From Solidesulfovibrio carbinolicus (GTDB taxonomy: Bacteria > Desulfobacterota > Desulfovibrionia > Desulfovibrionales > Desulfovibrionaceae), in the NCBI RefSeq assembly GCF_004135975.1, contig NZ_CP026538.1, positions 1,488,001-1,552,000 on the forward strand: a stretch of 64,000 nt of DNA, given 5' to 3'. A program made the translations under genes and the position numbers. The notes under the pieces are model-generated. The model had not been told where the DNA came from. It was given only the letters and a program-made list of their open reading frames with translations, and made no database searches. Position 1 is the first letter of the stretch. Each line of letters starts with the position of its first letter. Positions 1-64,000 of the stretch are shown in pieces.

Positions 1-198
1 TCCCAGGTCGGCACCGGCGACCGCTCCGAGCGCATCCGCACCTACAACTTTCCCCAGGGCCGTGTCACCGATCACCGCATCAACCTGACGCTCTACCGCC
101 TCGACGCCGTTCTCGAAGGCGACCTCGACGAACTGTGCGGCGCGCTCATCGGCCACTACCAAGCCGAGGCGCTGAAGGCTCAGGCCGACGCGGCCTAG
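1..198 (+). CDS. prfA: Peptide chain release factor 1, C-terminal end (partial)
   Basis: This is the last 65 codons of RF1, cut by the window edge. RF1 recognises UAA and UAG stops and triggers peptide release on the ribosome. The visible part matches the conserved C-terminal region: [18 protein letters not shown], then [14 protein letters not shown], then an acidic/Leu tail ending at a TAG. The GGQ motif lies upstream, outside the window. The next gene is prmC, which methylates the GGQ glutamine of release factors, so the usual prfA-prmC pairing is kept, although a repeat and a long hairpin separate the two genes. Confidence 0.95.
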
Positions 199-208
199 AG
201 TGAAGAGT

Positions 209-258
209 GCCTCCGGCGGCCAAAGGGGCTGAGCCCCTTTGGAAACCCCACCTGGGGA
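209..258 (+). repeat. Dispersed intergenic palindromic repeat, copy 1 (variant stem)
   Basis: The unit begins GCCTCCGGCGGC and then forms a perfect 10-bp stem (CCAAAGGGGC, loop TGA, GCCCCTTTGG, 220-242), followed by a C-rich tail. It sits 10 bases after the prfA stop. The start and the TGA loop match the other copies in this window, but the stem sequence differs on both arms in a compensating way. Confidence 0.8.
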
Positions 259-280
259 GTTGGGGGCGTTGCCGTGTATT

Positions 281-333
281 CTGGGGCGCGCCGTCCCGGA
301 CCGGGAGTACCGGTCCGGGACGGCGCGCCCCAG
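281..333. repeat. Perfect 24-bp inverted repeat (very stable hairpin) before prmC
   Basis: Positions 281-304 are the exact reverse complement of 310-333, separated by the 5-base loop GAGTA. As RNA this would be a 24-bp uninterrupted, GC-rich stem. It ends 17 bases before the prmC ATG, leaving only the ribosome binding site between. There is no T tract after it, so it is not a standard intrinsic terminator. An RNase III site, an mRNA stability element or a translational brake on prmC are possible roles (inference). Confidence 0.9.
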
Positions 334-350
334 CGCATTGGAGGGAAGAA

Positions 351-1211
351 ATGGCAAAAGCGCCCACGGTTCGCGAGATCCTGGCCAAGAGCGAAGCCTT
401 TTTCGAGGGCCGGGGCCTGGACAGTCCCCGGCTTTCGGCCCAGCTCCTGTTGTCCCAGGCCCTGGGCCTGGACCGGCTGGGCCTGATTCTCGCCATGGAC
501 CGGCCCCTGACCCCGGAAGAACTCGACCTCGTGCGTCCCCTGGTCGCCCGCCGGGGCAAGGGCGAGCCCGTCGCCTACATCCTGGGCGAACGCGAATTCT
601 ACGGCCTCGACTTCGCCGTCACCCCGGCCACGCTGATCCCGCGCCCGGAAACGGAACTCATCATCGACAGAACCCTGGAACTGTTTCCGGCCGGCGAGTT
701 GACGTCGTTTGCTGACCTGGGAACCGGCTCGGGCTGTCTGGCCGTGACCCTGGCCGTGCGATTCCCCGGCGCAACCGGCCTGGCCCTGGACCTGCGTCCC
801 GAGGCTTTGGCCGTGGCCCGGCAAAACGCCGCCCGGCACCAGGTGGCCCAGCGCCTGACGTTTTTTGAAGCCGATTTCGCCGACTTGCCGGCCCATGACG
901 GCGGCTACGGGCTGGTCGTGTCCAACCCGCCCTATGTCAGCGCCGCCGAATACCGGGAGTGTTCCCGCGAGGTGCGGGAGTTTGAGCCGTCAAGCGCCCT
1001 GACCCCGGGCGAAACGGGCCTTGAGGCCGTGCCCACGGTGGCCCGGGCCGCGATTTCGCGGTTGGCCCCAGGGGGTGTGTTGTTGGTGGAGATCGGCTGG
1101 AAGCAAGGGCCGGACGCCGCCGCCATCCTGGCCGAGGCCGGCTTTGCCGACGTCGTCGTGCGCCGCGATCTGGCCGGGCTGGAACGGGTAGTTGAAGGGC
1201 GAAAGCCGTAA
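351..1211 (+). CDS. prmC: Release factor glutamine N5-methyltransferase PrmC
   Basis: PrmC uses S-adenosylmethionine to methylate the glutamine of the GGQ motif in RF1 and RF2, which speeds peptide release. The 286-residue product has an N-terminal helical domain with GEPVAYILGEREFYG at about 71-85, IPRPETE at 96-102, the SAM-binding DLGTGSGCLA at 122-131 and the catalytic NPPY at 192-195. Length is normal for the family. The ATG at 351 is chosen because GGAGGGA precedes it by 6-7 bases. An in-frame extension to 207 would read through the repeat and hairpin and is not family sequence. prfA lies directly upstream. Confidence 0.93.
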   Translation: MAKAPTVREILAKSEAFFEGRGLDSPRLSAQLLLSQALGLDRLGLILAMDRPLTPEELDLVRPLVARRGKGEPVAYILGEREFYGLDFAVTPATLIPRPETELIIDRTLELFPAGELTSFADLGTGSGCLAVTLAVRFPGATGLALDLRPEALAVARQNAARHQVAQRLTFFEADFADLPAHDGGYGLVVSNPPYVSAAEYRECSREVREFEPSSALTPGETGLEAVPTVARAAISRLAPGGVLLVEIGWKQGPDAAAILAEAGFADVVVRRDLAGLERVVEGRKP

Positions 1212-1295
1212 AACCGGCCCGTTTGCCCCGGCCTAGCCCCCGAATTTTGTGGCTAGCGGCCGCGCAGCGCCCGCTTCGCCCGGCCATGGTCAAGC

Positions 1296-1315
1296 GCGGC
1301 GCGGCCAGGGCCGCG
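1296..1315. terminator. GC-rich hairpin between convergent prmC and the beta-propeller gene
   Basis: GGCGCGGCC and GGCCGCGCC form a near-perfect stem between the 3' ends of two converging genes. No T run follows on either side, so termination is only suggested by position. Confidence 0.3.
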
Positions 1316-1318
1316 CCC

Positions 1319-2530
1319 TTACGGCCGCGTCCCCACGCTCGGTCTGAATCCCTTCCCCAATTCCGTCAGTCCCGTGCCGTCCGCGTTCATGCGGTAGAGC
1401 CGGTGCGGCCCGTTGGCGGGCTTTTCCGGCAGGCCCGCGAAATAGATGCGTCGGCCGTCCGGCGTCCAGGTCGGGGAGACGGCGACAAGCTCCCGGGGCG
1501 TGAGGCGATAGCTCGTGCCGCTGCCCAGGTCGCACAGAAACAGTGCGCTGCCGGAGTCATTGAGCCAGCGCTCCATGGCCGGCGAGGGGTTGACGTCGCT
1601 TGCGGCCAGCACCAGCGTGTCGCTTGTCGGACTGGGCAGATACGTGTCGCCGCTGGAATCAAGAGTCGGGTCGAGAAAGGCCGAAACCGGCGTCTGGCGC
1701 AGCACACGGCCGTGCGCATCAATCAGGCGCAACTGGTTGGCCTCGTTTTCCCAGACGAAAAACGCCAACGTCTTGCCGTCGACGCCGAATCCGTTCAACG
1801 ACGTGGTGACGGGCAACCAGGGAACGACAACGGCCGGTTGGGCGTCGGGCGCGGCGAGGTCCACGCTCTCGATGCGGTCACGCGGGTTTCCAAGGACGCG
1901 GCGGTCATCGACACGCCAGGCCAGCACCAGGCCCTGGGGCGAAAAATGGATTTCGCGCACGGCCTGCGGCGTGGTCGGAAAACGACGGGGCTGGGCCTTG
2001 CCCGTCAGATCGACCACGGTCACGCCGCCTTCCGCCTCCGGCCAAAACGCCAAAAGCGTCCCGTCGGCCGATACGGCCGGCCAGGCGCCCTTGGCCACGC
2101 GCCGGGGCTTGGCCGCGCCTTCGCGCACCATGATCCACGGCTCGTCCTCGTAAGCTACGATGTCCCGCTCGGCCAGGGCCGGGTCGCCCGGGGCCGGGGC
2201 CCAGGTCGGACGGTGCGCCTGGGTTTTGCCGGGCTGCGCGGCCAGGGCCGCCAGAGGCAGGCGGTACAGGCGGCCCGGGAAATTCGGCTGTCGGGGATCG
2301 GGCCGGGCCACCGTCGCCCAGCCGTCCTTGACCTCCAGCACAAAGACCGGGTCGCCGACGGCCAGGGCCGGCGCGCGCTGTTTCCGCCCGTCCGCGAGAC
2401 GCGCTTGTGCGGCGTCGGTCACGGTCATGTACGGATCGCCGTTGACGTGAAGCGACTGGGTCAGGCCCAGGGCCGGCACGAGGAGCAAAGCGGCCAGCAA
2501 TGCCGCGCACATCGAACGCGGGACAGTCAT
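1319..2530 (-). CDS. Secreted beta-propeller (TolB/WD40-like) protein
   Basis: The 403-residue product starts with a signal peptide (MTVPRSMCAALLAALLLVPA) and should be exported. A region at about 55-100 with VGDPVFVLEVKDGWATV looks like a small beta-barrel or SH3-like module. The rest holds WD40-like/PD40 strands such as GAWPAVSADGTLLAFWP and VSPTWTPDGRRIYFAGL, with a final LYRMNADGTGLTEL, as in TolB-type propellers. It starts 10 bases after the ftsH stop on the same strand, so the two are probably co-transcribed. A role in envelope protein handling is possible from that linkage, but the specific function is unknown. The start fits the signal peptide. Confidence 0.7.
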   Translation of the reverse strand: MTVPRSMCAALLAALLLVPALGLTQSLHVNGDPYMTVTDAAQARLADGRKQRAPALAVGDPVFVLEVKDGWATVARPDPRQPNFPGRLYRLPLAALAAQPGKTQAHRPTWAPAPGDPALAERDIVAYEDEPWIMVREGAAKPRRVAKGAWPAVSADGTLLAFWPEAEGGVTVVDLTGKAQPRRFPTTPQAVREIHFSPQGLVLAWRVDDRRVLGNPRDRIESVDLAAPDAQPAVVVPWLPVTTSLNGFGVDGKTLAFFVWENEANQLRLIDAHGRVLRQTPVSAFLDPTLDSSGDTYLPSPTSDTLVLAASDVNPSPAMERWLNDSGSALFLCDLGSGTSYRLTPRELVAVSPTWTPDGRRIYFAGLPEKPANGPHRLYRMNADGTGLTELGKGFRPSVGTRP

Positions 2531-2540
2531 GACAGGACTC

Positions 2541-4379
2541 CTAAGCGGCGGCAGTGGGGGGCGTGTCCCCCAACAGCGCCTTGAACTCGGTTTCGTCGAG
2601 CACCTCGCGCTCCAACAATTCGCCGGCCACCCGGTCGAGCACGGCCATGTGGCCGGTGAGGAGTGCCGTCACCCGCTCGTAGGCGGTTTCCAGGATGGTT
2701 TTGACCTCGGCGTCCACCCGGGCCGCCGTGGCTTCGGAATATTCCCGCCCGGCCAGGCCGCTCTGGTCGGCCGAGAGAAACACCGGCCGGTTCTGGCGCG
2801 GGTAGGTGGCCTGGCCCAGGGTCTGGCCCATGCCGTACTCGGTGACCATGGCCATGGCGATGTCGGTTGCCCGTTGCAGGTCGTTGTGCGCGCCCGTGGA
2901 CACGTCGCCAAAGACCAGCCGTTCGGCCGCCCGCCCGCCGAGCAGCACGTCGATTTTGCCGAGCAGCTCGGTCTGGGTCATGAGATAGCGGTCCTCGGTG
3001 GGCAGCTGCTGGGTCCAGCCCAGGGCCCCAATGCCGCGGGGCACGATGGAGATTTTATGGACCGCGTCGGCCCCGGGCGTGAAGGTGGCCACGATGGCGT
3101 GGCCGGCCTCATGGTAGGCCACCACCTTTTTTTCCTGGGGATTGATCACCCGGTTTTTCTTTTCCAGGCCGCCCATGATACGGTCCACGGCTTCTTCCAG
3201 GTCATCCATGCCCACGGCGTCTTTGTCCTTGCGGGCGGCGAGCAGGGCGGCCTCGTTGATGGCGTTGGCCAGATCGGCCCCGGAAAAGCCCGGGGTCTTG
3301 CGGGCGATGATGGAAAGATCGACCTCCGGGGCCAGGGCCACTTTTTTGGCGTGGACGCGCAAAATCTGCTCCCGGCCGATGACGTCCGGCCGGTCCACCA
3401 GCACCTGCCGGTCGAAGCGTCCGGCCCGCAGCAAAGCCGGGTCCAGGGTCTCGGGCCGGTTGGTGGCGGCCATGATGATGACCCCAACCCGGGGATCGAA
3501 GCCGTCCATCTCGACAAGGAGCTGGTTGAGGGTCTGCTCGCGCTCGTCATGGCCGCCGACGATGGCTCCGGAGCGGGATTTGCCGATGGCGTCGAGTTCG
3601 TCGATGAAGATAATGCACGGGGCCTTTTCCTTGGCCTGGACAAAGAGCTCACGCACCCGGGCCGCGCCCACGCCCACGAACATCTCCACGAATTCCGAGC
3701 CGGAGATGGAAAAAAACGGGACCTGCGCCTCGCCGGCCACGGCCCGGGCCAGCAGCGTCTTGCCCGTGCCCGGCGGGCCGACCAGCAGCACGCCCTTGGG
3801 CATCTGGCCGCCCAGGCGCTGGAAGCGCTCCGGGGTTTTCAGGTAATCGACGATCTCTTCAAGCTCGGTCTTGGCCTCGTCGCAGCCGGCCACGTCGGTA
3901 AACCGGGTCTCGATGTCCTTTTCGGCGTAGACCCGGGCTTTGTTCTTGCCAAAGGCCATGACGCCCTGGCCGGGATTGAGGCGCTGCATCATGAAATACC
4001 AGATGCCGAAAAAGAGCAGGATGGGCACGATCCAGGACAGGATGTCGCGCAGAAAGGTGGATTCGGGCTGGGCCCGGAAGACCACGTTGTGCTTGGCCAG
4101 TTCGGTGGACAGGTTGGGGTCCACCCGCCGGGTGACGAACTCCTGGGTGGCGTCGGGTTCGCCATCCTTGCCCGTGGCCTTCATGGCCCCGGCAATGACA
4201 TCGCCGGTGATGGAAACTTCTGTGATGTCGCCTGCTTGCAGGCGAGTGAGGAATTCGGAGTAGGGCAGATTCTTGGGGCCGTAGTTGGTGACGATGAGGT
4301 TGTTGAGCAGCAGCACGCCCCAGATGGCGATGAGCACGTACCACAGGGAGAAGCGATGGTGTTTTTCCATATTTTTCAT
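2541..4379 (-). CDS. ftsH: ATP-dependent zinc metalloprotease FtsH
   Basis: FtsH is a membrane-anchored AAA+ protease that degrades misfolded membrane proteins and regulatory proteins. The 612-residue product has a first membrane segment at about 12-30, a periplasmic domain, and a second segment at about 113-131. The AAA domain has Walker A GPPGTGKT at 201-208, Walker [10 protein letters not shown] with D260/E261, and the second region of homology RAGRFDR. The zinc site HEAGH is at 423-427, with the [13 protein letters not shown] region providing the third ligand. Two ATGs, 4379 and 4370, are possible and neither has a clear ribosome binding site. It is divergent from the tRNA-tuf block. Confidence 0.95.
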
Positions 4380-4586
4380 AAGGCGCTCGAAGGTGAGAGG
4401 TGAGAAGGGGCGGTATTTGGTCCGAATATAGGGGAGGAGGGGGCTTGTGACAACGTTGGCCTGAGGGAGGAAAAAGAAAATGTGGGAAATGCAAAAAAAG
4501 CCTTGCCAAGGTTCCGGGTTGGGTCTAATAACTCTGCTTCGCGTCTGGGTGAAACCAAACGCGGCGATCTGGTGACAAAAAAAGGC

Positions 4587-4615
4587 TTGACCGCAACGAC
4601 GAGTTTCGCTAGTTA
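4587..4615 (+). promoter_or_regulatory. Sigma-70-type promoter for the tRNA-tuf block
   Basis: TTGACC (4587-4592) and TAGTTA (4610-4615) are 17 bases apart and lie 15 bases before the first tRNA. Spacing and -35 match the housekeeping consensus well; the -10 is weaker. An A-rich tract lies just upstream of the -35. Confidence 0.6.
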
Positions 4616-4630
4616 CCCGCTTCTCGGTTA

Positions 4631-4706
4631 GCTGGCGTAGCTCAACTGGCAGAGCAGCTGATTTGTAATCAGCAGGTTGCGGGTTCGAGTCCCATCGCCA
4701 GCTCCA
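4631..4706 (+). tRNA. tRNA-Thr (anticodon TGT)
   Basis: A 76-base cloverleaf with acceptor arms GCTGGCG and CGCCAGC, anticodon loop TTTGTAA and GGTTCGAGTCC T arm. CCA is encoded (4704-4706). It is first in a Thr-Tyr-Gly-Thr cluster ahead of tuf, an order found in many bacteria. Confidence 0.97.
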
Positions 4707-4712
4707 AGGTTC

Positions 4713-4798
4713 GGAGGGGTTCCCGAGTGGCCAAAGGGAACAGACTGTAAATCTGTCGGCGTATGCCTTCGGAGGTTCAAATCCTCCCCCCTCCACCA
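4713..4798 (+). tRNA. tRNA-Tyr (anticodon GTA)
   Basis: An 86-base class II tRNA with the long variable arm expected for Tyr. Acceptor arms are GGAGGGG and CCCCTCC, the anticodon loop is CTGTAAA, and CCA is encoded at 4796-4798. It follows tRNA-Thr by 6 bases. Confidence 0.97.
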
Positions 4799-4858
4799 TA
4801 TAGCGCGAATGCAGTAGGAGACAGGTAGAGCCTGTCGCATGAACTACATGTGACATAC

Positions 4859-4935
4859 GCGGGAATAGCTCAATTGGCTAGAGCATCAGCCTTCCAAGCT
4901 GAGGGTTGCGAGTTCGAGTCTCGTTTCCCGCTCCA
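4859..4935 (+). tRNA. tRNA-Gly (anticodon TCC)
   Basis: A 77-base cloverleaf with acceptor arms GCGGGAA and TTCCCGC, anticodon loop CTTCCAA and encoded CCA (4933-4935). The 60-base gap after tRNA-Tyr shows no gene. Confidence 0.97.
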
Positions 4936-4964
4936 AAGCCGCCCGTGTCCTACCGCTTGACGAA

Positions 4965-5040
4965 GCCCACGTAGCTCAGTCGGCAGAGCACTTCCTTGGT
5001 AAGGAAGAGGTCGCCGGTTCGAATCCGGCCGTGGGCTCCA
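4965..5040 (+). tRNA. tRNA-Thr (anticodon GGT)
   Basis: A 76-base cloverleaf with acceptor arms GCCCACG and CGTGGGC, anticodon loop TTGGTAA and encoded CCA (5038-5040). It ends 50 bases before the tuf start. Confidence 0.97.
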
Positions 5041-5090
5041 TATCTACGACCACTAAAAATCCTGAAGAGCACCAGCTGCAGGGGGATGAC

Positions 5091-6284
<1,194 letters not shown>

Positions 6285-6287
6285 GCG

Positions 6288-6437
6288 ATGCGGATCAACG
6301 TCCAGCTGCAGTGCACCGAGTGCAAGCGCAAAAACTACGCCACGGAAAAGAACAAGAAGAACACGACCGGCCGTATGGAACTGAAGAAGTATTGTCCTTT
6401 CGACCGTAAGCACACGGTCCACAAGGAAACGAAGTAG
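6288..6437 (+). CDS. rpmG: 50S ribosomal protein L33
   Basis: A 49-residue ribosomal protein of the large subunit, starting 3 bases after the tuf stop. The sequence begins [19 protein letters not shown] and has the zinc-binding CxxC near the start, but the second pair is incomplete: [10 protein letters not shown] carries only one Cys. L33 proteins commonly lose zinc-binding cysteines, so this partly Cys-poor form is not evidence of damage. Position between tuf and secE is the standard one. Confidence 0.95.
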
Positions 6438-6455
6438 GTTCCGGTCGTTAAACGC

Positions 6456-6531
6456 AGGGCAGTAGCTCTAACGGTAGAGCATCGGACTCCAAATCCGAGG
6501 GCTGGGGGTTCGAATCCCTCCTGCCCTGCCA
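6456..6531 (+). tRNA. tRNA-Trp (anticodon CCA)
   Basis: A 76-base cloverleaf with acceptor arms AGGGCAG and CTGCCCT, anticodon loop CTCCAAA and encoded CCA (6529-6531). tRNA-Trp between rpmG and secE is a widely conserved arrangement. Confidence 0.97.
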
Positions 6532-6552
6532 TTTTCAAGCAAGGCGTAGGTC

Positions 6553-6852
6553 ATGGCCAAAGACAAGACCCAGGCGGCCGACGGCGCGGAAAAGCCCGCC
6601 AAGGCCAAGGCCTCTTCCGGCAAGGTCCGGGAAGAGGCCGGCAAGGACGGGGTTTCCCTGACCGGCCGCGTTGATCAGGCCAAGGAATTCTTCGAACAGG
6701 CCAAGGGCGAGCTGCGCAAGGTCACTTGGCCCACCCGCGAAGAAACGGTGAAGACCGGGATCGCGGTCCTGGTTTTCAGCGTCGTCATGGCCATCTACCT
6801 GGGCGTCGTCGATATGGCCCTTTCCCGGCTCGTCGCGCTCATCCTTTCGTAA
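6553..6852 (+). CDS. secE: Preprotein translocase subunit SecE
   Basis: SecE is the small membrane subunit that clamps SecY in the protein export channel. The 99-residue product has a charged, Ala/Lys-rich N-terminal stretch of about 45 residues, an amphipathic helix ending in ELRKVTWPTREET, and one membrane segment (GIAVLVFSVVMAIYLGVVDM). This is the single-span form usual outside enterobacteria. It is followed after 14 bases by nusG, its usual partner gene. Confidence 0.96.
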   Translation: MAKDKTQAADGAEKPAKAKASSGKVREEAGKDGVSLTGRVDQAKEFFEQAKGELRKVTWPTREETVKTGIAVLVFSVVMAIYLGVVDMALSRLVALILS

Positions 6853-6866
6853 CGGACACCACTATC

Positions 6867-7430
6867 ATGGCTGAAAACGACGGCGTCGTCGACGAGCAAT
6901 CCAACGCTCGCTGGTATATCGTCCACACCTACTCGGGCTTCGAGAACCGGGTGGAGCAGACGCTGCGGGAAATGATGCGCACCGGCCAGGACGGCGGAAG
7001 CATCAAGGAAGTGGTCGTCCCGACCGAGAAGATCATCGAACTGGTCAAGGGCGAGAAAAAAACGTCCACGCGCAAGTTCTATCCCGGCTATGTCATGGTC
7101 AAGATGGCCATGGACGACAATTCCTGGCACTTGGTCCAGTCCATTCCGCGGGTGACCGGCTTTATCGGGGGCAAGAACCAGCCGACCCCCATGCGCGACA
7201 GCGAGGCCCAGAAGATCCTCAGCCTGATGGTCAGCCGTCAGGAGCAACCCCGGCCCAAGTACCACTTTGAGCGGGGCGACGAGGTCCGGGTCATCGACGG
7301 TCCCTTCGGCGGCTTCAACGGCGTTGTCGAGGACGTCAACTACGACAAGGGCAAGCTTCGCGTGTCGGTATCCATCTTCGGCCGCCAGACCCCGGTGGAA
7401 CTCGATTTCGTGCAGGTAAGCAAAAATTAG
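6867..7430 (+). CDS. nusG: Transcription termination/antitermination factor NusG
   Basis: NusG binds RNA polymerase, suppresses pausing and links it to Rho or the ribosome. The 187-residue product has the NGN domain (ARWYIVHTYSGFENRVEQ near the start, FYPGYVMVKM in the middle, PRVTGFIG) and a C-terminal KOW domain (GDEVRVIDGPFGGFNGVVED). The ATG at 6867 gives the normal length; the longer frame reaching into secE is not NusG sequence. Confidence 0.97.
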   Translation: MAENDGVVDEQSNARWYIVHTYSGFENRVEQTLREMMRTGQDGGSIKEVVVPTEKIIELVKGEKKTSTRKFYPGYVMVKMAMDDNSWHLVQSIPRVTGFIGGKNQPTPMRDSEAQKILSLMVSRQEQPRPKYHFERGDEVRVIDGPFGGFNGVVEDVNYDKGKLRVSVSIFGRQTPVELDFVQVSKN

Positions 7431-7460
7431 GGCCTGGCCCTTTTTGTAAGGATAATCGCA

Positions 7461-7883
<423 letters not shown>

Positions 7884-7912
7884 CCGGCACGACCGCAAAA
7901 GGAATTTCCGCA

Positions 7913-8620
7913 ATGGCCAAGCACGGGAAGAATTATCGCGAGGCGATCAAGGATATCGACCTCACGGCGAAATATGAAGTGAGCGAAGCCATGGCCCTGA
8001 CCGTTCAGACGGGCAAGGCCAAGTTCGACGAAACCGTCGACGTGGCGCTCAACCTCGGCGTCAACCCCAAGTACTCCGACCAGATGGTGCGCGGCGCGGT
8101 TTCGCTGCCCCACGGCCTGGGCAAGACCATCCGCGTGGCCGCTTTCTGCAAGGGCGACAAGGAAACCGAAGCCCGCGAAGCCGGAGCCGATTTCGTCGGC
8201 GGCGACGACCTCATCGAAAAGGTGAAGGGCGGCTTCCTGGACTTCGACAGTGCCGTGGCCACCCCGGACATGATGGCTTCCGTGGGCAAGATCGGTAAGA
8301 TCCTCGGCCCCCGCGGCCTCATGCCCAACGCCAAGACCGGCACCGTCTCCTTTGACATCGGCAAGGCCGTGGCCGAACTCAAGGCCGGCAAGGTCGAGTT
8401 CAAGGTCGACAAGGCCGGCGTGCTGCACGTGCCCCTGGGCAAGCGCTCCTTTGGCCCCGAGAAGCTGCTCGACAACTTCCGCGCCGTCATCGACGCCGTC
8501 ATGCGCCTGAAGCCCTCGGCCGCCAAGGGCACCTATCTCCAGGCCATGGCCCTGGCCACCACCATGGGTCCCGGCATCAAGGTGGACACCCAGTCGGTGC
8601 GCAAGCTGCTTGAGGGCTAA
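7913..8620 (+). CDS. rplA: 50S ribosomal protein L1
   Basis: L1 forms the mobile L1 stalk and in many bacteria also represses translation of its own operon by binding the mRNA leader. The 235-residue product has the conserved [20 protein letters not shown] start region and the [16 protein letters not shown] segment in the middle. Length is normal. Gene order rplK-rplA-rplJ-rplL is standard. Confidence 0.98.
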
Positions 8621-8648
8621 CCGCTTCCGATCCGATAACGCATGATCC

Positions 8649-8690
8649 GTCCCGTGCCAGAGGTGCGTCCTCTGGCCGGGACGATTTTTC
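8649..8690 (+). promoter_or_regulatory. Attenuator-like hairpin in the rplA-rplJ leader
   Basis: A two-part stem (GTCCCG with CGGGAC, and CCAGAGG with CCTCTGG, loop TGCGT, one bulged T) is followed by GATTTTTC. It lies in the 195-base gap between rplA and rplJ. The form is that of an intrinsic terminator or attenuator. The same gap is where the L10(L12)4 autoregulatory leader is found in many bacteria; I cannot tell which role applies. Confidence 0.55.
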
Positions 8691-8815
8691 GATATACAAC
8701 AGGGCATCGAAGGCGAGTCAAAGACAGCGGGTGGGGACGTTCCCCTTAATTTCCCGCCGAGACCCCGCTTTGGCTCACTTGAAGGCCCGCCAACCCGCAT
8801 GTGGAGGTAGGTACC

Positions 8816-9337
8816 GTGCAACGTGCGCAAAAAAACGAGATTATCGAAAAACTGCGCGCAAGGGCGGACCGGGCCGGCATCGTGGTGGTCACCGACTTTC
8901 GTGGCATGACGGTGGAGGAGCTGACGGAACTGCGCAGCAAGCTCCGCGCCGCAGGGATCGACTATCAGGTCGTGAAAAACACCCTGGCCCGGCTGGCGGT
9001 GAAAAATGGCGTCCATGACGCCCTCAAGGACCATCTCATCGAGAACAACGGCATCGCCTTCGGGTACGAAGACCCCGTCGTCGCCGCCAAGGTCCTTGTG
9101 GATTACGCCAAGACCAGCAAGAAGTTCTCTGTCAAGCTCGCCTGTCTCTCCGGAAAGATCATCGACGCCGCCGGCGTCGCCGAGCTCTCCAAGCTGCCGA
9201 GCAAGCCCGAACTCCTTGCCATGACCCTTGGCACCATGAACGCCGTGCCCACGAACTTCGTCAGCCTGTTCGCGAACGTCATTCGCGGCGCGCTGTACGC
9301 CCTTACGGCCATCAAGGAAAAAAAGGAAGCGGCCTAA
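8816..9337 (+). CDS. rplJ: 50S ribosomal protein L10
   Basis: L10 anchors the L7/L12 stalk to the ribosome. The 173-residue product starts [20 protein letters not shown] and contains the typical [17 protein letters not shown] and [10 protein letters not shown] segments. The GTG at 8816 is preferred because GGAGGTAGG lies just before it; an in-frame GTG at 8801 overlaps that site and lacks its own. The C-terminal helix ([23 protein letters not shown]) binds L12. Confidence 0.95.
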
Positions 9338-9379
9338 AGCCTGCTTCCGCCAAAGCGAACCTTTTAGGAGGAACATTCC

Positions 9380-9769
9380 ATGTCCGAGATCACCAAAGAG
9401 CAAGTTGTCGATTTCATTGCCAATATGACCGTCCTTGAGCTCTCTCAGTTCATCAAGGAGCTCGAAGAAAAGTTCGGCGTTTCCGCCGCTGCCCCGGCCA
9501 TGGGCATGATGATGGCCGCTCCGGCTGCTGGCGAGGCCGCTCCGGCCGAGGAAGAGAAGACCGAGTTCGACGTCATCCTGACCAACGCCGGCGGCAACAA
9601 GATCGCCGTCATCAAGGTCGTGCGCGCCCTGACCGGTCTGGGCCTCAAGGAAGCCAAGGCCAAGGTCGACGAGCTGCCTTCCTCCATCAAGGAAGCCGTC
9701 TCTAAGGCCGAAGCCGAGGACGCCAAGAAGCAGCTCGAAGAGTCCGGAGCCACCTGCGAAATCAAGTAG
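9380..9769 (+). CDS. rplL: 50S ribosomal protein L7/L12
   Basis: L7/L12 forms the flexible stalk that recruits translation GTPases. The 129-residue product has an N-terminal dimerisation domain, an Ala/Pro-rich hinge (about 35-55) and the conserved C-terminal domain ([34 protein letters not shown]). An AGGAGG ribosome binding site lies at about 9366-9371. A terminator/attenuator follows before rpoB. Confidence 0.98.
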
Positions 9770-9800
9770 CTTGCCGTTTTCGGCCGCTTGTGACTACAAA

Positions 9801-9836
9801 GAGCGCCCCCTCCGCGAGGGGCGGGGCGCTCTTTTT
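9801..9836 (+). terminator. Intrinsic terminator/attenuator between rplL and rpoB
   Basis: GAGCGCCCC and GGGGCGCTC pair around a short loop and are followed by TTTTTCCCTTTTT. A partial terminator at this place separates ribosomal protein and RNA polymerase expression levels in well-studied bacteria; the same role is inferred here. A smaller hairpin (CCTCGG/CCGAGG, 9869-9890) follows. Confidence 0.8.
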
Positions 9837-9993
9837 CCCTTTTTGTGATTTTTCGCTTTCCGCTTCCCCCTCGGTGGGGTAGACCCGAGGTTCAGGGACA
9901 AACCAGGCGCGACGCGCGCTCCGCAAGGCCAATGACAGGCGTTCCGCACGCCACGCATCTTTCCAACGTCGTAGCCCTGCAACAGAGGACACA

Positions 9994-14103
<4,110 letters not shown>

Positions 14104-14127
14104 CGGCGCACTCGGGACCCCTTCGCC

Positions 14128-14160
14128 GCCCGCCTTTGGGATGATTTCCCGAAGGCGGGC
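14128..14160 (+). promoter_or_regulatory. Long hairpin in the rpoB-rpoC gap
   Basis: GCCCGCCTT pairs with AAGGCGGGC, and inside it GGGA pairs with TCCC around TGAT, giving a two-part stem. No T tract follows. It could be an RNase processing site or a translational spacer within the rpoBC message. A 192-base rpoB-rpoC gap is longer than in many bacteria. Confidence 0.5.
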
Positions 14161-14295
14161 GGGCGCGGGGCCGCCCCCGGGTCCGCTCGCCCCCAAACGC
14201 CCCGGACCTTCGACATAAGCTTCACGTCCCAACCAGCCCGCCGGTTTTCGGCGGCGCAGCCGCGGGGAAGTCCTCCCGCCATACGAGGTGACCGT

Positions 14296-18462
<4,167 letters not shown>

Positions 18463-18489
18463 CCGTCCAGGGCGTCAAACGACACGTCG

Positions 18490-18517
18490 GGGGACTCCGC
18501 AAGGGGTCCCCTTTTTT
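18490..18517 (+). terminator. Intrinsic terminator after rpoC
   Basis: GGGGACTCC, loop GCAA, GGGGTCCCC (9 pairs with one G-T) followed by six T. A classic rho-independent terminator 28 bases after the rpoC stop, closing the tRNA-tuf-rpoC block. Confidence 0.9.
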
Positions 18518-18872
18518 GTCGTGCCGGGCCAAGGGCTGCGACAAGGGGGCCGTTCCCCTGCGCAGGGACTTTGGCGGCATGGGCGCAAGACGAATCGTCC
18601 GGGATAGCGCGGCGAACCGCTGGGAGCACAAGACCTTTCCTGTTGCGAAACGGGGGCGTTTGGCGCAAATATGGACTGGAAAAGGGACTGTCCGGCAACG
18701 CCGCGCAGTGCTTTTTCGACAGGCGGCAGACGGGAAAGCCGTATGACAAACGGTTGCAGCAATCCAGCGCAGGTCAGCTGTCTGCGTTGGTTGGATGCTC
18801 TGTCGGAGTTCGTTCACTTTTTTGCCATGCTTTGCCCGGTTCGTCGCAGGGGCAAGAATCGGGTTGCCGACC
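18518..18872. other. Gap after rpoC: no gene seen
   Basis: About 355 bases between the rpoC terminator and the chosen histidine kinase start. Open frames here are short and look random. The kinase frame itself is open back to an ATG at 18795, so 26 extra residues are possible, but no ribosome binding site supports that start. Confidence 0.5.
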
Positions 18873-20759
18873 ATGCTGCGCACTTGGATGGGGATATTCC
18901 TGACGTTGCTGACCGTCGTTGCGCTTGGCGTATTGCAGTTCAACGGCATCGTCATCCCCAATCCTGTGCTTTTTTTTGCCCTGTCCATCGTTGTCTCGGC
19001 ATTTCTCGGCGGCTGTCCGGCCGGCTTTTGCAGCGTTGCCATCTCCCTGGCCTATGTGCTTGTGGACTGGTCCCAGCCCGGGGCGCTTTTGCAGTACAGT
19101 CCGGCCAACGTCCAGCGGTTGCTGGTGTTTCTGGCCACCATGCCGCTCCTGGCGCTCCTGGTGTGCCAGCTCCACCGGACCAATCGGGCGCGCCTGACTG
19201 CCCTTATGGCCAGGACAGAAGAACTGGAAGCCAGCCGCAGACGCCTCCAGCGAGCCGAGCTGGTGGCCAGGACCGGCAACTGGGAAGTGGATGTGGCCAC
19301 CGGGGCGCTCTCCACGTCCGAAGGGGCCCGGCGCATCTATGGCCTTGGCGACGGGGAGATGACCCTGGACGAGGCCAAGGACCGCCCCTTGCCCCAACAT
19401 CGCCAGATGCTGGACGCCAGTTGGACCGCCATGATCGAACGCGGCGAGCCTTACGCCGTCGATTTCCAGATATTGCGGCCAACCGACGGGGCGCTGATCG
19501 ACATCCACTCGCGCGCTGCCTACAACGCCGCGTCCGGCACGGTGTTCGGCATCATCCAGGACGTCACCGCCGCCAAGCAGGTGGAAGCGGCGCTTATCGC
19601 CGCCCGTCGCCGAGCCGACGAAGCCAACGCGGCCAAGAGCCGGTTTTTGGCCACCATGAGCCATGAGGTGCGCACGCCCCTCAACGGTGTGCTTGGCATG
19701 TTGCAGGTGCTGGAAGAGGCCGAACTCTCTCCCCAGGACCGCGCCTGCCTGCAAGCCGCCCTGGCTTCGGCCCGCCATCTCGGCGCGCTGGTCTCGGACA
19801 TCCTGGATATTTCCCGCATCGAGTCCGGCCGCCTGGAAACGGTCTTCGAACCGTTTTCGCTGCCGGCCGTGGTCGAGGAGACCTGCGCCCCCCTGGCCGC
19901 CCTGGCCCGGGGCAAGGGGCTGAATTGGAGCCTCTGGCTCGACGAGACGTTGCCGGAGCAGGTGATTGGCGATTCCCAGAAGCTGCGCCGGGTGCTCAAC
20001 AACGTCATCGGCAACGCCGTCAAGTTTACGGCCCGTGGAGGGGTGCGCCTGTCGTGTCGGCTGGTTCGCGTCCGGGCGGGGCGGGCCATGGTGCGTTGTC
20101 TGGTCGCTGACGACGGACCAGGCGTGTCCGAAGGGTTTTTGCCGCGCCTGTGCACGGTCTTTTCCCAAGAGAAAAGCCGGAACGTGCCGGAACTGCCCGG
20201 CGTCGGCCTGGGATTGTCCATTGTCCGGGAATTGATGCGCCTTGTGGGCGGCGAGGTGATCATCGACAGCCGGGCGGGGGAGGGGACCGACGTCTATTTG
20301 ACCTTCGAATACCTGCTGGCCGCCGCCTGTCCGCTGCCGTACCGGAATGCCGCAGCGGCTGCCCCGACCGGACTGCGGGTGCTGGTGGCCGAGGACGACG
20401 CCATAAGCCGTCTGGCCTGTCGCCAGTTGCTGCGGCGTCTGGGCCATGTCGTCACGGACGTGGCCAACGGCGCGTTGGCCCTGGCCGCCCTGGCCGAGGC
20501 GGATTTCGATTTGGTGGTCATGGATCTGCAAATGCCGGAGATGGACGGCCTGACGGCCATCCGGGCCATTCGCGGGGAGGCCCGCTATAAGGCCAAGGCC
20601 GGCGTTCCCATCGTGGCCATGACAGCCTGCGCCTTCACCGAGGACCGGGACAGCTGTCTGGCCGCCGGAGCCGACGTCTACCTGTCCAAGCCGGTGGAAA
20701 AGGCCGCCCTTGCCCATGCCATCGAAGCGGCCCTGGCCGCGGGGCGGGGCAGGGCATAG
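18873..20759 (+). CDS. Membrane hybrid histidine kinase (PAS, HisKA, HATPase, receiver)
   Basis: A sensor kinase that autophosphorylates and passes the phosphate to its own receiver domain. The 628-residue product has about four hydrophobic segments in the first 120 residues, then a PAS domain with its C-cap (VFGIIQDVTAAKQ). The HisKA box FLATMSHEVRTPLNG has phosphoryl-accepting His264. ATP-binding motifs follow (NVIGNAVKFT, DDGPGV, GVGLGLSIVRELM). The C-terminal receiver has the acceptor Asp551 in VVMDLQMPEMDG and the conserved Lys in YLSKPVEK. No response-regulator gene is adjacent, so the output partner is elsewhere. The ATG at 18873 is chosen because the hydrophobic domain starts there; 18795 is an alternative. 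Confidence 0.88.
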   Translation: MLRTWMGIFLTLLTVVALGVLQFNGIVIPNPVLFFALSIVVSAFLGGCPAGFCSVAISLAYVLVDWSQPGALLQYSPANVQRLLVFLATMPLLALLVCQLHRTNRARLTALMARTEELEASRRRLQRAELVARTGNWEVDVATGALSTSEGARRIYGLGDGEMTLDEAKDRPLPQHRQMLDASWTAMIERGEPYAVDFQILRPTDGALIDIHSRAAYNAASGTVFGIIQDVTAAKQVEAALIAARRRADEANAAKSRFLATMSHEVRTPLNGVLGMLQVLEEAELSPQDRACLQAALASARHLGALVSDILDISRIESGRLETVFEPFSLPAVVEETCAPLAALARGKGLNWSLWLDETLPEQVIGDSQKLRRVLNNVIGNAVKFTARGGVRLSCRLVRVRAGRAMVRCLVADDGPGVSEGFLPRLCTVFSQEKSRNVPELPGVGLGLSIVRELMRLVGGEVIIDSRAGEGTDVYLTFEYLLAAACPLPYRNAAAAAPTGLRVLVAEDDAISRLACRQLLRRLGHVVTDVANGALALAALAEADFDLVVMDLQMPEMDGLTAIRAIRGEARYKAKAGVPIVAMTACAFTEDRDSCLAAGADVYLSKPVEKAALAHAIEAALAAGRGRA

Positions 20760-20836
20760 GCCCTGTTGTCACGAGCCTGGCCGGCTTGTCAGGGACGCCG
20801 TTTCGCGGCATGGCAGAGGCGAGGGAGGACGTGCCC

Positions 20837-21103
20837 ATGGCTGGAGGTTGGACAGCGGACGGCGCGGTGCAGGACCAGATCGCCCATTCCGTGGAGGACG
20901 AGGCGGCCCGGGCGCGTGGCCGGCTGCCGCGCGGCGAGGGCCTGCTTGTCTGCGAGGTTTGCGGCGAGGACATCCCCGAGGCCCGGAGAAAGGCCCTGCC
21001 CGGGGTGCGGCTGTGCGTGGCCTGCCAGGAGGAACGCGACGCCGACGAGGGCGCGGCCAGCCTCTACAACCGGCGCGGCAACAAGGACAGCCAGCTGCGC
21101 TGA
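20837..21103 (+). CDS. DksA/TraR-type C4 zinc-finger protein (YbiI-like)
   Basis: An 88-residue member of the small DksA/TraR family that binds RNA polymerase or other partners through a zinc finger. The finger is CEVCGEDIPEARRKALPGVR followed by CVACQ, i.e. CxxC-x17-CxxC. The N-terminal part (MAGGWTADGAVQDQIAHSVE) matches the YbiI subgroup, which lacks the long coiled coil of DksA. The ATG at 20837 has GGGAGGAC before it; the longer frame from 20786 is unlikely. It follows the kinase by 77 bases on the same strand. Confidence 0.85.
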   Translation: MAGGWTADGAVQDQIAHSVEDEAARARGRLPRGEGLLVCEVCGEDIPEARRKALPGVRLCVACQEERDADEGAASLYNRRGNKDSQLR

Positions 21104-21180
21104 CGCCCCGAGCCCTCTTGGACTTCTCGGCCGACAGAGAGCCATCCCACGCCGAAACCCCCTTAAACCTTTCTCCATCT

Positions 21181-21220
21181 GGGGGGTCTGGGGGCCTCAG
21201 GCCCCCAGCCGCCGGAGGCA
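21181..21220 (-). repeat. Dispersed intergenic palindromic repeat, copy 2
   Basis: The 40-base unit in reverse orientation, with stem CTGGGGGCC, loop TGA, GGCCCCCAG. The outer C-G pair of other copies is T-A here on both arms, a compensating change. It lies 17 bases beyond the stop of the flagellin-like gene. Confidence 0.85.
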
Positions 21221-21237
21221 TCCCTTCCGTTTTCTCC

Positions 21238-22053
21238 CTAACTCGACGTATCAAGCAGCGAGCCGGTGTCGCGAAGCAGCAGATTGAGCAGGATGTCTTC
21301 AACGGAGTTGGTGGGCTGTTGGCGTCGCGCTTCCACGGCCTGTTCCAGCAGTTCCGACTGGCCCTTGAGGTTTTCGGCCTGATATTCCAGCCCGCTTTGG
21401 CGGTTGGTGTAGATGTCGTTGATGATGGTGGTGCTGCCGAGCTTGTCCGTCACCCGGGCGAGTTCCGTGGCCCTGTCGGTGGAGTTGTTCAGGTTGGCGC
21501 TGGTGAGCTCGGTGAAATTGAGCGCGTTGAAATCCTGGAAATTGAGGTTGAAGCCGCCGTTTTTGTAGGCCTGGATATAGACGTTGCCGTTGGCGTCGAT
21601 CTGGTCCGTGTCCCACTTCGTGCCGTCAAGCAGCGAGATGCCGTTGTATTCCGTCTGCGGGATGAGGCTTAAGATTTCGCTGCGCAGGGAATCGTAGGTG
21701 CTCGTCTGGGCGGCCGTCGGCGTGGTGCTGATGGATTCGATGATGGCCTTCATCTCCTCCAGATTGCTCTTGATGGTGGCCACGCTCTCGTTGGCGATGC
21801 CGACCATGGCGGCCGCTTCCGAGACGTTGGCGGAATTTTGCAGCGTGGTGCGCACGTCGGCCCGAAGCGTGCCGGTGATGGCCTCGTCAAAGGGGTTGGT
21901 GCGCGGCACGACGTTGCGCGGTGCGAGCATCATGTCGCGCAGGCTTTGCCCAACCGGTCCCGACTGGAACAGGAAGTTGCTCAACAGGCTTTGCTGCATC
22001 AGCTGCATCGAGGTGTCGATGAGCAGGCTGCGTTCGTAATCGCTCAGCGCCAT
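21238..22053 (-). CDS. Atypical flagellin-like protein
   Basis: The 271-residue product has the flagellin D0/D1-type heptad pattern (SNVEEAAAMVGIANESVATI-like helix) and the hallmark turn TEYNGISLLDGTKW near 135-150, as in flagellin TEFNGxxLLDG. It lacks the usual N-terminal MxxxINTN...LSSGLRIN start. Its C terminus (EAVEARRQQPTNSVEDILLN) does not match the normal flagellin D0 helix. It may be a filament-associated or flagellin-derived secreted protein rather than the main filament subunit. No flagellar gene is nearby. A sigma-28-like promoter lies upstream. Confidence 0.65.
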   Translation of the reverse strand: MALSDYERSLLIDTSMQLMQQSLLSNFLFQSGPVGQSLRDMMLAPRNVVPRTNPFDEAITGTLRADVRTTLQNSANVSEAAAMVGIANESVATIKSNLEEMKAIIESISTTPTAAQTSTYDSLRSEILSLIPQTEYNGISLLDGTKWDTDQIDANGNVYIQAYKNGGFNLNFQDFNALNFTELTSANLNNSTDRATELARVTDKLGSTTIINDIYTNRQSGLEYQAENLKGQSELLEQAVEARRQQPTNSVEDILLNLLLRDTGSLLDTSS

Positions 22054-22364
22054 GGCCGTCCGCCCCGTTAAAATATCCCTTTACGTTGTCATCGGCCGCA
22101 ACCGGGGGGGACTTTAGGCGTCATCAGGAAATTCCCGGCCAGGGGCGGGAATGTGGAGAGGGGCGATGTCGGGTGACCGGGCAGGGGCCGCGACGGGGGG
22201 GAGGGCCGGCAAAAACCGTCTGGCCCTGGCCGCGAGGCGCGCAAGCGTCTGGGAAACGGCCCCGCCGTCGCCGATGGCGCCAGCCGGGCCGGCACGTCGA
22301 TGGTTGTCGACGGCCGGCCCCGGACAGCTGCGGCACGGCGACGTCGTCGGAAGCGGCCGATGCC
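22054..22364. other. Gap between flagellin-like gene and nadE
   Basis: About 310 bases. The part next to the flagellin-like gene holds the sigma-28-like promoter. The rest is GC-rich and I see no gene or clear terminator in it; it is the 3' side of nadE. Confidence 0.4.
22089..22116 (-). promoter_or_regulatory. Possible sigma-28 (FliA) promoter for the flagellin-like gene
   Basis: On the minus strand, TAAAGTCC is followed after 12 bases by GCCGATGA, about 36 bases before the start codon. The sigma-28 consensus is TAAAGTTT, 11 bases, GCCGATAA, so this has good boxes with one extra base of spacing. A downstream flagellin-like gene supports it. Confidence 0.5.
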
Positions 22365-24116
22365 TTACGAGGTTGGGCAGGGACCGCGATCCGGGGAATA
22401 GCGGTTGACGATGGGCAGCCGCCAGTCCTTGCCGAAGGCCCGGGAGGTGATCTTGGGGCCGGGCGGGCTTTGGCGGCGCTTGTATTCGTTGCGGTCCACC
22501 AGCCGCGTCACCCGGTCCACCACGGCCGGGTCCAGGCCGCGCTCCAGCATGGCCGCCGGGGACAGCCCCAGTTCCACATAGGCCCGCAAGGCCGGGTCCA
22601 GCACGTCGTATTCGGGCAGGGAATCGGAATCCTTCTGGTTGGGCCGCAGCTCGGCCGTGGGCGGCTTGACCAGCACCCGCTCGGGGATGACGTCGAGGCC
22701 GGCTTGTTCGTTTCGCCAGCGCGACAGGGCGTAGACCAGGGTCTTGGGCACGTCCTTTATCACGGCGTAGCCGCCGGCCGTGTCGCCGTAGAGGGTGGAA
22801 TAGCCCACGCCCACCTCGGACTTGTTGCCCGTGGTCAGCACCAGCCGGCCGAACTTGTTGGACAGGGCCATGAGCAGCGTGCCGCGAACGCGCGGCTGGA
22901 GGTTTTCCTCGGTGACGTCAAAGGGCCGGTCGCCGAAGATGGGGCCAAGGGCGTCGAGGAAGGCCTGGAAGATCGGCTCGATGACCACGGTCTTGAGCTC
23001 AATGCCCAGGCGCTCGGCCAGGGCCTTCGCGTCTTCCAGGCTGTCGTCTGAGGAAAACCGGGTGGGCATGGCCACCCCCAGCACGTTTTCCGGCCCCAGG
23101 GCGTCGGCGGCGACGGCGGCTGTCAGCGACGAGTCGATGCCGCCGGAAAGGCCCAGGGCCACGCCGCAAAAGCCGGATTTGCGAACATAATCCCGGGTGG
23201 CCGTGACCAGGGCGCGGTAGACTTCGGCCACCGGTTCCAGGGGCGCGGCCATGGTGGCCTGGGCCAGGGCCGGCCGGGCCGGCGAGGCCAGGGGAGAAAG
23301 GGCCGTGCGGACCGGGCGGCAGGCCGGGGCCGGCTCCCATTTGCGGCAGCGCGGGTCAAGCAAGCGCTGGCGGGTGGGCAGATCGACGTCAAGATCGCAC
23401 CAGACCATGTCCTCGTCGAATTGCCGCCCCCGGGCCAGGAGGGAACCGTCCGGGGCGAAGACCAGACTGTGGCCGTCGAAGACCAGCTCGTCCTGGCCGC
23501 CGACCAGATTGGCGTAGGCCACAAAGGCCCCGTTGTCCGCCGCTCGGGTGGCCAGCATCCGCTCCCGGGACGTCCCCTTGCCCATGTGGTAGGGCGAGGC
23601 GGAAATGTTGATGAGTAGCCGCGCCCCGCCGTGCTTGGCCTGCTCGGTGGGCGGCCCGTCGGGGTACCAGATGTCCTCGCACACGGACACGCCGAAAGTG
23701 AGCCCCCCCCGGTCGAAGACCGTGGTCCCCTGGCCGGCGGCGAAATAGCGGTTCTCGTCGAACACGCCGTAATTGGGCAAAAACCGTTTGGCCACGAGGC
23801 CGGCCACAGCCCCGTCATGGGCGATAATGGCGGCGTTTACGAGGTCGCCCTCAAACCAGGGGCAGCCGAAGATCGCCGTCAGCCCCTGGCTCTCCCGGGC
23901 GATGTCCCTGGCGGCGGCCATGCAGGCGGCCACGAAATCGGGCTTGAGCAGCAGATCCTCGGGCGGATAGCCGGCCACGACCATTTCCGGGAATACGACG
24001 ATGTCGGCTCCGCCGTTCCGGGCCGCGTGCAGGCGGGAGACGACGGCGGCGGCGTTGGCGGCCACGTCGCCGACGGTGGGATTGAGCTGGCAAAGGGCCA
24101 GGCGAAGGGCGGGCAT
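22365..24116 (-). CDS. nadE: Glutamine-hydrolysing NAD+ synthetase
   Basis: NadE makes NAD+ from deamido-NAD+, ATP and glutamine-derived ammonia, the last step of NAD synthesis. The 583-residue product joins an N-terminal nitrilase-type amidase with a C-terminal synthetase. The amidase triad is visible as Glu44 in VFPEMVVAGY, a Lys in VAKRFLPNYGVFDENRYF and a Cys in SVCEDIWYP. The synthetase has the ATP-binding LGLSGGIDSSL, the TGNKSEVGVGYSTLYGD segment and the C-terminal EYKRRQSPPGPKIT. Length and domain order are normal for the glutamine-dependent type. The gene stands alone on the minus strand. Confidence 0.96.
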   Translation of the reverse strand: MPALRLALCQLNPTVGDVAANAAAVVSRLHAARNGGADIVVFPEMVVAGYPPEDLLLKPDFVAACMAAARDIARESQGLTAIFGCPWFEGDLVNAAIIAHDGAVAGLVAKRFLPNYGVFDENRYFAAGQGTTVFDRGGLTFGVSVCEDIWYPDGPPTEQAKHGGARLLINISASPYHMGKGTSRERMLATRAADNGAFVAYANLVGGQDELVFDGHSLVFAPDGSLLARGRQFDEDMVWCDLDVDLPTRQRLLDPRCRKWEPAPACRPVRTALSPLASPARPALAQATMAAPLEPVAEVYRALVTATRDYVRKSGFCGVALGLSGGIDSSLTAAVAADALGPENVLGVAMPTRFSSDDSLEDAKALAERLGIELKTVVIEPIFQAFLDALGPIFGDRPFDVTEENLQPRVRGTLLMALSNKFGRLVLTTGNKSEVGVGYSTLYGDTAGGYAVIKDVPKTLVYALSRWRNEQAGLDVIPERVLVKPPTAELRPNQKDSDSLPEYDVLDPALRAYVELGLSPAAMLERGLDPAVVDRVTRLVDRNEYKRRQSPPGPKITSRAFGKDWRLPIVNRYSPDRGPCPTS

Positions 24117-24359
24117 GGCGGCCTCCTTAGGCGGTCAGGTTCCGGGAATCTCTAGCTCTTCTTGCACCTGCCGGCAACCGTGGCGGGACAGGGGAGGGCG
24201 ATCAGAGCGGCATTAGCCCTTGCCGTCGTTCTTCCTGCCGCGTATGTCTGAAACCATGCATAATCCTGAATTGTTCTTCGCCGGCGAAGAGGGCGTTTTC
24301 GATGCGGCTGGCTGCAGCCGTCGAACCATGGCCAGGGGCCGCCGGGGCGGAGGTGTTGC

Positions 24360-25811
24360 TTGAAGGGTTTTCGCGCCCCAGGGGTCGTACGCCCCGGCGT
24401 GGCGCGTCGCCCGGTTTGGTTGCAGCCGGGAGGCGGCCTCCTGGCGTTGGTCTTTCTGACGTGTCTGGCCTGCCTGGCCGGCCCGGCCCGGGCCGAACTG
24501 GCGGACTTCACGCCCGAAGAGCGGGCCTATGTCCGCGACCTCGGGCCGGTGACGGTCTGCGTGGACCCGGACTGGCCGCCTTTCGAGCGTTTAAATGCCC
24601 GGGGGCAGTACGAGGGCGTGGGGGCCGACCTGTTTCGGCTGGCGGCCGAGGTGGCCGGGCTGCGTTACCGCATCGTGCCCACGGCTGATTGGGACGAGTC
24701 CGTGGCCGCCTCCAAGGACGGCCGCTGCCGGCTTTTGGCTTTTCTCAACCAGACCCCGGCCCGGGATGAGTGGCTTTTATTCACCCCGCCGCTTTTCACC
24801 GACGCCAATGTCTTCATCACCCGGGAGGAACATTTCTTCATCGCCGATCCGGCCGAGCTGACCGGAGAAACCATCGTCTTTCCCTCCGGCACCTCCATGG
24901 AGGAGCGGGTGCGCCGGGACTATCCCAACCTGCGCGTATTAAACAGCGCCTCGGAGCGCGAGGCCCTGGACATGGTGTCCGAGCGCAAGGCCGACATGAC
25001 CCTGCGTTCCCTGGTGGTGGCCGCCTACACCATCAAAAAGGAAGGGCTTTTCAACCTCAAGATCGCCGGCAAGCTGCCGGGCTACGACAATGCCCTGCGC
25101 ATCGGCGTGTCCAAGGACATGCCCCAGTTGCGCGATATCCTCAGCAAGGCCGTGCGCACCATCACCCCGGCCGAACGCGAGGAGATCGTCAACCGCCACG
25201 TGTCCATCAACGTCGAGACCGTGACCGATTACGGGCTTGTCGGCCGCATCGCGGCGGGCTTTGCCCTCATCGTGGCCATCGTCGTGGCCTGGAACCTGCG
25301 CATCAACAAGCTTTACGCCGAGCTGGAGCGCCGTTCCCGCACCGATCCGCTCACCGGTCTGGCCAACCGCACCCATCTCGACGCCGTGCTGCGCCAGGAG
25401 GCCGACCGGGCCGAGCGCTACAACCGGCCCTTTGCCGTCATCCTGTTCGACGTGGACCTCTTCAAGGCCGTCAACGACGCCCACGGCCATCTGGTCGGGG
25501 ACAAGGTGCTCAAAACCCTGGCCAAAGCGGCCCAGGCGACGGTGCGGGCCAGCGACATGGTGGGCCGCTGGGGCGGCGAGGAATTTCTTGTCCTGTGCCC
25601 GGAAACCGACGCCGCCTCGGCCCTGGTCCTGGCCGAGCGCCTGCGCCTGGCCGTGCGGGGAGAACCCTTCGAGACCGGCTCAGTTCAGACTGTGAGCCTG
25701 GGCGTGGCCGCCTTTGCCCCGGGCGACTCCGTGGACAGCCTGCTGATCCGGGCCGATGACGCCCTGTACCGGGCCAAAAACGCCGGCCGCGACCGGGCCA
25801 TGGCCGCCTGA
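24360..25811 (+). CDS. Diguanylate cyclase with periplasmic amino-acid-binding-type sensor domain
   Basis: Makes cyclic di-GMP from GTP. The 483-residue product has an N-terminal signal or anchor (LLALVFLTCLACLAGPARA) and a periplasmic SBP_bac_3-type domain (VCVDPDWPPFERLNARGQYEGVGADL). A membrane segment follows near 290-310 (IAAGFALIVAIVVAWNL), then a cytoplasmic GGDEF domain. The active loop is GGEEF at 405-409, with an RxxD product-inhibition site (RASD) five residues before it, so it should be active and self-limited. The start is a TTG with GGAGG six bases upstream. The binding domain is related to amino-acid transporter receptors, two of which are encoded later in this window; the ligand is unknown. 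Confidence 0.88.
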   Translation: MKGFRAPGVVRPGVARRPVWLQPGGGLLALVFLTCLACLAGPARAELADFTPEERAYVRDLGPVTVCVDPDWPPFERLNARGQYEGVGADLFRLAAEVAGLRYRIVPTADWDESVAASKDGRCRLLAFLNQTPARDEWLLFTPPLFTDANVFITREEHFFIADPAELTGETIVFPSGTSMEERVRRDYPNLRVLNSASEREALDMVSERKADMTLRSLVVAAYTIKKEGLFNLKIAGKLPGYDNALRIGVSKDMPQLRDILSKAVRTITPAEREEIVNRHVSINVETVTDYGLVGRIAAGFALIVAIVVAWNLRINKLYAELERRSRTDPLTGLANRTHLDAVLRQEADRAERYNRPFAVILFDVDLFKAVNDAHGHLVGDKVLKTLAKAAQATVRASDMVGRWGGEEFLVLCPETDAASALVLAERLRLAVRGEPFETGSVQTVSLGVAAFAPGDSVDSLLIRADDALYRAKNAGRDRAMAA

Positions 25812-26080
25812 GCGCCAGCCGCCTCTGGCATTATCCTGCCTCCTGCTGCCCGTCTGCTTGCCGCGCAGGCCGGGGCTGCTCAAGGCCGCCGCGAGTGAGT
25901 CTTGTGCGCCGCCTTCGCCGTTGTCGTCGGCCCGCCCCCCTTGGTGGCGACGCAAAACCGTGCTACGCTGGCGGGAATCCCGGACCAGCCCGCGTTTGTC
26001 CTGAGCCATGACGCGGCCGGACCGGCGGCGCGTTTGGGCGGACGACGAGCGGCGGCAACGGCAACCGGGCGGGGTGGCGG

Positions 26081-28438
26081 ATGCGGACCGAGGGGACACC
26101 AGCGGCGGCGCAGGGCGTGGAACAGGCCGAGAAACAGGCCGTGGCCGCGCTTTTTCAGGAAGGACGGCTGGGCGAAATCGTCGAGCGGGCCACGAAGCTC
26201 ACCGTGCTCCACCCAGGCGACGCCTACGGCTGGACGGTCTTGAGCGCCGCCATGCTGCGCCAGGGACGAAACGAGCAGGCCATTTCCCCGCTGCGGCGCG
26301 CCTTGACCATCTCCCCGCGGCAGGCGGGGCTTTACAGCAATCTCGGGCTGGCGCTTTTCGGCCTGGGGCGGACGGAGGAAGCCATGGACTGCTTCGAGCA
26401 GGCCCTTGCCATAGACCCCGATTCCGTGGCCGCCCGGAACAACCGGGGCAGCGCCCTGGAAGCTTGCGGCCGCCTGGAAGAGGCGCGCCTGGAATACGAG
26501 GCCTCCCTCGACCTTAAACCGGACCAGCCGCGCACCCTCTACAATCTCGCCAACACCCTCTACGCCCTGGGCCGGCCGGCCGAGGCCGTGCCGCGCTACC
26601 AGGCGGCCCTGACCCTGTGCCCGGACTACGCCTACGCCCTGGCCAACTGCGGCGTGGCCCTAACCGCCCTGGGGCGCGCCGCCGAGGCCGAGGACTGCGC
26701 CCGGCGGGCGCTGCGCCTGGAACCCGGCCTGGTCGAGGCCCGCATCCTGCTGGCCAACACACTGCTTGCGCGCGGCTATCCGGCCGAGGCCCTGACCGTG
26801 GTCGAGGCCGGCCTGGACCTAACGCCCGGGCCGGAACTGCGCCGGCTCTTTGTCGCCTGTCTGCGCGGCCAGCCGGCCCCGGCTGCCGGCACGCCCCGGC
26901 GCGAGCGGCTTCTGGCCGCCCTGACCGACCCTTGGACCCGGAGCGTCGAGGTGGCGGGCGTGGTCTCGCCCATGCTGGAAGCCGATCCGGCCATCGCCGG
27001 CTGCCTGGAACGGGCGCTCAACACCTGGCCCGGACGACTCACGCCCCAGGATCTCTACGGCCCGGCCGGCCCCGGGGCCGTGGCCGGAGACGCGCTGCTG
27101 CGCGCCTGGCTCGACGCCGGCCCGGCCTCTTCCCCGGCCCTGGAGCGATTCCTGACCCTGGCCCGGTCCTGCCTGCTGGCCCAGGCCGCCGCCGACGAAC
27201 CCCATGTCCGCGACGTCACCCCCGCCGACGAGCGGGTGACGGCCTTCCATGCCGCCCTGGCCCGGCAATGTCGGGTTAACGAGTATGTATTTCATGTGAC
27301 GGCCGAGGAGGAAGTGGCCGTGGCCGTGCTGCGGGACTGTCTGGCCGACGCCCTGGCCGGCTGCGGGCTCATTGCCCCGTCCTGGGTGCTGGCCGCCGCC
27401 GCCTACGGCCCGCTTCGGGCCGTGCCCGGCCATGCCGGGCTGTTGGAGCGTCCCTGGCCCGAGGCCGTGGGCCGCGTCCTGACGCAGCAGCTCGTCGAGC
27501 CGGCGGCCGAGCAGGAGCTTCGCGGCCGCATCCCGGCGCTCACCCCCATCGAGGACGGCGTGTCCCGGCTGGTGCGGCGGCAATACGAGGAAAATCCCTA
27601 TCCCCGCTGGGTGTTGCCGGCCCCGGCCGAAGCGCCGATGACGCTGGCCGCCAATTTGCGCGAACGCTTCCCCCGGGCCGATCTGGCCGGCGTGCCCGAC
27701 GGGCCGACCCTGGACGTGCTGGTGGCCGGCTGCGGCACGGGGCAGCATTCCCTGGAGACGGCCCGGGCTTACCTTGGCGCGCGGGTGCTGGCCGTGGACC
27801 TCAGCCTCACCAGCCTGTGCTATGCCCGGCGCAAGGCCCTGGAGCAGGGCGTGGGCAACATCGAATACGCCCAGGCCGACCTGCTGCGCCTGAGCGGGTT
27901 GGGGCGCGACTTCGATCTGGTGGAGTCTTCCGGCGTCCTGCACCATCTGGCCGATCCGGCCGGGGGCTGGCGGGCGCTTTTGCCGCTGGTGCGCCCGGGC
28001 GGGGTCATGCGCATCGGGCTTTACAGCCGCCTGGCCCGGCGCGGCATCGCCAAGGTGCGCCGGATGATCGCCGACCGGGGCCTGGACGCCACGCCCGAGA
28101 CCATTCGGGCCTTTCGCCAGGAGCTTTTGGACATGCCCTGGGAACCGAGCTGGGGCCGCTTTCTGCTGGGGGATTTTTTCAGCGCCAGCGGTTGCCGGGA
28201 TTTGCTGTTCCATGTCCAGGAACACTGCCTGGACCTGCTGGAGATCAAGACGTTTTGCCTGGAAAACGGCCTTCGTATCATTGGCCTGGAAGCCGAGCCG
28301 GAAGTTATTGCGGCCTACCATGCCCGCTTTCCGGACGATCCGGCCGCTGTCAATCTGAGCAACTGGCACGCCTTCGAGGCCGACAATCCGGACACGTTTC
28401 TCAACATGTACCAGTTCTGGGTGCAGCGGACGGCCTGA
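26081..28438 (+). CDS. TPR-repeat protein fused to a SAM-dependent methyltransferase
   Basis: A 785-residue protein. Residues about 10-265 are TPR units (for example AGLYSNLGLALFGLGRTEEA, PRTLYNLANTLYALGRPAEA). A middle region (about 270-500) has no motif I recognise. From about 505 there is EENPYPRW, then a class I methyltransferase: SAM loop DVLVAGCGTGQHSLETAR near 550, acidic loop VLAVDLSLTSL, and ESSGVLHHLADP. TPR-methyltransferase proteins of this kind occur in several proteobacteria, and their substrates are mostly unknown. The acetyltransferase gene starts 6 bases after the stop, suggesting an operon. Confidence 0.8.
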   Translation: MRTEGTPAAAQGVEQAEKQAVAALFQEGRLGEIVERATKLTVLHPGDAYGWTVLSAAMLRQGRNEQAISPLRRALTISPRQAGLYSNLGLALFGLGRTEEAMDCFEQALAIDPDSVAARNNRGSALEACGRLEEARLEYEASLDLKPDQPRTLYNLANTLYALGRPAEAVPRYQAALTLCPDYAYALANCGVALTALGRAAEAEDCARRALRLEPGLVEARILLANTLLARGYPAEALTVVEAGLDLTPGPELRRLFVACLRGQPAPAAGTPRRERLLAALTDPWTRSVEVAGVVSPMLEADPAIAGCLERALNTWPGRLTPQDLYGPAGPGAVAGDALLRAWLDAGPASSPALERFLTLARSCLLAQAAADEPHVRDVTPADERVTAFHAALARQCRVNEYVFHVTAEEEVAVAVLRDCLADALAGCGLIAPSWVLAAAAYGPLRAVPGHAGLLERPWPEAVGRVLTQQLVEPAAEQELRGRIPALTPIEDGVSRLVRRQYEENPYPRWVLPAPAEAPMTLAANLRERFPRADLAGVPDGPTLDVLVAGCGTGQHSLETARAYLGARVLAVDLSLTSLCYARRKALEQGVGNIEYAQADLLRLSGLGRDFDLVESSGVLHHLADPAGGWRALLPLVRPGGVMRIGLYSRLARRGIAKVRRMIADRGLDATPETIRAFRQELLDMPWEPSWGRFLLGDFFSASGCRDLLFHVQEHCLDLLEIKTFCLENGLRIIGLEAEPEVIAAYHARFPDDPAAVNLSNWHAFEADNPDTFLNMYQFWVQRTA

Positions 28439-28443
28439 TCCTC

Positions 28444-29010
28444 ATGGATAAGTGGAAAGTCGCGCCGTCTGTCGCGCTGGATGGAGAGGCGAGAACGCAC
28501 GACGGAGAGGACTGGATCGTGCGCGAGGCCGAGTTTCAGGAGGCGGGGGCCGTGGCGGAACTCGTCGCCCTGGCTTACGGCGACGTGGCCCGGCGTTTCG
28601 ACCTTCACGCCGGCAACTGCCCGACTCATCCCTCGCTCATGACCCGGGAGCGCATCGAGCGCGGCATGGCGCTCGGCACGACCATGTTGCTGGCCTTCGA
28701 CAGGGGGACGCTTTGCGGCTGCGTAGGCCTGCGCCAGCCGGTCGAGGGGGACAGCATCCTGGAACGACTGGCCGTGGCTCAGGCCTGCCGCCGCCTGGGG
28801 CTTGGCCGGACGCTGGTCGGCCGGGCTTGCTCCCTGGCCGGGCGGATCGGCGCGGGGCAGGTCGAAATCGGCATCATCGCCAAGCAGCACGAGTTGCGGC
28901 AGTGGTACGAAACCCTGGGGTTTCGGGCCGTGCGCACGGCGCGTTTCGAGTCTCTCCCCTTCGAGGTCCTTTATCTGCGAAAGGCCGTCGGGGCCAAGGC
29001 CCCGGGCTAG
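28444..29010 (+). CDS. GNAT-family N-acetyltransferase
   Basis: A 188-residue acetyltransferase using acetyl-CoA. The acetyl-CoA-binding motif A is seen in LERLAVAQACRRLGLGRTLV (RxxGxG/A type). Motif B follows with EIGIIAKQHELRQWYETLGF, where the Tyr before LGF is the usual general acid. The ATG at 28444 is just after the TPR-methyltransferase stop; translation is likely coupled. The substrate cannot be told from sequence. Confidence 0.8.
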   Translation: MDKWKVAPSVALDGEARTHDGEDWIVREAEFQEAGAVAELVALAYGDVARRFDLHAGNCPTHPSLMTRERIERGMALGTTMLLAFDRGTLCGCVGLRQPVEGDSILERLAVAQACRRLGLGRTLVGRACSLAGRIGAGQVEIGIIAKQHELRQWYETLGFRAVRTARFESLPFEVLYLRKAVGAKAPG

Positions 29011-29064
29011 GGCGGCGCTTCGTGATCCGACCGGCCGGCGTGTTCCCGATGCGCCGAACACCGC

Positions 29065-30426
29065 CTAGGGCAGCACTTTTCCCGGATTCAGAAGCCCCGC
29101 CGGATCGAAGGCGGCCTTGATGCCGCGTTGCAGGGACAGGCTCCTCTGCGACAACTCCATGTCGATAAAGGGCCGCTTGGCGATGCCGATGCCGTGCTCA
29201 CCGGACATGGTGCCGCCCAGGGCCAACACCTCGGCGATGAGATCCCTGGCCAGGGCCATGGCCCTGTCTCGGCTGCCGGCTTCGCCCGTGATGTTGACGT
29301 GGATGTTGCCGTCGCCGGCATGGCCGAAGGCGTAGACCCTAAGCCCATGGCGCTGCCCCAGGGCCGGCAAGGCGTCGATGAGGTCCGGGATGCGGGCGAT
29401 GGGCACGGCTACGTCCTCGGACAGGTAAAAGGGCGCGCTCTCGTGGATGCGGGTGGAAATCTGGCGGCGAATGCCCCACAATTCCTCGCGCTCCTGGGCG
29501 TTTTGCGCCGGCAGCACGGCCAGCGCTCCGCCATCGCGACACACGGCCTCCATGCGCCCGATGTCCCGCGCCGCCTGATCCGGGTCGCCGTCGGCCTCGA
29601 AAAGGAGCAGAGCCGCTTCCGGACCGGGCAGCTCGAAAGGCAACAATTCGGCCACGATGCCCAGACACGCTCGATCCATAAGCTCCAGGGCGCAGGGCGA
29701 AACGCCGCCGGCCATCACCGCCGCCACCGCCGCCACGGCCGCGCGCGCGTCCGGAAAAAGCGCCGCCGCCGCCCGCACCTCGCGCGGATGCGGAATAAGC
29801 TTCACCGTCAGCTCGGTGATGATCCCCAGCGTCCCCTCCGACCCGACCATAAGCCCGGTCAGGTCGTAGCCCACCACGCCCTTGCGCGTGGCCGTGCCGC
29901 AACGCACCACCTCGCCGTCCGGCAAAACGGCCGTCAGCCCCAACACATAATCGCGGGTGACGCCGTATTTCACGCAGGCCGGACCGCCGGCGTTGGTGGC
30001 GGCGTTGCCGCCAAGGGTGCAGGTGGTCAGGCTGGCCGGATCGGGCGGATAAAAAAGCCCTGCCTCCTTGGCCGCCTGGCGCAAGGTCTGGGTCACCACC
30101 CCGGCCTGGACCGCGGCGCACAAATTGGCCGTGTCCAACAGCGTAATACGGGCCATGCGCGACAAATCGACCACCACGCCGCCCGCAACCGCCAGACAGC
30201 CGCCCGCCAGCCCCGTGCCGGCCCCGCGCGGCGTCACGGCAAAACCATGCCGGCCGGCCAGCACCATCAGCCGGCTCACGTCCCCGGCATCGGCCGGAAA
30301 AAACACCGCCTCGGGCGGAATGAGCAAACCGGCGTCGTCCTTGGCGGCAGCGTCCCTGGCCGCCTCGTCATAAACAAAGCCCGGCCCAAGTTCGCGCCCC
30401 AGCGCGTCCAGCAATGCGGCGTTCAT
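29065..30426 (-). CDS. FAD-linked 2-hydroxy-acid oxidase/dehydrogenase (GlcD/D-lactate type)
   Basis: Oxidises a 2-hydroxy acid such as glycolate or D-lactate. The 453-residue product has the FAD_binding_4 domain with TPRGAGTGLAGGCLAV near 65-80, PDPASLTTCTLGGNAATNAGG near 130-150 and VGYDLTGLMVGSEGTLGI near 185. The C-terminal substrate domain has YAFGHAGDGNIHVNI and the late GEHGIGIAKR. Length is normal. In this type of organism such enzymes often act in lactate use, but no lactate permease or GlcE/GlcF gene is adjacent, so the substrate is open. Confidence 0.87.
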   Translation of the reverse strand: MNAALLDALGRELGPGFVYDEAARDAAAKDDAGLLIPPEAVFFPADAGDVSRLMVLAGRHGFAVTPRGAGTGLAGGCLAVAGGVVVDLSRMARITLLDTANLCAAVQAGVVTQTLRQAAKEAGLFYPPDPASLTTCTLGGNAATNAGGPACVKYGVTRDYVLGLTAVLPDGEVVRCGTATRKGVVGYDLTGLMVGSEGTLGIITELTVKLIPHPREVRAAAALFPDARAAVAAVAAVMAGGVSPCALELMDRACLGIVAELLPFELPGPEAALLLFEADGDPDQAARDIGRMEAVCRDGGALAVLPAQNAQEREELWGIRRQISTRIHESAPFYLSEDVAVPIARIPDLIDALPALGQRHGLRVYAFGHAGDGNIHVNITGEAGSRDRAMALARDLIAEVLALGGTMSGEHGIGIAKRPFIDMELSQRSLSLQRGIKAAFDPAGLLNPGKVLP

Positions 30427-30478
30427 GGTGTGTGTCCTTTAGGGAAGAGGGGAGGATGAGAAGAGGGGAAGAATAAGA

Positions 30479-30518
30479 TGCCTCCGGCGGCTGGGGGCCT
30501 GAGGCCCCCAGACCCCCC
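30479..30518 (+). repeat. Dispersed intergenic palindromic repeat, copy 3
   Basis: Forward-orientation unit with stem CTGGGGGCC, loop TGA, GGCCCCCAG and a GACCCCCC tail. It faces copy 4 about 87 bases away in opposite orientation, so together they form a larger inverted pair between the oxidase and the ABC operon. Confidence 0.85.
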
Positions 30519-30605
30519 GACTGAAGAAATTTTTCAGGGGGTTCGACGGCGATTGCAACACCCACGAGGGCCGACATATTCCCGCCCATCCCCCTTAAAC
30601 CATTT

Positions 30606-30645
30606 GGGGGGTCCGGGGGCCTCAGGCCCCCGGCCGCCGGAGGCA
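30606..30645 (-). repeat. Dispersed intergenic palindromic repeat, copy 4
   Basis: Reverse-orientation unit with stem CCGGGGGCC, loop TGA, GGCCCCCGG. It ends 17 bases beyond the stop codon of the last ABC permease gene and could serve as its 3' hairpin. Confidence 0.85.
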
Positions 30646-30662
30646 TTCTTCTCTTTCTCTCA

Positions 30663-31355
30663 CTACTCGCGTTTGCTTTCGAAGCCTGGGATCTCCAGTT
30701 TCTTTTCGGCGATCTTGAGGAGGAACGAGGCGATGGTGACCAGGGCCAGGTAGTACAGCCCCACGACGATGAAGACTTCGGTATTGCGGAAGCTGGACTT
30801 GGCCAGGCTGCGTCCCATGCCGGTCAGGTCGCTGACGGTGATGATGGAGGCCAGGGACGAGTATTTGATGAGGTAGATGATTTCGTTGCCGCAGCCTGGC
30901 AGCGCCCGGCGGAAGGCCTGGGGCAGCACCACCGAGGTGACGGACTGGAAGGGCGTCATGCCCAGGGCCTGGGCGGCGCGCAGCTGGCCGCGCTTGATGG
31001 AAAGCAGCCCCCCCCGGATGTATTCGGACTGGTAGGCGCCGCTGCACAGGGCAAATCCGACGATGGCGGCCCACATGGGCGACAGCACCAGGGCGAAATC
31101 GCCGATGCGCACGTAGGGCAGGGCGAAGTACCAGAAGTAGAGCTGCACGACCAGCGGCGTGCCGCGAAACAGCGACACGTAGGCGTCAAGGGTCTTGACC
31201 ACCGGGCGCGGACCGTAGACCCGCAGCGCGCCCACGGACACGCCGATGGCCACGCCGAAAAGCGAGGCCGGCACGATAAGCAGGATGCTGGTCCACAGTC
31301 CGGCGTCCAGGGCCGGGATGATGCGCTCCCAGGCAAAGGCGAAAAAATCGTCCAT
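30663..31355 (-). CDS. Polar amino-acid ABC transporter permease (second permease)
   Basis: A 230-residue inner-membrane permease of the HisM/GlnP type. It has about five hydrophobic segments, the SLFRGTPLVVQLYFWYFALP segment typical of this family, and the ATPase-contact EAA-like loop AAQALGMTPFQSVTSVVLPQ. The ATG at 31355 gives the expected N terminus; the longer frame overlaps the ATPase gene. It is the last gene of a four-gene operon, receptor-permease-ATPase-permease. Confidence 0.9.
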   Translation of the reverse strand: MDDFFAFAWERIIPALDAGLWTSILLIVPASLFGVAIGVSVGALRVYGPRPVVKTLDAYVSLFRGTPLVVQLYFWYFALPYVRIGDFALVLSPMWAAIVGFALCSGAYQSEYIRGGLLSIKRGQLRAAQALGMTPFQSVTSVVLPQAFRRALPGCGNEIIYLIKYSSLASIITVSDLTGMGRSLAKSSFRNTEVFIVVGLYYLALVTIASFLLKIAEKKLEIPGFESKRE

Positions 31356-31363
31356 GGGCGTCC

Positions 31364-32152
31364 TTAGGCCCGGGGAGCCGGGGCGATTTCGCAGTGGCCG
31401 TCGCCGGCCAGTTCGCTGAGCTTGGCGCAAAACGACTGGGTGCGGCTGCCGGAGTCGCGGGCGAGCAGTTGGGAGGGCGCGCCGCGTTCCACGATGCGTC
31501 CGCGCTCCATGAACAGGAATTCGTCGGCCAGGGCGGCGGAAAAGCTGATCTGGTGGGTGGCCATGACCATGGTCATGCCGAGGTCGGCCAGATCGCGGAT
31601 GACGGTGAGCACCTCGCCGATGAGTTCGGGGTCCAGGGCCGAGGTGGGTTCGTCGAGCAGCAGCACCTTGGGGTCCATGGCCAGGGCCCGGGCCACGGAC
31701 ACGCGCTGTTTCTGGCCGCCGGAGAGCTGGGCCGGGTAGAGGGTGGACTTGTCGGCCAGCCCGACCCGGGCGAGTTCTTCCATGGCCCGGTTGGTGGCGG
31801 CCCGCTTGTCCAGGCCCTTGACCTTCACAAGCGCCACCCGGACGTTTTCCAGGGCCGAGAGGTGGTCAAAGAGGTTGAAGTCCTGGAAGATCATGCCCAC
31901 CTGCTGGCGCAGGGCCAGCAGTTCTTTTCTGCTTTTGCCGTCCACGGCCTTGCCGTCCAGGGAAATGGTCCCGGAGTCCGGGGGCGACAGGAAATTGATG
32001 CAGGATAAAAGCGTGGACTTGCCGGCTCCGGAGGGGCCGATGAGGACTTTTAAGTGCCCCTTTTTGACGGAAAACGAGACATCGTCCAGGATGCGCTGGC
32101 CGCCGATGGTCTTGACGATGTTCTCCACGCGCAAAATGACCGGATCGTCCAT
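31364..32152 (-). CDS. Polar amino-acid ABC transporter ATP-binding protein
   Basis: The 262-residue ATPase that drives uptake. Walker A is GPSGAGKST near 39-47, the Q-loop FQDFNLFDHL follows, the signature is LSGGQKQRVSVARAL, Walker B is [14 protein letters not shown], and the switch His is in MATHQISF. It resembles GlnQ/HisP. It starts 1 base after the preceding permease stop and precedes the second permease by 8 bases, so the operon is tight. Confidence 0.93.
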   Translation of the reverse strand: MDDPVILRVENIVKTIGGQRILDDVSFSVKKGHLKVLIGPSGAGKSTLLSCINFLSPPDSGTISLDGKAVDGKSRKELLALRQQVGMIFQDFNLFDHLSALENVRVALVKVKGLDKRAATNRAMEELARVGLADKSTLYPAQLSGGQKQRVSVARALAMDPKVLLLDEPTSALDPELIGEVLTVIRDLADLGMTMVMATHQISFSAALADEFLFMERGRIVERGAPSQLLARDSGSRTQSFCAKLSELAGDGHCEIAPAPRA

Positions 32153-32153
32153 G

Positions 32154-32867
32154 CTACAGGCTTCCCTGGTGCGCGTATCCGGGGATGCGCACCTTGGCTT
32201 CGAGGCGTTTGAGGGTTTTGATGCCGGCCCAGGTGAGGAAGAAAAAGAGCGCTCCGGCCAGGATGGACAGGGGCAGCGGCTGGTGGGTGGTGGCGGCCAC
32301 GGCGCGGGTGCGGGCCATGACTTCCAGGACGCCGATGGTAAAGGCCAGGGCGGAGTCCTTGAGCAGGATCGAATATTCGTTGGACCAGGCCGGGATGGCC
32401 AGGCGCAGGGCCTGGGGCAGGATGATGGTGCGGATGGCCACGGCGTCGCTCATGCCCAGGGCCCGGGCGGCCTTGAGCTGGCCGGCGGGCAGGCTGGCCA
32501 TGGCCCCTCGGAAAATTTGCGACTGGTAGGCGGCGCTGGTCAGCCCCAGCACGATGACGGCCGAGAGGAATCCCGAGGACAGCGGCAGAAACGCCAGGGC
32601 CGGGATTTCGCTCAGGTAGGCCATGATGCCGAAATAAAAGAGGTAGAGCTGCACGAGGATGGGCACGCCGCGAAAGAGCCAAACGTAGCCGGCCACGGCC
32701 TTGCGGGTGAGCGGATGGCCGTAGACGTGGAGCACGGCCAGGGGCACGCCGAGGACAAAGCCCACGAGCATGGCTCCGAGAATAAGCCCTGCCGTCCACC
32801 ACAGTCCGCCGAGAATGTAGGGCATGGCCTCCCAGCTGGCCTGCGCGGCGGTGATAAATCCTTCCAT
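32154..32867 (-). CDS. Polar amino-acid ABC transporter permease (first permease)
   Basis: A 237-residue permease with several membrane segments (LILGAMLVGFVLGVPLAVLH near the start), the family segment WLFRGVPILVQLYLFYFGIM, and the ATPase-contact loop AARALGMSDAVAIRTIILPQ. It pairs with the other permease of this operon to make a heterodimeric channel, as in HisQM-type systems. Confidence 0.92.
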   Translation of the reverse strand: MEGFITAAQASWEAMPYILGGLWWTAGLILGAMLVGFVLGVPLAVLHVYGHPLTRKAVAGYVWLFRGVPILVQLYLFYFGIMAYLSEIPALAFLPLSSGFLSAVIVLGLTSAAYQSQIFRGAMASLPAGQLKAARALGMSDAVAIRTIILPQALRLAIPAWSNEYSILLKDSALAFTIGVLEVMARTRAVAATTHQPLPLSILAGALFFFLTWAGIKTLKRLEAKVRIPGYAHQGSL

Positions 32868-32942
32868 GAAATACGTCCGGGGGAGCGCCCCGGGCCGCGC
32901 GTAAGGCGCGTGGCCCGGGAGCGTTGCGGGAAAGCGGGCTTG

Positions 32943-33695
32943 CTAGATGCCGTACTTGGCCTTGAGTTCCTTCCAGTAGGGGTCGGCCATGAGGAGCTTG
33001 AGGCCCTCGTTGACCTTGGCCTGGAATTCCTTGTCTTCCTTGCGCATGGCGTAGCCGTACTTTTCGGGGGCGGCGTCGAAGGTGCCGGCGATCTTGAAGC
33101 CGGGGGCCTTCATGACTTCGGCGGCGATGGTGCTGTCCATGCCGGATCCGGCGATGCGGCCGATTTTCACGTCTTCCATGGACAGGTCGGTGGAGTCGTA
33201 GGGCACGAGTTCGAACTTGTAGCCGGGCTGGCCGACGAAGCCTTCGAGGAGCTTGGCGGTAACGGTGCCGCGCTGGACGCCGATCTTCTTGCCTGACTTG
33301 AGGATATCGGCAAAGGGCGTGGCTTCCTTGTCGCCAACGACCAGGACCTGGGTGACTTCGTAGTAGGGGATGGAGAAATCGACTTTCTGGGCGCGTTCGG
33401 CGGTGGCGCTCATGCCGGAAGCGATGATGTCGATCTTTTTGGCCAAAAGGGCGGGGATGATGCCGTCCCAATCCATGGGCTGGTGTTTGACCTTGAAGCC
33501 CATCTTTTTGGCGATCCAGTCCAGGGATTCGACGTCGAAGCCGGTGGGTTTGCCGGCCTTGTCGACGAAGCCGAAGGGCGGAAAGCCGAAATCGATGCCG
33601 TTGACGTAGACTTTTTCCTCGGCCTGGGCCAGGCCGCCGAAGCACAGGACAAAGGCGGCCAGGGCGGCCAGAAGAAGGCCAAAACGTTTGCGCAT
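32943..33695 (-). CDS. Polar amino-acid ABC transporter substrate-binding protein
   Basis: A 250-residue periplasmic receptor with a clear signal peptide (MRKRFGLLLAALAAFVLCFG, cleavage near LAQA). The SBP_bac_3 fold is shown by IDFGFPPFGFVDKAGKPTGF near 33-52, DGIIPALLAKKIDIIASGMS, and a late DPYWKELKAKYGI. It is first in the four-gene operon. Which amino acid it binds cannot be read from the sequence. Confidence 0.93.
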   Translation of the reverse strand: MRKRFGLLLAALAAFVLCFGGLAQAEEKVYVNGIDFGFPPFGFVDKAGKPTGFDVESLDWIAKKMGFKVKHQPMDWDGIIPALLAKKIDIIASGMSATAERAQKVDFSIPYYEVTQVLVVGDKEATPFADILKSGKKIGVQRGTVTAKLLEGFVGQPGYKFELVPYDSTDLSMEDVKIGRIAGSGMDSTIAAEVMKAPGFKIAGTFDAAPEKYGYAMRKEDKEFQAKVNEGLKLLMADPYWKELKAKYGI

Positions 33696-34190
33696 GGTTC
33701 GCTCCCGGGGTTGAAGGTGGCAGATGCGGGGACAAGAACGTATCCGACGTCGCCGGGTGTCCGGCGCGACTGGCCAAGCTCAAATCCGCAAGCGAAAAAA
33801 GTAACAGACAACCCCCTGGCGATCAAGGCCGGCGTCGGCCGGGCGGGCCGGAAACAGGGCGCTTGGGCCGTTGCCTTGGTCTCCCCGCCGAACTGCGCGG
33901 AATCATAAAAACACATCTCAGGCGGGTTGAGCCGCGAGGGGGCCACGGTAAACGAATTCTCCTCGTGTTCGCGGGCTTCAAGGAAGATTTTTCAAGCGGT
34001 TCCAGGGAGCACTTGTATGCACCAGAAAAAAAAGACCCACCAAGGGGTTACGAGCCAAGAGATACTTTAAAGAATTGTGCAGCGGATTCGCAATGAGATT
34101 GGCAAACAGTTTCTGGCATGGTAAGGGGTATTTACGGTGTATTTGTGCCCAGAGAACAGAACTCGAGACACAAAAGGAAGAAGGTGGACA
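33696..34190. other. Gap and start of the AT-rich island
   Basis: About 495 bases between the ABC receptor start (minus strand) and the acyltransferase start (plus strand). The first 200 bases are GC-rich like the rest of the window; composition drops from about 33,900 onward. It should hold two divergent promoters, but I see none clear enough to mark. No gene seen. Confidence 0.4.
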
Positions 34191-35294
34191 ATGGTCGTTA
34201 ACAAATTGTCTCTCCGGGATACGTCGATATTGAAAGCAATATCCATTATATTCATAGTGCTACATAATGCTTTGCATCCAATTTACAGGCCAACAAAGGT
34301 ATGTAACGAGTTTGATTTTTCCATTTCCCGGATACAGTTTTTTTGGGACAACGTGTCCAATAATATTCTTGCCCTGCCAAATTGTATTTTGATGGCATTT
34401 GGGTATGTCGGGGTGGCCTACTTCTTCTTCTTTTCAGCCTATGGACTTGCCTACAAATTCAATAAAAGCGAGAACGTTCCATACTGGGAATTTGTAAAAA
34501 CGAGACTGGTCAAGTTATATATCCCCATAGCCCTATCAACGTTATTTCTGCTCGTCTTTGTGCTGTTGTTCGGACAATACGGAACCCATGCAAGACTCAG
34601 TCCTTACCATCTGCTGTTGCAACTCGCAACTTTCGTAAATTTCACTTCGAGTTATGACGCAGTCATTGTTGGCCCCTGGTGGTTTTTGGGAGCAATAATT
34701 CAACTTTATTTTGTCCTGCATATTTTGATGTGGGGAACGAAAAAGTACGGGAATTATTTTCTTCTGGTGATTTCAATTGCTTCCATATTTATACTGATGA
34801 CGTTTAACAACCTGTTGTCAGAATACATTTTTTTAAAAAAGAATATCATCGGATGGCTGCCGGAAGTGTCGCTGGGCATTTACTTCGTGCGAAGCCGTAA
34901 AATTGAAATCACAAACGTACAAGCGACGGTGCTGGCCGCAGTTTGTTTGCTCTTGTACCTTCTTGGCAATGTCTATGAGTTTTTTTGGTATTTTTCGTCC
35001 TTCGCAATTCTTTTGTTTTGCGTCATCGTCTCGCACCCTGTCTTATTGTTCGTGCACAAGTTTTGCCGGCTTGATGATTTCTTGAACTATACAGGAAAAA
35101 TTTCAGTCTACATGTTTCTTGTCAACGGGATAATACGAGAGCCAATCATCGAATTGTACAGCAGGCCGTCTTCGACTGTTCTAACACATTCAATCTGTGC
35201 CTTGACCATTCTCGTTCTTTCGTTTTTCGTCGCAGTGCTCTTGATGTTCATTCAAGAAAAGACTGCTGCCGCTTTGAATAGTGGCACCTCGTGA
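34191..35294 (+). CDS. Membrane acyltransferase (acyltransferase-3 family)
   Basis: A 367-residue protein with about ten hydrophobic segments. It has the acyltransferase-3 pattern: a cytoplasmic start (LSLRDTSILKAISIIFIVLHN) with a His at the end of the first segment, a GVAYFFFFSAYGLAYKF segment where the family has an R/F-rich GFFFxLSGY, and VGPWWFLGAIIQLYF like the family WYLxxEvxFY. Such enzymes add acetyl or other acyl groups to surface sugars or peptidoglycan. The ATG at 34191 follows AAGGTGG. The substrate is unknown; the adjacent exported racemase may act in the same surface pathway (inference). Confidence 0.75.
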   Translation: MVVNKLSLRDTSILKAISIIFIVLHNALHPIYRPTKVCNEFDFSISRIQFFWDNVSNNILALPNCILMAFGYVGVAYFFFFSAYGLAYKFNKSENVPYWEFVKTRLVKLYIPIALSTLFLLVFVLLFGQYGTHARLSPYHLLLQLATFVNFTSSYDAVIVGPWWFLGAIIQLYFVLHILMWGTKKYGNYFLLVISIASIFILMTFNNLLSEYIFLKKNIIGWLPEVSLGIYFVRSRKIEITNVQATVLAAVCLLLYLLGNVYEFFWYFSSFAILLFCVIVSHPVLLFVHKFCRLDDFLNYTGKISVYMFLVNGIIREPIIELYSRPSSTVLTHSICALTILVLSFFVAVLLMFIQEKTAAALNSGTS

Positions 35295-35412
35295 TGTATA
35301 TCCCTCTGGCGTAGCCAATTTGCAAAGAGATCGTTGCAACAAGTCGAATGCAGCTCGCGGTGAGACGTATCTTTTCGTTTTGAGACGCAACAATTTGATG
35401 TTGGGGAGAGAA

Positions 35413-36573
35413 ATGCGGAAAATGGCACGTATGCTTTTGGCCTTTGTCGTTGTTGTTCTTTTGAACGGCTGCTGCGGGGCGGGCTTACAACCCCATGCCG
35501 GGCAATCGTTGCCACCGGTACAGCTTGATCTTGCGACGTTCGACTCCGGATTTGGCGGGTTTTTCACGGCAAAATGCATGCTGGATCAAGCGCCGGAGTT
35601 GCTTAAGAAATACAATGTCGCCATTTCCATTACGCATTATGGCGATTCCAAACATGCCCCATATGGGAACAAGCCCCCCTCGGAGATTGCGAGGCTGACC
35701 GGGCTTGGCGTGGAAAAGGCCTTGGAAGACGGAGCCGAGGTCGTGGCCATCGCCTGCAATACCGCCTCGACACAGCATCCTGCCGTCATCGAAAACATCA
35801 AGCAGAAGTATCCGGACAAGGAGCACTCCGTCCTGTCAATCATAACGCCGACCATAGGCGCCGTAAAAGAACGTCTGGACAAGCTTCTCGCCACGAATGA
35901 GACGGCGACGCTCGCTATATTCGCAACGCCGGCAACAGTGAAAAGCATGACCTATCCCGCGAAGCTGGCGGACATCTATCAAGGGAAGCTGGAGAATGGC
36001 GACATCCAGGAAATCAGGCAAGACGACTGGAAGGACTCCTCCCGGCAAACGGCCAATTTTGTTTCTCGCAGCCTCGTCCGGCTTCCCAAAAAGAAAACCA
36101 TATTCATCTACCAGTTTGCGCCGGGGAACTGGGTCAGCATGATTGAAGAAGGCGCTTTGCAAGACGTCAAACAACGGATCGTTCAGGATGACGTAAGACA
36201 ATTTCTTGCAAGGCTTTCTCTGGATCACGCTCTTTCCGTTGTCGGCCTGTTTTGCACGCATTACCCCGTATTCAAAGGTCTTATTGCAAAGGAGATGATG
36301 GCGGAAAAGGCTGCTGATTCCTCCACACAATTTGTTGAGCAAGGAGATTTTGCTGCAAGTTACGCCTATGCCGCCATTTATTCACAATACAAAGATAAAG
36401 TTAGGGATTTTACTGTTTCAGAACAGGAACTTGCAGGGCTTGTTGAGAGAGCGAAGCCTAAGGTTGTGATAAGCGGAGACAATGTATCCCAGACACAAAA
36501 TCTGGTGAGGACCATTTTTCCTGAATTAAAGGACGTTATCGTCGTCAATGAATCTTTTTCCTCAGCGCCATGA
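35413..36573 (+). CDS. Exported lipoprotein of the glutamate/aspartate racemase family
   Basis: A 386-residue protein with a lipoprotein signal: charged MRKMAR start, hydrophobic core, then LLNGC with Cys20 as the probable lipidation site. The rest matches MurI-type, PLP-independent racemases: TFDSGFGGF at 42-50 (Asp44/Ser45), HYGDSKHAPYGNK at 75-87, the first catalytic Cys115 in IACNTAST, TPTIGAVK near 145-152 and the second catalytic Cys281 with His283 in FCTHYP. All key residues are kept, so it is probably active, yet the enzyme should sit outside the cytoplasm. It is about 120 residues longer than normal MurI. The ATG at 35413 follows GGGGAGA. Confidence 0.78.
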   Translation: MRKMARMLLAFVVVVLLNGCCGAGLQPHAGQSLPPVQLDLATFDSGFGGFFTAKCMLDQAPELLKKYNVAISITHYGDSKHAPYGNKPPSEIARLTGLGVEKALEDGAEVVAIACNTASTQHPAVIENIKQKYPDKEHSVLSIITPTIGAVKERLDKLLATNETATLAIFATPATVKSMTYPAKLADIYQGKLENGDIQEIRQDDWKDSSRQTANFVSRSLVRLPKKKTIFIYQFAPGNWVSMIEEGALQDVKQRIVQDDVRQFLARLSLDHALSVVGLFCTHYPVFKGLIAKEMMAEKAADSSTQFVEQGDFAASYAYAAIYSQYKDKVRDFTVSEQELAGLVERAKPKVVISGDNVSQTQNLVRTIFPELKDVIVVNESFSSAP

Positions 36574-36803
36574 AGTGCATGAGTCTGCGCCGAAAAGCAC
36601 AAGAGGCCTTTTCTTGGCCGCTTACCTTTTCGGCCAGAGTGCATCCCCCGGGAAGACATACCTGGCAACATCGGCCGCCGGTGTGCGTTTCGACAAGGTG
36701 TTGCATTGGCCCTGTCATGGCGCGACGTGCCCGCTCCTGGTCTGCTCCGGAACCGTATCCGCCAGCTCCCGCGAGAAATCCTGAAGGACCAACAAAGAGA
36801 TAA

Positions 36804-37721
36804 TCAGACGAGCTGGGTGCCAAGCACCCGGTTGCGGCCGGCCATCTTGGCTTCATAGAGTTTGCGGTCGGCCAGGCACAGCAGGTTCTCGGCGCTGCCC
36901 CCGGCCTTGGGCACGCAGCAGGCCGCGCCCAGGGTGATGGTGACCACCTTGGAAACGCACGAGCCGTCGTGGGTCAGGCCCAAGTCGGACACGGCCAGAC
37001 GCATGGCCTCGGCCAGATGCATGGCCCCGGCCAGGTCGGTCTCTTCCAGGATGACGACGAATTCCTCGCCGCCAAACCGCGCCGCCAGATCGCCCGGGCG
37101 CTTGAGCACGCCGGCCAGGGTGGCGGCCACGGCCTTCAGGCATTCGTCGCCGGCCATGTGGCCGTAGGTGTCGTTGTAGGCTTTGAAACAGTCGATGTCG
37201 GCCATGAGCAGGCTCATGGACGTCGCCCCGCGCATGGCCTGCCGCCAGGCCCGGTTGAGGCAGTCGTTGAAGCGGCGGCGGTTGGCGATGCCGGTCAGGC
37301 CGTCACGCATGGACAGCGTTTCCAGCAGATCGCCCCGGCGCTTGAGTTCCACATGGGTGCGCACCCTGGCCTGGACGATGGGGACGCTCACCGGCTTGAC
37401 GATGTAGTCCACGGCCCCCAGGGCCAGCCCCAGCGTCTCGTCGGCCACGTCGCCCTTGGCCGTCAGGAAAATGATGGGGATGTTGCGGGTGGCCGCCCGG
37501 GCCTTGAAACGGCGGCAGACTTCGTAGCCGTCCATGTCGGGCATGAGGATGTCGAGCAAAATAAGGTCCGGCGGACTTTCTTCCACCAAACGCAGAGCCT
37601 GGGCGCCGCTGGAGGCGATGCGCACGTCGTATTCGCTGCGCAGGGCTTCGGTCAAGACAGCCAGGTTGGAAGGGGCGTCGTCAACGATGAGGATCGTTGC
37701 CGGGGCGGTGGGCAATTCCAT
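36804..37721 (-). CDS. Response regulator with GGDEF output (diguanylate cyclase)
   Basis: A 305-residue protein with a receiver domain ([18 protein letters not shown] start, acceptor Asp in [16 protein letters not shown], conserved Lys in YIVKPVSVP) followed by a GGDEF domain. The active loop is GGEEF and an RxxD inhibition site (RPGD) lies five residues before it. It should make cyclic di-GMP in response to phosphorylation. No cognate kinase is adjacent; the hybrid kinase at 18.9 kb is not obviously linked. The short gap to the island on its 3' side holds nothing I can name. Confidence 0.92.
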
Positions 37722-37788
37722 GCAGTAGGCTCCGCAACATGAGGCGAGTAAGGCTGTCTAGCCTCTCGATGGGGGGAAGGCAAGGCCG

Positions 37789-38679
37789 TTAACGTTGGGA
37801 CGCGCCCGGCCGCCGGTTGGTGAGCCATACCCCGGCCAGCACCAGCGCCCCCCCCACGGCCAGGGCCGGGGACAGCGGCTCGTCCAACAGCGCATGGCCA
37901 AGGATCACGGCCACCACCGGCACGAGGTTGATAAACACCCCGGCCTTGGTCGGGCCGATGGCCTTGACGCCTTCATAATACCAGGAAAACCCGTAGCCCG
38001 TGGCCAGGATGCCGAAAAAGCCCACGCAGCCCCAGGCGATAGGCCCGGCCGCCGCCACGTCGCGCCACAGGCCCGAGGCCAACGCCGGCGGCAACAGCAT
38101 GGCCGCGCCCAGGATGCACGACCAGGCCACGGCGCTGTACGGCCCCACCCGCTCCATGGCTTTCTTGCCGGCCAGGGTGTAGGCGGCCCAGGCGGCCACG
38201 CAGCCGAAGATGCACAAATCCCCCGTCGAAAGCCCCTTGGCCAACAGCGCCGCCGGATCGCCGCCCGAGACGATGCAGCCCACGCCGGCAAACGAGATGG
38301 CGATGCCGGCGATCTTGAGCTTAGTGAAACGCTCACGGAAAAACAGACCTGAAAACAGCGCCACCACCGACGGGATGCAGGCCACGATAAGCGCCGCCCG
38401 GCCGGCCGGCACGGTGCGAAGCCCGGCGAAAAACAGCGCGTTGTAGGCAAAGATGCCCGTGGCGGCCAGGGTCAGCAGCCAGGGCAGGTCGCGCCGGGCC
38501 AGCCTGGGGAATTTTCCCTCCACGCGGGCAGTCAGGCAAAAGAGGAACACCGAAGCCAGGGCGAAACGCAAAAACGCCGCCGAAAACGGTCCCATGTAGG
38601 TGGACAGCACCCGGCCGGCCACCCAGGTGCCGCCCCACAGCACGGCCGAACCGACGAGTTTGCAGTAGATTCGCGTCAT
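37789..38679 (-). CDS. EamA-family (DMT) transporter
   Basis: A 296-residue inner-membrane protein with about ten membrane segments arranged as two EamA repeats. Typical segments are LVGSAVLWGGTWVAGRVLS at the start, PALRTVPAGRAALIVACIPS-like helix 3-4 loop, and ALLDEPLSPALAVGGALVLAGVWL at the end of repeat two. Family members export amino acids and other metabolites; the substrate is not predictable. Confidence 0.88.
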   Translation of the reverse strand: MTRIYCKLVGSAVLWGGTWVAGRVLSTYMGPFSAAFLRFALASVFLFCLTARVEGKFPRLARRDLPWLLTLAATGIFAYNALFFAGLRTVPAGRAALIVACIPSVVALFSGLFFRERFTKLKIAGIAISFAGVGCIVSGGDPAALLAKGLSTGDLCIFGCVAAWAAYTLAGKKAMERVGPYSAVAWSCILGAAMLLPPALASGLWRDVAAAGPIAWGCVGFFGILATGYGFSWYYEGVKAIGPTKAGVFINLVPVVAVILGHALLDEPLSPALAVGGALVLAGVWLTNRRPGASQR

Positions 38680-38798
38680 GGCCAGGCTCCTTTTCCCTTC
38701 GGGGGGAGCTTGTTCGCATAATCACTTGCAAAAGTCATGCGTTACGGCGTTTACCCGGCTGATTTTCCGGGGTAGGCTGCCCCAAACCCGGAGCAGCC

Positions 38799-39902
38799 AT
38801 GGAACCCATGAACTTCAATTTCCAGTGCGGCGACCCGCCGCCGCCAAGCGGCATCTCCATCGGCATCGTCGGGGCCGGCCCCTCGGGCCTGGCAGCCGCC
38901 GGCTACCTGTCGTGCCTGGGCCATGCCGTCGAGGTCTACGACAAGATGCCCAAACCCGGCGGGCTGATGCTGTTCGGCATCCCCGGCCACCGCATCCCGC
39001 GCGAGCGTATCGAGGCCGGCACGTTGCGCATGGCCCGCCAATACGGCGTGGTCTTCCACACCCACACCAAGATCTGCTGCAGCGCGCCGCTTTTTGAGGA
39101 AGAGGGCGACCATTTCTGCACCGAGGTCAAGGGCCTGGGCGAAATGATCACCAAGCACGAAGCCATCATGATCGCCACCGGCTCCTGGCGCTCGCGCAAG
39201 CTCGGCATCCCCGGCGAGGACCTGCCCGGGGTGTGCTCGGGCCTGGAATTTCTCTTCCCCATCCGGGCCGCCCACTACTGCGCCCCGGGAGTCAAGGCCC
39301 CGGACGTGGCCGGCAAGAAGGTCGTGGTCATCGGGGCCGGGCACTCGGCCGTGGATGTGGCCCACGGCGCGGCCGCCCTGGGCGCGGCCTCCGTCGACAT
39401 GCTCTACCGCCGCACCCGGGCCGAAGCCCCCTGCGGACGCCTCGAAGTCGAACGCCTGGAAGCCGCCGGCGTGGTCTGGCACGAAGGCTGCCTGCCCGAG
39501 GCCGTCCTTGGCGAGACAGCGGCCACGGGCATCGTCTGCAAACAAGGCGGCCTGGAGCGCGGCTTCGAAGCCGACCTCGTCGTCGCCGCCATCGGCGAGG
39601 TGGCCACGCCGCCCTTTGCCAAGGAACTCGGCCTTGAATCCGTGCGCAAGGGCGAAGTGCGCTGGCTCAACATGACCGCCATCGAAAACGTGTTCGTGGC
39701 CGGCGATGCCCTCACCGGCCCCAGCAAGATCGGCAAGGCCATCTATTCCGGGCTGCGCGCCGCCCGCTCCCTGGCCCAGTGGCTCGACCTCAAGGCCCAG
39801 AACCGCCAGACCGAATTCACCGGCGACGAACTCATCAGCCGCGAAGCCGAACGCTTCCCCGGCGGCGATTTCCGCGACGCGCCCAGGGTAAGGGGAAGAT
39901 AA
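38799..39902 (+). CDS. GltD-like FAD/NAD(P)H oxidoreductase
   Basis: A 367-residue flavoprotein related to the small subunit of glutamate synthase and similar electron-input modules. The FAD-binding GxGxxG is in IGIVGAGPSGLAAAGYLS near 20-37, followed by PKPGGLMLFGIP. The NAD(P)H site is VVVIGAGHSAVDVAHGAA near 175-192. A late NVFVAGDALTGPSKIGKAI binds the flavin. It lacks an N-terminal Fe-S domain. A four-cluster ferredoxin gene follows after one repeat unit, so the two probably form an electron-transfer pair between NAD(P)H and ferredoxin-type carriers (inference). Confidence 0.88.
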   Translation: MEPMNFNFQCGDPPPPSGISIGIVGAGPSGLAAAGYLSCLGHAVEVYDKMPKPGGLMLFGIPGHRIPRERIEAGTLRMARQYGVVFHTHTKICCSAPLFEEEGDHFCTEVKGLGEMITKHEAIMIATGSWRSRKLGIPGEDLPGVCSGLEFLFPIRAAHYCAPGVKAPDVAGKKVVVIGAGHSAVDVAHGAAALGAASVDMLYRRTRAEAPCGRLEVERLEAAGVVWHEGCLPEAVLGETAATGIVCKQGGLERGFEADLVVAAIGEVATPPFAKELGLESVRKGEVRWLNMTAIENVFVAGDALTGPSKIGKAIYSGLRAARSLAQWLDLKAQNRQTEFTGDELISREAERFPGGDFRDAPRVRGR

Positions 39903-39915
39903 TTAAAGACGAAGA

Positions 39916-39955
39916 TGCCTCCGGCGGCCGGGGGCCTGAGGCCCCCGGACCCCCC
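39916..39955 (+). repeat. Dispersed intergenic palindromic repeat, copy 5
   Basis: Forward unit with stem CCGGGGGCC, loop TGA, GGCCCCCGG. It is 13 bases after the GltD-like gene and 36 bases before the ferredoxin gene, that is, inside a likely operon. Confidence 0.85.
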
Positions 39956-39991
39956 ACATGGGAAAGGGGGACGATTGCAGCGGGAGTGAAA

Positions 39992-40501
39992 ATGGAAGAA
40001 CAGAAGACGTTGTATATTGATTACGGCAAGTGCATCGGCTGCGAGACGTGCGAATACGTCTGCCGCTTCGTCCACGACATGCCGCGCATCCACATGATCC
40101 GCACGGCAACCGGCTTCATGGCCCCGCTGTACTGCCGGCACTGCGCCGAACCCAACTGCGCCAAGGTCTGCAAGCGCGGAGCCATCGTGCGCGACCGCGA
40201 CGGGGCCATGGTGCTGGACCCCATGCTCTGCCGGGGCTGCCAGTCGCGCCAGTGCATGCTCGCTTGCCCCTACATGGCGATTTTCGAGACCGACAAGGGC
40301 GTGACCGTGGTCAAGTGCGACCTGTGCGCCGCCCGCCGCCAGCGCGGCCTGGAGCCGGCCTGCGCCGCCATGTGCCCTTGCGGGGCCATCGAATACGTGG
40401 ACCGGGCCACGGCCGAAACGCTGCCCGACGAGGCGGCCAGGGCGGCCGAGCAAAGGGTGCTCGACTTCGTCAAACCTCCGAAAACCAAGCCCGGCGAGTG
40501 A
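39992..40501 (+). CDS. Four-cluster [4Fe-4S] ferredoxin-type electron-transfer protein
   Basis: A 169-residue soluble protein with four Cys groups: CIGCETCEYVC near 14-24, CRHCAEPNCAKVC near 49-61, CRGCQSRQCMLAC near 80-92, and CDLC followed by CAAMC near 110-130. This is the HydN/HycB/DmsB-like plan, used as electron-carrying subunits of many oxidoreductases, including aldehyde:ferredoxin oxidoreductase systems. The ATG at 39992 follows GGGAGTGAA. No catalytic molybdenum or tungsten subunit is adjacent; the GltD-like flavoprotein upstream is the likely partner. Confidence 0.9.
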   Translation: MEEQKTLYIDYGKCIGCETCEYVCRFVHDMPRIHMIRTATGFMAPLYCRHCAEPNCAKVCKRGAIVRDRDGAMVLDPMLCRGCQSRQCMLACPYMAIFETDKGVTVVKCDLCAARRQRGLEPACAAMCPCGAIEYVDRATAETLPDEAARAAEQRVLDFVKPPKTKPGE

Positions 40502-40619
40502 GTTGGCCCATAAAAAGCTTGACCCGGCGCGCCAGGACGCGGCACCTCTTCGGTCAAACCAGACATGACCGTCAATCCGGCCGACCGTCACCAGGACCCC
40601 GGCCGACAAGGAGCACGCC

Positions 40620-41243
40620 ATGAATAGCGCCGACACCGACGCCACGGACCTGTCCCCGGAAGCCGCCAAGGCCGAGGCCCTGCACCAAAGCGCCCTGGAA
40701 GCCTTGTCCCGCAAGGAAATCGAGACCGCCCGGGAAGGCTTCGCCAAGGCCCTGGAACAGTTCGAGGCCCTTGGCGACGACATCGGCGTGGCCATGACCA
40801 GCCACAACCTGGGCCTGACCTGCCAGGAAGCCGGCGAACTCGACGAAGCCCGGGCCTGGCTGGAAAAATCCCTGGCCATCAGCGAACGCGAGGACCTCGA
40901 CGGCGGCATGACCGTCACCTGCCACCAGCTTGGCGTGGTGGCCCAGCTGGCCGAGGACAACGACACGGCCATGGAATGGTACATCCGCGCCCTGGCCCTG
41001 GAAGAAAAGAGCGGCAACGTGGCCGGCGAAGCCAAGACCAGCCATCAGCTCGGCATCGTCAGCCACCTGCGCGGCGACCTGGAAGCGGCCAAGGCCTGGT
41101 ACGGCCGGTCCATCGAATGCTTTAAAAAGGTCGGCGACGAGGTCAGCGTGGCCAATACCCAAAAGCTCCTCGATTTCGTCACTGACTACCAACGCCAAGG
41201 CAGCCACGAAGGCCACGCCGGGCCGTGCGGCCGGCAGCAGTAG
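40620..41243 (+). CDS. TPR-repeat protein
   Basis: A 207-residue protein with about four tandem TPR units of the longer, 40-residue type (for example AMTSHNLGLTCQEAGELDEA, VTCHQLGVVAQLAEDNDTAM, KTSHQLGIVSHLRGDLEAAK). No signal peptide, so it should be cytoplasmic. It follows the ferredoxin gene by 118 bases. It may be a scaffold for nearby redox proteins, but that is only positional inference. A bidirectional terminator closes the unit. Confidence 0.75.
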   Translation: MNSADTDATDLSPEAAKAEALHQSALEALSRKEIETAREGFAKALEQFEALGDDIGVAMTSHNLGLTCQEAGELDEARAWLEKSLAISEREDLDGGMTVTCHQLGVVAQLAEDNDTAMEWYIRALALEEKSGNVAGEAKTSHQLGIVSHLRGDLEAAKAWYGRSIECFKKVGDEVSVANTQKLLDFVTDYQRQGSHEGHAGPCGRQQ

Positions 41244-41267
41244 CGGGGATGTGGAGAAGAGGGGGGA

Positions 41268-41307
41268 TGCCTCCGGCGGCCGGGGGCCTGAGGCCCCCGG
41301 ACCCCCC
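41268..41307 (+). repeat. Dispersed intergenic palindromic repeat, copy 6
   Basis: Forward unit identical in its stem to copy 5 (CCGGGGGCC, TGA, GGCCCCCGG). It is followed within 11 bases by a true T-tract terminator, which suggests the repeat is not itself the terminator here. Confidence 0.85.
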
Positions 41308-41313
41308 GATAAT

Positions 41314-41348
41314 AAAAAGCCGCCCGGCGTCTGCCCGGGCGGCTTTTT
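41314..41348. terminator. Bidirectional intrinsic terminator
   Basis: GCCGCCCGG and CCGGGCGGC pair around CGTCTGC, with five A before and five T after, so it works on both strands. It serves the TPR gene (plus) and the amino-acid ABC operon (minus). Confidence 0.88.
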
Positions 41349-41370
41349 CGCGTCCGGCGGGCGCGGCAAG

Positions 41371-42097
<727 letters not shown>

Positions 42098-42111
<14 letters not shown>

Positions 42112-42910
42112 GGTGCGACAGACGCTCCTCCATGAAACTCACCAGTTTGGAGAGAATCAGGGTGATGATCAGGTAGACCACGGCCACCATGGTGAACGTC
42201 TCGAAATACAGAAACGATTCCGAGGCGAACTCGCGGCCCCGGCGCAGCAGATCGGCCACGCCCAGGATGGAGACCAGGGAGGTGTCCTTTAACAGCGCGA
42301 TGAATTCGTTGCCGACCGGCGGCAAAATGGTGCGCCAGGCCTGGGGCAGGATCACGTAGTACATGGTCTGGGACCGGGTGAAGCCCAGCGACCGGGCGGC
42401 CTCGGTCTGGCCCACGGCGATGGCCGTGATGCCGGCCCGGAACACCTCGCCCATGTAGGCCCCGTAGCACACGCTCATGGAGATGACCGCGGCCAGCAGG
42501 TCCGGCACGTGCACCACGCGCCCAAGGGCGTAGTAGATGTAGAAAAGCTGCACCAGAAGCGGCACCCCGCGCACCACCTCGACATAGGTGGAGGCCACGA
42601 GGTTGATGTACTTGTTGCGCGAGATGCGCCCCAAGCCGGTGATGAGTCCGATGACCAGGGCCAGCGCGATGGCGCTGACGGTGACCTGGAAGGTGACCAG
42701 GATGCCGTCCGGGATGAATTTGAAAATCCGCAAATACGGATCAGGCTTGAAATAGAGCAGGCAGCCCAGGGTCACCAGCGCGCCGATGAACGACAGCCAC
42801 CAGGCCGAGACCAGCCCTTTGTCGGAAGGTTTGGGGATGGCGGCCCCGTCGCCGACGTCAATGACGATGGGCTGGGTTTCTTCGACGACGCACTTGCCTT
42901 GGTGTTTCAT
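42098..42910 (-). CDS. Amino-acid ABC transporter permease (GlnP-like)
   Basis: A 270-residue permease with an extra N-terminal cytoplasmic stretch of about 30 residues ([20 protein letters not shown]), then several membrane segments. It has [19 protein letters not shown] and the ATPase-contact loop [21 protein letters not shown] single permease in this operon suggests a homodimer, unlike the two-permease system at 31-33 kb. Confidence 0.92.
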
Positions 42911-42984
42911 GCGGCACTTCCACGCGGCGCGTCCGCCGGCCCCGCGTGGGCGGCCGGCGGACGGAGACGGTTAACCGGTCGGGC

Positions 42985-43725
42985 CTACTCGGCCGTGCCG
43001 AGCCATTTCTTGAGGATTTCCTTGTCCAGACCCTTGGCCGTGACGGCGGCCAGACCCTTGTTGATGAGCTCCAGGGTCTCCTTGTTGCCCTTCTGCACGG
43101 CCACGCCGTACAGTTCGTCGTCGGCCGGGATGATGCAGGCGATCTTCAGCGCGTCCTTGTAGTTGTCCTTTTTCAGGGCATACAGCTTGGCGACCGGATC
43201 ATCGCAGACCACGCCGTCGATGCGGCCGTTGTACAGGTCTTCGAAGGCCAGGCCGACTTCGTCGTAGGACTTGTCCTTCACGCCTTCGGTCTTTTTGACG
43301 GCAAAGTGGCCTGTGGTGCTGATCTGGGCGCCCAGGGTCTTGCCCTTGAGGTCCTCGATGCACTTGGCGGCGGACTTCTTGGGGATGACCAGAGCCTGGC
43401 GCACCTTCATGTAGGGGGTGGAGAAGTCCATGGTGTTTTTGCGCTCGTCGGTGATGGTGACCGAGGAGCAGATGGCGTCGTACTTGCCGGCGGCCAGACC
43501 GGCGAAGATGCCGTCCCAGGCCACGGCCTTGAATTCCGGGGTGAACCCGGCTTCCTTGCCGGCGGCTTCCATGAGATCGACGGCAAGGCCCGTGATCTTC
43601 TTGTCGGCGTTCACGAACTCCATGGGCGGCCAGGTTGCGTCGGTGGCGAAGACGATGGTTTTGGCCAGGGTCGGGGAGGCCGTCATGGCGACAAGCGCGA
43701 GGGTCAGGACGAGTTTTTTGACCAT
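42985..43725 (-). CDS. Amino-acid ABC transporter substrate-binding protein
   Basis: A 246-residue periplasmic receptor with a signal peptide (MVKKLVLTLALVAMTASPTLA). SBP_bac_3 features include FATDATWPPMEFVNADKKIT near 30, AWDGIFAGLAAGKYDAICSS, and FSTPYMKVRQALVIPKKS. A strong AGGAGTG ribosome binding site precedes the ATG. It leads the operon. Ligand unknown. Confidence 0.93.
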   Translation of the reverse strand: MVKKLVLTLALVAMTASPTLAKTIVFATDATWPPMEFVNADKKITGLAVDLMEAAGKEAGFTPEFKAVAWDGIFAGLAAGKYDAICSSVTITDERKNTMDFSTPYMKVRQALVIPKKSAAKCIEDLKGKTLGAQISTTGHFAVKKTEGVKDKSYDEVGLAFEDLYNGRIDGVVCDDPVAKLYALKKDNYKDALKIACIIPADDELYGVAVQKGNKETLELINKGLAAVTAKGLDKEILKKWLGTAE

Positions 43726-43862
43726 GGAACACTCCTGTGGCTGCGGTTAAACGAAAAAAGGGCACGTACCCTTAACGCCGGGTAACTTTGTCACGCTCTT
43801 GTGGCCGAATCTTCAACAAAATTCAAGACTCGGCCGCTGGAAAACCGGGAGCTTGGCCCCTG

Positions 43863-44996
43863 TCAGGAGCCTTGGGCGGGGTTCCAATTTTGGCAAAACC
43901 CGGCCAGGCGTTCGCAATTTTTCCGGAAATCGACCCGGCCAAAGCCGATGCGAAAATGTTTGGCCCAGCTTTCGCCGTAGAGGCTGCCGGGCAGGAGCAG
44001 CACGCCGGTTGCTTCGAGCAGCGCTTGGCAGAAGGCGTCGGCCGACCCTTGGCGCAAGGCCGGGAAGGCGGTCAGGCCGCCGCGCGGGGCCGTGAAATGA
44101 AACAGATCGGCCCGAGACGTGAAGAACTTGGTCAGGACGCGCCGATTGGGCTCCAGGATGCCGGCCATGCGGGCAAGAAGCTGGTCCCCGGCGGCCAGGG
44201 CGCAGGTCGCCAGGTATTCCGACGGGGCCGAGCCGCAGATGGACAGGTAGTCCTTGACCGAGGCCATGCGGGCGAGCAGGTCCCGGTCGCGGCAGGCCGC
44301 CCAGCCCACCCGAAGCCCGGCCAGGCCGTAGGACTTGGACAACACCCCCAGCGACACGGCCCGGGGATCGATGTCGCAGGCGGCGGGCAGGGGGGCGACG
44401 CCCTCGGCCTCGGAAAAGCGGTAGACCTCGTCGGAAAAAACGCGCACCCCGCGCGCGGCGGCCGCCGCCAGGATGGCCGCGAAATCCTCGGGCGAGGGCA
44501 GATAGCCGGTGGGATTATGGGGGAAATTCACCACCAAGGCCTTGACCGCCGGCTCGGCCAGCAGGGACGTCAGTTCGCCGAGGTCCGGGGCAAAGTCCCG
44601 GTCGGGGTCCAGACGCCAGGGCAGGACGCGCGCGCCAAGGCTTTGGGCCACGTCGGCCAGGGACTGGTAGCGGGGATCGACCACCACCACCGAGTCGCCA
44701 GGGGCAAGGGTCGCGGCCATGAAGGTGAAGATGGCTTCCTCCGCCCCGACGTGGACCAAGACGTCGTCGGGTTGGGCGGTCTCGTAGAGGTCGGCCACGG
44801 CCTGGCGCAGGGCCGGCGCGCCCTTGGATTCGGTGTAGCCCAGGTGGACCCGGGACAGTCCGTCGGCCGCGCCAGGGACGAGATCGAGCAGTTCCCCGAC
44901 GGACAGCGACTCGCCGTCGGAACAGCACAAAAGATGCGGGGCGGTAAACTCGTGGCGGGCGAAAAACCGCTCCAGGCGAAAGGGAGGGAGTTGCAC
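43863..44996 (-). CDS. PLP-dependent class I/II aminotransferase
   Basis: A 377-residue enzyme of aminotransferase fold type I. Seen are HLGYTESKGAPALRQAVADL near 50, the NFPHNPTG motif near 165, SDEVYRF (PLP-contacting Asp/Tyr) near 200, and SLGVLSKSYGLAGLRVGWA with the PLP-binding Lys. The late FRIGFGR holds the carboxylate-binding Arg. The GTG at 44996 is chosen because AAAAGGA precedes it and the family N terminus begins there; the frame is open to 45080. Substrate unknown. It lies beside, but divergently spaced from, the ABC receptor gene. Confidence 0.85.
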   Translation of the reverse strand: MQLPPFRLERFFARHEFTAPHLLCCSDGESLSVGELLDLVPGAADGLSRVHLGYTESKGAPALRQAVADLYETAQPDDVLVHVGAEEAIFTFMAATLAPGDSVVVVDPRYQSLADVAQSLGARVLPWRLDPDRDFAPDLGELTSLLAEPAVKALVVNFPHNPTGYLPSPEDFAAILAAAAARGVRVFSDEVYRFSEAEGVAPLPAACDIDPRAVSLGVLSKSYGLAGLRVGWAACRDRDLLARMASVKDYLSICGSAPSEYLATCALAAGDQLLARMAGILEPNRRVLTKFFTSRADLFHFTAPRGGLTAFPALRQGSADAFCQALLEATGVLLLPGSLYGESWAKHFRIGFGRVDFRKNCERLAGFCQNWNPAQGS

Positions 44997-45176
44997 GGCG
45001 TTGCGGTCCTTTTGCAGTGAGGATAGGGTCCCTGGGAAAAAGGGACAAGGGGTCATACGCATGTTCGGGGCAACCGGCAAGATGCTTGCGGCGTCCGGGC
45101 CGGCGCACGTTTGCCGCGCCGCCGCCGCCTGTCCGCGATTGTCGCCGGCTTTCGATTATGTTACCGGAACGAACCT

Positions 45177-46292
45177 ATGGCATTCGACATTGCCCAGATC
45201 CTGCGCACCAACAAGACCCTGGCCATTTGGGCGGCCTTTTTCGGTCTGGTGTGGCTGACGAGTTACTACGGCCTTTTCGGGCTGGTTTTCACCACCTACA
45301 TCCTGTGCTTCCTGTTTGGCGGCCCCATCGAAAAGCTGGCCGCCAGGACGCGCTGGCCACGGGCGCTTTGGACCACGGCGGTCTATCTCGTTTTTCTGGC
45401 CGTGGTGCTGACCATCATCAGTTCGGTGGTGCCCAAGATCGGGGCCGAGTCCACCGCCTTCCTCAAAAAGCTCCCCGACACCCTGGAGACCCTGCGCAAG
45501 CATCTCGACCAGTGGGCCTGGCTGGCCCCGGACATGGCCGCGCCCATCTCCAAGGTCAAGGATTACCTGGCCCTGGAAGCCCTGGTCGGGGTCAAGGCCG
45601 AAACACTTTTCGCCCTGGCCGTCAATTCGCTCAACCAGATCACCACCTACGTTTCGACTTTTCTGCTCGGCACGCTTTTTAGCTTCCTCATCATGCTCGA
45701 CTTCCCCAAGCTGCGCGCCAGGACCATCTCGCTTCGCGATTCGCGGCTGCGCGACATCTACGACGTCACCGCCCGCAGCGTGGTGCGTTTCGCCGTGGTG
45801 GTGGGCATGGGGTTTCGCGCCCAGATAATGATCGCCGGGGTCAACACGGTGCTGACCGCCCTGGGCATGTACCTGATGGGCATCCAGCCGGTGGGGCTGC
45901 TCTCCACGGTGGTCTTTTTTTGCGGCCTCATCCCGGTCCTCGGGACGTTTATCTCCTCGGCCCCCATCGTGCTCGTGGCCGTCAACAGCGTAGGCCCCAG
46001 CCACGCCCTGTGGGCCATTGTCATGATCATCGTGGTCCACACCATCGAGACCTACATATTAAACCCCCGCATCGTGGCCGCCATGTTCAAGATCAGCCCC
46101 CTGGTGACGCTGATCATCCTCTATGTGGGCCACAAGCTTTTCGGGTTGTGGGGCATGGTGCTTGGCGTGCCGGTGTCGGTGTTCATCTTCCGCTACGTCA
46201 TCCTCGGCCAGGACCTTGAGACCGGCAAGGCCGAGGCCGCGCCATGTCCGGCCTGTCCCACGGAGGCGGTCAAGGAGGGTGGGCGTGGCTAG
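45177..46292 (+). CDS. AI-2E/PerM-family membrane permease
   Basis: A 371-residue inner-membrane protein with paired hydrophobic segments near the start (LAIWAAFFGLVWLTSYYGLF), a large loop (about 80-190), and a C-terminal group including LLSTVVFFCGLIPVLGTFIS and LWGMVLGVPVSVFIFRYV. These match the family pattern (IPxxG, GxxxxxPxxxxL). Members are named after an AI-2 exporter, but others move Na+/H+ or have unknown roles. Its last 8 bases overlap the next gene. Confidence 0.85.
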   Translation: MAFDIAQILRTNKTLAIWAAFFGLVWLTSYYGLFGLVFTTYILCFLFGGPIEKLAARTRWPRALWTTAVYLVFLAVVLTIISSVVPKIGAESTAFLKKLPDTLETLRKHLDQWAWLAPDMAAPISKVKDYLALEALVGVKAETLFALAVNSLNQITTYVSTFLLGTLFSFLIMLDFPKLRARTISLRDSRLRDIYDVTARSVVRFAVVVGMGFRAQIMIAGVNTVLTALGMYLMGIQPVGLLSTVVFFCGLIPVLGTFISSAPIVLVAVNSVGPSHALWAIVMIIVVHTIETYILNPRIVAAMFKISPLVTLIILYVGHKLFGLWGMVLGVPVSVFIFRYVILGQDLETGKAEAAPCPACPTEAVKEGGRG

Positions 46293-46956
46293 GAAGCCTT
46301 TCGGCAAGGGGGCTTTGGCTTTTGGCTGCGCCGCCAGCGTGGCCTGGGCGGCCTTGGGATTGTCCGCCGTAGCCCGGGCCGGCCTGGAGGAAGGACGCGC
46401 CGCCTGGCGCGAAGGCAATTATCCCCGGGCTTTCGAGGAGTTTTTGCCCCTGGCCACGGCCGGCGACGTGACCCTGCAAAACCAGATCGCGGCCATGTAT
46501 TATATGGGCCAGGGCGTGGCCCAGGACTATGCCAAGGCGGCGGAATGGTTCCGCAAGGCGGCCGCCGCCGGCAGCCCCGAGGCCCAGTACTGTCTGGGTA
46601 AGCTCTATTACTACGGCCAGGGCGTGCCCCAGAATTTCGAGGAAGCCGTCAAGCAGCTCACCGAGGCGGCCCAGGGCGGCAAGGGCGGGGCGCAATATCT
46701 GCTGGCCACCTTGCAGCTTTACGGCAAGGGCGTGGAGGCCAATCCGGTCAAGGCCTATTTCTGGACGCTTTTGGCCGTGGCCGCTCCAGACACGCCGGCC
46801 GAGGACAAAAGCGCGGCCCAGGCCCTGCGCGACCAGATCGGGGCCACGCTCAATAAACGCCAGATCGATTCCATGCAGGCCATGGTCAACGCCTGGACGC
46901 CGCGCAAGACGCCGCCCGCGCCTGCGCCAGCCGCCGCCCCGCGCCGGGGCGGTTGA
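46285..46956 (+). CDS. Secreted Sel1-repeat protein
   Basis: A 223-residue protein starting at a GTG with AAGGAGGG upstream. A signal peptide of about 30 residues is seen (ALAFGCAASVAWAALGLSAV, cleavage near ARA). Three Sel1-like repeats follow: AAMYYMGQGVAQDYAKAAEW, GKLYYYGQGVPQNFEEAVKQ, ATLQLYGKGVEANPVKAYFW. The end is Pro/Ala-rich. Such proteins act as periplasmic or envelope scaffolds. The overlap with the permease gene implies co-expression. Confidence 0.82.
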   Translation: MARKPFGKGALAFGCAASVAWAALGLSAVARAGLEEGRAAWREGNYPRAFEEFLPLATAGDVTLQNQIAAMYYMGQGVAQDYAKAAEWFRKAAAAGSPEAQYCLGKLYYYGQGVPQNFEEAVKQLTEAAQGGKGGAQYLLATLQLYGKGVEANPVKAYFWTLLAVAAPDTPAEDKSAAQALRDQIGATLNKRQIDSMQAMVNAWTPRKTPPAPAPAAAPRRGG

Positions 46957-47115
46957 TGCCTCGCCGCGCCGGCGGCGGGTTTCTTCCTGCGAAACGCGTC
47001 CCTCAATAATCCGTAGGGATTGCCTGGCCGCCTACGGACAGGCTGTTTCTCCCAAAACTCTCGTCTTTCCCAAGAGGCGCGCCGCTGCCCGCCAAGCCCC
47101 CCCTTTTTTTCGGAT

Positions 47116-47154
47116 GGGGGGTCCGGGGGGCTCAGGCCCCCGGCCGCCAAGGCA
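47116..47154 (-). repeat. Dispersed intergenic palindromic repeat, copy 7
   Basis: Reverse unit, slightly degraded: one stem pair is lost (CCGGGGGG against GGCCCCCGG around the loop) and GGAGG is GGCGGC-CAAGG. It lies between the converging Sel1 and small hypothetical genes. Confidence 0.8.
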
Positions 47155-47173
47155 TCTTCCTCTTCCTCTCCGC

Positions 47174-47338
47174 TTATTTACACGGCGCGTCCGCGCCGCT
47201 TTCGGCCAGGGCCTTGGCCAGCAGCCTGTCGGCCAGTTCCTGGATGGTGTGGCGGGCCGGATCGAGGCCGATGGAGACGGCCAGTTCGAGGATCTTGTCG
47301 CCGGTCTTTGCCGCGTGCCGAATCTTTTCGTAGTCCAT
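47174..47338 (-). CDS. Small hypothetical protein
   Basis: A 54-residue open frame, MDYEKIRHAAKTGDKILELA at the start, with a regular hydrophobic pattern and an acidic, helical look. It has G/C-rich third positions like real genes here and sits between two minus-strand features. I do not recognise a family. The upstream ribosome binding site is weak; the frame extends to 47422, which is an alternative. Confidence 0.5.
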   Translation of the reverse strand: MDYEKIRHAAKTGDKILELAVSIGLDPARHTIQELADRLLAKALAESGADAPCK

Positions 47339-47446
47339 CGCTAACCGCGCCGCGCCTGGGTTGAGGGAAGGCCGGAGGATTCCGGCCTGATCCAGCATAC
47401 GCCCTTGGCGGAGCGGAGGCAACGGCCCAAGGGGGCGGGACGGGGC

Positions 47447-47881
47447 TCAGTTCTTGACGATGCGGCGGATGTCGCCGGACGAAATGGCCAGGGGGCGGGC
47501 GAAGAGCAGGCCGAATTCCAGGCCCTTGATCCAGCGCACCACGCTGGGGATGTATTGGGCCAGTTCGCCGAAGGGCTGGAGCTGGGGGTTGAACGACACG
47601 GCCTGATCCACGGCCAGTTCGATGGGCATGTCCTCGTCCAGGCAAAGCCTGGCCCCGTCGCGGCTGAGGTCGCGGATGAGCACGTCGGCGCAGGCCGTGG
47701 CGGTTTGCAGGCGGCCCCGGTGGAGCAGGGCGGTTTCGTCGATGCGCACGCGCTTGGCGGCGCGCCGGTCGCCGCAGTCGCGGCAGCGCCAGTAGGAGCT
47801 GTCGGCATCGGCCAGGGGAGTGAACTCCTGCCAGGTCGAATGGCCGCAGTGGGGGCAGTTTCGGTATTCGAGGAGCGCCAT
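47447..47881 (-). CDS. Zinc-ribbon and PilZ-domain protein
   Basis: A 144-residue protein. The first 40 residues have CPHC and CRDC pairs, a zinc ribbon. A PilZ-like cyclic di-GMP-binding domain follows: RRAAKR (RxxxR type) near 37-43 and DLSRDGARL (D/NxSxxG) near 70-78, with GLEFGLLF at the end of the barrel. It probably senses cyclic di-GMP made by proteins such as the two GGDEF enzymes in this window. The ATG at 47881 gives the zinc ribbon start; the longer frame is not supported. Confidence 0.75.
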   Translation of the reverse strand: MALLEYRNCPHCGHSTWQEFTPLADADSSYWRCRDCGDRRAAKRVRIDETALLHRGRLQTATACADVLIRDLSRDGARLCLDEDMPIELAVDQAVSFNPQLQPFGELAQYIPSVVRWIKGLEFGLLFARPLAISSGDIRRIVKN

Positions 47882-48049
47882 GGTCGGGCCTTGGTCACGT
47901 CTGGCCGTTACGGGACAATCAATTGCCTGAAAATGGTTATCATGCCATCGTTGGCCGCACAAGCGTCGCCCCGGGCCGCCCGCGTCTTGACGGCCCGGCT
48001 GCAAGGCTTATCCATGGAAGGTCGGCCCCGCGCCGGCAAAGGAGCGCCT

Positions 48050-48451
48050 ATGGCAGGCCTACTGGCCAGACTCATGGAAATGGCCGGCAAACGCGACGAT
48101 CTCGTGGTCACCGAGGTCGATGACATTGATAGCTGGGGTTTTTTGCTGTTTCGCGACGGCCGCTACCATATTTACGTCAACCGTTCGATTCGGGACTTCC
48201 GCAAGACCATGATTTTGGTGGACGAGCTTGGGCATTACGCCCTGCGGCGGCGCATAGCCCGGCGCGAGCGCCTGCCTGGCGGAGCCGAAAATCTGGTCGA
48301 GCGCATCCGTCAGGACAAGGCCTGCGACGCCTGGGCGGCCAAATTCAGCAAACGCCTGCTCTATTTCGTGCGCCGGGGGCTGCACGGCGGAACTTCGCGC
48401 CGGCCCCGGCAGGGGCGCTACGATCCGTCCTGGCGGCTGCCGGTCAAATAG
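48050..48451 (+). CDS. Degenerate ImmA/IrrE-like protein
   Basis: A 133-residue protein with a strong AAAGGAG ribosome binding site. The middle reads IYVNRSIRDFRKTMILVDEL then GHYALRR, which lines up with the ImmA/IrrE zinc protease pattern (hydrophobic start, R, FTLAHELGHxxLH). Here the first His of HExxH is Asp58 (DELGH), so zinc protease activity is doubtful. DKACDAWAAKFSKRLLYF resembles the following ENxANxFAxxLLMP segment. The C terminus is basic (RRGLHGGTSRRPRQGR). The family match is tentative; the role is unknown. Confidence 0.5.
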   Translation: MAGLLARLMEMAGKRDDLVVTEVDDIDSWGFLLFRDGRYHIYVNRSIRDFRKTMILVDELGHYALRRRIARRERLPGGAENLVERIRQDKACDAWAAKFSKRLLYFVRRGLHGGTSRRPRQGRYDPSWRLPVK

Positions 48452-48476
48452 GAGCCTGTCCTTTTCTGGCGCAAAT

Positions 48477-48497
48477 CGCCCAGGGCCGCCCTGGGCG
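48477..48497. terminator. GC palindrome between convergent genes
   Basis: CGCCCAGGGC and GCCCTGGGCG flank a single base. It lies between two converging genes. No T run follows, so a terminator role is weakly supported. Confidence 0.3.
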
Positions 48498-48589
48498 GGC
48501 ACGACGGAACGTGTTCAAGGTCTTGGACAATGGCTTGGCGTCGCAGCCAAAACGGGTTTTCGCCGTCGCCGACAGAGGCCGGCCTCCTG

Positions 48590-50104
48590 TCAGACGTCGG
48601 CGGCCAGCCGGTTGAGCAGGGCGGCCAGACGGTGTTCGTAGCGGTGCCCGGCGGCGATGGCCTCCCGCCAGGCGGCGGCCAGATCGGCCCGGCGATGGGG
48701 CTGTGCCAGCAGGCTGACGGCAAGCTGTCCGGCCTGCCTAGGAGAAGCGTAGCGGACGGGGTCGGTCAGAGCGGCCGGGAACAGTTCCAGGCCCGGAGTC
48801 GCGTCGGTGATAAGGCAGCCGCCGGCCGCCCAGACGTCGAAATGGCGCTGGGTCAGCCCTCGGGGCAAAAGCAGGCTGGTAGCGTTTAGCGTCACCCCGG
48901 CCCCGGCGTAGAGGCCCGGCAGCGCGCCGAAGTAATCCACCGGCGGACGCAGGGATACGTCTTCGGGCAAAAGCTCGCGCCAGCCTTCGTCGCCGTAAAC
49001 GACCAGCGGCGCGGCCCCGGCCACGGCGGCAAGGGCCCCGGCCCGCAGGGCCAGGGAGGCCGTCTCGGCCCCCAGCCCGGCGGCGCGGCCGGCCTTGCCA
49101 GGCCACAGCGGCCCGGAACCCAGTTTTTGCGTCCACCAGAAGTAGTCCGGCCGGCCGCCGTCCGCGACCATGGCCCGGGCCGTGTCCGTCAGCCCGTCCG
49201 GCAGCCGGCAGCCGGCAAAAAAGGCGTCGCGTCCGGCAAAGGCGCTGCGCCCGACAAAGACCGCCCGGTCGGCCAGCCCCGGCGCGGGCGTGGCCGCAAG
49301 GAAATGGGCGCTGGCCCCAAGCGGCAGATGCAGGGTCCGGTCGGCTCCAAGTTGTCGCAACGGTTCGATAAAGCTGTCGTCGGTGACGGCCAGCAGCGCG
49401 CGTTTCCAGAAGCCGCCGCGAAACCGGCCCACTATATGGAATGGGTTGTCCACGAACCAGATGGCCAGGGGCACGCCGGCCTCGGCCAAAAGGGCGGCGG
49501 AAATTCCCTCGTCATCCAGGCCGGCGCCGTTTATGGAGAGCAGAGCGGACGGCGTCTGGCTGGACAGCAGCGCAGCCAGGGCGGCCGGGCAGGCTTCGGG
49601 GGCGATGTCGACGGCCGGCCGGCCAAGGGCCGTCAACGCCCGGGCGATTTCCGGCTCCAGCAAGCCCTTGGGCGGACGCGGCAGGATGACGCCGGAGCTG
49701 CGCGCGGCCCGGTCCGGCCCGGGGAGCAGGGCCAGTTGGACCCGGGCCAGGGCCGGCCCCCAGAATGACGGAAAGAGCCGGCTATTTTGGCGATAGCGAA
49801 TCAGGCGGGCGGCCCGGACGCGCCCGGGCGACAGATCGCCCGGGGTCAGGCGTCGCCAGCCGGCCGGAAGACGCGCCAGCCAGTCCGGCCCCATGGCGGC
49901 CTCGAAGGCCGGGCATTCGAGCCAGTCGGCCGGCTGCCCGCCGGCCAGGGCGGCGGCGACGCCCGGATCGGGACCCAGGCCCAAAAAAAGCGGCTTTCCG
50001 CCCGCCGTCAGGGCCTCGAAAGCGGCTTCCCCGGCGGCCAGGGTGCGGCGCGCGCCGGTCTCGTCGATGACCACGGCGCGGTTTGGGCGGTCCATGTGGG
50101 CCAT
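48590..50104 (-). CDS. CgeB-like glycosyltransferase-type protein
   Basis: A 504-residue protein. The N-terminal part has PLFLGLGPDPGVAAALAGG, a nucleotide-binding-like loop. The middle has PSALLSINGAGLDDEGISAA and VPLAIWFVDNPFHIVGRF. The C-terminal half has LPLGASAHFLA, AVFVGRSAFAGRDAFF and RGLTQRHFDVWAAGGCLITD, which match CgeB/glycosyltransferase family 1-type proteins of Desulfovibrio-like bacteria. It may glycosylate a surface or flagellar component (inference). The ATG at 50104 has AAGGAAAAG before it; a start at 50161 would overlap the divergent rlmE start. Confidence 0.65.
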   Translation of the reverse strand: MAHMDRPNRAVVIDETGARRTLAAGEAAFEALTAGGKPLFLGLGPDPGVAAALAGGQPADWLECPAFEAAMGPDWLARLPAGWRRLTPGDLSPGRVRAARLIRYRQNSRLFPSFWGPALARVQLALLPGPDRAARSSGVILPRPPKGLLEPEIARALTALGRPAVDIAPEACPAALAALLSSQTPSALLSINGAGLDDEGISAALLAEAGVPLAIWFVDNPFHIVGRFRGGFWKRALLAVTDDSFIEPLRQLGADRTLHLPLGASAHFLAATPAPGLADRAVFVGRSAFAGRDAFFAGCRLPDGLTDTARAMVADGGRPDYFWWTQKLGSGPLWPGKAGRAAGLGAETASLALRAGALAAVAGAAPLVVYGDEGWRELLPEDVSLRPPVDYFGALPGLYAGAGVTLNATSLLLPRGLTQRHFDVWAAGGCLITDATPGLELFPAALTDPVRYASPRQAGQLAVSLLAQPHRRADLAAAWREAIAAGHRYEHRLAALLNRLAADV

Positions 50105-50159
50105 GGCGGCGTCTTTTCCTTGAAAGCTTGTCCGGTAAACGGTATCCGGGTTGCCCGTC

Positions 50160-50801
50160 ATGAAAACGTACCGCGACCACTATTTCAACAAGGCCAAGCA
50201 GGATAACTATCCGGCGCGTTCCGTCTATAAGCTTGAGGAGATCGAAAAACAATCGCGCCTGCTTGCCCCCGGCGCGGCCATCCTCGATCTCGGGGCCTGC
50301 CCCGGCTCCTGGACCCTCTACGCCGCCAAGCGGGTGGGGCCGTCCGGCCGGGTGCTCGCCATCGACCTCAACCCCGCCGGCACCGCCTTTCCGGGCAACG
50401 TCACCTACCTTATCGGCGACATGCTCGAACCCGGGCCGGAAATCACCGAGGCCTTCGAGCGTTTCGGCCCCTTTGACGTCGTTTTAAGCGACATGGCCCC
50501 CAAGACCATCGGCCACAAGTTCACCGACCAGGCCAGATCGTTGGAGCTGTGCGAGGCGGCCCTGTCCGTGGCCGTGGAGCGCCTTAAGCCCGGCGGCGCG
50601 TTTGTGGTCAAGATCTTCCAGGGGCCGGATTCGCCGGCCTTCCAGAAGGGGCTGCGCCAGTTTTTTTCCGCCGTGCGGGTGGCCAAGCCCAAAAGCTCCC
50701 GGGCCGAGAGCAAGGAAATCTTCTTCGTGGCCACGGGCTTCACTGCCCCCGTGGGCCAGCCCGACGACCCCGCCCCCTCGCCCTTGCCGCCAAACGACTA
50801 G
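50160..50801 (+). CDS. rlmE: 23S rRNA 2'-O-methyltransferase RlmE (FtsJ/RrmJ)
   Basis: Methylates U2552 of 23S rRNA during late ribosome assembly. The 213-residue product begins MKTYRDHYFNKAKQDNYPAR, keeps the catalytic Lys in SVYKLEEI, has the SAM loop ILDLGACPGSWTLYAA, the catalytic Asp in VLSDMAPKTIG and the second Lys in GGAFVVKIFQG, then Glu in SKEIFFVATGF. So the K-D-K-E tetrad is intact. A TTG at 50151 is an alternative start. The glycosyltransferase-like gene diverges from this point. Confidence 0.93.
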   Translation: MKTYRDHYFNKAKQDNYPARSVYKLEEIEKQSRLLAPGAAILDLGACPGSWTLYAAKRVGPSGRVLAIDLNPAGTAFPGNVTYLIGDMLEPGPEITEAFERFGPFDVVLSDMAPKTIGHKFTDQARSLELCEAALSVAVERLKPGGAFVVKIFQGPDSPAFQKGLRQFFSAVRVAKPKSSRAESKEIFFVATGFTAPVGQPDDPAPSPLPPND

Positions 50802-50827
50802 CCGCGCTTCATTATTAAGAGGCGCGA

Positions 50828-50853
50828 CCAAGGGGCCAACCCTCGCCCCTTGG
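50828..50853. promoter_or_regulatory. Hairpin between rlmE and yebC
   Basis: CCAAGGGGC pairs perfectly with GCCCCTTGG around an 8-base loop. No T tract follows. It may weakly terminate rlmE or process the message. Confidence 0.4.
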
Positions 50854-50941
50854 GGCGGCAGCGGACCGGGACCACCCGGACCGTCGACAACAACAGAATA
50901 CATACACGGGCTAACCCCCGAGACTTTTTCCAGGAGGAACC

Positions 50942-51676
50942 ATGGCCGGACATAGCAAATGGCACAACATCCAGGCCCGCAAGTCGGTGCAGGACGCCAA
51001 GAAGAGCAAGTTTTTCACCAAGGTGACCAAGGAACTCATGCTGGCCGCCCGGGCCGGCGGGGCCGACACGGCGCTCAACCAGCGCCTGAAGTCCGCCATC
51101 GCCGCCGCCAAGGCCGTGAATCTGCCCAAGGACAAGATCGATCAGGCCATCAAAAAGGGTACTGGCGAGCTGGCCGGCGAAAACCTGGAAGAAGTCCTCT
51201 ACGAAGGCTACGGCCCGGGCGGCGTCGCCATCCTCGTCGAAGCGGCCACTGACAACCGCAACCGTACCGTGGCCGAAGTGCGCCACCTGCTGTCCAAGGG
51301 CGGCGGAGCCATGGGCGAATCCGGCTGCGTGTCCTGGATGTTCTCCCAAAAGGGCGTCTTCTCCTTCCCCAAGAGCTTCACCGAAGACCAGCTCATGGAA
51401 GTGGGCCTGGAACACGGGGCCGAGGAAATCATGGACGAAGGCGAGGTCTGGGAAGTGCACTGCGCCCCGGCCGATTTCGAGCCCCTGCGTGCCGCCTTCG
51501 AAGCCGCCGGCATGGTCTCCGAGGACGCCGAAGTGGCCATGGTGCCGGCCAACATGGTGGCCCTGGACCTGGAAGCCGGTCAGAAGCTGCTGAAACTCAT
51601 CGATATGCTCGAAGACAACGAAGACGTGCAAAAGGTCCACTCCAACGCCGATCTGCCCGACGAGATGTTTGGGTAG
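50942..51676 (+). CDS. yebC: YebC/PmpR-family translation or regulatory protein
   Basis: A 244-residue protein of the YebC/TACO1 family, long annotated as transcriptional regulators and now linked to relief of ribosome stalling. It starts MAGHSKWHNIQARKSVQDAK, has the MLAARAGGADTALNQRLKSA and ESGCVSWMFSQKGVFSF segments and a final LIDMLEDNEDVQKVHSNADL. Length is normal. A CAGGAGGAACC ribosome binding site precedes it. yebC next to ruvC is a common order. Confidence 0.95.
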   Translation: MAGHSKWHNIQARKSVQDAKKSKFFTKVTKELMLAARAGGADTALNQRLKSAIAAAKAVNLPKDKIDQAIKKGTGELAGENLEEVLYEGYGPGGVAILVEAATDNRNRTVAEVRHLLSKGGGAMGESGCVSWMFSQKGVFSFPKSFTEDQLMEVGLEHGAEEIMDEGEVWEVHCAPADFEPLRAAFEAAGMVSEDAEVAMVPANMVALDLEAGQKLLKLIDMLEDNEDVQKVHSNADLPDEMFG

Positions 51677-51698
51677 GCGGGGAGAGAGAAGATGAAGA

Positions 51699-51737
51699 GG
51701 CTCCGGCGGCCGGGGGCCTGAGGCCCCCGGACCCCCC
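51699..51737 (+). repeat. Dispersed intergenic palindromic repeat, copy 8
   Basis: Forward unit 22 bases after yebC. The stem is the CCGGGGGCC/TGA/GGCCCCCGG form; the first base block is GGCTCC instead of TGCCTCC. It lies inside the yebC-ruvC unit. Confidence 0.83.
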
Positions 51738-51787
51738 ACTTGGGAAAAAGGGTGGGGGGAGCTGGCTGTGGGACGGTGAATGTTCAG

Positions 51788-51814
51788 GAACCGGGAGGGT
51801 TAGCCTCCCGGTTC
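51788..51814. terminator. Perfect 11-bp hairpin before ruvC
   Basis: GAACCGGGAGG pairs with CCTCCCGGTTC around a 5-base loop. The following bases are GTGTTTG, a weak T tract. It could end yebC transcripts or attenuate ruvCAB. Confidence 0.5.
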
Positions 51815-51868
51815 GTGTTTGAAGCCCTGGGGGCTTTCTTCTCTTTGGCGAAAACGGTAGACCACGGC

Positions 51869-52378
51869 ATGGCAAACACCGGCGACGGCATCATCCTGGG
51901 ACTCGATCCCGGCTCGCGGGCCACGGGCTATGGCCTGGTGCGCGAACGCTCGGGCGTGCTCGAACTGGTTGACGCCGGCGTGGTGCGAACGACCAGCCAG
52001 CCCGATTTCCCCAGCCGCCTGGGCGTCATCTTTACCGCCGTGGCCGAACTCATCAACCGCCACGGCCCGGCCGAGGTCTCGGTGGAAAACGTGTTTGTCT
52101 CCAAAAACGCCGCCACGGCCCTCAAGCTCGGCCAGGCCCGGGGCGCGGCCCTGGCCGCCTGCGCCGTGGCTGGCCTTAGCGTCCATTCCTACGAACCGAC
52201 CGTAATCAAGCAAAGCCTGGTGGGCACGGGACGGGCCGAGAAGTCCCAGGTGGCCTTCATGGTGGCGCGGGTGCTGGCATGCCGGGAAACTTTCGCCGTG
52301 GACGCCACCGACGCCCTGGCCGCGGCCGTGTGCCACCTCAATCAACGGCGGCTGACCCGCCTGTGCGGGGCCAGATGA
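51869..52378 (+). CDS. ruvC: Holliday junction resolvase RuvC
   Basis: RuvC cuts Holliday junctions during recombination. The 169-residue product has the first catalytic Asp in [14 protein letters not shown] near 10, Glu in [20 protein letters not shown] near 70, and the late [12 protein letters not shown] with the final acidic pair. Length is normal. The ATG at 51869 fits the family start. Its stop overlaps the ruvA start. Confidence 0.95.
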
Positions 52379-52986
52379 TCGGCTATCTCGAAGGCCGGGT
52401 CGTGGCCCGGCGCGACCGGTTTGCCATCGTGCTCACCCCGGGCGGCGTGGGCTACGAACTGGAGATGCCAACGCCCGTAGCCGCCGCGCTGCCGGCCCCG
52501 GGCGGCCAGGTTTCGCTTTTCGTCCATACCGTGGTGCGCGAGGACGCCCTGGAACTCTTCGGCTTCGCCTCCCTCGACGACCGCGAGACTTTCCGCACGC
52601 TGATTGGCATCTCCAAGCTCGGCCCGCGCACGGCCCTGGCCATCCTGTCGCATTTTACCGCCGACGATCTGCTGCGCGTGGTGGCCTCCGGCGACGCCGA
52701 GGCCCTGGTGCGGGTGCCGGGCATCGGCAAGAAAAGCGCCCAGCGCATCTTTATCGAGCTGTCCTACAAGCTCGAAGGCCGCGCCCCGGCGGCCGGGCTG
52801 GCCCCGTCGGTTCCGATCCCCGGCGGTGTGGCCGGCGACGTCGTGGCCGGGCTGACCAACCTCGGCTATCCCGAACCCGAGGCCCGGCAGGTCGCGGCCG
52901 AGGTCCTGGAGGCCGAACCCGACCTCGACGTGGCCGCCGCCCTGCGCCAGGCCCTCAAACGGCTGGCTGCGGCCAAGCAGTCATGA
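52375..52986 (+). CDS. ruvA: Holliday junction DNA helicase subunit RuvA
   Basis: RuvA binds four-way junctions and loads RuvB. The 203-residue product begins [20 protein letters not shown] and has two helix-hairpin-helix motifs: [17 protein letters not shown] and [19 protein letters not shown]. The C-terminal RuvB-binding domain ([18 protein letters not shown]) is present. It overlaps ruvC by 4 bases and ruvB by 4, so translation is coupled. Confidence 0.96.
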
Positions 52987-53990
52987 GCATGGACGACAAG
53001 GATTTCTGTCCGCCCGAGGGGCTCATCCCGGCCGCTCCCTCGCCCGACGACACCATCCGGCCGTCGCGCCTGGCCGATTTCATCGGCCAGGACGACCTGC
53101 GCGCCAACCTCAAGGTCTTCCTGCGCGCCGCCCTGGAGCAGGGCCGCACCCTGGACCACAGCCTGCTCTACGGCCCGCCGGGCCTGGGCAAGACCACCCT
53201 GGCCCAGATCATGGCCTCGGAACTCGGCGTCAATCTGGTCCAGACCACCGGCCCGGTCCTGGAACGCTGCGGCGACCTGGCCGCCATCGTCACCAACCTG
53301 CGCCGGGGCGACATCCTCTTTATTGATGAAATCCACCGGATGCCGGCGGCGGTGGAGGAAATCCTCTACCCGGCCATGGAGGATTTCAAGCTCGACCTCA
53401 TCATCGGCCAGGGGCCGGGGGCGCGCACCGTGCGCATCGACCTCGAACCCTTCACCCTGGTCGGGGCCACCACCCGCCTGGGGCTACTCACTTCGCCCCT
53501 GCGCGACCGCTTTGGCGTCATTTTTCGCCTAGAATTTTACGGCCCTGACGAGCTGGCCCGCATCGTCACCCGGGCGGCCGGCATTCTCGGCATCGCCATC
53601 ACCCCGGACGGGGCCTTGGCCATTGGCCAGCGCTCCCGGGGCACGCCGCGCATCGCCGGCCGGCTGCTGCGTCGGGTGCGCGATTTCGCGGTGGTGGCCG
53701 GGGCGCAAACCCTGGACGGCGAGTTGGCCGCCAAGGCCCTGGCTCGCCTGGACGTCGATCCCCATGGCCTGGACATGATGGACCGCAAGATTTTGGAGAC
53801 CCTCATCCATCATTATGAAGGCGGGCCGGTGGGGGTGAAAACCCTGGCCGTGGCCCTAAGCGAAGAGGTGCGCACCCTGGAGGAGATCTACGAGCCGTAT
53901 CTCATCCAGTGCGGGCTTATTAAGCGCACCCCGCGCGGCCGGGTGGCCACGGCCAAGGCCTATGCCCATATCAAGGGGAAATTGGGCTAG
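52983..53990 (+). CDS. ruvB: Holliday junction DNA helicase subunit RuvB
   Basis: RuvB is the AAA+ motor of branch migration. The 335-residue product has [20 protein letters not shown] near 30-50, Walker [13 protein letters not shown] near 62, Walker [11 protein letters not shown] near 110, sensor 1 [13 protein letters not shown] and the arginine finger LRDRFGV. The C-terminal winged helix has [15 protein letters not shown]. It completes ruvCAB. Confidence 0.97.
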
Positions 53991-54059
53991 CGCCACGTCC
54001 CTTGAAAATACAATTTTTCGGGACCACCATCCCGCCAAGGCCGGCCCCGATGCGGGATT

Positions 54060-54093
54060 CCAAAGGGCGGCAGCCCTTTGGCCGCCGGAGGCT
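54060..54093 (-). repeat. Dispersed intergenic palindromic repeat, copy 10 (variant stem)
   Basis: Reverse unit with stem CCAAAGGGC, loop GGCA, GCCCTTTGG and the shared GCCGCCGGAGGC end. The stem is the A/T-containing form also seen at 220-242, not the all-G/C form. It lies between ruvB and thyX. Confidence 0.75.
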
Positions 54094-54147
54094 TTTTCCC
54101 TACACCTCTACGCAACTCCGAACCCACACCACCACCAAGGACGCAAC

Positions 54148-54894
54148 ATGCCGCCGACTCGGCTTGCCGTGACATTACTGGCCCATACCCCCGACGCGTT
54201 GGCCCTGATCTATGCCGCTTTTCGGCAGTGCTACCATGCCGGCGACGTGGCCGACCTGTGGCCGCGCCTGCTGTCCGGCGACATCGCCCCGGACAAGCAG
54301 GCCGCTTTTGTGGCCCGGATACTGGAGTCCGGCCACGAATCGCCCATTGAGCACGTATCGTTCACCTTTGCCGTCTCCGGCGTGTCCCGGGCGTTGTCCC
54401 ATCAGCTCGTGCGCCACCGCATCGCCAGCTATTCCCAGCAGTCCCAGCGCTATGTGGACGCCCTGGGCTTTGATTACGTGCTGCCGCCCCAGATCGCGGC
54501 CATTCCCGAGGCCCGGGCGCGGTACGAGGCGGCCATGGAGCAGGCCGGGGCGGCGTATGCCGAGCTGCAGGAGATCCTGGCCAGCCACGGACGCGGCGAC
54601 AAGGCCAACGAGGACGCCCGGTTCGTGTTGCCCAACGCCTGCGAGACCAAGGTGGTCGTGACCATGAACTGCCGGTCGCTTTTGCACTTTTTCGAGCTGC
54701 GCTGTTGCACCCGGGCCCAGTGGGAGATCCGGGCCATGGCCCTGGCCATGCTGGACCAGTGCCGCCAAGCCCTGTCCGTGATCTTTGCCGGGGCCGGGGC
54801 GCGCTGCGAGCGGCTTGGCTACTGTCCCGAGGCCGAGCGCTTCACCTGCGGCCGTTATCCCAGACTCGGGCAAATCGGTTCCCATTCCGCCTAA
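54148..54894 (+). CDS. thyX: FAD-dependent thymidylate synthase ThyX
   Basis: ThyX makes dTMP from dUMP with FAD, NADPH and methylene-tetrahydrofolate. The 248-residue product has the signature region RHRIASYSQQSQRY with RHR at 89-91; the common form is RHRxxSxNExSxRY, so Asn-Glu is Ser-Gln here, a variant known in some ThyX proteins. HESPIEHVSFTFAVSGVSRA before it and NCRSLLHFFELRCCTRAQWE after it are typical. The ATG at 54148 follows AAGGAC. A strong terminator follows. Confidence 0.94.
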   Translation: MPPTRLAVTLLAHTPDALALIYAAFRQCYHAGDVADLWPRLLSGDIAPDKQAAFVARILESGHESPIEHVSFTFAVSGVSRALSHQLVRHRIASYSQQSQRYVDALGFDYVLPPQIAAIPEARARYEAAMEQAGAAYAELQEILASHGRGDKANEDARFVLPNACETKVVVTMNCRSLLHFFELRCCTRAQWEIRAMALAMLDQCRQALSVIFAGAGARCERLGYCPEAERFTCGRYPRLGQIGSHSA

Positions 54895-54927
54895 TTCCTG
54901 AAATCCGGCTTTCCTTGTCTGATTTTG

Positions 54928-54956
54928 AAGCCCGCCGTGCCAACGGCGGGCTTTTT
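54928..54956 (+). terminator. Intrinsic terminator after thyX
   Basis: GCCCGCCGT, loop GCCA, ACGGCGGGC, then five T. Located 34 bases after the thyX stop. Confidence 0.9.
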
Positions 54957-55398
54957 CGTTGTGCCCGCAAAAAGGCGGGAAAAGCGGGAGAAAGTTTTTT
55001 TCTAAATAAAATTGTATGGTTGTTCGTGTCGTGTGCATGTTGCCGAAACCTGTTGACGACCGGCAAAGGTAAGGGCCGAGCGGGTTTTGGCGGTGGTCAA
55101 CCAAAAAGTGGCCTGTTGGAAGACGAAATATTTAGACTTCAAGTGACATAAGTAGAGATAATGACGTTAATGGTTGTGGAAAACACTTTCACAGGTGTGC
55201 ATAATGTGGCCCTTTGCCGGGAAACCCTTGCGCCATGCGGCTTCAAGGGCTGCCCCGAAAGCCCACGTTTCACGGGGGTTGGCGAGAAATCAACGAATTT
55301 CCAGCCGGTTGCGCTGTAGAGAACCAAAGCGTCGCGCCCCGGAAAGCGAACCCTAATCGTCCTTTGCCCGGCCACGGACCGGCCGTAGTGTGCGCGCC
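54957..55398. other. Gap upstream of the DnaA-like gene
   Basis: About 440 bases. It contains AT-rich patches (for example around 55,000-55,015 and 55,140-55,165) and TGTGGAAAA at 55175-55183, one base from the DnaA-box complement TGTGGATAA. I see no cluster of exact DnaA boxes, so an origin is not supported; the region probably carries the promoter of the DnaA-like gene. No gene seen. Confidence 0.4.
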
Positions 55399-56781
55399 AT
55401 GGAAACGATTTGGTCACAAACCAAACAACTGCTCGAAAAGACCCTGAGCCCCGGACTGTTCAACCTCTGGATCAAGCCCCTCGCGGCCCGGGCCTGTGAT
55501 GGCGCGCTGGAACTTGTCGCCCCCAACGCCTTTGTGGCCGCCTGGGTGCGCGAACGACTGAGCGATTCCATTGCCGAGGCCGCCGCCGTGGCCATGGGCG
55601 CGCGTCCCCAGGTGTTCGTGGTCGAAGCCGGGGCAACCGCCGCCCCTATTGCTGCCCCGTCCGCCTCCGGCCGCCCGCGTCGCCAGCCAGGACAACGCCC
55701 GGCCGGCCCTCGGCCCGTGGCCGCGCCCTTGACCCTGCCCGTGGCCCCCAGCGCCCCGCCGGCTTTGGCCGACCGGTTCCGCTTCAGCTACGACGAGTTC
55801 GTGGTCGGCCCGTCCAACGAGATGGCTTACGCCGCGAGCAAGGGCATCTGCGACCTGTCCTTGTCGGCGGAGCAGCTTTTTATCAGCTCGGCTCCGGGCC
55901 TGGGCAAGACCCACCTCATCCAGGCCATGGGACGCCGCATCCTCGGCGGCCAGCCCGGACGCCAGCCCCGGGTCGCCTATCTCTCGGCCGAGGAGTTCGC
56001 CAATCGGCTGGTCATGGCCATCAAGACCAAGCAGGTTGAGCAGTTCAAGGCCGCCTTCCGGGAAAACGTCGATGTCCTGCTCTTGGAGGACGTTCATTTT
56101 TTCCGCGACAAGCCGCGCATCCAGGACGAGCTGCTCAATACCTTAAAAGCCCTCAACGCCCGGGGCTGCCGTCTGGTCTTTACGAGCTCCTTTTTGCCCA
56201 AGGAGCTTTCGGGCCTGGACAGCCAGCTGTTGTCGCGCATCAACTCGGGCTTTTTGGCCGTCATCGACAAGCCCGACCTGGACATGCGCCGCCGCATCCT
56301 GGCCCGCAAGGCCGCCGTGCACCAGGTGCTTTTGCCCGAGGAAGTGTCCACGCTCCTGGCCGACAAGCTGCCCTCGGATGTGCGCCAACTGGAGAGCTGC
56401 CTGCAAAACCTCGTGCTCAAGGCCAAGCTCCTCAATTGCCGCATTTCCGTGGACCTGGCCTGGGACGTGCTGCGCCACTATGACGTGGCTCAGGCCCCGG
56501 TCAGCCTGGACGACATCGTGTCCTACGTCTGCGACGTCTACCGCCTTTCGCCCGACCAGCTCAAGTCCAAGTCGCGCAAGCGCCAGTACGTCCTGGCCCG
56601 CAACACGGCCTTCCTGCTGGCCCGGCAGCACACCGACCTGTCGCTGGCCGACATCGGCGTGCAGTTTAATCGCCGCCATTCCACGGTGGTCAAGGGCATC
56701 ACCGCCCTGGAGCGGCATCTGTCGCTCAAAACCCCGCTTGGGCGCGAGCTGGAGCGCACCATCGAGCAGATGCGGGGATGA
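55399..56781 (+). CDS. dnaA: DnaA-family replication initiator, divergent copy
   Basis: A 460-residue DnaA-type protein. Domain I is normal (WSQTKQLLEKTLSPGLFNLW). A Pro/Ala-rich linker follows (about 85-125). The AAA+ domain has Walker A GLGKTH at 167-172, a Walker B reading LLLEDVHFF (Glu230-Asp231 where most DnaA have Asp-Asp), and LLSRINSGF with the arginine-finger region. Domain IV is present but its DNA-reading helix is NRRHSTV (424-430) instead of the near-universal GRDHTTV. The neighbours are thyX and thiM, not dnaN, recF or gyrB. It may be a second, specialised DnaA. The ATG at 55399 is preferred over a GTG at 55390. Confidence 0.9.
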   Translation: METIWSQTKQLLEKTLSPGLFNLWIKPLAARACDGALELVAPNAFVAAWVRERLSDSIAEAAAVAMGARPQVFVVEAGATAAPIAAPSASGRPRRQPGQRPAGPRPVAAPLTLPVAPSAPPALADRFRFSYDEFVVGPSNEMAYAASKGICDLSLSAEQLFISSAPGLGKTHLIQAMGRRILGGQPGRQPRVAYLSAEEFANRLVMAIKTKQVEQFKAAFRENVDVLLLEDVHFFRDKPRIQDELLNTLKALNARGCRLVFTSSFLPKELSGLDSQLLSRINSGFLAVIDKPDLDMRRRILARKAAVHQVLLPEEVSTLLADKLPSDVRQLESCLQNLVLKAKLLNCRISVDLAWDVLRHYDVAQAPVSLDDIVSYVCDVYRLSPDQLKSKSRKRQYVLARNTAFLLARQHTDLSLADIGVQFNRRHSTVVKGITALERHLSLKTPLGRELERTIEQMRG

Positions 56782-56804
56782 GCATCGTCACAATTTCCCA
56801 GCCA

Positions 56805-56933
56805 GGCCCCCATCACGGGCAGTCCTGCCGCAAACTCCGGCGACCGGCATACCCGGTTACGCCCCGTGGAGCCGGCAGGCAGTCTCACACACGGTTACCA
56901 CTCGCCAGCTAGGGGGAGGCCGCCATTGGCCGG
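56805..56933 (+). ncRNA. Structured 5' leader of thiM, candidate riboswitch
   Basis: The 300-base gap before thiM can fold into a closed, branched structure: CCCCC (56807-56811) with GGGGG (56912-56916), CCTGCCG (56824-56830) with CGGCAGG (56873-56879), CTCC with GGAG inside that, and an ACCGG/CCGGT hairpin at its tip. A strong terminator follows at 56935-56971. Layout and the thiamine genes downstream suggest a TPP-type riboswitch, but I do not find the CUGAGA box, and only GCCAGCTAGGG near 56905 resembles the 3' thi-box. The class is therefore open. Confidence 0.45.
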
Positions 56934-56934
56934 G

Positions 56935-56971
56935 CGGGCGTCGGACGCAAGTTCGACGCCCGTCTTTTTTT
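56935..56971 (+). terminator. Intrinsic terminator in the thiM leader
   Basis: CGGGCGTCG and CGACGCCCG pair around a 10-base loop and are followed by TCTTTTTTT. It stands 150 bases after dnaA and 113 bases before thiM. It may simply end dnaA transcripts or be the off-switch of a thiM riboswitch. Confidence 0.85.
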
Positions 56972-57083
56972 GCCCGACCCGCGTTTCCCGGCGCATCGAC
57001 CGCCGCCCGTTGCCAAGGAAGCCGCCTCGGGCTATCCCCAAACCAGTCGATTTTTGCCAACTCCAACCTCTCGGGACATCGCC

Positions 57084-57884
57084 ATGCCGTTCGCCGCAGC
57101 CGTCTTCGCCGATCTTGCCCGCATCCGTCAAAACGCGCCGCTGGTCGTCAACATCACCAATAACGTCGTTACCAACGTCACGGCCAACGCCTTGCTGGCC
57201 CTGGGAGCCTCGCCGGCCATGACCCACCATCCGGCCGACGCCGCCGAACTGGCCGCCCTGGCCGGGGCGCTGGTGTGCAACATGGGCACCCCGGGTGGGG
57301 AAAATATCGAGGCCATGCTGGCTGCCGGAGAAGCCGCAAACGCTGCCGGCGTGCCCGTGGTCTTTGATCCCGTGGCCGCTGGCGTCACCACGCGTCGGCG
57401 CGAAGTGGCCGGGCGGATGCTGGAAACCGTGCGCTTGGCCGCTATTCGGGGCAATGCCTCGGAGATCCTCGCCCTGGCCGGCGAGGCCGCCCTTTCCAAG
57501 GGCGCCGACAGCCAGCACGCCAGCCGCGAGGCCGCGCCGGCCGCCGTGGCCCTGGCCCGGTCCCTGGGTTGCACGGTGTGCGTCAGCGGCGAGGTGGATG
57601 TTATAACCGACGGCGAGCGCGTGGTGGAGCTGGCCGGGGGGCATGCCATGATGACCCGGGTCACGGGCCTTGGCTGCACGGCCACGGCCTTTGTGGGCGC
57701 GTTTTTGGCCGTCAATCCGGACTTTTTCGCCGCCACCGGCCACGCCATGGCCGTCATGGCCGCCGCCGGCCGCCTGGCCGCCGCCGGCGTGGCCGGTCCG
57801 GGCAGCCTGGCCGTGCGCTTCCTGGATGTGGTCTTCAACCTCACCGAAGCCGAGATCGCGGCCGGGGCGCGGGTGAGCGCATGA
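57084..57884 (+). CDS. thiM: Hydroxyethylthiazole kinase ThiM
   Basis: ThiM phosphorylates the thiazole alcohol for thiamine salvage. The 266-residue product has [20 protein letters not shown] near 23-42, [17 protein letters not shown] near 90 and the catalytic Cys region [14 protein letters not shown] near 194. Length is normal. The ATG at 57084 fits the family start, though the ribosome binding site is weak. It overlaps thiE by 4 bases (ATGA). Confidence 0.95.
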
Positions 57885-58513
57885 AGCCGGACTTCGATCC
57901 AACCCTGTATCTGGTCACGGACCGGGGATGCCTTGCCGGGCGCGATCTGCTTGATGTCGTCGGCCGGGCCGTGGCCGGCGGGGCGAAGCTTGTGCAGCTG
58001 CGCGAGAAAAACGCCTGCACCCGGGAGTTCGTGGAACTGGCCCGGGCGCTGGTGGGCCTTGTGCGTCCCCTTGGGGCCAGGCTCGTCATCAACGACCGGG
58101 TGGACGTGGCCCTGGCCTGCGACGCCGACGGCGTTCACGTGGGCCAGGACGACATGCGCCCGGCCGACGTGCGCGCGCTCATCGGCTCCCAGCGTATCCT
58201 CGGCCTGTCCGTCACCGGCGAGGACGAGACCCTCGCCGCCCGGGGGGAGCCGGTCGATTACCTCGGTGCCGGGCCGGTTTTCGCCACGGCCACCAAGAAG
58301 GACGCCGGCGCGCCCCAGGGCCTCGATGGTCTGGCCCGCATGATCGCCCTGGCCGAAGTGCCGGTGGTGGCCATCGGCGCGGTGACAGCGGCCAACGCGG
58401 CCGCGGTCATGGCCGCCGGCGCGGCCGGGCTGGCCGTGGTGTCGGCCATCTGCGCCGCCCCGGACCCCGAAGCCGCCGCCAGGGAGCTGCGGGCTATCGC
58501 CGAGGGGAGGTGA
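57881..58513 (+). CDS. thiE: Thiamine-phosphate synthase ThiE
   Basis: ThiE joins the pyrimidine and thiazole phosphates to give thiamine monophosphate. The 210-residue TIM-barrel protein has YLVTDRG at the start, [65 protein letters not shown] and [16 protein letters not shown], all conserved phosphate and substrate contacts. Coupled to thiM; together they form a salvage pair, with no de novo thiazole genes in the window. Confidence 0.96.
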
Positions 58514-58529
58514 GGAGAAGAATGAAGAA

Positions 58530-58568
58530 TGCCTTGGCGGCCGGGGGCCTGAGGCCCCCGGACCCCCC
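58530..58568 (+). repeat. Dispersed intergenic palindromic repeat, copy 9
   Basis: Forward unit 16 bases after thiE, beginning TGCCTTGGCGGC (one change from the usual TGCCTCCGGCGGC) with the CCGGGGGCC/TGA/GGCCCCCGG stem. A true bidirectional terminator follows 120 bases later. Confidence 0.83.
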
Positions 58569-58689
58569 GCATGGAAAAAATGTAGCTAGGGTTTTCGGCA
58601 TGAATTGGTTCTCTGGCCGGCAGGGAGGCATCAACTGGATTTGGCCGGAAACGCCGTTGCGCCGACGACTGGGGCCGCAGGCCCCAAAC

Positions 58690-58719
58690 AAAAAAGCCCG
58701 GCGCTGGGCCGGGCTTTTT
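58690..58719. terminator. Bidirectional intrinsic terminator
   Basis: GCCCGGC and GCCGGGC form the stem, with an A run before and five T after. It serves thiE (plus) and the hypothetical gene at 58742-59296 (minus). Confidence 0.87.
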
Positions 58720-58741
58720 ACGCATCGCCGACAGGCGGCGC

Positions 58742-59296
58742 TTACTCCAGATCGATGATGACCGGCCCGAGGTTGGTGCCCATGGGGCGCGACAGGAACT
58801 CCTCGCGCTTGATCTCCTTGCCGTCGTAGAGCATGCTTTCGATGTGGATGACTTTTTGCAGCCAGACGTTGTTTTCGATAGTCTTGGGGATCTCCGTCTC
58901 CACGATGCGGGCGGTGATCTTGTCGATGTCGATCTCTTCGACGTCGCTGAAGGAATACGTGTGGATGTATTCTTCATTGTAGCCGAAGCAGTACAGCAGA
59001 TTGTTTTTGACGTAGGGCTGGAAAATCTTCTTGGCCGGGTAGCTCTTGACCTCGCAATTGATCTTGCTTAGGCTCACCCGGAGTTTTTCTTTTTCATTGA
59101 CAATAATGTAGACCACAGGGCGGTTGCTTTCCAGCAGATCCTCGCCCGAAGAGTGGAGATTGTTGTCCACGCCGTGGTAGATGTATTCGATGTAGCGTTC
59201 CCGGTTGGCTTCGCGGGCCTCGCGCACCACTTCCTTCTCGATGTAGGAATAGAAAATGCGCTGACCGAAACCCTTGATCTCAATGGTAAACTTCAT
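58742..59296 (-). CDS. Hypothetical protein
   Basis: A 184-residue soluble protein with no family I recognise. It is unusual for this window in being rich in Ile, Tyr, Glu, Lys and Asn (for example YIEKEVVREAREANRERYIE and VKNNLLYCFGYNEEYIHTYS), although codons still favour C at third positions. The start (MKFTIEIKGFGQRIFYSYIE) has a perfect AGGAGG upstream, so the ATG at 59296 is firm. The high content of alternating strand-like segments suggests an alpha/beta fold. The AI-like amino-acid mix could mean transfer from a lower-GC source, followed by codon adaptation (inference). Confidence 0.75.
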   Translation of the reverse strand: MKFTIEIKGFGQRIFYSYIEKEVVREAREANRERYIEYIYHGVDNNLHSSGEDLLESNRPVVYIIVNEKEKLRVSLSKINCEVKSYPAKKIFQPYVKNNLLYCFGYNEEYIHTYSFSDVEEIDIDKITARIVETEIPKTIENNVWLQKVIHIESMLYDGKEIKREEFLSRPMGTNLGPVIIDLE

Positions 59297-59375
59297 GCTC
59301 CGCCTCCTGAGCAACTTCCGTGGTGTTCCGGCCTTGTCCGGGAAACGGCCCCAGTCCTTGCGGCCCGATTATCTT

Positions 59376-60134
59376 ATGGATGTTACGCGGCTTTTGCCGC
59401 GCGGTCAAACGATCCTGGCCGTGCTGGCCGTCGCTTTGGCCGTCTGTTGCGGCTTTGACGCCGCCGTGGCCGCCGCGCCGTCCGCCGCCGTGGCCCCGCT
59501 TCTCGGCACGCCCTACCGCGACGACGGCGTGGATGATCCCGCCGGCCGCCATACTCTGTTTGCCGACCAGTCCAGAACCTTCCCGGATCGCGGACTCAAT
59601 TGCAGCGGCTTCGTGGTCACGGCCTCCCGGGGCATCCTGGGCCGTCCTTTGCCCCTGGACGCCATGCGCCGCGACCGCAAGGGCGATTCCGGCCCGGGCG
59701 CGGCGGCCGGCGAGGACTGGGATTTTGGCTACGACCTGCTCTTAAACGTCACCGACGGCCTGCCTCGTCGGCTGCTTGTGCCCGGCCCGGGCCTGCCGCC
59801 GGCTCCCGAGGCCGTGGACGCGGCCCGGTTTCGCGGCTTTCCCTTGCACGACGCAGCCGCCTGGGCCGCCGTGCTGCCCAGGCTCGCTGCAGGCGAGGTC
59901 GCTTACGCGGCGCTGAGCAAGGAGATCAAGGGGCGGCTTTACTACTACCACGTCGGCATCCTCTACCGCGACGCCTCGGGCAAGGTCCGCTTCGCCCACG
60001 CCACCCCGGGCCGGGGCAGCCATGAGCTGAGCCTGTCCGAGCCGGCCGGCATGGCCGCCTTTCGCAAGGCTTTTGCCGAAAAGACCTTTGGCGAGAAGTG
60101 GATTTTGCTGGTGGCCGCGCCCTTGCCCAAATAG
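59376..60134 (+). CDS. Secreted NlpC/P60-like cysteine peptidase (probable)
   Basis: A 252-residue protein with a hydrophobic signal near residues 10-35 (ILAVLAVALAVCCGFDAAVA). The mature part has PLLGTPYRDDGVDDPAGRH and GLNCSGFVVTASRGILGRPL, which fits the catalytic Cys region of NlpC/P60 enzymes (YxxGGxxxxxxDCSGFV). A later YYYHVGILYRDASGKVRFAH could supply the His. It would act on peptidoglycan in the periplasm. Asn replaces the usual Asp before the Cys. The ATG at 59376 is chosen by signal position; the frame is open to 59274. Confidence 0.65.
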   Translation: MDVTRLLPRGQTILAVLAVALAVCCGFDAAVAAAPSAAVAPLLGTPYRDDGVDDPAGRHTLFADQSRTFPDRGLNCSGFVVTASRGILGRPLPLDAMRRDRKGDSGPGAAAGEDWDFGYDLLLNVTDGLPRRLLVPGPGLPPAPEAVDAARFRGFPLHDAAAWAAVLPRLAAGEVAYAALSKEIKGRLYYYHVGILYRDASGKVRFAHATPGRGSHELSLSEPAGMAAFRKAFAEKTFGEKWILLVAAPLPK

Positions 60135-60152
60135 CCGGGCAGCCGGGCCGGC

Positions 60153-60259
60153 CTCGTGCCGCGTCCTCGAAAAGCGTATATGGATTTTTGTGGTTAACTC
60201 GCTAGAGTAATTGATTTTTATTTAAATACTATCGTATTTTTTAAGGGACGCGACACGAG
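60153..60259 (-). mobile_element. Miniature inverted-repeat element, left copy
   Basis: A 107-bp AT-rich element with 14-bp terminal inverted repeats (CTCGTGCCGCGTCC and GGACGCGACACGAG, one mismatch). It is an inverted copy of the element at 61080-61188: the first 36 bases match with two changes, and the last ~45 with about eight. It has no coding capacity, as expected of a MITE moved by a transposase elsewhere. Its right end supplies the last five codons and TAA stop of the methyltransferase gene. Confidence 0.8.
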
Positions 60260-61077
60260 GTCCGGGGCTTGCGGCCCCGGGCCAGGAAGAAGGTGAGGCT
60301 CGAAAAAAACGTGCCGGCCGCGTCGCGGCGGCGCAGTTCCGTCAGAAACGACCCCGCCGCGCCCTGGGGCAGCGCCCCAGCGGCCACGGCCCGGTCGGCC
60401 GTGTCGGACAGGCTGTAGACCGCCTCGGCCGCAGCCAGTTCGCGCAGTACAAGCGACCGCCCGACCACCTCGATTTCCTCCAGCCCCGCCTCGGCCAGCA
60501 GACGGCCAAGCCCTCGGCCGATCCAGCCGCAGCGGAAGCTGTCGCACCAAAAATCCGCCAGCCGCCGGGCCACGGCCCTGTGGCTGGAATCCACCACGAA
60601 GGCGCCCCAGTCCGGCTCCACGGCCACGACCACCCCTCCCGGCCGCGTCACCCGGGCCATCTCGGCCAGCGCCGCGCCCGGGACAGGCACATGTTGCAGG
60701 GTGCGCTCCACCCGGCAACCGGCGAACACCCCCTCGCCAAAGGGCAGGTGCGCGCCGTCGCCGGCCACGAAGACCGGGCGCACGGCGGCTTGTCCGGCTT
60801 CAAGGGCCGCCCGGGCCAGCATCACCCGGCTGGCGTCCAGACCCACGGCCAGACCGGACGGCGCGACGCCACGAGCCATGGCCGCCGCTTCCCCGCCCAG
60901 GCCGCAGCCCAGGTCCAGGGCGGCGTCGCCCGGGGCAAGGTCCAGCCAGGCCAGGCTCTCGTCCTTGATGGCCCGCATGCCCGGGGCGGCGGCGAGATAG
61001 CGCAGGCAGCGCACGAAAACGTCGGGATCGGTCGTCCGGTCGCAGCCGGCGAATCCCGTGGCCAGATAGTCGCTCAT
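60241..61077 (-). CDS. Class I SAM-dependent methyltransferase
   Basis: A 278-residue methyltransferase of the UbiE/Methyltransf_11 kind. The SAM loop is ALDLGCGLGGEAAAMARG near 55-70, the acidic residue is in AVGLDASRVML, motif II is FAGCRVERTLQHVPVPGAAL and motif III RVTRPGGVVVAVEPD. Substrate unknown. The final SCRVP and stop codon are encoded by the left miniature element. The right element ends two bases before the ATG, so no normal ribosome binding site remains close by; AAGGGA about 13 bases upstream lies inside the element. The gene is thus bracketed by the two inverted elements. Confidence 0.8.
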   Translation of the reverse strand: MSDYLATGFAGCDRTTDPDVFVRCLRYLAAAPGMRAIKDESLAWLDLAPGDAALDLGCGLGGEAAAMARGVAPSGLAVGLDASRVMLARAALEAGQAAVRPVFVAGDGAHLPFGEGVFAGCRVERTLQHVPVPGAALAEMARVTRPGGVVVAVEPDWGAFVVDSSHRAVARRLADFWCDSFRCGWIGRGLGRLLAEAGLEEIEVVGRSLVLRELAAAEAVYSLSDTADRAVAAGALPQGAAGSFLTELRRRDAAGTFFSSLTFFLARGRKPRTSCRVP

Positions 61078-61079
61078 GG

Positions 61080-61188
61080 CTAGTGTCGCGTCCCTTAAAG
61101 AATACGATAGTATTTTTTAAGAAAAATAAATGGTTTTAGGGCGTTGACTACAAAACACCATATGCGCTTTTCGCGGACGCGACACTAG
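61080..61188 (+). mobile_element. Miniature inverted-repeat element, right copy
   Basis: A 109-bp AT-rich element with perfect 14-bp terminal inverted repeats (CTAGTGTCGCGTCC and GGACGCGACACTAG). Ends of the form CTAG overlap the cysteine synthase stop codon (61185-61187). Inside, AATAC-GATA-GTATT makes a small hairpin, and on the minus strand TACTAT could be part of a promoter reading into the methyltransferase gene (inference). If TA is the target duplication, an IS630/mariner-type origin is possible, but the left copy does not have TA at its ends. Confidence 0.85.
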
Positions 61189-63500
61189 CCCTGGCCCGCA
61201 GGCGGCCGGGCGGCGAAAAGGCGCGCGCCCCCGGGGCCATCTTCCAGGCGCAGCCCCATGGCCTCGATGTCGCGGCGCAGGGCGTCGGCCTGGGTGAAAT
61301 CTTTGGCCGCCCGGGCTTGCCCCCGGGCTTCGATGAGCCGGGCCGCCTCGGCCGGCCAGTTGGGGGGCGACAGCGGCAGACCGGCCGGGTCGAGCAGGCC
61401 GAGGGCGGCGTCGGCGGCGGTCAAAGCGGCCAGATGGCGGGCGGCGTCGGCGCTGCTCAGGGTCCCGGCGGCCAGTCCGGCGTTGGCCTGGCGGGCAAAG
61501 GCAAAAAGGGCCGGCCAGAACTGGGCCACGGACAGGTCCTCGGCCAGGGCGGCCTCCAGGGCCGCTTCCAGCCCTTCGGCCTCGGCCTGGGCCGCGCCCG
61601 AGGGCTGTCCCTCTCCGGCGGCCAGAGTCAGGCCGGCGGCCAGCTCCTGGATGCGCGTCCGGTTGCGTTCCCACATGGCCAGGGCCTCGGGCGCGGCGCA
61701 AAGGGGCTTGTGGTAGCTCGTGGAGAGCAGCCAAGCCCGCACGGCCAGGGGATGGACGCCGTAGCCGAGCAGATCGGCCAGGGTCGGCACGGCCTGGGCT
61801 CCTTCGCGGCCGCAGATGCGCCCGCCAACCAGCCAGACGGCCGGGGCCAGCCCGGCCCCGCCAGCCCAGACGGCACGCAGGTTCTCGATGTGCGGGAAGG
61901 TCTTGTCCTCGTCGGTGGCCACCACCGTCACGGCCGGCAGGGTGCGCACGGCCGCCGAGGCCATCTGGAGAAACCAGCTCGGCCGCACGTTGCCCCAGGC
62001 CGTGGCCCAGACGTCGCCGGCCTTGAGGTCCTTGAGGCTCACGCGTTTTAAAAGCGTGAAATCCCGGGGATGGTCCTTGGCGTAGGAGTCGAGGTCCACG
62101 GTCTTGCCCAGGCACAGCTTGGTCATGTCGAGGCCGAGCAGGCCGCCGTAGGCCTTGTCCCGGGCCACGTCGAAATAGACGCTGCGCAGTTTTTCGTAGG
62201 CCAGGCCCTTGTCCATGAGCTTGCGGGCCAGGGCCATGGCCTCGTCCATGGCCTCGCCGGCCAGGGGAAAGACCGCGTCGGCCACGCCCAGGCTGGCGGC
62301 CAGGGCGGCGACCTGCTCCCGGGCCTTCTCGGCGTACTCCCGGCACTTGCGCCCGGCCGCCCGCGAGGCCTCCAGGCAGCGGTCGTCCAGGTCGGCCAGG
62401 CCCACGGCCAGGGTCGGCCGGCCGCCGGAGCGGGCAAGGGTGCGCCGCAACACGTCCAGGGTGACGATGCGCCGCCAGGCGTCCAGGTCGCCGGGCTCGG
62501 ACAGGGGCGGGCCGAAGGTGAAAAGCCCGGGCGCGGCCGCAGCCGGGTCGAGATGGACCGGTTCGGGCTGGCCGACGCTGGTGAGCGCCACGCCCTTTTT
62601 CTCGGGCGCGGCAAAAAGGGTGGTGGACAGGTAGCGCTCGCCGCTGTCGGCCAGGATGACCACGATGAGCCCCTCGGCCAGTTCCCCGGCCAGCCGCGCC
62701 GCCGCCGCCATGGCCGCGCCGCCGCTCATGCCGGCCAGGATGCCTTCGTCCCGGGCCAGCCGCCGGGCCATGGCAAAGGCGTCCTCGTCCTCCACCGGCA
62801 CGATGGCGTCCAGGGCGTGCTTGTTAAATATGCCCGGCGGATAGGACTCCTGCATGTTTTTGAGGCCCTGGATCTTGTGGCCGGGCCGTGGCTCCACCGC
62901 CACCACGGTGATGGCGGGGTTCAGTTCTTTTAATTTCTTGACCAGCCCCATGGCCGTGCCCGAGGTGCCCAGGGCGGCCACCACGTGGGTGACGGCTCCG
63001 CCCGTGGATTCGAAGATCTCCACGGCCGTGGCCGCGTAGTGGGCCTCGATGCTGGCCGGGTTGTTGAACTGGTCCATGAGCACGTAGCGGTCGGGCTCTT
63101 CCCGGGCCAGGCGGTAGGCTTCCTCGATGGCCCCATCCGTGCCCCGATTGCCCGGGGTGAGTACGATTTCCGCGCCGTAGGCCCGCATGATGCGCTTTCT
63201 TTCCTCCGAGGCCGAGGCCGGCATGAGGAGCTTTAACGGATAGCCCTTGACGGCGCAGACCATGGCCAGGCCGATGCCGGTGTTGCCCGAGGTGGCCTCG
63301 ATGACCGTGCGCCCGGAGGTGAGTTCCCCCGAGCGTTCGGCCGCCTCGATCATGGCCAGGGCCACCCGGTCCTTGATGGAGCCGCCGGGGTTTCGGGACT
63401 CGATCTTGGCGCAGATGGTCACGCGCGGATTGGGGCAAACCCGGCGCATCCGCACCAGCGGGGTCTTGCCGACCAGGGACAACACGGAATCGTGGATCAT
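61185..63500 (-). CDS. Cysteine synthase fused to a degenerate cysteinyl-tRNA synthetase domain
   Basis: A 771-residue fusion. Residues 1 to about 310 are a CysK/CBS-type O-acetylserine sulfhydrylase: PLP Lys43 in GGSIKDRVA, phosphate-binding TSGNTG at 70-75, MDQFNNPASIEAHY, and GTSGTAMG. Residues about 335-771 align with class I cysteinyl-tRNA synthetase in order (DLDAWRRIVTLDVLRRTLA, GLADLDDR, KGLAYEKLRSVYFDV, WGNVRPSWFLQMASAA, TFPHIENLRAVW). But HIGH is DAWR-like, KMSKS is RICGREG, and the zinc Cys and His ligands are gone. So it cannot charge tRNA in the usual way. The ATG at 63500 has GAGAGG upstream. Confidence 0.88.
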   Translation of the reverse strand: MIHDSVLSLVGKTPLVRMRRVCPNPRVTICAKIESRNPGGSIKDRVALAMIEAAERSGELTSGRTVIEATSGNTGIGLAMVCAVKGYPLKLLMPASASEERKRIMRAYGAEIVLTPGNRGTDGAIEEAYRLAREEPDRYVLMDQFNNPASIEAHYAATAVEIFESTGGAVTHVVAALGTSGTAMGLVKKLKELNPAITVVAVEPRPGHKIQGLKNMQESYPPGIFNKHALDAIVPVEDEDAFAMARRLARDEGILAGMSGGAAMAAAARLAGELAEGLIVVILADSGERYLSTTLFAAPEKKGVALTSVGQPEPVHLDPAAAAPGLFTFGPPLSEPGDLDAWRRIVTLDVLRRTLARSGGRPTLAVGLADLDDRCLEASRAAGRKCREYAEKAREQVAALAASLGVADAVFPLAGEAMDEAMALARKLMDKGLAYEKLRSVYFDVARDKAYGGLLGLDMTKLCLGKTVDLDSYAKDHPRDFTLLKRVSLKDLKAGDVWATAWGNVRPSWFLQMASAAVRTLPAVTVVATDEDKTFPHIENLRAVWAGGAGLAPAVWLVGGRICGREGAQAVPTLADLLGYGVHPLAVRAWLLSTSYHKPLCAAPEALAMWERNRTRIQELAAGLTLAAGEGQPSGAAQAEAEGLEAALEAALAEDLSVAQFWPALFAFARQANAGLAAGTLSSADAARHLAALTAADAALGLLDPAGLPLSPPNWPAEAARLIEARGQARAAKDFTQADALRRDIEAMGLRLEDGPGGARLFAARPPAGQG

Positions 63501-63626
63501 GGCGCGCCTCTCGGAAATTTGGCCCGCATTCGTCCGGGCAGGGTCCGTGGTAGGCAAAAAACCGCCAACCGGCAAGAGTGGCAGGAAATTTGCTTGGGCT
63601 TGGCCAGTTCAACCAAGGAAGGGGCC

Positions 63627-64000
63627 ATGGAGATCAACAAGTACCTTGCCGACAACCTGGCGTATCTGGCCGAGACCGGCGACCCGGTCGGGCGCTGGCT
63701 GGCCGAGGAAAATCCCGATCCGGCCATTGTCCACGAGCGGCTGCACCGCAACGCCTCGGGCATCGTGGACTGGCGCATGGACGACGGCGTGGGGCTGTTC
63801 GAGAAGCTGCCGCCGCCGTTTTTCTACCGCGACTGGCGGCCCAAGGAGCAGCTTGAGGGCGCGGGCACCATCATTGTCGGCGTGGGCATCGGTTATGGCC
63901 TCAACCACGTGCTGACCGGCACGCCGGATTCCCACAAGGTGCTGGTGGCCGAACCCCGGCCGGAAATGCTCCTGGCTTGCCTGGGCCAGACCGATTACCG
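63627..64000 (+). CDS. N-terminal part of a glycosyltransferase-like (Maf/CgeB-type) protein, cut by window end
   Basis: The first 124 codons of a longer gene. AAGGAAGGGG precedes the ATG. The sequence starts MEINKYLADNLAYLAETGDP. A later GTIIVGVGIGYGLNHVL followed by HKVLVAEPRPEMLLACLGQT has the pattern hGxGxGxxL then VEPxPEhhxxAL, as seen at the start of Maf/CgeB-like and DUF115-like glycosyltransferase proteins in Desulfovibrio-type genomes. The catalytic part is outside the window, so the call is tentative. Confidence 0.55.
   Translation, partial: MEINKYLADNLAYLAETGDPVGRWLAEENPDPAIVHERLHRNASGIVDWRMDDGVGLFEKLPPPFFYRDWRPKEQLEGAGTIIVGVGIGYGLNHVLTGTPDSHKVLVAEPRPEMLLACLGQTDY

Follow-up and report, generated by a model that had tools for sequence, protein, structure and literature searches.

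A MurI-like racemase homologue with a predicted export signal on an inserted segment in Solidesulfovibrio carbinolicus

Glutamate racemase MurI is a cytoplasmic enzyme of wall-precursor synthesis of a type that is not known to act elsewhere, and YgeA, RacX and RacD, the PLP-independent aspartate and Asp/Glu racemases, are cytoplasmic as well. BsrF, RacK and BsrV are PLP enzymes of another fold, and the periplasmic racemases of the Bsr/Alr type have the alanine-racemase fold with a PLP lysine. BsrV is reportedly a secreted broad-spectrum racemase as far as its location goes, and the secreted racemases known to supply the wall or the surroundings with D-amino acids are, to our knowledge, PLP enzymes. 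PMC12502697 describes BsrF and RacK as secreted, and recounts earlier work in which BsrF without its signal rescues a D-Glu auxotroph. No exported glutamate racemase was found in the open-licence literature, mostly titles and the starts of abstracts, including PMC12838360 and PMC12502697 in passages.

The window analysed here, a stretch of 64,000 nucleotides from Solidesulfovibrio carbinolicus, encodes a 386-residue protein, read from ATG 35413 (Table 1). With MurI/RacE (TIGR00067) it shares the predicted two-lobe fold and the catalytic Cys, Asp, Glu and His, but it has in addition a predicted export signal, is eight residues longer in the first lobe and about 54 longer between its two catalytic thiols, scores half of the curated cut-off and falls outside the host MurI clade in a quick tree. 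With the secreted broad-spectrum racemases BsrF, RacK and BsrV it has a (here predicted) secretion signal in common, whereas it shows a predicted MurI fold and a thiol pair. The aspartate and Asp/Glu racemases YgeA, RacX and RacD have a related fold (3s81, Z 17.5) but are more distant than MurI by both profile and fold. Our analysis suggests, with fair but not high confidence, that this is an exported, probably lipid-anchored and cofactor-independent MurI-type racemase whose substrate is an extracytoplasmic acidic amino acid and whose gene is cargo of a small cassette. If the protein is both exported and active, it would represent a second route to extracellular D-amino acids, for the acidic ones only, and its thiols would have to be reduced while outside the cytoplasm.

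Table 1. Features of the racemase-like gene and its surroundings (nucleotide positions counted from the first letter of the window; residues are those of the 386-residue protein)
Feature	Position	Strand	Evidence
Inserted segment, 2971 bp, with acyltransferase and racemase-like gene	33837..36807	.	spacing of the flanks in congeners; GC
Acyltransferase-3 membrane protein (Acyl_transf_3), upstream partner	34191..35294	+	PF01757, E 5e-19
Shine-Dalgarno-like GGGGAGAG	35403..35410	+	sequence, 5' of ATG 35413
MurI-like racemase homologue with predicted export signal, 386 aa	35413..36573	+	frame, profile, orthologue, fold
Predicted signal peptide, residues 1-19, basic start and hydrophobic core	35413..35469	+	hydropathy; kept in orthologue
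Cys20, presumed lipid-bearing residue	35470..35472	+	NGCC kept in orthologue
Asp44-Ser45-Gly46, DSG active-site motif	35542..35550	+	invariant in alignments with MurI-type rows
Cys115, first catalytic Cys (ACNT)	35755..35757	+	invariant in alignments with MurI-type rows
Residues 190-226, extra inter-lobe stretch with predicted beta-strands	35980..36090	+	alignments, model
Glu245 (IEEG), aligned with the Glu kept by MurI rows	36145..36147	+	invariant; kept in third member
Cys281-Thr282-His283 (CTHYP), second catalytic Cys and His	36253..36261	+	invariant; kept in third member

We found one full-length orthologue, protein P0002 of genome G271 in another genus of the same family, which is 76% identical over 386 residues and in which signal, Cys and active-site residues are all conserved. 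The comparison of the two genes gives a dN/dS of 0.19 over 386 codons (dN 0.14, dS 0.73), and this codon-level conservation indicates a real, constrained gene. Scans for promoters and terminators at the locus gave about the same as in shuffled sequences, and Rfam gave no match.

The original prediction described an exported lipoprotein with Cys20 after LLNG, and this N-terminus is present in the window protein (LLNG, then C20-C21, then a linker) with a basic start, a hydrophobic core and a Cys ending the signal. The orthologue retains the hydrophobic core and NGCC, and the maximum 12-residue hydropathy of the signal is 2.9 in the window protein and 2.8 in the orthologue. The lipoprotein part of the claim holds only partly: the signal and Cys20 are there, but LNGC in the window protein and FNGC in the orthologue depart from the lipobox consensus [LVI][ASTVI][GAS]C by Asn at -2 and, in the orthologue, also by Phe at -3. 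This consensus is taken from PMC6139136, in which LNGC is among the deviating lipoboxes predicted in phage spanins. Because the lipobox is non-canonical, export is the firmer of the two: as judged from the sequence, export of the window protein is well supported and lipidation at Cys20 probable. Cytoplasmic MurI is expected to have no export signal, while a signal-like N-terminus is kept here in two genera, i.e. in two of the three members of the family; the third (G1640) is partial and its N-terminus is missing. Among 75 distinct MurI-type proteins (92 rows minus 5 of the query family, 10 duplicates, 1 without the motif and 1 masked), the 70 in-frame residues preceding DSG never combine a hydrophobic stretch with a lipobox-like Cys after it; in two proteins the hydrophobic stretch occurs alone.

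The active-site residues named in the original prediction are all present: DSG at 44-46, Cys115, Cys281, the Tyr of PYG (residues 83-85) at 84 and the His of THYP at 283. In an alignment with four MurI-type rows, host MurI included, D44, S45, P83, Y84, G85, C115, N116, T117, T172, T175, E245, C281, T282 and H283 are invariant, and we take these to be the catalytic and binding residues of MurI. Glu246, unlike Glu245, is not kept in the third member. The orthologue has Cys only at 20, 21, 115 and 281 in the stretch matching the window protein, which has an extra Cys55 (Gly in the orthologue), so that outside the CC of the lipobox only 115 and 281 are kept in both full members. The sole Cys of the partial third member is that of CTHY. 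The number of Cys per MurI core ranges from 2 to 9 (mean 4.5, n=75) and is three or fewer in 16 of the 75, and hence a low count is a weak sign; that the kept Cys are just the catalytic pair appears to say more. Together with the dN/dS value and the predicted MurI fold, this favours a working exported thiol racemase.

The nearest kin by profile is TIGR00067 (NCBIfam, searched with HMMER), with 72.1 bits for the window protein and 74.9 bits for the orthologue, both below the cut-off of 146.65. A score of half the curated cut-off points to a divergent, exported MurI-like branch. HMMER against the PDB gave 22 matches with E no higher than 1, every one of them to a glutamate racemase, the best at E 6e-12. 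Pfam Asp_Glu_race (PF01177) scores 14.1 bits, below its gathering cut-off of 31, and a fold relationship remains. For an AlphaFold2 model, the window protein was aligned with 16 MurI-type proteins drawn from the loci of the peptide scan described below; its mean pLDDT is 76.8, with residues 1-3, 6-9 and 14-28 under 50. A VIA-align comparison puts 31 glutamate racemase entries on top (best 3ist, Z 28.9, rmsd 3.0, 263 aligned), though the MurI sequences in its input alignment bias the model towards that fold. The aspartate racemase 3s81 comes next (rmsd 3.3, 222 aligned), and on this comparison we rank aspartate racemase below MurI as closest kin. Foldseek concurs with the MurI fold of the model (best E 4.6e-14). 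The alanine-racemase PLP fold is not among the model's best fold matches, which are MurI, an absence that by itself excludes nothing.

The protein had been described as about 120 residues longer than MurI, and it exceeds the host MurI (270 aa) by 116 residues. The extra length consists of about 35 residues of signal and linker, an 8-residue loop of the first lobe lying between DSG and the first Cys, about 54 residues between the two Cys and a tail of about 22. Residues 190-226 are mostly gap in the aligned MurI rows and ungapped in all three members, and the model has predicted strands at 192-200 and 216-224. This inter-lobe stretch may have changed the substrate or may have made a binding protein. 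An extra C-terminal domain is ruled out, since the 106 residues past the second Cys fall inside the span of 67-108 measured for MurI-type rows.

The genome has a separate true murI (G000:C1:3764762-3765505) that scores about 221.5-221.7 bits, well above the TIGR00067 cut-off, and the window gene is therefore not its only murI; the second objection attached to the original prediction thus fails. It also has another gene of the Asp/Glu racemase family (PF01177, 112 bits). We built a quick tree of 77 rows, leaving out the masked and truncated rows L025, L030 and L041. The window protein and its orthologue form their own long branch (3.6 for the query), and the host-genus MurI rows are in clades with SH-aLRT 97-99, with the query outside. 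The tree program warned that long branches may join falsely or be wrongly shut out, which makes the exact place of the query unsure, and we hence used only its separation from host MurI. This separation makes a recent copy of the host murI unlikely.

Only three members of the family were found, one of them partial. The third member, from another family of the order, is represented by its 219 C-terminal residues, which lie at a contig end, match the window protein with 59% identity over 208 residues and keep Glu245, Cys281 and His283. A search of 288 genomes of the family (E 1e-11) gave, besides the own genome, the full-length orthologue and one partial MurI-type match (G529). The sample of the phylum (395 genomes) gave the own genome, G271 and six partial MurI-type matches, and that of the order (287 genomes) the own genome, G271 and G1640. 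Each of the 13 other genomes of the genus has one match within residues 26-191, as expected of MurI. These samples overlap and their counts are not to be summed. Samples of other groups gave only partial MurI-type matches, in 33 of 398, 3 of 267 and 1 of 265 (E 1e-10) genomes, all confined to model positions 30-201 of 399; the rows listed for the 265-genome sample are mostly small genomes. Loci were fetched for 20 of the 33 matching genomes, with a 669-aa open frame in G845 left out.

We also scanned genomes for six exact peptides and obtained 24 loci, which are MurI-type, one of them a weak partial (L030). All six peptides differ in the orthologue by eye, so the scan is no evidence of absence, and it favours MurI proteins with KHAPYGNK, one of its patterns. 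Viral contigs held no relative. Seven phage and 24 plasmid records matched, all under 60% identity; the two annotated phage records are both glutamate racemase, and the named products among the 20 plasmid records listed are racemases. We inspected four of these matches, chosen for an early alignment start or top rank: H3, H7 and H21 read as standard, signal-less MurI proteins (267-292 aa), and H1 is a 768-bp gene annotated as a member of a racemase family.

The gene lies within an inserted segment together with an acyltransferase gene in the same direction. Neither the insertion nor this pairing, nor the low TIGR00067 score, figured in the original prediction. The GC content is 48% in the insert against 66% in the rest of the window, and along the locus it goes down to 41-54%, starting from about 65%. 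Of the 13 further genomes of the genus, 12 have the response-regulator gene that flanks the insert, and the site was compared in five of these 12. The two flanks (at about 33836 and 36808) are only 94 (G005), 92 (G012), 46 (G008) and 149 bp (G013) apart in the four congeners that do not have the insert, and the fifth (G007) has a different insert of 2.17 kb at the very same place, so the site looks like an insertion hot-spot. No repeat clearly marks the insert ends. For the acyltransferase an alternative in-frame GTG start at 34137 is possible, and no solved structure was matched by sequence. PADLOC gave nothing for the two genes. The same two genes are adjacent in G271, where a fragment of the acyltransferase at the contig end is 72% identical to the last 104 aa of the window acyltransferase, and the pair lies in a low-GC stretch that starts by a tRNA-Ala gene about 5 kb away. 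With just two cases, the two genes thus appear to move as a unit.

From these features we infer that a Sec signal would take the new protein out of the cytoplasm and would most likely be cut before Cys20, which would lead to lipid anchoring. At the periplasm or cell surface, the thiols of residues 115 and 281 would flank the cleft and would take the alpha-proton off an acidic amino acid and put one back, interconverting its L and D forms, with glutamate or an analogue the most likely substrate. The role would more likely be an accessory envelope or niche trait than the supply of D-Glu for the wall, given that the gene is cassette cargo shared with the acyltransferase and that the host has its own murI. 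Wall editing or signalling, which the original prediction put forward, may be possible uses. A quite different reading would make the protein a spare cytoplasmic glutamate racemase, through an internal start or a hydrophobic N-terminus that goes unused. The window copy has a TTG at codon 33, its one start candidate after the lipobox, and the orthologue has CTG, a rare start, at codon 40. But the orthologue encodes Pro at codon 33 and, from codon 7 to Met56, offers neither ATG nor GTG nor TTG, its only CTG codons in that interval being 9 and 40. In the orthologue a start at any of those three codons from the lipobox to Met56 is therefore ruled out, and an internal cytoplasmic start is very unlikely, so the objection of an internal start, attached to the original prediction, fails. 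The Shine-Dalgarno-like sequence upstream of ATG 35413 has a counterpart, GAGGAGAG, at the matching place upstream of the orthologue start, and the first 22 codons, with pN 0.15 and pS 0.40 over few sites, look constrained. We regard a cytoplasmic enzyme as highly improbable.

The main alternative to the favoured reading keeps export and the same chemistry but has a substrate other than free glutamate, such as some other acidic compound, or a residue built into a peptide or into a polymer of the surface; the cleft would be reshaped by the extra stretch, and the acyltransferase would modify the same polymer. The additional residues between the two Cys, in a stretch kept in three members, the acyltransferase next to the gene in two genomes and the separate long branch in the tree are all consistent with it. 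Yet every residue of the active-site area that is kept by the MurI rows is also kept here, and nothing puts the extra stretch at the cleft; we consider this alternative unlikely, though worth taking seriously. The protein could also be a lipoprotein of the periplasm in which the racemase fold, no longer catalytic, serves for binding or sensing, and this seems to us rather improbable. Lipoprotein-anchored binding proteins are common, and the insert adjoins a polar amino acid ABC transporter gene (PF00497). That gene belongs to the host DNA next to a variable site, and the congeners examined have it without the insert, which makes the adjacency probably chance and a meaningful link unlikely, and both thiols, the His and the Glu are kept under purifying selection. 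Returning to the exported racemase, we would give about an even chance to the wider proposal that these proteins are the first recognised family of exported, lipid-anchored and cofactor-independent racemases of acidic amino acids, encoded next to an acyltransferase on a mobile cassette of the order and making or removing D-Glu or D-Asp outside the cytoplasm by a thiol enzyme.

Some further genes and repeats were observed around these loci. The different insert of G007 has a 521-residue open frame (L109:5008-6573) with a secreted-like start and no Pfam match at E 0.001. The low-GC stretch by the tRNA-Ala gene that holds the G271 orthologue also encodes a caspase-like protein (L065:3101-4660; PADLOC 'caspase', E 2.8e-13, no Pfam match). 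Dispersed stretches of about 40-70 bp, 86-94% alike, occur in the window at 30446-30518, 30606-30654 and 39906-39973 and are also found in congeners. Near the third member in G1640 there is a two-domain cytidine deaminase (L119:1080-2078; PF00383 and PF08211) whose N-terminus, judged by eye, resembles a signal; it too is of a normally cytoplasmic kind but has the look of an exported enzyme.
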